Notes under the pieces: model-generated
The model's database searches: none
What the model was told of the DNA's origin: nothing
The model's input: only the letters and a program-made list of their open reading frames with translations
Part shown: piece by piece, positions 1 to 31,296 of the stretch
Layout of the letters: each line of letters begins with the position of its first letter
Numbering within the stretch: the stretch's first letter is position 1
Made by a program: the position numbers and the translations under genes
IMG/VR virus record: IMGVR_UViG_3300033981_001455
Span: 1 to 31,296 of that record
Source: a virus
Strand: one strand, 5' to 3'
DNA length: 31,296 nt

Positions 1-29
1 CTTATGCTGGGGCCACCCACATTTATTGC

Positions 30-386
30 ATGGCATCATCTGCACTGGCGCGGCTGAAAAAAGCAGCCAATCTTCAGCCAATTAAGCGCGTTGTAACACT
101 CAACGATGGATCTACGTTTGAGTTTTACGCTACGGCGCTGACCATGGCAGAACGCGAGCGTGCACAAAAGATGCCCGGTGGCGATGATCCCAATGGCTTT
201 GCGTTGAACCTGCTGGTAACCAAAGCGGCCGACGATGCCGGCCAGCGGTTGTTTCAGGCTGGTGAAATTGCTGAGTTGAAAAACGATGTGCTTGACAGTG
301 ACCTGCAAGCCATGATGCTCGCCATCATCACCAACCCAGAGGAAGCTGAAACCGATATGAAAAGCACTGAAAAAGGAGCTAAGTAA
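30..386 (+). CDS. tail assembly chaperone, short form (lambda G-like)
   Basis: A 118-residue soluble protein sits directly before the tape measure gene, which is the fixed place of the G-type tail assembly chaperone in siphophages. It would coat the tape measure protein during tail assembly and is absent from the finished virion. The sequence is charged and mostly helical, without membrane segments, and ends in a lysine-rich stretch. The last 26 bases overlap an open frame that continues to 549 and has no start codon of its own, as in G/GT pairs. The ATG at 30 is the first in-frame start; I see no clear Shine-Dalgarno sequence. The family call rests on position, size and the frameshift layout more than on sequence motifs. 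Confidence 0.65.
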   Translation: MASSALARLKKAANLQPIKRVVTLNDGSTFEFYATALTMAERERAQKMPGGDDPNGFALNLLVTKAADDAGQRLFQAGEIAELKNDVLDSDLQAMMLAIITNPEEAETDMKSTEKGAK

Positions 387-549
387 AGACAACCTGCTGC
401 TGCTGCAACTTGGGGTTGCAAAAGAGCTGGGTTACACGCTAGCCCGGCTCAACCGTGAGGTAACACTTGAAGAGCTGCTGCTTTGGTCTAGCTATTTTGA
501 GCTTCAAAATGAAGAGCAGGATCGTAGAATGAAGCAACGCCGTAGGTAA
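361..549 (+). CDS. T-like extension of the tail chaperone, reached by frameshifting
   Basis: This frame is open from 361 (just after a TGA at 358-360) to a TAA at 547-549. It has no ATG, GTG or TTG before an ATG near its very end. Its product continues with a leucine-rich helical stretch and a core LLLWSSYFELQNEEQ, which resembles the tryptophan/phenylalanine-containing core of T-type chaperone domains. The frame is +1 (equivalently -2) relative to the gene at 30, so a ribosome must shift between 361 and 386 to make the long GT form. The stop is followed three bases later by the GTG of the tape measure gene. The alternative is a CTG-initiated small protein, which seems less likely. Confidence 0.6.
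   Translation, partial: KALKKELSKDNLLLLQLGVAKELGYTLARLNREVTLEELLLWSSYFELQNEEQDRRMKQRRR
369..377 (+). other. candidate slippery site for the chaperone frameshift
   Basis: The A-run GAAAAAGGA lies inside the only 26-base interval where both frames are open. A lysyl-tRNA on AAA at 372-374 can re-pair with AAA at 370-372 (a -2 shift) or with AAG at 373-375 (a +1 shift). Either puts the ribosome into the T frame. A -1 shift, the commonest type in siphophages, would not give this frame. The exact site and direction are inferred. Confidence 0.45.
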
Positions 550-552
550 GTC

Positions 553-3477
553 GTGTCGGTTGTCGCCAACGTTGCTATTAACGTCGACAGCCGCGACGCA
601 GTTAGCAAGCTTCGGCAAGTTGAATCGCAGGCAAAAATTACCGAGCGGGCGTTTGAAGGGTTGTCTTCAGCCCTTGCTGCGTTTGGGGCTGGGTTTGCTA
701 TCAGCAAGGTTATCCAAGACGTAAAAGAACTAGATACAAATATCCGCCGTCTTGCAACGGTTGGCGTAGATGTAGCCAAAATTAATCCTGCGCTTTCGGC
801 TTTAAGTAAAGAACTCGGAGGCGTTGCTAGTAAAGCTGAATTATCAGCAGCTTCATATCAAGCGGCATCTGCTGGCTTTAGTGATACTGCTGGCAATGTT
901 GAAATTCTACGTGCTGCAACAAAAGCCGCCGTGGGTGGATTGGCTGATACGCAAGCCGTAACTGAAGTCTTGGTAAAGACTTTAAACAGCTATGGAATGT
1001 CTGGCAGCCAAGCAATACAAGTAACCGACAGCATTTCCAAAGCAGTCGAGCTAGGCAATCAAGAATGGTCTGATTACACTAGTCAACTTGGCCGTGTAGC
1101 GAGCATGGCGGCATTGGCTGGTGTCAGCCTTGATGAGACCAATGCGTTTATTGCATCCGCTACAAAAAATGGCGCTACGGCAGAATTGGCATTTACTGGC
1201 CTTAGCGCTGTACTGACACAATTATTGCAGCCAACCAAAGAAAGCCAAGAAGCAGCGGCAAAACTTGGCGTTCAATGGAACTTGATGGGCCTTCAGACTA
1301 AAGGTCTTGGCGGTTTAATGGAAGAATTGGCAGCTGCAATAGATAAAGATAAAGAAGCAGCAGCGCGGATGGTTGGGCCTACAGAAGCAATGCGAGGTGC
1401 ATTTGCAGCAGCATCAAAAGATGGTTCCGACTTTAAGAATATTCTTGAGCAAATAGGCAGCGCAGCAGGCAAAACTGATGCAGACTTTCAAACAATGAAA
1501 GGAAGCCTTGAGAACACGCTCAAGGCATTAGATACATCATTCAAGAACCTAAGCGAAGCGTTAGGCACAGCGTTTGGACCAACGGTTGTCATTACTGTGC
1601 AAGATATAACCAAAGCGGTTAATGGCTTTGCCGATTTTATGGCAACAGTGCCGCAACCCGTGATGAACACGGCGGGGGAATTGGTCAAGTTAATTGCTCA
1701 AATGTTACTGCTGCAAAAAGCAATTCAAGCAATCATTGCATTGCGCGCTGCATTTATTGGCGCAATGGCTAGCATGACTGGCGCAACTGTTGCAAGTGGT
1801 ACTGCCGCAACAGCAAGTGCTAGCGCATTTGCGCTTTATACCAACAACGCAAGAACACTGCAAGCTACATCTGTAGCCGCAACTGCATCCGTAGGCGGGC
1901 TGGCTGGCGCTTTGCTGAACCTTGCCAGCATTGGCATCATTACAGTTGGGATTAACTATGTAATAACTCAAACAGGCGCAATACTAGGAAGCTCCACATC
2001 GGCAGGCAAAAGCGAAGCAGCGGGAACTCCAACATCTTTAGCGCAGCAGCTTAAAGGTAAAACCGCAGCAGAGCGCAAGCAAATGCTAGCGGCAGCACAA
2101 AAGAATCTAGCAAATGATAAAAAACTTGCCAGCGCGTTGGCCTTGCAAATACAAATGCAAGACAATGCAGCATTGTCATCTAACGAGCGTGCGCTGCCGT
2201 CGGACAGGTCAAGGCTTACCGAAATTCAAGCGCGAATTAATACAAACCAAGCAAGAATTAAAGCAATACAAACAGCGCCAATTCAGCGTGCCGCAGCTAC
2301 CCCCACAGTCCCTACTATCCCCACTGTCCCCACAACAGGCGGTGGTGGTGGCGGCAAAGGCCGCAAGGGCGAGTCTGACACAGAAAAAGCGGCCGAAAAA
2401 GCAGCGCGTGAAGCGGAAAAATTACGGCAAGAACTTGAACGATCGCTGGAAGTTGGCGATCAACTTGGCACGCAATTTAGTCGCCAAGCAGCGTTGCTGT
2501 TTGAGGGATCAGAAATTGAACGCAAGCGCCTGCAAATTCAATTTGATTTCCAGGACCGCGCCAAGCAAATTGCAGAGCTAAAAAACGCCGAACAGCAAAC
2601 AAACCTTAATCAACTTAATACAGAAATCCAACGGCTTGAGCTAATTGATCTGCAAACCGAAGCGCTGAAGAAACAGGCAGAGGAAGCCGAAAAACTTTTC
2701 AAAGCAGCTTTTGATGCAGCCGAGTTTGGTATTGATGGTGAAGGCACTGTTGCATCTGGTTTGACTGATGCTATTAGCAAACTAAAAGAAGAGCTTAATC
2801 CGATTAAGCTTGCAACCGACACAATCGTCAATGGCGCAACTGCTATCGGAGAGGCATTTAGCACTGCATTTGGCGAGGTCATTACTGGCGCAAAGTCAAC
2901 GCAAGAGGCGCTGGCTGATGCTTTTAAGAGTATCGGTCAAGCGTTCATCAGCATGGCACTTGAAATCATTGCCAAACAGATGACGCTAATCATTTTGCAG
3001 ACAATCCTCAATGCTTTGAGCGGCGGTGGTAGCGCAATGGGCACTGCCAACAAAAACCTTTCAGGTACTGGCGCGTTATCAACCACAAAACTGTTCCCGA
3101 CAGGTGCATTTGCAGAAGGCGGCTTCGTCACCGGACCAACCAACGCCCTTATCGGCGAAGGCGGCGAGCCCGAGTACGTCATCCCCGCCAGCAAGATGCG
3201 CACCGCAATGGGTCGCTACACCGCTGGCGCCCGTGGTTCCAGCGTTATTCCCGGCAACGGCGGCGAGCCTACTGCAGCAGGCGGTGGTGTTGCCACAATG
3301 GCGCCGATCGACGTGCGATACAGCATCGAACGCATCAACAACGTGGATTACGTCACCGCCGATCAGTTCCAACGCGGCATGGCACAGGCTGCTCAGCAAG
3401 GCGCTATCCAAGGCGAACGCCGCGCCATGCGTAGCCTTAAAAACAGCGCCGCCACACGTAGAGGAGTCGGCATCTAA
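553..3477 (+). CDS. phage tail tape measure protein
   Basis: At 974 residues this is the length ruler of the tail tube and probably takes part in DNA delivery. Residues of about 60-330 resemble the TP901-type tape measure core, rich in alanine, glycine and serine. A hydrophobic region follows (about 380-480), with two or more possible membrane segments. Then comes a long charged coiled-coil zone (about 510-730), interrupted by a Pro/Thr/Gly linker with repeated PTVPT units and a GGGGGG run. The C-terminus carries the typical FAEGGFVTGPTNALIGEGGEPEYVIP-type motif seen at the ends of lambda-like tape measures. GTG start at 553, three bases after the chaperone frame. The stop overlaps the next ATG (TAATG). 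Confidence 0.93.
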   Translation: MSVVANVAINVDSRDAVSKLRQVESQAKITERAFEGLSSALAAFGAGFAISKVIQDVKELDTNIRRLATVGVDVAKINPALSALSKELGGVASKAELSAASYQAASAGFSDTAGNVEILRAATKAAVGGLADTQAVTEVLVKTLNSYGMSGSQAIQVTDSISKAVELGNQEWSDYTSQLGRVASMAALAGVSLDETNAFIASATKNGATAELAFTGLSAVLTQLLQPTKESQEAAAKLGVQWNLMGLQTKGLGGLMEELAAAIDKDKEAAARMVGPTEAMRGAFAAASKDGSDFKNILEQIGSAAGKTDADFQTMKGSLENTLKALDTSFKNLSEALGTAFGPTVVITVQDITKAVNGFADFMATVPQPVMNTAGELVKLIAQMLLLQKAIQAIIALRAAFIGAMASMTGATVASGTAATASASAFALYTNNARTLQATSVAATASVGGLAGALLNLASIGIITVGINYVITQTGAILGSSTSAGKSEAAGTPTSLAQQLKGKTAAERKQMLAAAQKNLANDKKLASALALQIQMQDNAALSSNERALPSDRSRLTEIQARINTNQARIKAIQTAPIQRAAATPTVPTIPTVPTTGGGGGGKGRKGESDTEKAAEKAAREAEKLRQELERSLEVGDQLGTQFSRQAALLFEGSEIERKRLQIQFDFQDRAKQIAELKNAEQQTNLNQLNTEIQRLELIDLQTEALKKQAEEAEKLFKAAFDAAEFGIDGEGTVASGLTDAISKLKEELNPIKLATDTIVNGATAIGEAFSTAFGEVITGAKSTQEALADAFKSIGQAFISMALEIIAKQMTLIILQTILNALSGGGSAMGTANKNLSGTGALSTTKLFPTGAFAEGGFVTGPTNALIGEGGEPEYVIPASKMRTAMGRYTAGARGSSVIPGNGGEPTAAGGGVATMAPIDVRYSIERINNVDYVTADQFQRGMAQAAQQGAIQGERRAMRSLKNSAATRRGVGI

Positions 3478-3929
3478 TGGAATACGCCTACGGCCACCTG
3501 CTCGATATTGGCCCCAGCGGCCAAGCAGCCCAATACCGCTTCCAGAACTACGCGATCAACCAGAACGTAAACGGGTACTTGTTTCTGCCGTTCAGCTTTG
3601 GTGGAGCGGTAGCCACACTCCAAGGCGACAACCTTGATGCGGCACTCCAGTTTGCAAACACAAAAATGGCTAGCGCGTGGATTGTTGACGCCCTCGATAA
3701 CCTGTGGGTTGCCAAGGTCACCACGGTGCTCTGGGAACCCTCCACTGGAGCAGTCCAGCGCACCCTTTACACCTATTGGGGCACCTGTTCCAGTGGCGGC
3801 TGGGATGAGGTCAACATCCAAGTCAGTCTGAATTCCGTGCTTGACGCTGTGCAAGCCAACATCCCTGGCCGCAGGCTGCACCGCTGGCAAGTGGGTAGTA
3901 TCCCGTTCACCGCTCAGATCAGTGTGTGA
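3477..3929 (+). CDS. minor tail protein, probably L-like tip component
   Basis: A 150-residue protein lies between the tape measure and an NlpC/P60-type gene, the slot of lambda gene L (via M). The C-terminal part, with alternating strands and a Leu-Asp...Ile-Pro-Gly-Arg-Arg-Leu segment, resembles the end of the L/DUF1833 type of minor tail protein. The cysteine cluster that binds an iron-sulphur centre in lambda L is not present: only one Cys is visible. It would sit at the tail tip below the tube. Its ATG overlaps the tape measure stop, and its own stop overlaps the GTG of the next gene by 8 bases, so the three genes look translationally coupled. Confidence 0.6.
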   Translation: MEYAYGHLLDIGPSGQAAQYRFQNYAINQNVNGYLFLPFSFGGAVATLQGDNLDAALQFANTKMASAWIVDALDNLWVAKVTTVLWEPSTGAVQRTLYTYWGTCSSGGWDEVNIQVSLNSVLDAVQANIPGRRLHRWQVGSIPFTAQISV

Positions 3930-4266
3930 GCACCTGATTGGCCGACGCTACGAGTACGGCGGCGACGACTGCATCCACCTCGTCATCGACGCCCTCAAAG
4001 CACTAGGCAAAAACCCGCCAGACGTTGCCGACGACTGGTACAAACTCAGCCCACGCGGCATCCTGCGTGAACTGGCGTTGTACTGCGACACCATAGACGT
4101 GCCCGCCTACGATGGTGACATCATTCTGTTCGGCGCCAAGCCACCTGAATTCGGAGTCCAATGGCAGAGTGGCATCCTATTCATAAACCCCTTAATTTCC
4201 GCAGTGGACTGGAAACCGGTGGGCAGTCTTATGATCCGCCGCTCCTACCGTATGAAATTGCGCTAA
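3922..4266 (+). CDS. NlpC/P60-like tail assembly protein (lambda K-like)
   Basis: I choose the GTG at 3922 (114 residues), not an upstream ATG at 3841, because the upstream part overlaps the previous gene and reads as noise. The N-terminal half has the NlpC/P60 pattern: R-Y-E-Y-G-G-D-D-C-I-H-L-V, where the Cys matches the catalytic cysteine, followed later by D-G-D-I-I-L-F-G. In lambda-like phages this protein works with L, I and J to build the tail tip, and may cut peptidoglycan during entry. Where a catalytic His is expected after the DGDIILFG strand, the sequence reads FGVQWQSGILFI with no histidine, so enzymatic activity is doubtful. Its end overlaps the J-like gene by 106 bases. Confidence 0.65.
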   Translation: MCEHLIGRRYEYGGDDCIHLVIDALKALGKNPPDVADDWYKLSPRGILRELALYCDTIDVPAYDGDIILFGAKPPEFGVQWQSGILFINPLISAVDWKPVGSLMIRRSYRMKLR

Positions 4267-7200
4267 TTGAAGCGCTTGGTTGCAGCGAATATGAGTATAA
4301 AACTTTTGTCCGTTATGCCGTACAGCGCACATATGTGCGCCCTGCTGAATACGAGCACATACCTGATATCCAGGCAATTCTTCCTGCTGTAGGTTTTGGC
4401 GCTGCTGCGGTATTTGGCGGGAGTGCAGCAGCCAAAAGTGCAGCAGCAATTATTGCAACTAACATTGCAATCGGCTTAGCGCTTACAGCAGTAAGTCTTT
4501 TGCTAGCACCAAAAGCTCCAGCTCTTGAAACACCCGCCAAAATTCGCGGCAAAAAGCTTGCTGATCAGATTGGCCCCACTCGTTTCAATCAAGCAACAAG
4601 CTTCGATAACGTCAGCAGCCTCGCCGAATACGGCCAGCCAATCCCCATCCCGTTTGGCAAGCGAGGCACTGGCGCTGACGGCGCTTTAACCGGCGGTCTG
4701 ATTCTTGCGCCTGCACTGGTGTGGAGCCGCATCTACAGCTACGGCAGTTACCAAGCGTTTGAAGGCATCTACGTCGCTGGCGAGTACGGCAGTGAGGCCC
4801 CCCAACTTGGCGGCATCCGCGTTGGCACCACAGCGCTGAACAGCCTCGGCAACCGCGACTATGCAGTGTTCTGGTCAAGCCAGTTAGGCGAAAATAGACC
4901 AAGGACAGCACGCTTAGTCGCTGGCACCCACATAGAAGGGGACGGCACCACCGGCACCGTTGGCCGCCAGATTTTTACCGCTCCAACCGAGGACGGACAG
5001 TTCAGCCAGGGATTTTCCATGGCTTACACCCCTCAAGCGGATACGTCGTTTGGAACAGCTGAGCCAATCCACAACGGCACGGCCTTCCGCTTCAACTGGG
5101 AAATCATCTCGGCGCCTTATGCAGCAACTGAAGGCCCGGACAATAAAGACGCACGCCTAGAAACTCAAGCCCGCCGCCGCAAGATCGCTGGTTCCGATGC
5201 TGATGTTCTGCATCGCTACGCCGATCAACCCAAAGAAGACATTCTACAGGTCGGTATGCCAGGTGTGGGACGTGCCTACTCCCGCCGCATGGGGTTTGTT
5301 GCACACAGCGGCACTAATGGCGGTGCTGACGTAGAAAATCGCACGATCGTATCAGTAGCCGAAAACGATACCTTAACATTCGAAATCAATGGTAATAACT
5401 GGAAAGACTTTAATCAAGATGATTTCAAGGACACAGAGGTTAATGTCAAAGACTTGAAGGCTTCTGCTGATTCTTGGAGAGCAAGGGCTTCTGATTTGTT
5501 GGCCATAGGCTCTAAATGGATTATCGGCGCTTCGGTGTGGGTTGTTGAAAGCAGAAGCCCCGCCACTTGGACACAGTTTCAAACCCAACGCATTACATTT
5601 AAATGCACCGCAATTACCGGCGTAGCAACTGTCGGGCTGGCTGGCAGAAGAACAGTAGAAGAACCACTCGGCGGCTACGAAGGTAGTGTCTTTAACCCCA
5701 ACAAACACTGCGGCGCAGCTTTCTTCAACATCTGCCGTCTGCATATGGCAAGCATCCGTCCCGTGCGACGCGATGCCCAAGTCATCGAAATTGGACTCCG
5801 TAGCCAAGTCTGGAACCGCGCCAACGGCCTGTGCAACTTCAACGCAATTCCTACGCCTTTCAAACTGCACCAACTCGATAAACAGGACATTACGCTCACA
5901 ACGCCTCGAATGGATAAGTACTTCGAGCGCACATCGTGCTTTTCTATTTGGGTACGCCCAGTTGAGGTTTATGGCCAAGCCCAGCAGCCTTGGCGCAGGA
6001 TGCCGCAAGTTTTCTGCGTTACTGGTAATGCCCCGGTCGATCAGTACAACTACATCCGTATTCGTCCTAAGCAAATTGGATACTACGAGTACCGATTTAT
6101 TCCGCGCACGGGATCGGATATTGCAATCAACAGCATAGATACAAATAGAGTTATCCGATTAAATGCGAATACTGGCAGCATCTTAGGAATAGACTTAGAC
6201 ACAGACTATGGCGGTTTTAGAGTCACAACTAACGGCGATGACACTATAACTATTGCTGACATTCGCTTGAACGACGAACTTGTAACAGATCCACAAGAAG
6301 GCAGCAGTGTAACCACCACTCAAACAACTATTCCATCAGCACTATCGCAGTACGACACCACATCCAGCAATGGCAGCGTACAACAGATTACTAATGCGTG
6401 GCTCACTGCTGTACTGGGCTATGCACGTGACAATGCGGGTAACGAAAACAGTGCTGACATAACAATCGACAAGCCCAACGTCGGGCAAATTGTGTTCACT
6501 GTCAAAGCTACGTCCGTAGCCGGCGTACTGGGCTCTACTATTGGAAATGTATACTTAGCTACAAACAAAGGAAGCACGTATATATGGAGCGGCATGTCTT
6601 TCACGGTAAAGTCCGCGAATGGAACATGGAATACATCGCACAAATTTACGGTGGTTGTAAATGTTGATAACGATTTTTCAAAAGTAGGCGGCTACTCGGA
6701 GGTCAACGTTGCCTTTGCTGTTACTGCTGTTCAAGCTGTATCGACAGTTAACAGCTCCACAGTCAGCAGCGCCGAGCGCGTATTTGAAGAAAACTCACAG
6801 GTCTCAGACTGCAGCCATTATCTGGAGCTGACCAAGTCCAACGAGAGCGGACCCGAGCATCAGATCGTTTACGTCAACGAGTGCATTTCCAACGAAACAC
6901 TCGCCGAGTACTACGGCATGTCCACACTGGGATTTACTGTTAAATCCAGCGGTCAACTTGGCGGCATCGGTCAAATACGCGCTTGGGTGCCAACCGGTAT
7001 CAGCGTTTACCGCTTGATTGAGCAGGACAACAGACCCAGCAACCTTTTCGCCGATCTTGTCTACTACCTCCTGACCAGCAAGAGCCAAGGTGTCGGCAAT
7101 GTTGTCCCTACAGAGCTGATCGACGTCGAATCACTCACCACAACCGCCCAGTACTTACGCGCCAACAAGATCTTCTTTGACGGCGTGGTGGAAGACAGCG

Positions 7201-8051
7201 ACAGCCTGCGCTCGTTCCTGTACGACAACGCTGCGCTGCAGCTATGCAACTTCACGATCAAAAACGGTCGCTTCGGCATGATGCCGGCACTGCCTTACGA
7301 CAGCAGCTACCAGATCAGCACCACGCCCATCGCAATCGAGCAGATTTTCACCTCGGGCAACATCATCCAAGACAGCTTGCAGGTCCAGTACATCGACGCC
7401 GCCCAGCGTTCAAACTTCCGTGCTCTGGTTAGTTGGCGCGTCACCGTCGAAAACGATCTACCAACGCAAGCCTCCGCTTTGGTCGACTGGGCCGACATCG
7501 CGGAAGGCAGCCGTTCCACGACCCAGCAAGCTTTCGATCTAACTGACTTCTGCACCAACCGTGCCCAAGCACTGAAGACCGCACGGTTCCTGTTGAGCAT
7601 CCGCCGCCGCGTCACTCACACCGTCAGCTTCAAAACCGTACCCGACGCCCTCGGCATCCAACCCGGTTCCTACATCCGCGTTATCACCGAAGCCACCACC
7701 TACAGCGCCACCAACAACGGCGGCATCACGGACGCCGGCACCCTCGTCAGCGTCACCTCTATCGCCAACGGCAGCTACGACGCCCTGATCTACAACCCCA
7801 GCACGAGTGCTGTAACCGAGCAACGCATTACGATCCAAAACAACGCCGTCACAGATTCCGCTTTGCGCGGCTGTCTGTTTACGTTGCTCAGCCTTCAGAC
7901 CAGCGCATCCGTTTATCAAGTGGAGCAGCTCACACTGGACGAAGACGGCTTGGTGAATATCAGCGCCGTAGAAGTGCCCGTCGATTCCACCGGCGTTAGC
8001 ATTGTGGCTAAGGACGTGCTTACTGAAGCAAATTTTCGCGTACTGGAGTAA
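4161..8051 (+). CDS. central tail fibre / tip attachment protein (lambda J-like)
   Basis: At 1296 residues this is the largest protein of the tip and the likely host-recognition or baseplate hub protein. The N-terminal ~60 residues contain L-P-Y-E-I-A-L-I-E-A-L-G-C-S-E-Y-E-Y, then a hydrophobic Ala-rich segment (about 70-115) as found in lambda I/J-type proteins. Next come tip attachment domains (about 140-720), a region rich in Thr/Ser/Asn that looks like fibronectin-like or fibre insert material (about 720-900), and a C-terminal J-type core. ATG 4161 is the only usable start before the conserved part begins, so the long overlap with the K-like gene appears real. The stop overlaps the next ATG (TAATG). 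Confidence 0.85.
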   Translation: MAEWHPIHKPLNFRSGLETGGQSYDPPLLPYEIALIEALGCSEYEYKTFVRYAVQRTYVRPAEYEHIPDIQAILPAVGFGAAAVFGGSAAAKSAAAIIATNIAIGLALTAVSLLLAPKAPALETPAKIRGKKLADQIGPTRFNQATSFDNVSSLAEYGQPIPIPFGKRGTGADGALTGGLILAPALVWSRIYSYGSYQAFEGIYVAGEYGSEAPQLGGIRVGTTALNSLGNRDYAVFWSSQLGENRPRTARLVAGTHIEGDGTTGTVGRQIFTAPTEDGQFSQGFSMAYTPQADTSFGTAEPIHNGTAFRFNWEIISAPYAATEGPDNKDARLETQARRRKIAGSDADVLHRYADQPKEDILQVGMPGVGRAYSRRMGFVAHSGTNGGADVENRTIVSVAENDTLTFEINGNNWKDFNQDDFKDTEVNVKDLKASADSWRARASDLLAIGSKWIIGASVWVVESRSPATWTQFQTQRITFKCTAITGVATVGLAGRRTVEEPLGGYEGSVFNPNKHCGAAFFNICRLHMASIRPVRRDAQVIEIGLRSQVWNRANGLCNFNAIPTPFKLHQLDKQDITLTTPRMDKYFERTSCFSIWVRPVEVYGQAQQPWRRMPQVFCVTGNAPVDQYNYIRIRPKQIGYYEYRFIPRTGSDIAINSIDTNRVIRLNANTGSILGIDLDTDYGGFRVTTNGDDTITIADIRLNDELVTDPQEGSSVTTTQTTIPSALSQYDTTSSNGSVQQITNAWLTAVLGYARDNAGNENSADITIDKPNVGQIVFTVKATSVAGVLGSTIGNVYLATNKGSTYIWSGMSFTVKSANGTWNTSHKFTVVVNVDNDFSKVGGYSEVNVAFAVTAVQAVSTVNSSTVSSAERVFEENSQVSDCSHYLELTKSNESGPEHQIVYVNECISNETLAEYYGMSTLGFTVKSSGQLGGIGQIRAWVPTGISVYRLIEQDNRPSNLFADLVYYLLTSKSQGVGNVVPTELIDVESLTTTAQYLRANKIFFDGVVEDSDSLRSFLYDNAALQLCNFTIKNGRFGMMPALPYDSSYQISTTPIAIEQIFTSGNIIQDSLQVQYIDAAQRSNFRALVSWRVTVENDLPTQASALVDWADIAEGSRSTTQQAFDLTDFCTNRAQALKTARFLLSIRRRVTHTVSFKTVPDALGIQPGSYIRVITEATTYSATNNGGITDAGTLVSVTSIANGSYDALIYNPSTSAVTEQRITIQNNAVTDSALRGCLFTLLSLQTSASVYQVEQLTLDEDGLVNISAVEVPVDSTGVSIVAKDVLTEANFRVLE

Positions 8052-8425
8052 TGGCTTTTCCGACACTGACGCCAACCAGCCGCGAGTTCAGCCCTGGTGC
8101 GTGGCCCATCAAAAACCACAACTCACAATCCGGCGCCGAGATCCGAATTTTGTATGGGTCTCAGCGAACCAACGCCAAGCTGGGCCTTAGCTACGAAAAC
8201 GTAACTGACGCAAACGCCCAGCTTTTCATCGACGACTTCAACTCAAACATCGGCACACTTCGCACTTTTACACTTCCTTCCGCTACGCGAAACGGCTGGA
8301 ACGGCAGTGCGGCAACTTTGGATGCGCCACCTGGCACAAAGTGGCGCTACGAAAGCGAGCCGCAAATCCGCTCAGTGAGACCCGGCCGTAGCAGCGTTAC
8401 AGTGAATCTAGTGGCGGTGATCTAA
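8051..8425 (+). CDS. small tail protein, possibly gpM-like
   Basis: A 124-residue protein of mostly beta character. It has a middle segment describing a loop and helix (NAQLFIDDFNSN) and a C-terminal half ending in S-V-R-P-G-R-S-S-V-T-V-N-L. The layout resembles minor tail proteins of the lambda M type, in which a strand-rich body ends in a hydrophobic strand. The gene is coupled by TAATG overlaps to both the J-like gene and the following tail-tube-like gene, so it is made with them. In lambda, M lies before J, so position does not confirm the family. I am confident that it is a virion or assembly protein and only weakly confident of the M assignment. Confidence 0.5.
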   Translation: MAFPTLTPTSREFSPGAWPIKNHNSQSGAEIRILYGSQRTNAKLGLSYENVTDANAQLFIDDFNSNIGTLRTFTLPSATRNGWNGSAATLDAPPGTKWRYESEPQIRSVRPGRSSVTVNLVAVI

Positions 8426-8850
8426 TGGCCAAGGTTTATACCGGACGCGACGGCCGCCTGCTGATCGACGGCACCGAACAGATCAAGGTCAGTAACTGGA
8501 CTTTGACCGGCTCTCTTGAAGCGCTGGAAACCACCACGCTTGGCGAATCACAACGCAGTTACGCGCCAGGCGTCCAAGAATTCAACGGCAGCGCCACACT
8601 GCTGTACTACAAAGACGACACAGGCCGCAACGACGCTGCCACTGCGTTGAAGAAAGTGCTGCGTGTTGCTGGTGTATCCAGCAGCGATACCGTCACAATG
8701 CGTCTGCGTTTGGCGGATGGCAACACAAACAGCGACGTGCAACTGACTGCTTACATTACCAACGTCTCGTTTGGTGCCAGCGTGGGTGAAGTCAGCTCTG
8801 CCCAAATCAGCTTCCAAGCCACTGGTGCACTTACAGCGGTGACAATCTGA
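8425..8850 (+). CDS. tail tube-like protein
   Basis: A 141-residue protein with the features of a siphophage major tail tube protein. It has a short N-terminal strand (G-R-D-G-R-L-L-I-D-G), the pattern W-T-L-T-G-S-L-E-A-L-E-T-T-T-L-G-E, a central loop with S-Y-A-P-G, and a C-terminal strand pair ending V-S-S-A-Q-I-S-F-Q-A-T-G, which is typical of these beta-sandwich proteins. Tube proteins stack as hexamers around the tape measure. The gene normally lies before the chaperones, so finding it after J is unusual. It is coupled by TAATG upstream and TGATG downstream. Confidence 0.65.
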   Translation: MAKVYTGRDGRLLIDGTEQIKVSNWTLTGSLEALETTTLGESQRSYAPGVQEFNGSATLLYYKDDTGRNDAATALKKVLRVAGVSSSDTVTMRLRLADGNTNSDVQLTAYITNVSFGASVGEVSSAQISFQATGALTAVTI

Positions 8851-9746
8851 TGGGCATCTACCTCGGCAATGTCGGCAATATCGAGCTGACCCGCATCTCA
8901 CTAGAAGGCAGCAAAGCCTCAGTAATTAACCCTGGAGATGTTAATACCGAACGCGATCGATTTAGCTTTGACTTTGACGCCAGCTTTCTAACAAGTGGTG
9001 ATTTTGTCGAAATCAGTACTACTGACAACACAAACCTTGACTTTATTGCTGCCAGTGGTTGGGCCAACAACACTGTCCAGTCCAGCGGTAACTGGTACGT
9101 TTTTGTTGACGAACTTGGCGGCATCAAACTTTACGAGACATTTGACGACAGCCTTGAGGGCGGTGGCACCGGACTTATACCACTTGCATCTATTAGTCGC
9201 AACATACCTATTAACGTAAAAATTGCAGACACTACATCTCGACTGCTAGCTTCTGTTACGGACTACGAACTAAACACAAACCGCGAAACCGTTGACATCA
9301 CATCGTTAAGTGATGAACACCGCCAACAGCACAGCAGCCTAATTAGTGGTAGCGGACGACTTATCGCTCACTGGGACTACACAAACGCAATCAACGAAGA
9401 ACCCGTGCATTACCTAATGCAGCTAGTTCTTCGTACTGAGGTCGGATCGTCTTTTCACGGCAAGTTTTACGTCAAGTACGAAAACACTGTTCCACAAGGC
9501 GGCGATTTTGATGCAACGCAAATTAACGACGCATTGTGGTGGGAATTCGATGCACTGGTGACAGGCAGCGCGGTAAGTTTTGCGGCCGACGAAATGATCA
9601 CTGGCACGATTGATTTTGTTGCCACCGGTCCCATCCGCCTGCGTGCCAAAACGCAACAAAAACGTTTCCTCCTGCAAGAGGACGACGGCAAGATCAAACT
9701 GGAAAAACCAGCCAATTCGCACCTGTTGCTGGAAGAGCTGGAGTAA
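8850..9746 (+). CDS. second tail tube-like or decorated tail protein
   Basis: This protein of 298 residues begins with the same kind of N-terminal strand as its neighbour (Y-L-G-N-V-G-N-I-E-L-T). In its middle it has a tube-like segment: V-T-D-Y-E-L-N-T-N-R-E-T-V-D-I-T-S-L-S-D-E, then a loop rich in Ser/Gly. Near residues 245-255 it ends the strand block with D-E-M-I-T-G-T-I-D-F-V-A-T-G, matching the closing strand of tube proteins. A charged tail of about 40 residues follows. It may be a longer paralogue that terminates the tube or forms a neck or tip ring. Its ATG overlaps the previous stop. Function is inferred from fold-like patterns only. Confidence 0.5.
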   Translation: MGIYLGNVGNIELTRISLEGSKASVINPGDVNTERDRFSFDFDASFLTSGDFVEISTTDNTNLDFIAASGWANNTVQSSGNWYVFVDELGGIKLYETFDDSLEGGGTGLIPLASISRNIPINVKIADTTSRLLASVTDYELNTNRETVDITSLSDEHRQQHSSLISGSGRLIAHWDYTNAINEEPVHYLMQLVLRTEVGSSFHGKFYVKYENTVPQGGDFDATQINDALWWEFDALVTGSAVSFAADEMITGTIDFVATGPIRLRAKTQQKRFLLQEDDGKIKLEKPANSHLLLEELE

Positions 9747-9791
9747 GACGTAGACTTGGTGTAACTGTAAACGCCACGCGGGCACTGGGGC

Positions 9792-11465
9792 ATGGCCGAT
9801 CTTCGTATCAGCGAACTAGCGGCATTAGCCGGTGCCAATCTCGCGGCAAGTGACCTGCTTGCCGTCGTTGATACCAGCGCCAGCGAAACCAAAAAAATCA
9901 CGGTTACTGACTTTACCGGCAAAGCGGTCACGCTGATCGCTGACGCCACCATCCCTGGCGCCAAGATTCTGTTCGGCACTGCCGAGATTGCAGGCACTGC
10001 GCTGGAAGATGGCGCTGTTGACACGTTGCAGCTTGCTGCTGATGCTGTAACAGCCGCCAAACTCGCTGACGAATCCAGCGTCGATCTCGTCACGACGCTT
10101 CCGGCCTCTGGCGCCTTCGTCGGTCAGATCGCGCTCGACACCGCCGACAGCAAGATCTACTGCTGGAACGGCAGCACTTGGGTCAGCATCAAAGCCGCTG
10201 GCTCAATTAACACTGTCATCGGTGGTACGGCCGGAGTCGTCAACGTTACTGTCACCACCTCCGGCGACGAAGTTACAATCAGCACCACGCTGGATAACAC
10301 CAGCGCCGCAGCAGAATTCCTCGCCGGCCCAACTTCTGCCGCTGGCGCAGTCACCTACCGCACGATTGCTGCGGGCGATCTTCCAACAGCAACCACCGGT
10401 GCCAAAGGTGCGGTTGTCGTCAATGGCAACGGCCTGACAATGAGCGGCGACACCGTCGTCATCAACAACACGGTCACCGCCGAAGCCAGCAATTATCACG
10501 TCGTTCAGTACAACGCCAAGGGTCTGGTCACGGGCGGCCGGCAAATCATCGCGGCAGACGTCCCTGTCGCCACGGCTAGCAGCATCGGTGTCGTCAAACC
10601 CGGCTCCGGCCTTGGTGTTGACGGTGCTGGAACACTCAATCACATCAACTCGATCACCCCGGCAAGTGCCGCCAAGGTCACCTACGACAGCCAAGGCCAC
10701 ATTGTTGCTGCACTGGCACTGTCCGCAACAGATATTCCCGAACTAGACGCCAGCAAAATTACGACTGGTACGTTTGCATCAGCGCGGCTTGCTGCCAATA
10801 GCGTCACAGCACAACAGCTTGCCGACTACGGCATCGCGCAAGTCAGCAGCACGCAACCGATCCCCGAATTTGCGGGCCAGCTCTGGATCAACCCCACCGA
10901 CCGCACCGCTTACGTGTGGGTTGGCCAGGTTTCTCCGGCGCAGGGATATTACCTCCCCCTCAACAACGAGTTCGGCGCCCAAGCCAACCTCCGATTTGGT
11001 GGTACGTACAACGCAAACACCAACACAATCGCCAGCCTCAATAACTATGGCGCATCGGCAGGCCTGACTGTTGGTTCAGCTCTGGTTGCTCCAACCAGAG
11101 CAAGTTCTGGTCTCTACTTGCTGGTTACTACGTCAGGTACTGGCACGGCTCCGGCACCAGCCGTTGCACTAGACGTTGGCGACTGGATCTTGAGCCCAGG
11201 TTCTGGTACGACTTGGACTCACGTCAACATCGTGGGCGCAGGCATCAGCGTCATTGATGCGGGCGACGTTACTTTCAACGGTGGAGCACTCAGTCCGGCA
11301 ATGACCGGCGTGGCAGACGCCGAAGCTGCACTAACAACACTTTGGGGTCGCGTTCAAATCGCAACCACCTCAACCGTTGGTGTAGTACTTGAGAGTACCG
11401 AAATCACGGTCAATAACAGCACTGGGTTGATGGAAGTCGGAGTGGTAGATGAAGGCACCTACTGA
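9792..11465 (+). CDS. tail fibre protein
   Basis: A 557-residue fibre-type protein made of short Ala/Thr/Val/Gly-rich repeats. The first 40 residues (L-R-I-S-E-L-A-A-L ... A-S-D-L-L-A-V-V-D-T-S-A-S-E-T-K-K-I-T) match an N-terminal motif common to cyanophage fibres, which probably anchors them to the tail. The middle contains repeated units of the type A-A-D-[VI]-P and pieces such as C-W-N-G-S-T-W-V-S-I, seen in phage adhesins. No chaperone or peptidase domain is evident. A 45-base gap separates it from the tube-like gene, so it may have its own leader. Its stop overlaps the ATG of a 52-residue ORF (ATGA). Confidence 0.75.
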   Translation: MADLRISELAALAGANLAASDLLAVVDTSASETKKITVTDFTGKAVTLIADATIPGAKILFGTAEIAGTALEDGAVDTLQLAADAVTAAKLADESSVDLVTTLPASGAFVGQIALDTADSKIYCWNGSTWVSIKAAGSINTVIGGTAGVVNVTVTTSGDEVTISTTLDNTSAAAEFLAGPTSAAGAVTYRTIAAGDLPTATTGAKGAVVVNGNGLTMSGDTVVINNTVTAEASNYHVVQYNAKGLVTGGRQIIAADVPVATASSIGVVKPGSGLGVDGAGTLNHINSITPASAAKVTYDSQGHIVAALALSATDIPELDASKITTGTFASARLAANSVTAQQLADYGIAQVSSTQPIPEFAGQLWINPTDRTAYVWVGQVSPAQGYYLPLNNEFGAQANLRFGGTYNANTNTIASLNNYGASAGLTVGSALVAPTRASSGLYLLVTTSGTGTAPAPAVALDVGDWILSPGSGTTWTHVNIVGAGISVIDAGDVTFNGGALSPAMTGVADAEAALTTLWGRVQIATTSTVGVVLESTEITVNNSTGLMEVGVVDEGTY

Positions 11466-11623
11466 TGTCAAGCTTCAATTACAACGGCGAATACCTCCCT
11501 CGCGGCGGCGTTGAAGGCGAAATGCTGATCAAAGTCAGCAATGCTGACTATTACGTGCAGTACAAAACGCTGCCCGAAATCTTCGACGAATACGACATTG
11601 TGATTGACGAGGGTGAGTATTAG
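11465..11623 (+). CDS. small acidic protein after the fibre gene
   Basis: A 52-residue ORF begins at an ATG that overlaps the fibre stop (ATGA), a strong sign that it is translated. The product is acidic and rich in Tyr and Asp/Glu, with no membrane segment or cysteine. It ends D-E-Y-D-I-V-I-D-E-G-E-Y. I do not recognise a family. Its position suggests a small fibre-associated or assembly protein. Confidence 0.55.
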   Translation: MSSFNYNGEYLPRGGVEGEMLIKVSNADYYVQYKTLPEIFDEYDIVIDEGEY

Positions 11624-11663
11624 TAGACTGCCTGAGTAACGCCGTCCCGCAGGGAGTTAAGGC

Positions 11664-12860
11664 ATGGCCACGTACAAGCATCTTCGTAGCAGCACTGCAA
11701 ATAAGCGTCCCACAACAACGATTGTTGACGGCCAGCTCGCAATCAACACAAACACCGCTAGCCCCGGCCTGTTTTTCAAGGATTCTGCTGGTACAGGCAT
11801 CGTCAAAGTAGGCCCAGTACACGTCGGCACCACGGCACCAAACAGCGTGCCGGCTTCTGGCGGAAGCAGCGGAAACTACACCGGTGAGCAGTGGCTGGAC
11901 ACAAGTGTGTCTCCTGCTCAGATGAAAGTCTGGAACGGCAGCACCTGGGTCGGCATCGTCGCCGATGAACTGCCTGTCTCGAAGCTACAAGATGGCGCAG
12001 CCCGTCAGCTCATCCAAACTGATGCTGCTGGTACTGGTGTTGAGTGGACCAGCAACGTAGACGTGCCCGGCACGCTGGACGTTACCAGCACCGCAACATT
12101 CGACAGCATTGCGCAGCATCCGTTGGGTACTGCTGGCGCACCGACGATTACCTTCACCGGTGACACAAACACCGGCATCTACTCCCCCGGCGCAGACCAA
12201 GTAGCCATCTCGACTAATGGCACTGGGCGGTTGTTTGTTGACAGTAGTGGCCTCTTAGGTCTGGGGACTAGTAGCCCTGCACCAGCAATCGGAAATGGAG
12301 CAACATTGCATTTGTATGGCGCGTCAACTACCAGTGAACTGCGGCTTCAACGAGGTAATGGTACTGACCTTAGCCTTCTTGCCGGATCAGCCACAGGCGG
12401 GGCTGCAATTAGTTTAAATAATAAGTTTTCTATATCCACTGACTCTAATTCCACTCAAGCGTTTACTGTTGACACCTCAGGCCGAGTGGGGATTGGCGTT
12501 ACAAGCCCTGCCACAACTCTGGATGTCAATGGCGACGTAACCATCGCCGACAAGATTATCCACGGCGGCGACACTAATACTGCAATTCGATTCCCCGCTG
12601 CGGATACTGTTTCGGTTGAGACTGCTGGCAGTGAACGCGCCCGAATCGACAGCTCCGGCAGGTTGTTAGTTGGCACGTCCTCAGACTCTGGTGGCGCACT
12701 CCTGCAGGTAAACGGCAATCGAGTTAGAGTTGCCACGGCAAAAACACCTGCATCGGCATCTGATACTGGTACAACCGGAGAGATCTGTTGGGATGCCAAT
12801 TACGTTTACGTTTGCACTGCCACGAACACATGGAAGCGCACCGCAATCAGCACATGGTGA
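11664..12860 (+). CDS. second tail fibre / structural adhesin
   Basis: A 398-residue protein with strong cyanophage fibre hallmarks. It starts Y-K-H-L-R-S-S-T-A-N-K-R-P, followed by D-G-Q-L-A-I-N-T-N-T and G-L-F-F-K-D-S-A-G. The body has repeated segments of the type G-R-L-F-V-D-S-S-G-x-L-G-L-G-T-S-S-P (near residues 190-205, 272-285 and 330-345), which form beta-helical or triple-stranded shafts. The C-terminus contains a short block with T-G-E-I-C-W-D and ends W-K-R-T-A-I-S-T-W, a tail-end motif I associate with cyanophage fibres. A plausible Shine-Dalgarno AGGGAG lies at 11651-11656. The stop overlaps the ATG of the next ORF. Confidence 0.8.
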   Translation: MATYKHLRSSTANKRPTTTIVDGQLAINTNTASPGLFFKDSAGTGIVKVGPVHVGTTAPNSVPASGGSSGNYTGEQWLDTSVSPAQMKVWNGSTWVGIVADELPVSKLQDGAARQLIQTDAAGTGVEWTSNVDVPGTLDVTSTATFDSIAQHPLGTAGAPTITFTGDTNTGIYSPGADQVAISTNGTGRLFVDSSGLLGLGTSSPAPAIGNGATLHLYGASTTSELRLQRGNGTDLSLLAGSATGGAAISLNNKFSISTDSNSTQAFTVDTSGRVGIGVTSPATTLDVNGDVTIADKIIHGGDTNTAIRFPAADTVSVETAGSERARIDSSGRLLVGTSSDSGGALLQVNGNRVRVATAKTPASASDTGTTGEICWDANYVYVCTATNTWKRTAISTW

Positions 12861-13183
12861 CGACATGCCCCGCGCTGCGTCAGTGCAACATCTGCAAAGA
12901 GCACAAACCGCAGACTGACTTCTACAAAGTCAAGCGGGCAAAGAAGGACATTCTGCGTTGCACGATGCCGCCGATGATGTTGAAGGCTGGGGGAATTATG
13001 CATCCAGTTATTTTCAGGAAAAACATGATCTTCCCGGCAACGTTGCTCGGATTCACGCTATGGCTGACGAAGCTCGCGCCTACCTTGCTGCTACCACTGA
13101 GCCTCAGATCAGTGAAGAAGAAAACGAGCGGCGATTCAGGGAATGCCTTCGTATTATTCAAAACACCACCCATGAAAACCTAG
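12854..13183 (+). pseudogene. zinc-finger-like N-terminal fragment, frame unclear
   Basis: An ATG at 12854 overlaps the fibre stop and opens a frame whose first ~36 residues look real: Q-C-N-I-C-K-E-H-K-P-Q-T-D-F-Y-K followed by K-K-D-I-L-R-C. This C-x2-C ... F-Y-K ... K-K-D-x-L-R-x-C pattern is that of small phage zinc-binding proteins. After about 12960 this frame loses its protein-like character, while another frame (12958-13239) looks coding. A second Cys pair is not completed in any single frame. It could be a decayed gene fused by a frameshift, or a short protein overlapping the next gene. No slippery heptamer is visible. Confidence 0.35.
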
Positions 13184-13239
13184 TGGAACTGATGGGAGAG
13201 GACTTCTTAGAAGAGTTTCGTCGCGCTTCCCAGCGCTAG
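12958..13239 (+). CDS. conserved small acidic helical protein, function unknown
   Basis: The frame is open from 12919. The first start codon is a TTG at 12958, giving 93 residues; an internal ATG at about residue 35 is an alternative. The product has a compact N-terminal part (D-A-A-D-D-V-E-G-W-G-N-Y-A-S-S-Y-F-Q-E-K), an acidic middle and a helical C-terminus (E-L-M-G-E-D-F-L-E-E-F). No enzyme motif is present. It lies just after the fibre gene and before a 131-base gap, and may be a fibre accessory protein. The weak start and the overlap with a zinc-finger-like frame leave open that the true gene begins in the other frame. Confidence 0.55.
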   Translation: MHDAADDVEGWGNYASSYFQEKHDLPGNVARIHAMADEARAYLAATTEPQISEEENERRFRECLRIIQNTTHENLVELMGEDFLEEFRRASQR

Positions 13240-13264
13240 TAATCACCTTCACTAGTCACCTTCT

Positions 13265-13279
13265 AATTTGACTCAAATT
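13265..13279. promoter_or_regulatory. perfect 7+1+7 palindrome in an intergenic gap
   Basis: AATTTGA-C-TCAAATT is a perfect inverted repeat with a single central base. It lies in the 131-base gap between the genes ending at 13239 and starting at 13371, about 90 bases before the next ATG. It is AT-rich in a GC-rich genome. It looks like an operator half-site pair. No protein can be assigned to it from the sequence. Confidence 0.4.
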
Positions 13280-13309
13280 TGAAGTTGGCCAGTCCACGTC
13301 GCTAGGCGG

Positions 13310-13334
13310 GCAACCGGCCTACTCAACTGGTTGC
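13310..13334. repeat. short inverted repeat before the 101-residue gene
   Basis: GCAACC (13310-13315) and GGTTGC (13329-13334) can pair around a 13-base loop in the leader of the next gene. No U-tract follows, so it is probably not an intrinsic terminator. Confidence 0.3.
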
Positions 13335-13370
13335 ACTCCTACTAACCTGCTACTGAACACGGTTTTTACC

Positions 13371-13676
13371 ATGGCCACCACCTTTACGTGGGGTATCAAC
13401 ACCCTTGAACGCGAAACCGACGACGGCTTCGTGTTTACGGCCCACTACACCGTCAATGCCTCAGATGAGGCATATTCCTCTGGCGCATATGGCAGCATCG
13501 GCTTTCAGCGCCCCGACAACCTGATCCCGTACAACCAACTCGACGAGCCAACTGTGATCGGCTGGGTCAAGGAAGCCCTAGGCGGTGACGAAAAAATTGC
13601 CGAGATCGAAGCTGCACTGCAAGCTCAAATCGACGAGCAGCGCAGCCCTAGCAAGGCTGCAGGTGTGCCATGGTAA
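13371..13676 (+). CDS. conserved phage protein of the tail region, unknown function
   Basis: The 101-residue product begins with a beta-rich segment, T-F-T-W-G-I-N-T-L-E-R-E-T-D-D-G-F-V-F-T-A-H-Y-T-V, that I recognise as common in small proteins of cyanophages and other tailed phages near tail genes. This is possibly the DUF7936 type. The C-terminal half is helical, with a coiled segment (E-K-I-A-E-I-E-A-A-L-Q-A-Q-I-D-E-Q). There is no signal peptide or membrane span. The gene stands alone, with a 131-base gap before it and a hairpin-rich gap after it, so it may form its own transcription unit. The role is unknown. Confidence 0.65.
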   Translation: MATTFTWGINTLERETDDGFVFTAHYTVNASDEAYSSGAYGSIGFQRPDNLIPYNQLDEPTVIGWVKEALGGDEKIAEIEAALQAQIDEQRSPSKAAGVPW

Positions 13677-13680
13677 AAGG

Positions 13681-13731
13681 GTGGCAGGTGGCCGGTCCTC
13701 ACGCGGTGCCGGCCTCGCCGCAGCCTGCCAC
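13681..13731 (+). terminator. large nested hairpin after the 101-residue gene
   Basis: GTGGCAGG (13681-13688) pairs with CCTGCCAC (13724-13731), and inside it GGCCGG (13690-13695) pairs with CCGGCC (13709-13714). Both stems are perfect and GC-rich. The stem starts 5 bases after the stop codon. There is no U-run, so a terminator role is possible but not proven; it may protect the mRNA end instead. Confidence 0.5.
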
Positions 13732-13740
13732 TGCGGATCG

Positions 13741-13791
13741 CCTAAACGCCTCAAAAGGGTTTAGGTGTCAAGCTTAGCAGGTAGCTAAGCT
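13741..13791 (+). repeat. two further hairpins before the lysis genes
   Basis: CCTAAAC (13741-13747) pairs with GTTTAGG (13759-13765), extended by CC/GG after a bulged G around a TCAAAA loop. AGCTTAGC (13771-13778) pairs perfectly with GCTAAGCT (13784-13791) around AGGTA. The second hairpin ends 6 bases before the ATG at 13798, so it could hide that start from ribosomes. Confidence 0.5.
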
Positions 13792-13797
13792 AATTGC

Positions 13798-14049
13798 ATG
13801 ATCGAGCTGATCGCTGCTATCGCCGGGGCGTCGATCTCCGTTGCCGCGATGGCCGCGATGGGCTTTAGCCGCCGCAATGATGAAGCGCGTGATGCGGTCA
13901 TTCGGCTGACCAGCGCAGTGGAGCACATAGCCACCCAACTTGAAGTGCTCGGCAGCGACATCAAAGAAGACCGCAAGGAGACCTTTACGCGGCTGAATAC
14001 GGTTGAGCAAAGGGTATCTAAGCTGGAAGCACAGCCGCGGACGCGTTAG
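13798..14049 (+). CDS. membrane-anchored coiled-coil protein of the lysis cassette
   Basis: An 83-residue protein with one N-terminal hydrophobic segment (residues 3-22, rich in Ala/Ile/Val) followed by basic residues (S-R-R-N), which would favour a cytoplasmic C-terminus. The rest is a charged helix with heptad-like spacing (T-Q-L-E-V-L-G-S-D-I-K-E-D ... V-E-Q-R-V-S-K-L-E). Proteins of this form lie beside holins and endolysins in many phages, where they serve as holin regulators, antiholins or Rz-like parts. Two bases separate it from the next small membrane protein. The exact role cannot be read from the sequence. Confidence 0.6.
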   Translation: MIELIAAIAGASISVAAMAAMGFSRRNDEARDAVIRLTSAVEHIATQLEVLGSDIKEDRKETFTRLNTVEQRVSKLEAQPRTR

Positions 14050-14051
14050 CC

Positions 14052-14237
14052 ATGGATCGCTTTGCTGACTACATTGCTTTGATAGTTGCCATTCACGGCG
14101 TTGCCTTGATTGTGGTTAACTTGACTCCTACACCCAAAGACAACGCAGCACTTGGCGCCACCGCTAAAGCAGCAGTCAAGATGTATAGAGCCATTGAGAT
14201 CCTTGCTGGTGTGATCACTCCGTTTGTTAAGCGATGA
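14052..14237 (+). CDS. small membrane protein, holin candidate
   Basis: The 61-residue product has a hydrophobic segment at residues 7-24 (Y-I-A-L-I-V-A-I-H-G-V-A-L-I-V-V-N-L), the motif T-P-T-P-K-D-N, a short helix and a second moderately hydrophobic segment near the end (I-L-A-G-V-I-T-P-F), closing with K-R. Size, membrane character and position directly before the endolysin make it the best holin candidate. Its TGA overlaps the ATG of the endolysin (ATGA), so the two are co-translated. Short proteins with this TPTP-K-D motif recur in cyanobacterial phages. Activity is inferred only. Confidence 0.55.
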   Translation: MDRFADYIALIVAIHGVALIVVNLTPTPKDNAALGATAKAAVKMYRAIEILAGVITPFVKR

Positions 14238-15292
14238 TCAAACTGACCGACCTATTCAAGTACTACAAACACGGCACGCCACATCAAATGGCAGCCGTGT
14301 CTGAATTAGAAGCTGAGCTATTAAAGGTTGCGCCTGAAGTCTTTAATAGGGATCAGCCGTGGTACAAGACCTGGCAGGCTGGCGGCAAGTTGCATAATTA
14401 TGACCCAGCCATAAAACTCATTAAAGAGTTTGAGGGTGTGCATCTCAGCGCTTATCCAGATCCGCTGCACGGATGGGATGTGGCAACGATTGGCTACGGC
14501 ACCACGCGCTACCCAGATAACCGCAAGGTGCAACGCGGCGACAAGATCACCGTGATTGATGCCGATCAGTTGCTGGCGCTTGAGGTGGAACGCATCGCAG
14601 CAAAACTGCGCAACAGCGTGCCGTTTTGGAATGAGATGACGGGCAACAAGCAATGCGCGTTGATCTCCTTCGCTTACAACCTTGGCGCCGGCTTCTACGG
14701 CAGCACTGGTTTTGAGACCATCAGCAAATGCCTTGTCGGCAAGGACTGGCAGGCAGTGCCAGCAGCAATGGAGTTGTACCGCAACCCAGGCAGTGCCGTA
14801 GAGGCAGGTTTGCTGCGTCGTCGCCGCGCAGAAGGCAGGCTATGGGCTGGTGAGCAGCAGCAGGATCCATCCAAGCTGTCACCCAATAGCGCATTTACAG
14901 CTCGCATTACGCCGCACGTGCAGCTTGGTGAGTTTGCGCTATTTCAAGAAGCACGGCGCTTTGACCATCAATATCAGCTCGACACGGCAGCAGAGCTAGC
15001 GGCATTCCTTGAGCGTGCACGCGTCAAGTTTGGCGGCAAGCCTGTGGTCATCACCAGCGGCTATCGCCCGCGTGCCATCAATGCAGCGGTAGGTGGCTCC
15101 AGCGGCAGCGAGCACCTATACGATGCGCCTGACGTCGGTGCTGTTGATTTCTATATCCGCGAGGTCAACATTAACCACGTGCAAGAGTGGTGCGATCGGA
15201 ACTGGCCGTATTCACTCGGCTACGGCGCACCTAAAGGATTTGTGCATTTAGGAATGCGTCGCGGCAAGCCAAAGGTACGATGGGATTATTGA
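14234..15292 (+). CDS. two-domain endolysin: GH24 muramidase plus M15-type peptidase
   Basis: The 352-residue protein has an N-terminal helical region (1-55), then a T4-type lysozyme domain (about 58-207). Glu67 in F-E-G, Asp76 in Y-P-D and Thr85 in A-T-I-G-Y-G match the T4 lysozyme E11/D20/T26 triad. A C-terminal zinc peptidase-like domain (about 225-352) carries His294 in S-E-H, Asp305 in V-D-F and His338 in F-V-H-L-G, with T-S-G-Y-R-P before them, as in M15 D-Ala or L-Ala/D-Glu peptidases. It should cut both glycan and peptide parts of peptidoglycan at the end of infection. There is no signal peptide, so release depends on the holin candidate upstream. Confidence 0.88.
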   Translation: MIKLTDLFKYYKHGTPHQMAAVSELEAELLKVAPEVFNRDQPWYKTWQAGGKLHNYDPAIKLIKEFEGVHLSAYPDPLHGWDVATIGYGTTRYPDNRKVQRGDKITVIDADQLLALEVERIAAKLRNSVPFWNEMTGNKQCALISFAYNLGAGFYGSTGFETISKCLVGKDWQAVPAAMELYRNPGSAVEAGLLRRRRAEGRLWAGEQQQDPSKLSPNSAFTARITPHVQLGEFALFQEARRFDHQYQLDTAAELAAFLERARVKFGGKPVVITSGYRPRAINAAVGGSSGSEHLYDAPDVGAVDFYIREVNINHVQEWCDRNWPYSLGYGAPKGFVHLGMRRGKPKVRWDY

Positions 15293-15301
15293 AGCCACTG
15301 C

Positions 15302-15619
15302 GTGGATCACTGCATTGATGGCGCAAACCTCATCCCGAAACGCAGTGCAAAACATAGATTCAGGCAGCAAATCTTTGATGCATGGCAGCATCAATGTGCC
15401 TACTGCGGAGATGCAGCTGACACGTTAGATCACGTCAAGCCACGCCATAAAGGCGGCGCTACTGTAACGACTAATCTTGTGCCAGCTTGCAGGCCATGTA
15501 ATCGAAAGAAGGGCAGCGAAGAATGGCAGCAGTGGTTCAATCAGCAGGAAACTTATCTGCTAGATCGTGAGCTTGCTGTGCTGCATTGGATTCAAGCATC
15601 TGATGATAGAACACCCTAG
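15302..15619 (+). CDS. HNH endonuclease
   Basis: 105 residues from a GTG start, 9 bases after the endolysin stop. It has a complete HNH core: C32-x2-C35, D43-H44-V-x-P, G-G before N58-L-V-P, C63-x2-C66-N67 and basic residues after. The two Cys pairs bind a structural zinc, and His44, Asn58 and the downstream Asn/Cys region form the metal-dependent cleavage centre. Stand-alone phage HNH enzymes help terminase in some packaging systems or act as homing nucleases. Here it is the last rightward gene before convergent transcription with the sigma gene, and not beside a visible intron. The specific role is undecided. Confidence 0.85.
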   Translation: MDHCIDGANLIPKRSAKHRFRQQIFDAWQHQCAYCGDAADTLDHVKPRHKGGATVTTNLVPACRPCNRKKGSEEWQQWFNQQETYLLDRELAVLHWIQASDDRTP

Positions 15620-15620
15620 C

Positions 15621-15663
15621 CTGCCATTCTTGCTGGTGATCTTTACACATTCCAGCTAGGCAG
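15621..15663. terminator. weak hairpin at the convergence point
   Basis: CTGCC (15621-15625) can pair with GGCAG (15659-15663), and GCTGG (15632-15636) with CCAGC (15652-15656). It covers the 23-base gap between the HNH stop and the sigma stop and includes the end of the sigma gene. It could end transcription from both sides. The stems are short and there is no long U-tract. Confidence 0.25.
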
Positions 15664-16569
15664 ACCCTCCAGACGTTCCCGACCTTCTGTATTGTTGGCG
15701 CCAAGTGGGGTGCCTGCCAGCGGGTTGCCTATCAGCATACGAAGGCGGCTGATGCCGCGCCTTTGTATTTCGCACATGCGTGCACGTGACAGGCCCATGC
15801 GCTTTTCTAGGTCATTCCATGGCACTGGATTGCGACTGTTGCGTGCGTAGATGATTTCACGTGTGCGATCATCTAAATGTTCATCGCAGTAATCACGCAC
15901 CGTTTCAAGCTGCCAATCGTATTCAACGTCGTATTGTCTTTTATCGGCAATGATGTCAAGAATGTTAGATGATTCATCTTGCGCAGGCTTATCAAGGCTT
16001 GTGACTCGATACGACTGCTGCAATGTGTCAGATATCACCTTAGGGGTCACATCAAGCACTGCAGCAAGCTCCGCCATGGTCGCTGTGCGTCCATGCTCTT
16101 GTGCAAATGCTTGCGCTGTCTTGTTCAGCTTGATCAGCATTTCATGCACGCCAAGCGGCAGCCTGATGATTGGGTCGTATTGAATCAATGCACGCCCGAT
16201 GGATTGACGGATCCACCAGTAGGCGTAGGTGGAAAACTTGTAACCGCGGGTGTAGTCAAACAGCTCCACGGCGCGTGCAAGACCGATGTTGCCCTCTTGG
16301 ATCAGATCCAGCATGTCAAGCGTTTGCGTGTTGCGCCTGCTGTACTTGCGTGCAACATGCACTACAAGCTGCAGGTTGGATTGCATGAACTTTTGCCGCG
16401 CGCGCTCACCGCTGCGTAGTTCGCGGCGTTCTTGTGTCGTTAAAGGTCTTTCAAGATCCTTTAATTCTCTCCACTTTGCGACGCGGCGGCCAAGTTGTAT
16501 CTCTTGTTGCGGCGTGAGTAATGGATACCGCGCGATACTGTTTAAGTAGTCGCCAATAGCGTCAGACAT
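15643..16569 (-). CDS. sigma-70-family RNA polymerase sigma factor
   Basis: From the ATG at 16569 the product has 308 residues; an upstream in-frame start would add 17 residues unlike the family. Region 1.2 is at 4-30 (D-A-I-G-D-Y-L-N ... E-I-Q-L-G). Region 2 is at about 60-127, with the D-L-I-Q-E-G-N-I-G-L-A-R-A-V core helix that binds beta-prime and F-S-T-Y-A-Y-W-W-I-R-Q for -10 recognition. Region 3 is at about 135-210. Region 4 ends in an HTH (W-N-D-L-E-K-R-M-G-L-S-R-A-R-M-C-E-I-Q). This is the primary/group 2 type. It is the last gene of the leftward block, well placed to switch polymerase to late promoters. An origin from a host gene is likely. Confidence 0.92.
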   Translation of the reverse strand: MSDAIGDYLNSIARYPLLTPQQEIQLGRRVAKWRELKDLERPLTTQERRELRSGERARQKFMQSNLQLVVHVARKYSRRNTQTLDMLDLIQEGNIGLARAVELFDYTRGYKFSTYAYWWIRQSIGRALIQYDPIIRLPLGVHEMLIKLNKTAQAFAQEHGRTATMAELAAVLDVTPKVISDTLQQSYRVTSLDKPAQDESSNILDIIADKRQYDVEYDWQLETVRDYCDEHLDDRTREIIYARNSRNPVPWNDLEKRMGLSRARMCEIQRRGISRLRMLIGNPLAGTPLGANNTEGRERLEGLPSWNV

Positions 16570-16828
16570 GGAAAATCCGTTAGTGCATACAATGGAAGCA
16601 CAATTCCACGGCGCTGCCAATGCTGCGCAGCTACGTGCGTTACATGCTGCAGCAGATTGGGGCGGACTGCTGGAATATGCGCTGTTGATAGCCGAGCAAG
16701 AAGCAAGCCAGCGGTCTCAAATCCACTGGCTTGCGCAAGAAGCGTCGGCAGCGTTGCGGACTGGCCTAGAGCAGTGGCACCTAGATGCCGCTGAAGAACT
16801 GCTTCGAGGCCGTCGTCGTGAGATCTGA
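16568..16828 (+). CDS. small helical protein on the opposite strand
   Basis: An 86-residue rightward ORF fills the 211-base gap between the leftward sigma and dCTP deaminase genes. It overlaps the start of sigma by 2 bases and the end of the deaminase gene by 48. The sequence is protein-like (helical, with A-D-W-G-G-L-L-E-Y-A-L and H-W-L-A-Q-E-A-S), and the leftward frames here do not look coding. A second ATG at residue 9 is an alternative start. I do not recognise a domain. If expressed, its transcript would be antisense to the 5' leader of sigma, so it could matter for sigma control. Confidence 0.5.
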   Translation: MENPLVHTMEAQFHGAANAAQLRALHAAADWGGLLEYALLIAEQEASQRSQIHWLAQEASAALRTGLEQWHLDAAEELLRGRRREI

Positions 16829-17311
16829 GTTGTAATGGCCAGTGACGCTGTAGCTGGTCACCGGCTGCTGGCTCATGCGGAAGAACACCATCTGCCCGAT
16901 CTTTAAGCCAGGCCAAAGCGGCAGCGGCAGGATCTGGCGTGAGTTCTTCAGTTCCAAGGTCAGCACGCTGTCATGCCAGCCGGGATCGGCGTAACCGGCG
17001 TGCAGATTTTCGTAGCCTTCACGTGCGCGGCTTGACTTAAGGAAGAACAGGCCGGCAATGTTTTCCGGCATGTTGAACACTTCAATCGTCTGCGCAAGGA
17101 TGAATTGCCCTGGCTTGAGTTCGTACGGATTTTCCGCCGTGCGTCCTGCAATGCTGAGCGGCCGCATGTTGAGGTTTTCGGCAGACTCGATCATGATCGT
17201 GTCACCAAGCCGTAGGTCAAGGCTGGCAGGATTGATCAATGCCTCGTCGTAGTTCGGCACCATGCCGTCGGTGCACAGCGCTTTGATCTCGTAGTCGCAG
17301 AGGATTGTCAT
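16781..17311 (-). CDS. dcd: dCTP deaminase / dUTPase-family enzyme
   Basis: 176 residues with the trimeric dUTPase/dCTP deaminase fold. It shows I-N-P-A-S-L-D-L-R-L-G (27-36), K-S-S-R-A-R-E-G-Y (92-100), A-G-Y-A-D-P-G-W (105-112) and L-T-L-E-L (117-121). Glu120 matches the catalytic Glu of dCTP deaminases, and S93-S94-R95 match the phosphate-binding segment. It would convert dCTP to dUTP, feeding dTMP synthesis, or keep dUTP low if bifunctional. This is a common phage adaptation to nucleotide supply. It lies in the leftward block with a 24-base gap to the previous gene; the ATG at 17311 is unambiguous. A bifunctional DCD-DUT type cannot be separated by eye. Confidence 0.88.
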   Translation of the reverse strand: MTILCDYEIKALCTDGMVPNYDEALINPASLDLRLGDTIMIESAENLNMRPLSIAGRTAENPYELKPGQFILAQTIEVFNMPENIAGLFFLKSSRAREGYENLHAGYADPGWHDSVLTLELKNSRQILPLPLWPGLKIGQMVFFRMSQQPVTSYSVTGHYNSDLTTTASKQFFSGI

Positions 17312-17335
17312 TGGTTGAGTGGGTAGTGATCTTGG

Positions 17336-17554
17336 CTACTGGGCTTCAAGCTCGGCGGCGATGGCGTACAAGTCATTCGCGTCAATGACTAACTCGTACC
17401 AGCCCTCGCCAGGGCAGTGAATCTCGTAGGCGAGTGTTTGAGCAGCAGTTCGCAGGGCGGCGGCGAGACCTCGGGGCTCATTGTCCGGTGGCAACTCTCT
17501 GTGGAACGCATCCAGCACCTCCTGCGCGGCGGGAGAAAGGGTGCGGTCAGTCAT
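17336..17554 (-). CDS. hypothetical acidic protein
   Basis: The 72-residue product has a helical N-terminal part (S-P-A-A-Q-E-V-L-D-A-F) and a C-terminal part with P-G-E-G-W-Y-E-L-V-I-D-A-N-D-L-Y-A-I-A-A-E-L-E. It has no cysteine cluster, signal or membrane span. Its start overlaps the previous gene's stop by 8 bases, so it is part of the co-translated leftward chain. Similar small proteins occur beside the next family in cyanobacterial genomes and phages, as far as I can recall. Function unknown. Confidence 0.6.
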   Translation of the reverse strand: MTDRTLSPAAQEVLDAFHRELPPDNEPRGLAAALRTAAQTLAYEIHCPGEGWYELVIDANDLYAIAAELEAQ

Positions 17555-17885
17555 CGAGTTGCTCCAGGGCGCGGCGGATGGTGTCGGCAGCTCCTTCCTT
17601 GAGGTAGCCCCTGTCGAAACTGATGTGCAGCTCGTCCAGCGCCTGCTCCTTAAAGCTCGGCGGCTTCAGAGATGGGCGGCGGGCAGCACGGAGTGCGTTG
17701 ATATATGGCTCCGGGGTTTCTTCCTCTAGCCACTCACAACACGCCTCCAGCTCTTGGTCGGCGCCCCATTGGGCGGCCTCAGCGGCCACGTGGCGCAACA
17801 CCCACTCAGGCATGTGTAGGGAATATTTGTCTTCCCACTGCTGTACTAGCTCCGGCGGTGGGGTGATGGGATGTTGTTGTGTCAT
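17547..17885 (-). CDS. conserved cyanobacterial/cyanophage protein of unknown function
   Basis: 112 residues beginning M-T-Q-Q-H-P-I-T-P-P-P-E-L-V-Q-Q-W, with A-A-Q-W-G-A-D-Q-E-L-E-A-C-C-E-W-L in the middle and A-L-R-A-A-R-R-P ... S-F-K-E-Q-A-L-D-E-L before the end. I recognise this pattern as a frequent protein in Synechococcus-type genomes and their phages. No biochemical role is known to me. It supports the cyanobacterial host call. The stop overlaps the start of the next gene by 8 bases, and the ATG overlaps the stop of the HTH protein upstream (ATGA). Confidence 0.75.
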   Translation of the reverse strand: MTQQHPITPPPELVQQWEDKYSLHMPEWVLRHVAAEAAQWGADQELEACCEWLEEETPEPYINALRAARRPSLKPPSFKEQALDELHISFDRGYLKEGAADTIRRALEQLDD

Positions 17886-18067
17886 TCAAGCCAGCTCCAT
17901 GCGATGCGTTGGCAGATGCGCCATGCGTGTTTTTTGTCAATGCCGTAGCGTTCTGCTAGTTGTCTGTAGCTGTTACCAGCAACACGCAACTGGCGCAGTT
18001 CACGTACGTGATCTTCTGTAAGAAACGCGGCGTAGTTTGCCTCGCCGCGCTTAAACGGATCACTCAT
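17882..18067 (-). CDS. small helix-turn-helix DNA-binding protein
   Basis: 61 residues. The middle reads F-L-T-E-D-H-V-R-E-L-R-Q-L-R-V-A-G-N-S-Y-R-Q-L-A-E-R-Y-G-I-D-K-K-H-A-W-R-I, a typical HTH in which S-Y-R-Q-L-A-E-R-Y-G-I is the turn and D-K-K-H-A-W-R-I the recognition helix. The same layout occurs in HNH-associated and NUMOD-type DNA-binding domains of phages. It could be a small regulator or a remnant of a homing nuclease. The ATG overlaps the DUF3310 gene by 8 bases. Confidence 0.7.
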   Translation of the reverse strand: MSDPFKRGEANYAAFLTEDHVRELRQLRVAGNSYRQLAERYGIDKKHAWRICQRIAWSWLE

Positions 18068-18278
18068 CTACATGCAGCAGCAACCTGCGCATGTACCAGT
18101 CGGCTTTGCCGTAATCCTGATCGGCATTGCCCTTGTGCTCAGCGCGCCATAGGTATTTGATGACGTTGCCTTTGCAGTAAGCGCGAAAGCCGTCATCACC
18201 GAGAGCTGCCTTAATGGCCTGGATGCACTCAATGTCACCGTGCTTGTAATGCGGCGGATGGTTGACAAGATCACTCAT
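18060..18278 (-). CDS. DUF3310 family protein
   Basis: Strong match to the small phage family DUF3310: V-N-H-P-P-H-Y-K at the N-terminus, then I-E-C-I-Q-A-I-K-A-A-L-G-D-D-G-F-R-A-Y-C-K-G-N-V-I-K-Y-L-W-R, and a C-terminal helix with K-A-D-W-Y-M-R-R-L. The family is widespread in phage early regions and probably nucleotide-related, but its activity is not established. I choose the ATG at 18278 (72 residues) over an adjacent GTG at 18281. It overlaps the stop of the 51-residue ORF upstream by 8 bases. Confidence 0.85.
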   Translation of the reverse strand: MSDLVNHPPHYKHGDIECIQAIKAALGDDGFRAYCKGNVIKYLWRAEHKGNADQDYGKADWYMRRLLLHVDE

Positions 18279-18426
18279 CACCTAAAGCCTCTGCCATGTC
18301 GCGGCGGATCAGATCAGCAATGCGCTGTTGATGCAGACCGGTGTAGGTGCAGCAGGTTCGGCCGCTTTGCTCATACAGCCACTGCAAGTAGTCATCACGG
18401 CGCTGCTCAGTTTTGTGGTTGATCAT
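18271..18426 (-). CDS. small basic-acidic protein, unknown function
   Basis: A 51-residue ORF starting M-I-N-H-K-T-E-Q-R-R-D-D-Y-L-Q-W-L-Y, with C-C-T-Y-T-G-L-H-Q-Q-R-I-A-D-L-I in the middle and ending L-G-D-E. It is compact, charged and helical, with adjacent cysteines. It overlaps its neighbours on both sides (8 bases with DUF3310, 20 with the next gene), so it is almost certainly translated. No family recognised. Confidence 0.6.
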   Translation of the reverse strand: MINHKTEQRRDDYLQWLYEQSGRTCCTYTGLHQQRIADLIRRDMAEALGDE

Positions 18427-18562
18427 CTTGCATCAGCTCCAGGAGATCAAGAATATGCGCGGCAAATGCCACGTGTGTCATCACTGCATGGGTGCCGGGA
18501 GGGCGCCCGTAGGACGCCTCCCACCACTCCTTGAATGCAATATCAAGTGTGGTTTCGTTCAT
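18407..18562 (-). CDS. small conserved protein next to SSB
   Basis: A 51-residue ORF: F-K-E-W-W-E-A-S-Y-G-R-P-P-G-T-H-A-V-M-T-H-V-A-F-A-A-H-I-L-D-L-L-E-L-M. The pattern W-W-x-x-S-Y ... P-P-G-T-H-x-x-M-T-H-x-A-F-A-A looks like a recurring small cyanophage/cyanobacterial family. Its ATG overlaps the SSB stop (ATGA). Unknown role, possibly linked to replication by context. Confidence 0.65.
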   Translation of the reverse strand: MNETTLDIAFKEWWEASYGRPPGTHAVMTHVAFAAHILDLLELMQDDQPQN

Positions 18563-18912
18563 CAGAACACAGGCTCCTCGCTGGTGGTTGCTGCGCCGCG
18601 TGGCATGAATTCAAAGCGCTGGATGCTGAGCACATGCTTGCTGCGCTTGGCGCCGGTTTCCTTGTCGTTCCACTCTTGCCGGCGTACGGCACCGGTCACA
18701 AGGATGCTGTCGCCTTTTTTGAGTTTATCAACGATCAGCTCAGCAGACTTGCCCCAGATCTCGCAGTCGATTGCGTTATTGATCCAGTTGCCGTCTTTGT
18801 CTTTACCCTCTTGGATGCCACCAGCGAAGTTGGCAACCATGGTGCCAGATTCAAAAGCACGCAGTTGCGGGTCGGTGATGATGCGAACGATGCCGGTTGC
18901 GTAGAGGCTCAT
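18562..18912 (-). CDS. ssb: single-stranded DNA-binding protein
   Basis: 116 residues with a bacterial-type SSB OB-fold over about residues 1-104: I-V-R-I-I-T-D-P-Q-L-R near the start, N-A-I-D-C-E-I-W-G-K-S-A-E in the core, K-K-G-D-S-I-L-V-T-G-A-V-R-R-Q-E-W, and a last strand before a short tail. It would coat single strands during replication and RecT-mediated annealing. The tail is very short and ends S-E-E-P-V-F. That keeps the acidic, Pro and final Phe features of the DDDIPF partner-binding tip of host SSB, in reduced form. The neighbours are RecT and RecE-like genes, as in many phages. Confidence 0.92.
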   Translation of the reverse strand: MSLYATGIVRIITDPQLRAFESGTMVANFAGGIQEGKDKDGNWINNAIDCEIWGKSAELIVDKLKKGDSILVTGAVRRQEWNDKETGAKRSKHVLSIQRFEFMPRGAATTSEEPVF

Positions 18913-18913
18913 G

Positions 18914-19123
18914 TCAGTTCAGTGGTGTGATGCCATTGGCTTCTTCAAAAGCCAAGACTTGTGCGAGGGAATAGCGGACGCGCGGCGTGCCTGCTGGCAA
19001 GCCAATGCGTGGCGCAGTGACGTAGGCAGGGCCAATACCGCGTGCACGTTGGTTTTTGATGGCAGCTGGCTTCAGGCCCCAACGTGCTGCCAGCTCATCA
19101 GTAGTGAGGAATGGTTCAGTCAT
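18914..19123 (-). CDS. MerR/excisionase-type helix-turn-helix protein
   Basis: 69 residues with a winged-HTH start: L-T-T-D-E-L-A-A-R-W-G-L-K-P-A-A-I-K-N-Q-R-A-R-G-I-G-P, then a basic wing and R-Y-S-L-A-Q-V-L-A-F-E-E-A. This is the layout of small HTH_17/excisionase-like domains that select or bend DNA. It may be a regulator of the early block or an excisionase (no integrase is seen in the window). It overlaps the RecT stop by 8 bases and is one base from the SSB start. Confidence 0.75.
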   Translation of the reverse strand: MTEPFLTTDELAARWGLKPAAIKNQRARGIGPAYVTAPRIGLPAGTPRVRYSLAQVLAFEEANGITPLN

Positions 19124-19871
19124 CAGCGAAGGGATCCTCCGATGGCGTGTCGGATAGCACCGCTTCGCGCTCTACAGCAAGGCGCAGCAACTCATCGTTT
19201 TGCTCATCGCTGAGATCAGGCTTGCGCTTATCCATGCGCGCTACCACCTCCTGCAGCTTGTCCAGCGTGTCGGCCTTGGCAATCGCAGCCTTACCCGCTT
19301 GGAACAGCTTGGCATCGCCTGCTGGTAGCGCGGGCGCAGCGGTCACGGTCACCGGCTCCACCTCTGCCTGCTGCATCTCATCGGTGCTGTAGACACCAGA
19401 CATGTCAGCAGGAAACGCCTTGCGCAGTGCCAATGCCTCAGAGCATTTGGCGATCATCGCGGCAGGCATCTTGGACCACAAGCCTTGGCCGGCGTTGTAG
19501 TCAGCAAAGCGTGCAACGCCAACAAATGGATGCTGGCTGCCCTTGCGATGGATGATGGTCTTGGCCGCGGCAGGTGGCTTGCTGCCAAGCCATACGTCAG
19601 CCCATACGCCGTCTTCACCACACCAGTAGGTTTCGCTGCCGTCAAGCTGACCGGTGCGCTCGGCAATGGCACGCAAGCCGTCGATGCCGGCTTGGATGGT
19701 CATCTTTCCAGCCCGCTTGATGGCGTATATCTGCTTGCTGAATGGATCCAGCCCAGTGCGCTGGCAGGCGTAGGCAAACAGGCGCAACTCGTCATTGCTG
19801 CAGCCAGGCGCAATGGTGGTTGAGATCAGCTGCGTTTGCTCTGGTGTCCAGAGCGTGAGAGTGGTGGTCAT
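19116..19871 (-). CDS. recT: RecT/Bet-family single-strand annealing protein
   Basis: 251 residues from the ATG at 19871; a TTG four codons upstream is less likely. The N-terminal half (about 8-165) has the Bet/RecT core, with N-D-E-L-R-L-F-A-Y-A-C-Q-R-T-G-L-D-P-F, Q-I-Y-A-I-K-R, G-I-D-G-L-R-A-I-A and M-I-A-K-C-S-E-A-L-A-L-R-K-A-F. A variable linker and a C-terminal helical part follow. It would anneal complementary strands resected by the RecE-like nuclease. The product ends S-E-D-P-F-A-D-D, an acidic Pro-Phe tip reminiscent of SSB tails. The ATG overlaps the upstream ParB-like gene's stop (ATGA). Confidence 0.9.
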   Translation of the reverse strand: MTTTLTLWTPEQTQLISTTIAPGCSNDELRLFAYACQRTGLDPFSKQIYAIKRAGKMTIQAGIDGLRAIAERTGQLDGSETYWCGEDGVWADVWLGSKPPAAAKTIIHRKGSQHPFVGVARFADYNAGQGLWSKMPAAMIAKCSEALALRKAFPADMSGVYSTDEMQQAEVEPVTVTAAPALPAGDAKLFQAGKAAIAKADTLDKLQEVVARMDKRKPDLSDEQNDELLRLAVEREAVLSDTPSEDPFADD

Positions 19872-20692
19872 TGTGGTTCGCAAATAGAAGGCATTGGTGG
19901 GTAGTTAGGCTGTTTGAACATTTTCAACGGCAATCGCTGAACGTGATAGTTAAAAGCCTTAATTATGCAAGCAAATCTGTGTTGCTGAATACTGGCAACG
20001 CCTGGTGGCCGTGCGCCAGGGAACTGTAGATAATTCCGATAAGTTAACAAGGCGGAATCCTCGCACAAGTTTGCGCCAGTTCCAAGGCCTGACGCAAAAC
20101 CCTCAAGCGTGCCCCAATCGTAGCCAGCAGTTTTTGCGAGAAGAATCAAAGCTAAAACGTTGGACGGAGTTGCAAACCTGCACCCTCTGTAGGCTTTGCC
20201 AACCAATAGCATAGGCAGCTCCCAGTCTGTCCATAGGTTGTAATAATCAAGTATTTCCGTATGGGAAACTTGAGCAACTTTGCCAACCCATACAAGGTTA
20301 GGATATTTTATATATCTAATGACAATGCCAATGGCTGCGCCAATGGTTGTGGCGTCGTTTTTGGTTGCGCCATTAACGCTAAGGACATCGCCACTAGTGC
20401 GGGCCGTGCCAATATCGCAAGCTATAAAAATAGAGGGATCGCAACCGGTCGTCAGCGCTATTTGAACAGACGCACCAGACCGGGCAATAGCAATCAAACG
20501 GTGCTGACCATCTACAAGATTGCCGTGCCAATCAAAAGCAATGCCTTGATGCGTAAGTTTCCATTCGTTATTCTGAATGGCCTTAATCAACTTGGCTACG
20601 GCTGTGTTTTTGACCGGGCGATTACTCTTGTTTTGGTTTTTTAGTATGTCTTGCGCCCATTCGGGCGTCATTGTAACTATTGAGGTTTCCAT
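19868..20692 (-). CDS. ParB/Srx-like domain protein
   Basis: 274 residues. The N-terminal ~100 residues match the ParB/sulfiredoxin-like superfamily type found in phages: N-R-P-V-K-N-T-A-V-A-K-L-I-K-A-I, N-N-E-W-K-L-T-H-Q-G-I-A-F-D, L-V-D-G-Q-H-R-L-I-A-I-A-R-S-G (DGQHR at 61-65) and D-I-G-T-A-R-T-S-G-D. The rest is helical. In other members this fold binds or cuts nucleotides or DNA; no specific activity can be assigned here. The gene is clearly more AT-rich than its neighbours (many AAT/AAA/TTT codons), so it probably arrived separately and was inserted between recT and the RecE-like gene. Confidence 0.75.
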   Translation of the reverse strand: METSIVTMTPEWAQDILKNQNKSNRPVKNTAVAKLIKAIQNNEWKLTHQGIAFDWHGNLVDGQHRLIAIARSGASVQIALTTGCDPSIFIACDIGTARTSGDVLSVNGATKNDATTIGAAIGIVIRYIKYPNLVWVGKVAQVSHTEILDYYNLWTDWELPMLLVGKAYRGCRFATPSNVLALILLAKTAGYDWGTLEGFASGLGTGANLCEDSALLTYRNYLQFPGARPPGVASIQQHRFACIIKAFNYHVQRLPLKMFKQPNYPPMPSICEPQ

Positions 20693-20694
20693 GG

Positions 20695-21489
20695 TCAGAA
20701 GTCATGTGATGTTAGTACGGACTCGTTGCGCAATGCCCATGAAGGCAGGCTGAGCGTTTGGCAGTGATCGCCGTAACCCGGCCACTCCTTGGTGGCTTGG
20801 CAGTCGGCAATCACGCGCATGTCGCGTTGCCGCAGCTCATCACCAGCAGCCATGGCCGCGGCGTCAAGCTCATAGACCGCAACCGCGTACGGGGCAGTCT
20901 TCTCAACGGCAATGAACACAAACCGCTCAGCACCGTGCAAGCCGGCTAGGTAGTGGCTCGCTTGCACATGGTAGCGGAAGGTAGCCACGCTACGGGCAAA
21001 GCCGGCAGGGCTGGCATCCGTGGTGGTCTTGAGATCCACCACCGTGGCACCGTCGTACCAGTCAGGGCGGCATTTGCAGCGCAGCCCAGTAGCAGCGTCA
21101 TCCCACCAGAAGGACTGCTCAGCCTTGCCATGGGTAAGCAATGAGGCAGCAGCAGGATGCAGACGCACGCTGTCTGCCATGCAGTTGGCGGCCATCATGT
21201 CGCCAGCGGCAACCGCCTCAATGCCAGCAGCGGCCATGCGCTCTGCTTGCTCCTTGCCTGCCTTGGTATTGCGTGGGGCGCACACGCCGTAGCGGCCTGC
21301 TAGCTCCCCCGGTTCGAGCACTGCGCAATGCACCAGTGAGCCAAGCCGCATAGCGGCAGTCGGCTCGGGTGCGATGCGCTTGGGGTCGAGGTAGCGGCTC
21401 CAGTAGTGGTAGGGAGACTTGGCCACTGCGTGCAGGTGACTGGCGCTGACGGCAGGGTCAGCGTGGTACTGCTCGTTGCTGATGGTCAT
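20695..21489 (-). CDS. RecE-like PD-(D/E)XK exonuclease
   Basis: 264 residues of the phage exonuclease VIII-like family. It has L-G-S-L-V-H at 49-54, Glu124 in A-E-Q-S-F, Asp143 in C-R-P-D-W, the D-x-K pair Asp152/Lys154 in V-V-D-L-K-T-T, and a closing helix F-R-Y-H-V-Q-A-S-H-Y-L (171-181). These are the metal-binding and catalytic positions of the PDDEXK fold. It would resect 5' ends to give the single strands used by RecT. It is encoded just upstream of the ParB-like and recT genes in the leftward direction. The ATG overlaps the previous stop (ATGA). Confidence 0.9.
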   Translation of the reverse strand: MTISNEQYHADPAVSASHLHAVAKSPYHYWSRYLDPKRIAPEPTAAMRLGSLVHCAVLEPGELAGRYGVCAPRNTKAGKEQAERMAAAGIEAVAAGDMMAANCMADSVRLHPAAASLLTHGKAEQSFWWDDAATGLRCKCRPDWYDGATVVDLKTTTDASPAGFARSVATFRYHVQASHYLAGLHGAERFVFIAVEKTAPYAVAVYELDAAAMAAGDELRQRDMRVIADCQATKEWPGYGDHCQTLSLPSWALRNESVLTSHDF

Positions 21490-21686
21490 ACCGCTGCCCC
21501 ACTGCGCAGTTGGCGATGCATCCGGCTGGCGGTGCCATAGGTGGCGACCAGCTCGGGGAACGCATCCAGCAAACGGCGCTTGTTGCCGGGGTCGGCTTTC
21601 ATGCCAGCGGCAGCTAGCGCTTGGAAGAATCCACCGCCGTGCTGGTAGGCGGTGGCGAATGTCCAGTAGATGTCTGCTTCAGTCAT
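21486..21686 (-). CDS. small protein before the RecE-like gene
   Basis: 66 residues: D-I-Y-W-T-F-A-T-A-Y-Q-H-G-G-G-F-F-Q-A-L-A-A-A-G-M-K-A-D, then P-G-N-K-R-R-L-L-D-A-F-P-E-L and a basic end. The pattern suggests two short helices around a Gly loop. Similar small proteins occur before phage recombinases, but I do not know a function. Overlaps both neighbours by 4 bases, so it is surely co-translated. Confidence 0.6.
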   Translation of the reverse strand: MTEADIYWTFATAYQHGGGFFQALAAAGMKADPGNKRRLLDAFPELVATYGTASRMHRQLRSGAAV

Positions 21687-21808
21687 GGCTTGAGTTGCTC
21701 TTGGCAGGCGTGATGGCTGTAGGCGGGCTGCTGGCGGCCGGTGTCGTAGGCCATTGCCCAGACACCGAAGATGATTGCCAGCACGGCAAAGCGGTTCAGA
21801 TTGTTCAT
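21683..21808 (-). CDS. tiny single-span membrane protein
   Basis: A 41-residue ORF with a hydrophobic stretch (R-F-A-V-L-A-I-I-F-G-V-W-A-M-A) near the N-terminus, followed by a polar tail with His-His-Ala-Cys. It overlaps the genes on both sides by ATGA. It may be an inner-membrane peptide. No family assigned. Confidence 0.55.
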   Translation of the reverse strand: MNNLNRFAVLAIIFGVWAMAYDTGRQQPAYSHHACQEQLKP

Positions 21809-21999
21809 GCCATCAGCGCCTTACGGACGCGATAGGTGGACAGGTTGAGGCGGTCGGCAATGCGCTTCTGGCTCAGGCCAGTGCGGCGCAGTACGCGGAT
21901 GCGGCGGTCGTCAGAGGCGGTGAGCCAGTCGATCACGGCGACTACTACCAGCAGTGGCAGCAGCAGTTTCCAGATGATCAGCAGTGCGGTTGTGAGCAT
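21805..21999 (-). CDS. membrane-anchored helix-turn-helix protein
   Basis: 64 residues. An N-terminal membrane segment (residues 5-25, L-I-I-W-K-L-L-L-P-L-L-V-V-V-A-V-I) is followed directly by D-W-L-T-A-S-D-D-R-R-I-R and a clear HTH: L-R-R-T-G-L-S-Q-K-R-I-A-D-R-L-N-L-S-T-Y-R-V-R-K-A-L. The turn and recognition helix are of the type in small recombinase or sigma-like DNA-binding domains. It would hold DNA at the membrane or sense a membrane signal. I recall similar proteins in cyanobacterial phages. The ATG is at 21999; a 59-base gap follows to the next gene upstream. Confidence 0.7.
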   Translation of the reverse strand: MLTTALLIIWKLLLPLLVVVAVIDWLTASDDRRIRVLRRTGLSQKRIADRLNLSTYRVRKALMA

Positions 22000-22058
22000 G
22001 GTTGGGGTCGCAATGTGTGGTTGCCGGATTGGGAGCGGCTCCGGCGGGCCGCGTGGGC

Positions 22059-22217
22059 TCAGTCGTCGAGCAGAGTCTGGTCAAACCACCAGCAGGTTTT
22101 GAGGAAGGCGTTGGTGCGGGCCTCCTCCGCAGCGCGCTCAGCGCGGTCACGCTCGCGGAGGCGGATTGCGCGAGCCAGCTGCTCGGCTTCGGTGAGGCGG
22201 GGTTGTTTCTTGGCCAT
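22059..22217 (-). CDS. small charged helical protein
   Basis: 52 residues from the ATG at 22217; the longer reading from 22289 would run through the promoter-like element, so I reject it. The sequence K-K-Q-P-R-L-T-E-A-E-Q-L-A-R-A-I-R-L-R-E-R-D-R-A-E-R-A is a long basic/acidic helix, ending W-W-F-D-Q-T-L-L-D-D. It is the first gene after the promoter-like element at 22262-22289. Function unknown. Confidence 0.55.
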   Translation of the reverse strand: MAKKQPRLTEAEQLARAIRLRERDRAERAAEEARTNAFLKTCWWFDQTLLDD

Positions 22218-22261
22218 GGTTCTCGGGGTGGGGTGCAGGACTGGTTGCCTGCTGTCCCCAT

Positions 22262-22294
22262 ATCCTACACCATGTGCAGCCGTGGTCAACCCTG
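22262..22294 (-). promoter_or_regulatory. promoter-like repeat element, copy A (leftward)
   Basis: On the minus strand TTGACC (22289-22284), 16 bases, then TAGGAT (22267-22262) fit a sigma-70 promoter with a 5/6 -35 match and a 4/6 -10 match. It lies about 45 bases before the ATG at 22217. It is part of a repeat: CAGGGTTGA-N11-CATGGTGTA is identical, at the same spacing, at copy B (23123-23151). Confidence 0.6.
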
Positions 22295-22295
22295 C

Positions 22296-22610
22296 CTAGT
22301 AACGAATCGACACAATTGCTGTGCCATCTAGCGGCACGCCTAGGCGGTAGGCGGCGCCGCCGCTGAGATCCAGCGACCCGCAGTCGCAGCGGTCAGTGAC
22401 GGGCACGGTGAGCAGGCGCCCGCGATGTTGCACCGTGACGCGCGTGCCGCATGGCAACCATGGATGGGCGGCCGACACGTCCCAGTGGCGGTAGGTGCCG
22501 CCGCAGTACGTGGTGCGCCCGTGATACCAGCCGTCGTAGACGGTGGCAGTCACCTGCCGGGCTTGAGCAGGCGACAGCAGCAGGATTGCTGCAGTAATCA
22601 GTGCACGCAT
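22296..22610 (-). CDS. secreted RlpA-like double-psi beta-barrel protein
   Basis: From the ATG at 22610 it has 104 residues with a signal peptide (M-R-A-L-I-T-A-A-I-L-L-L-S-P-A-Q-A, cut after Ala17). The mature part is an RlpA/3D-type domain: A-T-V-Y-D-G-W-Y-H-G-R, A-A-H-P-W-L-P-C-G-T-R-V-T-V, V-P-V-T-D-R-C-D-C-G-S-L-D-L-S and G-V-P-L-D-G. Asp73 and the later Asp81 fit the acidic positions of DPBB lytic transglycosylases. The added cysteines (36, 54, 75, 77) suggest disulfides. It could modify peptidoglycan outside the membrane, during infection rather than at lysis, since the endolysin lies elsewhere. Catalysis is not certain. Confidence 0.75.
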   Translation of the reverse strand: MRALITAAILLLSPAQARQVTATVYDGWYHGRTTYCGGTYRHWDVSAAHPWLPCGTRVTVQHRGRLLTVPVTDRCDCGSLDLSGGAAYRLGVPLDGTAIVSIRY

Positions 22611-22668
22611 GATGCTTGAGGTGATGAGGATCCGGGGCGCGCTATCCGGCTTATGGCCTAAATTCTTG

Positions 22669-22684
22669 CGCCCCCGAAGGGGCG
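22669..22684 (-). terminator. hairpin with UUCG-type tetraloop
   Basis: On the minus strand CGCCCC-TTCG-GGGGCG gives a perfect 6-bp stem with the very stable C(UUCG)G loop. It sits 7 bases after the stop of the gene at 22691-22888 and before the RlpA-like gene. No U-run follows on the minus strand (AAGAATTT), so it may be an RNA stabiliser or a partial terminator. Confidence 0.4.
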
Positions 22685-22690
22685 GTGCCC

Positions 22691-22888
22691 TTAGAACCAC
22701 TCCTCAAGCGCGGCCTGGGCGTTGCCCAGATCGTGCTCGATTGAGTCAGCCAGCGCGATGGCCTCTTGGGCCACCGTGAGCAGCTGCTCGGTGGAGCGGC
22801 TCCACGCCTCGAAGGCCGCGTCCACCTCAGCGATTAACGCTGCGGTTTCGGCCTCGCGGGCGAGGGCGTTGCGGGTGATGTCGTCCAT
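22691..22888 (-). CDS. small acidic helical protein
   Basis: 65 residues, predicted almost all helix: D-D-I-T-R-N-A-L-A-R-E-A-E-T-A-A-L-I-A-E-V-D-A-A-F-E, then T-E-Q-L-L-T-V-A-Q-E-A-I-A-L-A-D-S-I-E-H-D-L and a final A-L-E-E-W-F. It is acidic, with no Cys. It is the first ORF after the structured non-coding stretch and copy B of the promoter-like element. No family recognised; it could be a small inhibitor-type phage protein, but nothing in the sequence proves this. Confidence 0.55.
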   Translation of the reverse strand: MDDITRNALAREAETAALIAEVDAAFEAWSRSTEQLLTVAQEAIALADSIEHDLGNAQAALEEWF

Positions 22889-22895
22889 GGGATCT

Positions 22896-23118
22896 CCGGT
22901 TGGTGGGTGAGCCCCCGGCGGGACTCATGGGTGCCGGGTGAAGGCCACCACCGGAGCGGGACGACTCCCGCGAGTATTCGGTTTTCAAGGATCAATGGTG
23001 TGCCGGGCCAACCGGCAGTGCAGCCTTACTTAGGGCGTGTTGGGCTCGTGGTGACGCGTCGTGTACCCGGTTCCGCGGAGGTTCGGTTTACCGAGGGATC
23101 CTCTCCCCTCGTGATACC
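22896..23118 (-). ncRNA. structured non-coding stretch: leader or small RNA
   Basis: About 220 bases between promoter-like copy B and the gene starting at 22888 hold no convincing ORF but several inverted repeats. CCGGT(T)GGTGG (22896-22906) pairs with CCACCACCGG (22945-22954), nesting CCCGGC (22914-22919) with GCCGGG (22933-22938). GCGGGA (22956-22961) pairs with TCCCGC (22966-22971), TGCCGG (23001-23006) with CCGGCA (23012-23017), and TCGGT (23083-23087) with ACCGA (23090-23094). Transcribed leftward it would be a long folded leader, or a separate RNA. I could not match a known riboswitch class. Confidence 0.45.
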
Positions 23119-23151
23119 ACTGTACACCATGCACCGCCCTGATCAACCCTG
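23119..23151 (-). promoter_or_regulatory. promoter-like repeat element, copy B (leftward)
   Basis: On the minus strand TTGATC (23146-23141), 16 bases, TACAGT (23124-23119). It shares 18 of 18 fixed bases with copy A (CAGGGTTGA-N11-CATGGTGTA). The -35 includes the stop codon of the VRR-NUC gene. It would start an RNA running through the structured stretch toward the gene at 22888. Confidence 0.55.
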
Positions 23152-23499
23152 TGCAACATCTCTTAACAATGTCTCCGCATCACTGACCGAGCGCGCCACG
23201 CCCGCAATGCCGCCAGCCGCCTGGACTGCATCCATCCACTGCTGCTGCTCAGGGCGCAGCCTGCCGGTTGCGGTCTTGACCTCTATGGATAGGAATACCG
23301 CCACGGTGCTGCCGACCATCTCGGGCGTAATGGTGACGCGCTTCCAGCCGATCAGGTCAGCGCTGCCCTTGCACAGGCCGAACTGAACCGGGCGGCCATT
23401 GGCATCACGCAGCGTGCCGGTGTTGTTGCGGAACAGGCGCGTGTCACCGTTGCTGCAGGCGATGCGGATCTCTTGCTGGATGGTTTGCTCAGATGCCAT
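23143..23499 (-). CDS. VRR-NUC domain nuclease
   Basis: 118 residues from the ATG at 23499. It shows the VRR-NUC (PD-(D/E)XK) pattern: F-R-N-N-T-G-T-L near residue 23, G-K/C-x-G-S-A-D-L-I-G with Asp48, F-L-S-I-E-V-K-T with Glu73 and Lys75, then R-L-R-P-E-Q-Q-Q-W and a closing G-G-I-A-G-V-A-R-S. Small stand-alone phage VRR-NUC proteins are structure-specific nucleases, thought to act on junctions or flaps in recombination or packaging. It overlaps the helicase stop by 11 bases, and the two may act together. Confidence 0.88.
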   Translation of the reverse strand: MASEQTIQQEIRIACSNGDTRLFRNNTGTLRDANGRPVQFGLCKGSADLIGWKRVTITPEMVGSTVAVFLSIEVKTATGRLRPEQQQWMDAVQAAGGIAGVARSVSDAETLLRDVAQG

Positions 23500-24835
23500 G
23501 CCTCTTAGCCAGTCGCGCCTGGTAGACACGTTCCGCCCATCCTCGCTTGTAGCCGCGTTGCTGCGCTAGCTCGCGGAGTGCATCCAGGTCGCGGGCTGAG
23601 GATTGCTCACGCCGCTTAGCCACTGCCATCTCCACCAACTCACCATCCACCTGCTGCAGCTCGCGGCGTTCCTGCGGCGCAAACACATGGCCGCACTCGC
23701 GGCATACCTGCGCAGCACTGGCGCTGGTGGCGAAGCACTGCGGGCAGACCTTGACCGATGGCGCTACCTCGCGGTCGCGTTTTTTGATGCCGTCTAGGGT
23801 CCAGTCTCGTGGTTCTAAGTGGTGTCCCATCCTGAGCGTGTTGCCGACATGATCGAGCACCACGGCGCGCTTGCCGGGTTGCGGGCGCAGACATCGGCCG
23901 ATCATCTGTAGGTGGAGGCTGGTGGATGCCGTGGGGCGCAGCAGGATGCAGCCGCCGACGCTTGGCACGTCCACGCCTTCCCCGATCAGCGCGCAACTGG
24001 TGAGCACTTTGATTCGACCTATTGCCAGATCAGCCAATAGCTGCCTTCTATTGGCTGCATCCATGCTGCCGTCAATACTTGCAGCTGAGATGCCTGCTGA
24101 CTGGAAGAGTGCTGCCACTGCCTCCGCGTGCGCCACTGAGCAGCAAAACGCGATCGCCGTCTGACCTGGCAGGTGCTTGCGGTAGTGGCCAAGGCAGTCG
24201 CCCATGATCGTGCCGACGCGCTGCTCAGCCTCCTTGGGGTCGAAATCACCCATCCGCTTACGCAAGCCGGTGCTATCGAATCCCGGCGGTGCCAGCACCT
24301 TGGCAGCCGCAAGGAATCCGGCATCTGTGAGCTGCTGTGCCGTTGGGCCTTGCACCATGGATTGATAGTGCTCGCCAAGGCCGCGGCCATCCGAGCGGAT
24401 CGGTGTTGCGGTGACGCCGAGCAGCTTGGCGGCTGCAAAGTGCTGAACCACCTTGGCCCACGTGCCAGCCGTGGTGTGGTGTGCCTCATCCACCACTAGG
24501 AGCTGGAAGAAATCACGCGGCAGCAGGTGCAGCCGGCGAGCAACGGTTTGCACGCTGGCAATCTGCACGGCATGGCTGAGATCCATGCTGCGGCCAGCGC
24601 TGATACGGCCATGCGGCATGGGCATAGCGCGGCTGGCCTGATCCAGCAGCTCTTGCCGGTGCACAAGCACCAGCACGCGGTTGCCCTTGATGCTGGCTTG
24701 CTCTGCGATGTAGCTGAAGCACACTGTCTTGCCGCCGCCGGTCGGCAGCACCGCAAGCACAGATTTATGCCCTAGCTGATACTGCAGGCGGATGTCGTTG
24801 ATCAGTTGTTGTTGGTAAGGGCGGAGGTTCATCAT
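23489..24835 (-). CDS. superfamily 2 DEAH-box helicase with zinc ribbon
   Basis: 448 residues from the ATG at 24835; a TTG at 24844 would lie in the upstream ORF's stop region. It has the Q-like N-terminus L-R-P-Y-Q-Q, Walker A P-T-G-G-G-K-T (31-37), V-V-D-E-A-H-H (114-120), T-A-T-P (142-145), G-E-G-V-D-V (285-290) and Q-M-I-G-R-C-L-R-P (310-318). A four-Cys zinc ribbon (C364, C367, C378, C381) follows, then a helical tail. This is the SSL2/UvsW-like type that moves on branched DNA and is common in phage replication modules. It is encoded between the helicase-methyltransferase and VRR-NUC genes. Confidence 0.92.
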   Translation of the reverse strand: MMNLRPYQQQLINDIRLQYQLGHKSVLAVLPTGGGKTVCFSYIAEQASIKGNRVLVLVHRQELLDQASRAMPMPHGRISAGRSMDLSHAVQIASVQTVARRLHLLPRDFFQLLVVDEAHHTTAGTWAKVVQHFAAAKLLGVTATPIRSDGRGLGEHYQSMVQGPTAQQLTDAGFLAAAKVLAPPGFDSTGLRKRMGDFDPKEAEQRVGTIMGDCLGHYRKHLPGQTAIAFCCSVAHAEAVAALFQSAGISAASIDGSMDAANRRQLLADLAIGRIKVLTSCALIGEGVDVPSVGGCILLRPTASTSLHLQMIGRCLRPQPGKRAVVLDHVGNTLRMGHHLEPRDWTLDGIKKRDREVAPSVKVCPQCFATSASAAQVCRECGHVFAPQERRELQQVDGELVEMAVAKRREQSSARDLDALRELAQQRGYKRGWAERVYQARLAKRHGI

Positions 24836-24840
24836 TGGAT

Positions 24841-24960
24841 TCAATGACTTTCGTAATTCGGTTCATCTGGCAAATAACAACGCCGCCACATTGAAAGCCA
24901 TCTGTGCATCATGTTGATCTTTGCTTCTGAGCAGTTTTGCGTCAACGATTGATTGCTCAC
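24841..24960 (-). CDS. 39-residue ORF between the two helicase genes
   Basis: A GTG start at 24960 overlaps the upstream stop (GTGA), and the TGA at 24841 lies just before the next ATG, so the ORF fills the gap exactly. The product ends with a compact basic-aromatic part (M-M-H-R-W-L-S-M-W-R-R-C-Y-L-P-D-E-P-N-Y). The N-terminal half is polar. An internal ATG pair would give 23 residues. Short, so the evidence is mainly the perfect fit. Confidence 0.4.
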   Translation of the reverse strand: MSNQSLTQNCSEAKINMMHRWLSMWRRCYLPDEPNYESH

Positions 24961-27215
24961 ACCAGCTCCCCCTGACGGTTGCTGGCCACCTCAACCAGGT
25001 TCTTGACCGCGCAGTTGAAATACGAAGGCTTCAGCTCAAAGCCGACAAATTGGCGCCCGGCTTGGATGCTGCAGTAACCCTCGCTGCCGATGCCGGCGAA
25101 TGGGCTGAGCACCACGTCGCCAGGGTTGCTCCATAGCTGTAGGCCGCGGCGGATCACCTCAAGTTGCAGCGGGCAGATGTGACGCTCATCCTCATTGGCG
25201 CGTGCGCTGCGGTATTGCAGCGTGTCGGATGGGTTGATGTCCATCCACACCGGGCTGGCGTAACGCTGCCAGATGTTGATCGAGTCCTTAATCGGGTCGC
25301 CGCTTTTGGCTGGCGGGTTCTCACCAGCAAACTCCGTGAACGGGCCAGCCACCGGCTCTGGGTTGTCGCCCAGCTTGCGCACGGTCACGAGGTAGTCAGG
25401 GATGCCCTGGCGGCTGAGTGCTGAATCCTTACGCACTTGCTTATGCAGCAGGCCGATTGCCTTGGTGCGCTGCATTGCGGTGACGGGATCCTTCCAGATG
25501 CACACCTCGCTATGAAAGACAAAACCAGCAGCCTGGAAGATGCGCAGCATATCGCCGCGGAAATCCTTCACACCGATGAAACCATCGCGTTCTTTGCTGC
25601 TGGGCAGGTTCATGCAGTGGAAGCTGATCAACCGGCCAGGCATCATCACGCGATGCAGCTCGCTGGCAAGGAATCCAAAGTGATCAAAGAACTCCTGCTC
25701 AGTGCGGCTGTTGCCCATATCGCGGTCGCTGTTGCTGTAGGTGTAGAGCGACGCAAACGGCGGGCTGAAAATGCTGTAGTGGATGGAGTTACTGTCGAGC
25801 TGCTTGATGCTCTCCACGCAATCGCCCATATACATATCCCATCCATCACCGGACTTGTGCTCAGTGATGTGCGGCGCCACTTGGCGTTGGATCTTTTTGA
25901 GTTGCTCCATTGTTTGTTGCTTCATGATTTCAACCATTGATTGAGCCATTTGGATGCTGTCCGCTTCCTTGCGGCGGATGTTGTCGATCACGCGGCCTTC
26001 TGCCACGTCGTAGATGATGTGAGCGTTGACGGGTTGCTCTTGGCCAAATCGCCAGCAGCGGCGGATGGCTTGATAGAACGCCTCGTAGCTGTGCGACAGA
26101 CCAACAAATGCGACGTTGTGGCACCGCTGAAAGTTGAGGCCAAAACCAAAGATGCTGGGCTTGCTGACCAGCACGCGGATCTTGCCATCTTGGAAATCGA
26201 TGGCGGCTTGACGCTTGTGGTCATCGCTGTCGCTGCCTGACACCTCAACCGCGCCATCAATGGCAGCTGTTAGCGCCTTGCTTTCATCATTCAGATCACA
26301 CCAGATCAACCACTGCTCGGTGTTGCTGTTAGCAAGTTTGGCGGCAGCGGCCACGCGGAGGGCGAGAGATGCCTTGCGCACTTTGCGTTGGTCATTGAGC
26401 GTACGGGCCTCCATGGCAAATAGCGCCATCTGGCCGTCGTCACCTGCAACCGCCTCGCGTGGTGCCTCAACCGTGCAGTCTTGGATCTGCAGTGCCGGCA
26501 GGATGAAGCTGCCATCGTCGTAGCCAAGGTCTGACGGCTTGCGGATGGTCACCGCCCAGCTGCAGACCCACTCCCAGAACTTGTCCCGCGCGTGACCCTT
26601 GAGCCGCCACTTCGCAGTGTCGCCGCCGTCATGCACAAAGAACATGGCCAGCATCTCAGTGCGAGTCATCACACCGATGAACTCGGCATGGTTGCCAAGC
26701 TCCATGTGGTCATTGGGTGCTGGTGTGGCTGAGCAGGCCAACCGGTAAGGCGTCTGCGCGAATGACTCGATGATCTGGTTGCGAATTTTGCCGGTGTATG
26801 CCTTGAGGATGCTGCTCTCATCGAGCACTACGCCTTGGAAGCTGCTCGGATCGAAGTGGCTCAGCTTCTCGTAGTTGGTAATCGTGATGCCGGGCTTGAC
26901 ATCGGCTTGCGTTGCAGCGAACGCGCATGGGATGCCGAACTTGCTGCCCTCTCGTACGGTTTGATGTGCAACCGCAAGCGGTGCCAGCACTAGCACATTG
27001 GCACCAGTGTGCTGATGCACCTGATGGGCCCACTCAAGCTGCATGGCGGTTTTACCCATGCCGCAGTCGGCCCAGATGCAGAACTTGCCAACGCGGCAAG
27101 CCATGGTCACGATGTCCCGCTGAAAGGGGAACAGCGGCGCTGTGAACTGCTGCGGGTCAAAGCCGGCAACAGGTGCTGCAGTGGATTTGGAAGCTAAGAA
27201 GTCTTGGTAGGTCAT
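24957..27215 (-). CDS. SNF2-like helicase fused to a DNA methyltransferase
   Basis: 752 residues from the ATG at 27215; the longer reading to 27620 runs through the divergent control region and an RHH gene. Residues 25-440 are an SF2/SNF2-type ATPase: Walker A C-G-M-G-K-T (51-56), L-D-E-S-S (131-135), S-A-T-P (162-165) and Q-A-I-R-R-C-W-R-F-G-Q (382-392). Residues 455-752 are an amino-methyltransferase of the permuted order: catalytic motif S-P-P-F (484-487) before the SAM motif S-P-F-A-G-I-G (704-710), then F-V-G-F-E-L-K-P. S-P-P-[YF] favours N4-cytosine, though N6-adenine is possible. It would modify phage DNA while translocating. No partner nuclease is seen. Confidence 0.88.
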   Translation of the reverse strand: MTYQDFLASKSTAAPVAGFDPQQFTAPLFPFQRDIVTMACRVGKFCIWADCGMGKTAMQLEWAHQVHQHTGANVLVLAPLAVAHQTVREGSKFGIPCAFAATQADVKPGITITNYEKLSHFDPSSFQGVVLDESSILKAYTGKIRNQIIESFAQTPYRLACSATPAPNDHMELGNHAEFIGVMTRTEMLAMFFVHDGGDTAKWRLKGHARDKFWEWVCSWAVTIRKPSDLGYDDGSFILPALQIQDCTVEAPREAVAGDDGQMALFAMEARTLNDQRKVRKASLALRVAAAAKLANSNTEQWLIWCDLNDESKALTAAIDGAVEVSGSDSDDHKRQAAIDFQDGKIRVLVSKPSIFGFGLNFQRCHNVAFVGLSHSYEAFYQAIRRCWRFGQEQPVNAHIIYDVAEGRVIDNIRRKEADSIQMAQSMVEIMKQQTMEQLKKIQRQVAPHITEHKSGDGWDMYMGDCVESIKQLDSNSIHYSIFSPPFASLYTYSNSDRDMGNSRTEQEFFDHFGFLASELHRVMMPGRLISFHCMNLPSSKERDGFIGVKDFRGDMLRIFQAAGFVFHSEVCIWKDPVTAMQRTKAIGLLHKQVRKDSALSRQGIPDYLVTVRKLGDNPEPVAGPFTEFAGENPPAKSGDPIKDSINIWQRYASPVWMDINPSDTLQYRSARANEDERHICPLQLEVIRRGLQLWSNPGDVVLSPFAGIGSEGYCSIQAGRQFVGFELKPSYFNCAVKNLVEVASNRQGELV

Positions 27216-27230
27216 GGCAGTGTGCAGCCA

Positions 27231-27266
27231 CTTGCAACCGTAGCAGTTGTTGCTACGCTTTGCAAG
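27231..27266. promoter_or_regulatory. 36-bp inverted repeat with overlapping divergent promoter motifs
   Basis: Left arm CTTGCAA-C-CGTAGCA (27231-27245), 5-base centre GTTGT, right arm TGCTACG-CT-TTGCAAG (27251-27266). Only the internal spacer differs. Because of the symmetry each strand has TTGCAA followed after 16-17 bases by TACG[CG]T, a weak -35/-10 pair in both directions. It lies between the leftward ATG (27215) and the RHH GTG (27283), so it is probably the operator for both units. Confidence 0.65.
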
Positions 27267-27282
27267 CCTGTAGTCGAAACCA

Positions 27283-27420
27283 GTGCGCCTTAGCCATCCA
27301 ACGCATATACGCCTGACTCCAGACCTATTGCGGCAACTGGATTCCTGGCGTGGTGATCGCATGAACCGCGCCACCGCCATTCGACTGCTGCTGGAGCAGG
27401 CGCTTAAGGAGTCCAAGTGA
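27283..27420 (+). CDS. ribbon-helix-helix DNA-binding protein
   Basis: A 45-residue protein from a GTG start. It has the Arc/CopG ribbon-helix-helix form: a short strand H-I-R-L-T-P, helix D-L-L-R-Q-L-D-S-W-R-G, then N-R-A-T-A-I-R-L-L-L-E-Q-A-L-K. This is the complete domain with nothing else, typical of small repressors that bind inverted repeats as dimers. Its gene begins 17 bases after the 36-bp palindrome and its TGA overlaps the GTG of the primase gene. The most direct reading is an autoregulator controlling both the leftward block and its own operon with the primase. Confidence 0.75.
   Translation: MRLSHPTHIRLTPDLLRQLDSWRGDRMNRATAIRLLLEQALKESK
27406..27411 (+). promoter_or_regulatory. 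strong ribosome binding site for the primase gene
   Basis: AAGGAG ends 5 bases before the GTG at 27417, inside the end of the RHH gene. It decides the GTG start of the primase and shows that the two genes are translated from one message. Confidence 0.7.
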
Positions 27421-29474
27421 ATCTGCGCGATGAGCTGAGCCGCCTGCCCGACGACTGGGGTTATGTCGCCGTGGATGGGCAAAAGCGCCCGTATCAGTCG
27501 GCGTGGCAAGACAACCCACTTAATAAGGATGCGCTGCTGGCCGAACTGAGCAGCGGTCGCGCACGTGCCATTGGTGTTTGCTGCGGCGTGCCCTCCGGTG
27601 GTCTGTTGTTTTTGGATCACGATGGCAAGTCAGCTAGCACGCTCTTGGCCGAGTGGGATCTGCCGCTGTCATCCCTGCCGCGCAGCTGGGTGGTCAAGTC
27701 AGGCCGCGATGGCCGGATGCAAATCATCTACCGCGTACCTGAGCAGTACTGGGATGCGATCGCCACGCGCAAATACAAGACCGGCGTCATTGATGACGAC
27801 GGCAAGGCCGAGCAAGTAGAGCTGCGCTGGAACGGCTGCCAGTCCGTCGTAGCCGGGGCACACCCACAAACCACCGGCTACTACTGGGTGCCAGGCCATG
27901 GGCCAGGCGACCGCGACATAGCAGAAGCGCCGATTGGATTGATTGAGCGGATGCTCAAGCCGCAGCCGCAGCCGGTACGCGCCGAGCTAGTCCAGATGCC
28001 TGACCCGCAGGGCGATGCAGATCGCGCACGGTCATACCTCGCCGCATTGGATGCCAACCGCGCTGATGACTACGACGACTGGCTTGCGGTTGGCATGTCG
28101 CTTCACAGCGTCGGCGATGACAGCCTGCTCGATCAATGGGAGCAGTGGTCGGCGCAGTCCGCTAAGCACAAACCCAGCGACTGCCAGCGCAAGTGGCGGA
28201 GCTTTAAGAAATCCGGCATCACGCTCGGCACCCTTGGCGACATGGCCAAGAAAGACGGATGGCGTAGCGCCAGCCCAGTACGGCGCGAGGTTGGTGGCCG
28301 CACCGCTAACCCGGAGCCTGCACGTGCGCCAGTAGGCGGCAAGCCAGAGAAGCTGGAGGCCGCTGAGCTGCTGGAGTACCTGCGTCGCAACGCCGGTGAC
28401 ATCAGGCTCAACATCTTTACCCAGCAGATCGAGGTCGATAACCAAGTGATCGAAGGCGTCGACCGCTATTACCTCAAGCTGGCAGAGCAGGGCTACAAGG
28501 TCGGCAAGGAGCTTGCCATCGACTGCTTGGTCCAAGTGGCAAGCGAGAAGCCATACGACCCGGTGCGCCTTTACCTAGAGCATTGCGCCGACCACGTTGC
28601 ACCGACCTACATCGACAGGCTGGCCACCGCCTACCTGCGGCCGTGTGATGCCACGCTGCCGGAACCGACCATCTATGACGAGATGCTCAAGCGCACGCTG
28701 ATCGGCGCTGTAGCGCGTGCCTTCAACCCTGGCTGCAAGCACGACACCGCCTGCGTATTGATGGGCGATCAAGGTGCCTACAAATCCAGCTTCTGGGGTT
28801 GCTTAGGTGGCCCGTTTTTCTCGGATGCACTCGGTGACATCTCAACCAAAGACGACGTGATGGTGCTCCATCGGTCGTGGATGATGGAATGGGCGGAGCT
28901 TGACCACATCACAGGTAGGCGTCATGCCGGACAGGTAAAAGCCTTTCTTTCGCAGGCTATTGATCTAATGCGTGTGCCCTATGGCAAGGAGGTTGAGTCA
29001 TTCCCAAGGCGTGGCATCATCGTTGGCACAACTAACAAAACCACTGGGTTTCTGGTGGATGAAACTGGCAACCGCCGCTTCTGGGTCATCCCGACCACTA
29101 AGACGCAGCAGGACCAGATTGATACCGCTTCGCTAATGCTTGAACGCGATGCGATTTGGTCCGCTGTTGTACATGCCTACAGGGCAGGTGAGACCAACCG
29201 GCTACCCGTTGAGATGGAAGTCAAGGTGACCGAAGAGAACGATAACTACGTGATTGACTCGCCATGGCGTAGTGCCATTGAGGAATACCTTGCCCGCAGG
29301 CGTTCTAGTGATGTGCTCACGATTGAGGACGTTCTTACTCACGGAATCAAAAAACCACTGGAGCGGCAGAACCGCTCGGATCAGATGCAGGTGGCTGCGA
29401 TTCTCAAGGATCTCGGGTTGGTCCGCAAACGAGAGGCGACAGGCAAGAGACGTTGGCACTACGCCCCGTCCTAA
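27417..29474 (+). CDS. primase-helicase: prim-pol domain plus VapE-type P-loop ATPase
   Basis: 685 residues. The N-terminal part (1-180) fits a bifunctional primase/polymerase (AEP) domain, with G-V-C-C-G-x-P-S-G-G-L-L-F-L-D-H-D-G (Asp67, Asp69 as metal ligands) and a later K-S-G-R-D-G-R-M-Q. A PriCT-type helical segment follows at about 205-285 (D-Y-D-D-W-L-A-V-G-M-S-L-H-S). Residues 410-640 are a VirE/VapE-like ATPase: Walker A G-D-Q-G-A-Y-K-S (450-457), W-M-M-E-W-A-E-L-D (488-496), G-T-T-N (537-540) and G-N-R-R-F-W (551-556) with arginine fingers. It should prime and unwind phage DNA. No DNA polymerase gene is in the window, so the host polymerase is probably used. Confidence 0.9.
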   Translation: MNLRDELSRLPDDWGYVAVDGQKRPYQSAWQDNPLNKDALLAELSSGRARAIGVCCGVPSGGLLFLDHDGKSASTLLAEWDLPLSSLPRSWVVKSGRDGRMQIIYRVPEQYWDAIATRKYKTGVIDDDGKAEQVELRWNGCQSVVAGAHPQTTGYYWVPGHGPGDRDIAEAPIGLIERMLKPQPQPVRAELVQMPDPQGDADRARSYLAALDANRADDYDDWLAVGMSLHSVGDDSLLDQWEQWSAQSAKHKPSDCQRKWRSFKKSGITLGTLGDMAKKDGWRSASPVRREVGGRTANPEPARAPVGGKPEKLEAAELLEYLRRNAGDIRLNIFTQQIEVDNQVIEGVDRYYLKLAEQGYKVGKELAIDCLVQVASEKPYDPVRLYLEHCADHVAPTYIDRLATAYLRPCDATLPEPTIYDEMLKRTLIGAVARAFNPGCKHDTACVLMGDQGAYKSSFWGCLGGPFFSDALGDISTKDDVMVLHRSWMMEWAELDHITGRRHAGQVKAFLSQAIDLMRVPYGKEVESFPRRGIIVGTTNKTTGFLVDETGNRRFWVIPTTKTQQDQIDTASLMLERDAIWSAVVHAYRAGETNRLPVEMEVKVTEENDNYVIDSPWRSAIEEYLARRRSSDVLTIEDVLTHGIKKPLERQNRSDQMQVAAILKDLGLVRKREATGKRRWHYAPS

Positions 29475-29688
29475 GTGGGTGCGGACGGCGAGATCCATTG
29501 CAGTGACTGGGTTTTGAGCCGTCCTATCCCCGTCTGGTCCTACATAGGGTTTAAGAGTTTCCTAATCCCCCTCCTCCTCCCCCTCTTTATCCCATTTTAT
29601 TAAGAGGTTAGGACGGTAGGACGGTAGGACAAGACCAGTGGCCGCAAGGCGTCTCACCGTCCGAACCCCGCAAGCTGCGTTAGGACGC
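29466..29688. repeat. iteron-like 8-base repeats, possible replication origin
   Basis: TAGGACGG and its complement CCGTCCTA recur around the 253-base gap after the primase. Exact copies are CCGTCCTA at 29466-29473 and 29519-29526, and TAGGACGG at 29609-29616 and 29617-29624. Related copies are TGGTCCTA 29535-29542, TAGGACAA 29625-29632, CCGTCCGA 29657-29664 and TAGGACGC 29681-29688. Between the inverted clusters lies an AT-rich, pyrimidine-strand-biased tract (about 29555-29605). This is the arrangement expected of an origin or a multi-site operator. Confidence 0.55.
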
Positions 29689-29727
29689 CGCTTTTTGCCT
29701 ATGCTCCGCCTCGATTGGAACCACTGA

Positions 29728-30009
29728 ATGCCCGAAATCAAGATCAATGTCACCGCTGACGACCTGGCGCGGTTGAACGCTGAAGCAGCAGCACATGGAA
29801 TGCCGCGTGCGCATCTGATCCGGCAGCGTGCCTTGAGCGGTGGGGTTGTTGCAGGATTGACCACGGCGGCTTACCATGCTCTGGTGGCGGACGCCTGCGC
29901 CTTCATGCGTGGTGATCTGAACCGCCGACACGTTGAAACTCTCGTTGCATATGTCATCGCTCATTCACATTCCAGCCAAGCATCAACCGGTGATCAATCG
30001 GCTGCATGA
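29728..30009 (+). CDS. second ribbon-helix-helix-like protein
   Basis: 93 residues. The first 35 (E-I-K-I-N-V-T-A-D-D-L-A-R-L-N-A-E-A-A-A-H-G-M-P-R-A-H-L-I-R-Q-R-A-L) fit an RHH strand-helix-helix with a basic end. The remainder is helical, with H-V-E-T-L-V-A-Y-V-I-A-H-S-H. It lies directly after the iteron-like region and before the clamp gene, so it is the best candidate to bind those repeats. It could be a replication or partition regulator. The ATG at 29728 is the only sensible start. Confidence 0.65.
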   Translation: MPEIKINVTADDLARLNAEAAAHGMPRAHLIRQRALSGGVVAGLTTAAYHALVADACAFMRGDLNRRHVETLVAYVIAHSHSSQASTGDQSAA

Positions 30010-30013
30010 CACC

Positions 30014-30160
30014 ATGACCCAAGCAGTGGCGTACGCCGCAGCCATTGCCGACAACGCCATTGATGACGGCGTACCGCTACCCATGGAACTTGTGGATAGC
30101 TTCGCCGCTGATTACGAACGCATCATCACCAGCCTCGTCACTGCCGCCACCGTCAAATGA
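30014..30160 (+). CDS. small helical protein before the clamp gene
   Basis: 48 residues from the ATG at 30014, four bases after the RHH stop; a TTG at 29933 would overlap that gene. It is an Ala-rich helix (Q-A-V-A-Y-A-A-A-I-A-D-N-A-I-D-D-G) then P-L-P-M-E-L-V-D-S-F-A-A-D-Y-E-R-I-I-T-S-L-V. The stop overlaps the clamp ATG (ATGA). Unknown function. Confidence 0.5.
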   Translation: MTQAVAYAAAIADNAIDDGVPLPMELVDSFAADYERIITSLVTAATVK

Positions 30161-31197
30161 AAGCCGTCACCTGCCAAGCAGATCTTGATCACGCGCTGCG
30201 CACCATCGCGCCAGCCGTTGGCCATCGCAGCAGCCATCCGATCCTTGATTGCTGCCTGATCCAAGCCGCTGGTGGCGTCATGACCATCACCGGCTTCAAC
30301 CTTGACCTCGGCATCACCGTCACCATCCCAGCCGCAGTGGACACCGATGGCGCCGTAGCGCTGCCGTATCGGCTGCTGGCTGGCCTTGTGAGCCGCTTTG
30401 ACGGCGATGAGGCTCTGACCCTCGCAGATGGCGCTCTGACCGCCTCTGCGGGCTCATACGGCCTTGCAGCGGCTGATGCGGCGGATTACCCCGCGCTGCC
30501 GGTTGTGGACGCCGCTACGAGCGAGCTGCACCTATCCGCTGGTATCCGCGCCTGCATGGCAGCTGCCAGCACCGACGCCAGCAAGCAAATGCTCCAAGGC
30601 ATCCACCTCGGCAGTGGCCACATGGAGGCCACTGACGGGCACCGCCTCATGCGTTACGCCATTGACCTGCCAGATGGACTTGACCTCGTGCTGCCCGCCA
30701 GCACCATGCGCCTGCTGCAAGATCGCGTGGTCACCATTGCCGTTGCCAAAGGGCAAGCCGTGATCGACGCAGGTGACGGCATCACCATCTACAGCCGCAT
30801 CATGGACGGCACTTACCCAGACGTGGCCAAGCTGGTACCCGCTGAGTTCAAAAGCACCATCACCGCCGATCGTCGCCGACTGACCCGCGCCTTGGAGCGT
30901 GTCGCCATCATTGCCGATGCGCACAACTCCATTGTCAAGCTCACCGCCAGCGCCGGTGGACTTGCGATCACCGCTGAAGCTGATGCCAACAATGGCCGCG
31001 AGCTGTTAGCAGTGGAAGGCACCGCCAATGGCGCATGGGCGTTCAACGTCCACTACCTGCTAGACGGCATCAAGGCGTTCAAGCCCGCAGAAGCCATCAC
31101 GCTGCACGCCAATACGGCAACCACACCCGTCGTGTTGACACCTAGTGGCGTGGACGGTGTAACTTATCTAGTAATGCCTGTGCAAGTCCGCAACTAA
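30157..31197 (+). CDS. dnaN: DNA polymerase sliding clamp (DnaN-like)
   Basis: 346 residues, slightly shorter than host beta clamps. It has the three-domain pattern with clamp landmarks: G-F-N-L-D-L-G near residue 46, L-Q-G-I-H-L and A-T-D-G-H-R-L-M-R-Y in the middle, the interdomain G-T-Y-P-D-V, and the C-terminal Y-L-V-M-P-V-Q-V-R that forms the edge of the partner-binding pocket. It would encircle DNA and hold the host's DNA polymerase III on phage DNA, since no phage polymerase is seen. It is encoded with the RHH and small helical genes, coupled by ATGA. Confidence 0.9.
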   Translation: MKAVTCQADLDHALRTIAPAVGHRSSHPILDCCLIQAAGGVMTITGFNLDLGITVTIPAAVDTDGAVALPYRLLAGLVSRFDGDEALTLADGALTASAGSYGLAAADAADYPALPVVDAATSELHLSAGIRACMAAASTDASKQMLQGIHLGSGHMEATDGHRLMRYAIDLPDGLDLVLPASTMRLLQDRVVTIAVAKGQAVIDAGDGITIYSRIMDGTYPDVAKLVPAEFKSTITADRRRLTRALERVAIIADAHNSIVKLTASAGGLAITAEADANNGRELLAVEGTANGAWAFNVHYLLDGIKAFKPAEAITLHANTATTPVVLTPSGVDGVTYLVMPVQVRN

Positions 31198-31200
31198 TAC

Positions 31201-31296
31201 GTGGCAAAGAAGAGCACCAAGGATGAGATTCAGAACCGCGTCAACGTGGTTTATGACCTCATCCTGCGTGCTCACAGCCACCATCAGATCGTTCAA
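31201..31296 (+). CDS. partial gene, possible small terminase subunit
   Basis: A GTG at 31201, three bases after the clamp stop, opens a frame that runs off the window (32 residues seen). It begins A-K-K-S-T-K-D-E-I-Q-N-R-V-N-V-V-Y-D-L-I-L-R-A-H-S-H-H-Q-I-V-Q. The pattern R-V-x-x-V-Y-D-L-I-L-x-x-x-S-x-x-x-I-x-Q is that of N-terminal HTH regions of small terminases. If so, packaging and capsid genes follow and join to the tail genes at position 1. Confidence 0.5.
   Translation, partial: MAKKSTKDEIQNRVNVVYDLILRAHSHHQIVQ

Follow-up and report, generated by a model that had tools for sequence, protein, structure and literature searches.

A palindrome and a 45-residue RHH protein as a putative CopG-style autorepressed divergent control region in a probable picocyanobacterial phage

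An imperfect palindrome of 36 bp at positions 27231-27266 of a 31,296-base, incomplete virus record (called here the window) is very probably the operator of a 45-residue RHH protein and, at the same time, the seat of two overlapping divergent promoters under CopG-style autorepression. The sequence-only reading had proposed this region as a candidate for the main transcription switch of the phage. The part of that claim which concerns a divergent control region with the RHH protein as its cognate regulator is strongly supported: the site is conserved, one of its bases matches one protein residue, it moves together with the operon head, it is present once per genome, and it stands at the only divergence point of a genome. 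For the part which implies an on/off decision no such support was obtained. One repressor and one operator common to both promoters would lead to joint shut-off by negative feedback; a bistable toggle is unlikely because a single repressor would cover both promoters.

The palindrome is non-coding, occupies the left end of the interval 27231-27420 named in the earlier reading, and lies between the ATG of a leftward gene (27215) and the GTG of the rightward RHH gene (27283), with 17 bp separating its end from the RHH gene start; the open reading frames agree with the earlier placement of the repeat between a leftward block and a rightward 45-residue RHH gene. The first gene of the left arm encodes a helicase-DNA methyltransferase fusion (24957..27215, minus strand) and matches its counterpart in Synechococcus phage S-CBS3 at 80% DNA identity, which makes a picocyanobacterium the probable host. 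The last gene of the left arm encodes an RNA polymerase sigma factor (15643..16620, minus strand), which was present in all 19 relatives searched. On the plus strand, the RHH gene (27283..27420) is followed by a gene for a Prim-Pol/PriCT-2/VapE-like replicative primase-helicase (27417..29474), whose GTG at 27417 shares bases with the RHH stop codon, an arrangement suggestive of translational coupling, and, further downstream in the right arm, by a gene for a DNA polymerase III beta-clamp homologue (30157..31197). In a relative of 43,957 bases (G003), which is probably complete because its ends overlap by at least 100 bases, the palindrome site is the sole point where two gene arms diverge. The right arm of this genome comprises RHH, primase, clamp, terminase, portal, head, tail, and lysis genes, and the left arm comprises helicases, an exonuclease, RecT, and, in the last position, the sigma factor (left-arm gene names taken from the window). 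In another relative (G012; 42,134 bases), the sigma gene is divided between both contig ends; this genome must therefore be either circular or permuted, and at about 42 kb it is probably complete.

The sequence of 27231-27266 is CTTGCAACCGTAGCAGTTGTTGCTACGCTTTGCAAG, which follows the strandless pattern TTGC-4 nt-GTAGC-N7-GCTAC-5 nt-GCAAG. It consists of two pairs of 7-bp arms (CTTGCAA/TTGCAAG and CGTAGCA/TGCTACG) with a small asymmetric bulge between them and a 5-nt loop at the centre. An inverted-repeat search of the window using a 15-position arm score ranked the palindrome first with 14/15, a score reached by none of 100 dinucleotide-model resamplings, and the repeat proposed earlier is thus real. 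The inner half-sites GTAGC-N7-GCTAC occupy 27240..27256 (no strand), and their outermost bases, 27240 and 27256, are those that match residue 10 of the RHH protein. A rightward promoter was predicted at 27232..27259 (plus strand), with the -35 hexamer TTGCAA at 27232-27237, a 16-bp spacer, the -10 hexamer TACGCT at 27254-27259, and a start near 27266. The predicted leftward promoter, at 27237..27265 (minus strand), has TTGCAA at 27265-27260, a 17-bp spacer, TACGGT at 27242-27237, and a start near 27230. The hexamers thus imply the same two start positions as the earlier reading, and its description of the promoters as weak also fits, with 7/12 matches in each direction and no promoter found in a strict sigma-70 scan of the window DNA. 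Since both predicted promoters occupy the same 34 bp, they would be mutually exclusive, and a protein bound at the half-sites would block both.

In relatives belonging to several RHH classes, TTGACA was found at the predicted -35 positions, and four of them (L113, L137, L163, and L035) have it on both strands. The rightward -10 element of relatives is TACACT, TACAGT, or TACAAT, and 54 of the 55 distinct sites retrieved by homology retain its leading TA and final T; the remaining one (L078) is a misplaced call. As the conserved hexamers and the half-sites overlap, conservation of the palindrome may partly reflect the promoter rather than the operator. The palindrome also folds as RNA (-19.3 kcal/mol, z -2.9), as would be expected if it were a leader hairpin or terminator that had nothing to do with the RHH gene; however, the T run of a terminator is absent, the repeat lies upstream of two diverging genes and not between converging ones, and its half-sites vary with the DNA-contacting residue, beyond mere base pairing, which makes this explanation very improbable.

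The RHH gene starts with GTG, and its product contains the strand residues T7-H8-I9-R10-L11 and helices at 13-23 and 29-44. In most relatives, the start column of the ORF is ATG or GTG, and the Leu class begins three codons later. Membership in the ribbon-helix-helix (RHH; MetJ/Arc) superfamily was recognized through a sequence-profile match of the ORF to PHROG 4738 (phrog_4738, "transcriptional repressor", E 6.5e-8). The Pfam RHH_1 model gave 12.8 bits, under its cut-off of 20.5 bits, and a profile search of PDB, Pfam, and NCBIfam was uninformative, the protein being so short. The AlphaFold2 model of the monomer (pLDDT 83) has the two helices expected of an RHH protein and an unpaired strand, as expected for one chain; a Foldseek comparison of this model with PDB returned no RHH structure among the matches. 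From an alignment to CopG, the DNA-facing strand residues are presumably H8 and R10. The RHH fold and an autoregulated palindrome are common to toxin-antitoxin and partition systems, and the protein might accordingly be a type II antitoxin or a ParG/omega-type partition protein. This is extremely improbable, given that the next gene encodes a primase and not a toxin, and that the ParA-type ATPase PF13614 is absent in 19 of 19 genomes. A motif scan additionally revealed a second, unrelated RHH-like ORF in five loci (L166, L204, L205, L219, and L238), with the strand EIKVRFT and the helix ITRSELVRSRALV, which we take to resemble relaxosome/MobC-type RHH proteins.

The association between the site and the RHH gene was evaluated in both directions. 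When viral contigs were scanned with an operator pattern that allowed any specificity bases and a spacer of 5-9, 96 stretches matched, and the spacer was 7 bp in 162 of 162 hits across all sequence fetched. The RHH ORF comes right after the operator in the same orientation in 74 of 76 unique operator contexts, and the other two end at a contig edge. Starting from the RHH gene, 134 of 143 distinct contexts carry a site immediately upstream at a score of at least 15 of 21, a level to be compared with random 110-bp pieces of the window, which seldom score above 13. The repeat is therefore conserved in relatives, a point which the sequence-only reading had offered as a check. Of the nine contexts below 15, four belong to the IPLRL/IPIRL strand class and have a diverged site, L154 lacks a convincing one, and the other four (L081, L373, L375, and L381) have a left-hand gene that is co-directional in the operon. 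One of the latter is truncated on the left (L381), and the palindrome site was not found in another (L375). In L081 and L373/L374, the helicase gene has joined the RHH operon in the same direction, and the palindrome lies 2.3-2.4 kb away from the RHH gene, at the operon head; the site therefore tracks the divergent promoter region and not the RHH start codon. In helicase relatives without an adjacent RHH gene, the site was absent.

L081 and L373/L374 also bear on whether the palindrome could be a replication origin or a primase-loading site, with the RHH protein as an origin-binding accessory. The primase-helicase and clamp genes adjoin the site, and RHH proteins beside rep genes are common in plasmids. 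Against this stand the relocated palindromes, which lie away from the primase, the constant position of the site at a divergent gene junction with promoter hexamers at fixed spacing, and the absence of iterons and of a second copy, so that an origin function is improbable. Allowing up to two mismatches, the pattern occurred in exactly one copy in 18 of 29 longer relatives, and the reversed control pattern gave zero matches in these genomes. A regulon-wide repressor was rejected, since the window has one full site, with the next best scoring 14/21, the same as shuffled sequence, and there is one site per relative.

Another conserved imperfect palindrome (TAGCAGTTGCGGCAAGCTGCGCTA type) was observed between the exonuclease and helicase genes at 4934-4962 of L110, as well as in L116, L128, L129, L134, L135, L149, L153, L155, and L157; these loci are helicase relatives without an adjacent RHH gene. 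The only match of the operator in a bacterial genome was found at 5958-5992 of a betaproteobacterial MAG contig (L258), which has the same operator and RHH gene. It is probably a phage (cyanophage) contig binned into the MAG and is uninformative on the host.

Residue 10 of the RHH protein is Arg, Leu, or Gln in relatives and corresponds to the base in the right arm of the site: Arg with C in 88 of 88 cases, Leu with A in 24 of 25, and Gln with G in 27 of 27. In the left arm, the base is G for Arg (87/88), T or A for Leu, and mostly C or T for Gln, giving half-sites GTAGC with Arg, TTAGC with Leu, and mostly C/T at the outer base with Gln. The single Arg exception in the left arm (L373) is a false site, the real one being at the operon head. 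When only loci retrieved through helicase or primase homology were counted, the residue and base matched in 44/44, 12/12, and 12/12 cases. The RHH superfamily trait that strand residues set base specificity was seen here by covariation only (140 contexts, S-H1 included). Only about three changes of residue class fall on the RHH protein tree; the match consequently draws on few protein-level events together with the S-H1 and L264 chimeras. The RHH ORF of cultured phage S-H1 joins an Arg-type strand (PTPIRLT) to Leu/Gln-type helices (RRRVAGLSRSAVIRLLVEEAM), and its operator, CTTGCCCACCGTAGCCGCAGCGGCTACAGTAAGCAAG, is Arg-type. Among the sequences compared, this chimera is the best independent check of the residue/base match. 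In L113, L137, L163, and similar loci of the IPLRL strand class, Ile replaces Thr at strand position 7, and the inner half-sites are GTAGA(C)/GTATAC or GTATC/GATAC, not GTAGC/GCTAC. Strand position 7 is possibly a second specificity position.

A comparison of the window with L012 showed that the region 27231-27416, containing the site and the RHH gene, is 30-75% identical, whereas identity is 98-100% in 27101-27230 and 94-98% in the primase gene from 27450 onward. On a primase tree of 72 loci, the RHH/operator class changes at least 22 times, hardly below the 24.4 changes for shuffled labels. The site base changes along with the protein in 12 of 12 independent, well-supported switches (p = 0.0005), a linkage that is expected from joint transfer alone because both lie within about 190 bp; the functional argument for pairing of the protein and the site is the residue/base match and not the linkage of the switches. 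Related phages thus appear to exchange the site and the protein as one matched unit of at least three specificities.

Exchange of this kind, with a diverged cassette between nearly identical flanks, frequent class changes, and joint switching of protein and site, could also mean that the RHH protein serves as a superinfection (or prophage/episome) repressor that silences the lytic divergent promoters, with its specificity classes defining immunity groups. On the other hand, a tyrosine integrase was found in one of 29 relatives, a resolvase in none of 29, and ParA in none of 19, and therefore most of these phages have no visible route to lysogeny. A second, antagonistic regulator was not found beside the site, where the left neighbour is the helicase-methylase gene and there is one regulator gene only. 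With this balance, a superinfection repressor is possible and rather unlikely. A lysis-lysogeny switch of the lambda/P22 type was rejected on the same integrase and resolvase counts in relatives, the window itself being incomplete. Similarly tentative is a one-protein immunity cassette of about 190 bp without lysogeny functions. Selection would keep three or more RHH/operator specificities circulating, determined for the most part by a single strand residue and passed between phages whose flanking genes are nearly identical. Its advantage might be, for example, that a phage evades the repressor of a relative that co-infects or already resides in the cell.

Several known systems resemble the autorepressed control region proposed here. 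CopG has 45 residues, as does the RHH protein of the window. In the CopG-RepB system of plasmid pMV158/pLS1, as in the window, a tiny RHH protein, an autorepressor in the plasmid and a putative one here, is encoded first in an operon with an essential replication gene. In the window and in relatives, the small RHH gene immediately precedes the replication gene and shares an operon with it, and the operator overlaps the predicted promoter hexamers, as judged from sequence. CopG is the auto-repressor of the copG-repB operon, which has the single promoter Pcr (PMC5717011), whereas the putative operator described here would span a divergent promoter as well, the replication gene encodes a phage Prim-Pol/VapE primase, the RHH protein belongs to another sequence family, and three natural specificity classes are swapped as cassettes. 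No sequence kinship to CopG was detected, as the profile search matched no CopG chain in PDB and the Pfam copG-family model remained under its cut-off. By analogy, the module may work like CopG-RepB of pMV158; membership in that system is not claimed.

Arc and Mnt of phage P22 are likewise small RHH phage repressors acting on a divergent control region, and a half-site spacing of about one helical turn would accommodate dimers that bind in pairs. P22 differs in having two regulators and a separate immunity locus, in contrast to one RHH protein and one shared operator heading the genome, and no sequence match of the RHH protein to Arc/Mnt was found. In lambdoid immunity regions, a repressor and its cognate operator are swapped as a module between otherwise similar phages. 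The present module differs from lambdoid heteroimmunity in its size (about 190 bp), its single RHH protein of 45-60 aa, the lack of an antagonist, and the lack, in most genomes, of an integrase.

A further likeness is found in Synechococcus phage S-H1 (L263, MK105819.1), which has the same palindrome (about 3950-3985) and an unannotated RHH gene of about 50 aa (4001-4150) at the same divergent junction, followed by a gene annotated only as hypothetical and then by the beta-clamp gene. S-CBS3 and S-LBS1 also have RHH-like ORFs at their divergent junctions, and both phages are without this palindrome sequence. These are short "hypothetical" ORFs resembling distant RHH proteins, gp44 of S-CBS3 (L002, 29867-30025) and A51 of S-LBS1 (L003, 31899-32078); a different imperfect palindrome was noted upstream of gp44 (29820-29845). 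The literature search yielded no paper on an RHH regulator in cyanobacterial siphophages and none describing the RHH-like proteins of S-H1, S-CBS3, and S-LBS1 as regulators, and a repressor is unmentioned in the S-LBS1 genome paper (PMC6157547).

In the proposed mechanism, the palindrome would combine the RHH operator with two face-to-face, fully overlapping sigma-70-type promoters. Just after infection, RHH protein would be absent, and both promoters could fire, never simultaneously on one molecule. The leftward promoter would supply the helicases, the recombination genes, and the phage sigma factor, and the rightward promoter would supply RHH, the primase, and the beta-clamp. The RHH protein made from the rightward transcript would then bind the GTAGC/GCTAC half-sites and cover both promoters, probably with a dimer on each arm and the two dimers roughly one turn apart on the same DNA face, with strand residue 10 (Arg here) reading the outer base of each half-site. 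Both early transcripts would thereby be shut off or held at a set level, and the phage sigma factor, encoded at the far end of the left arm, would probably take over late control. We infer binding, start sites, repression, and timing in this scheme from the anatomy, conservation, residue/base match, relocation, and exchange observed in the sequences.

Regulation in cyanobacterial siphophages is almost undescribed. If the proposed control region is real, about 190 bp, which can be reconstituted in vitro, govern the early programme of the whole group. The three specificity classes found in nature would constitute a protein-DNA recognition code, with a predicted swap of Arg/Leu/Gln at residue 10 against GTAGC/TTAGC/CTAGC, and the idea is testable in an isolate, since cultured S-H1 carries the same unannotated module. 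The swapping of cassettes also raises the question of whether immunity groups exist among phages that mostly lack integrases.
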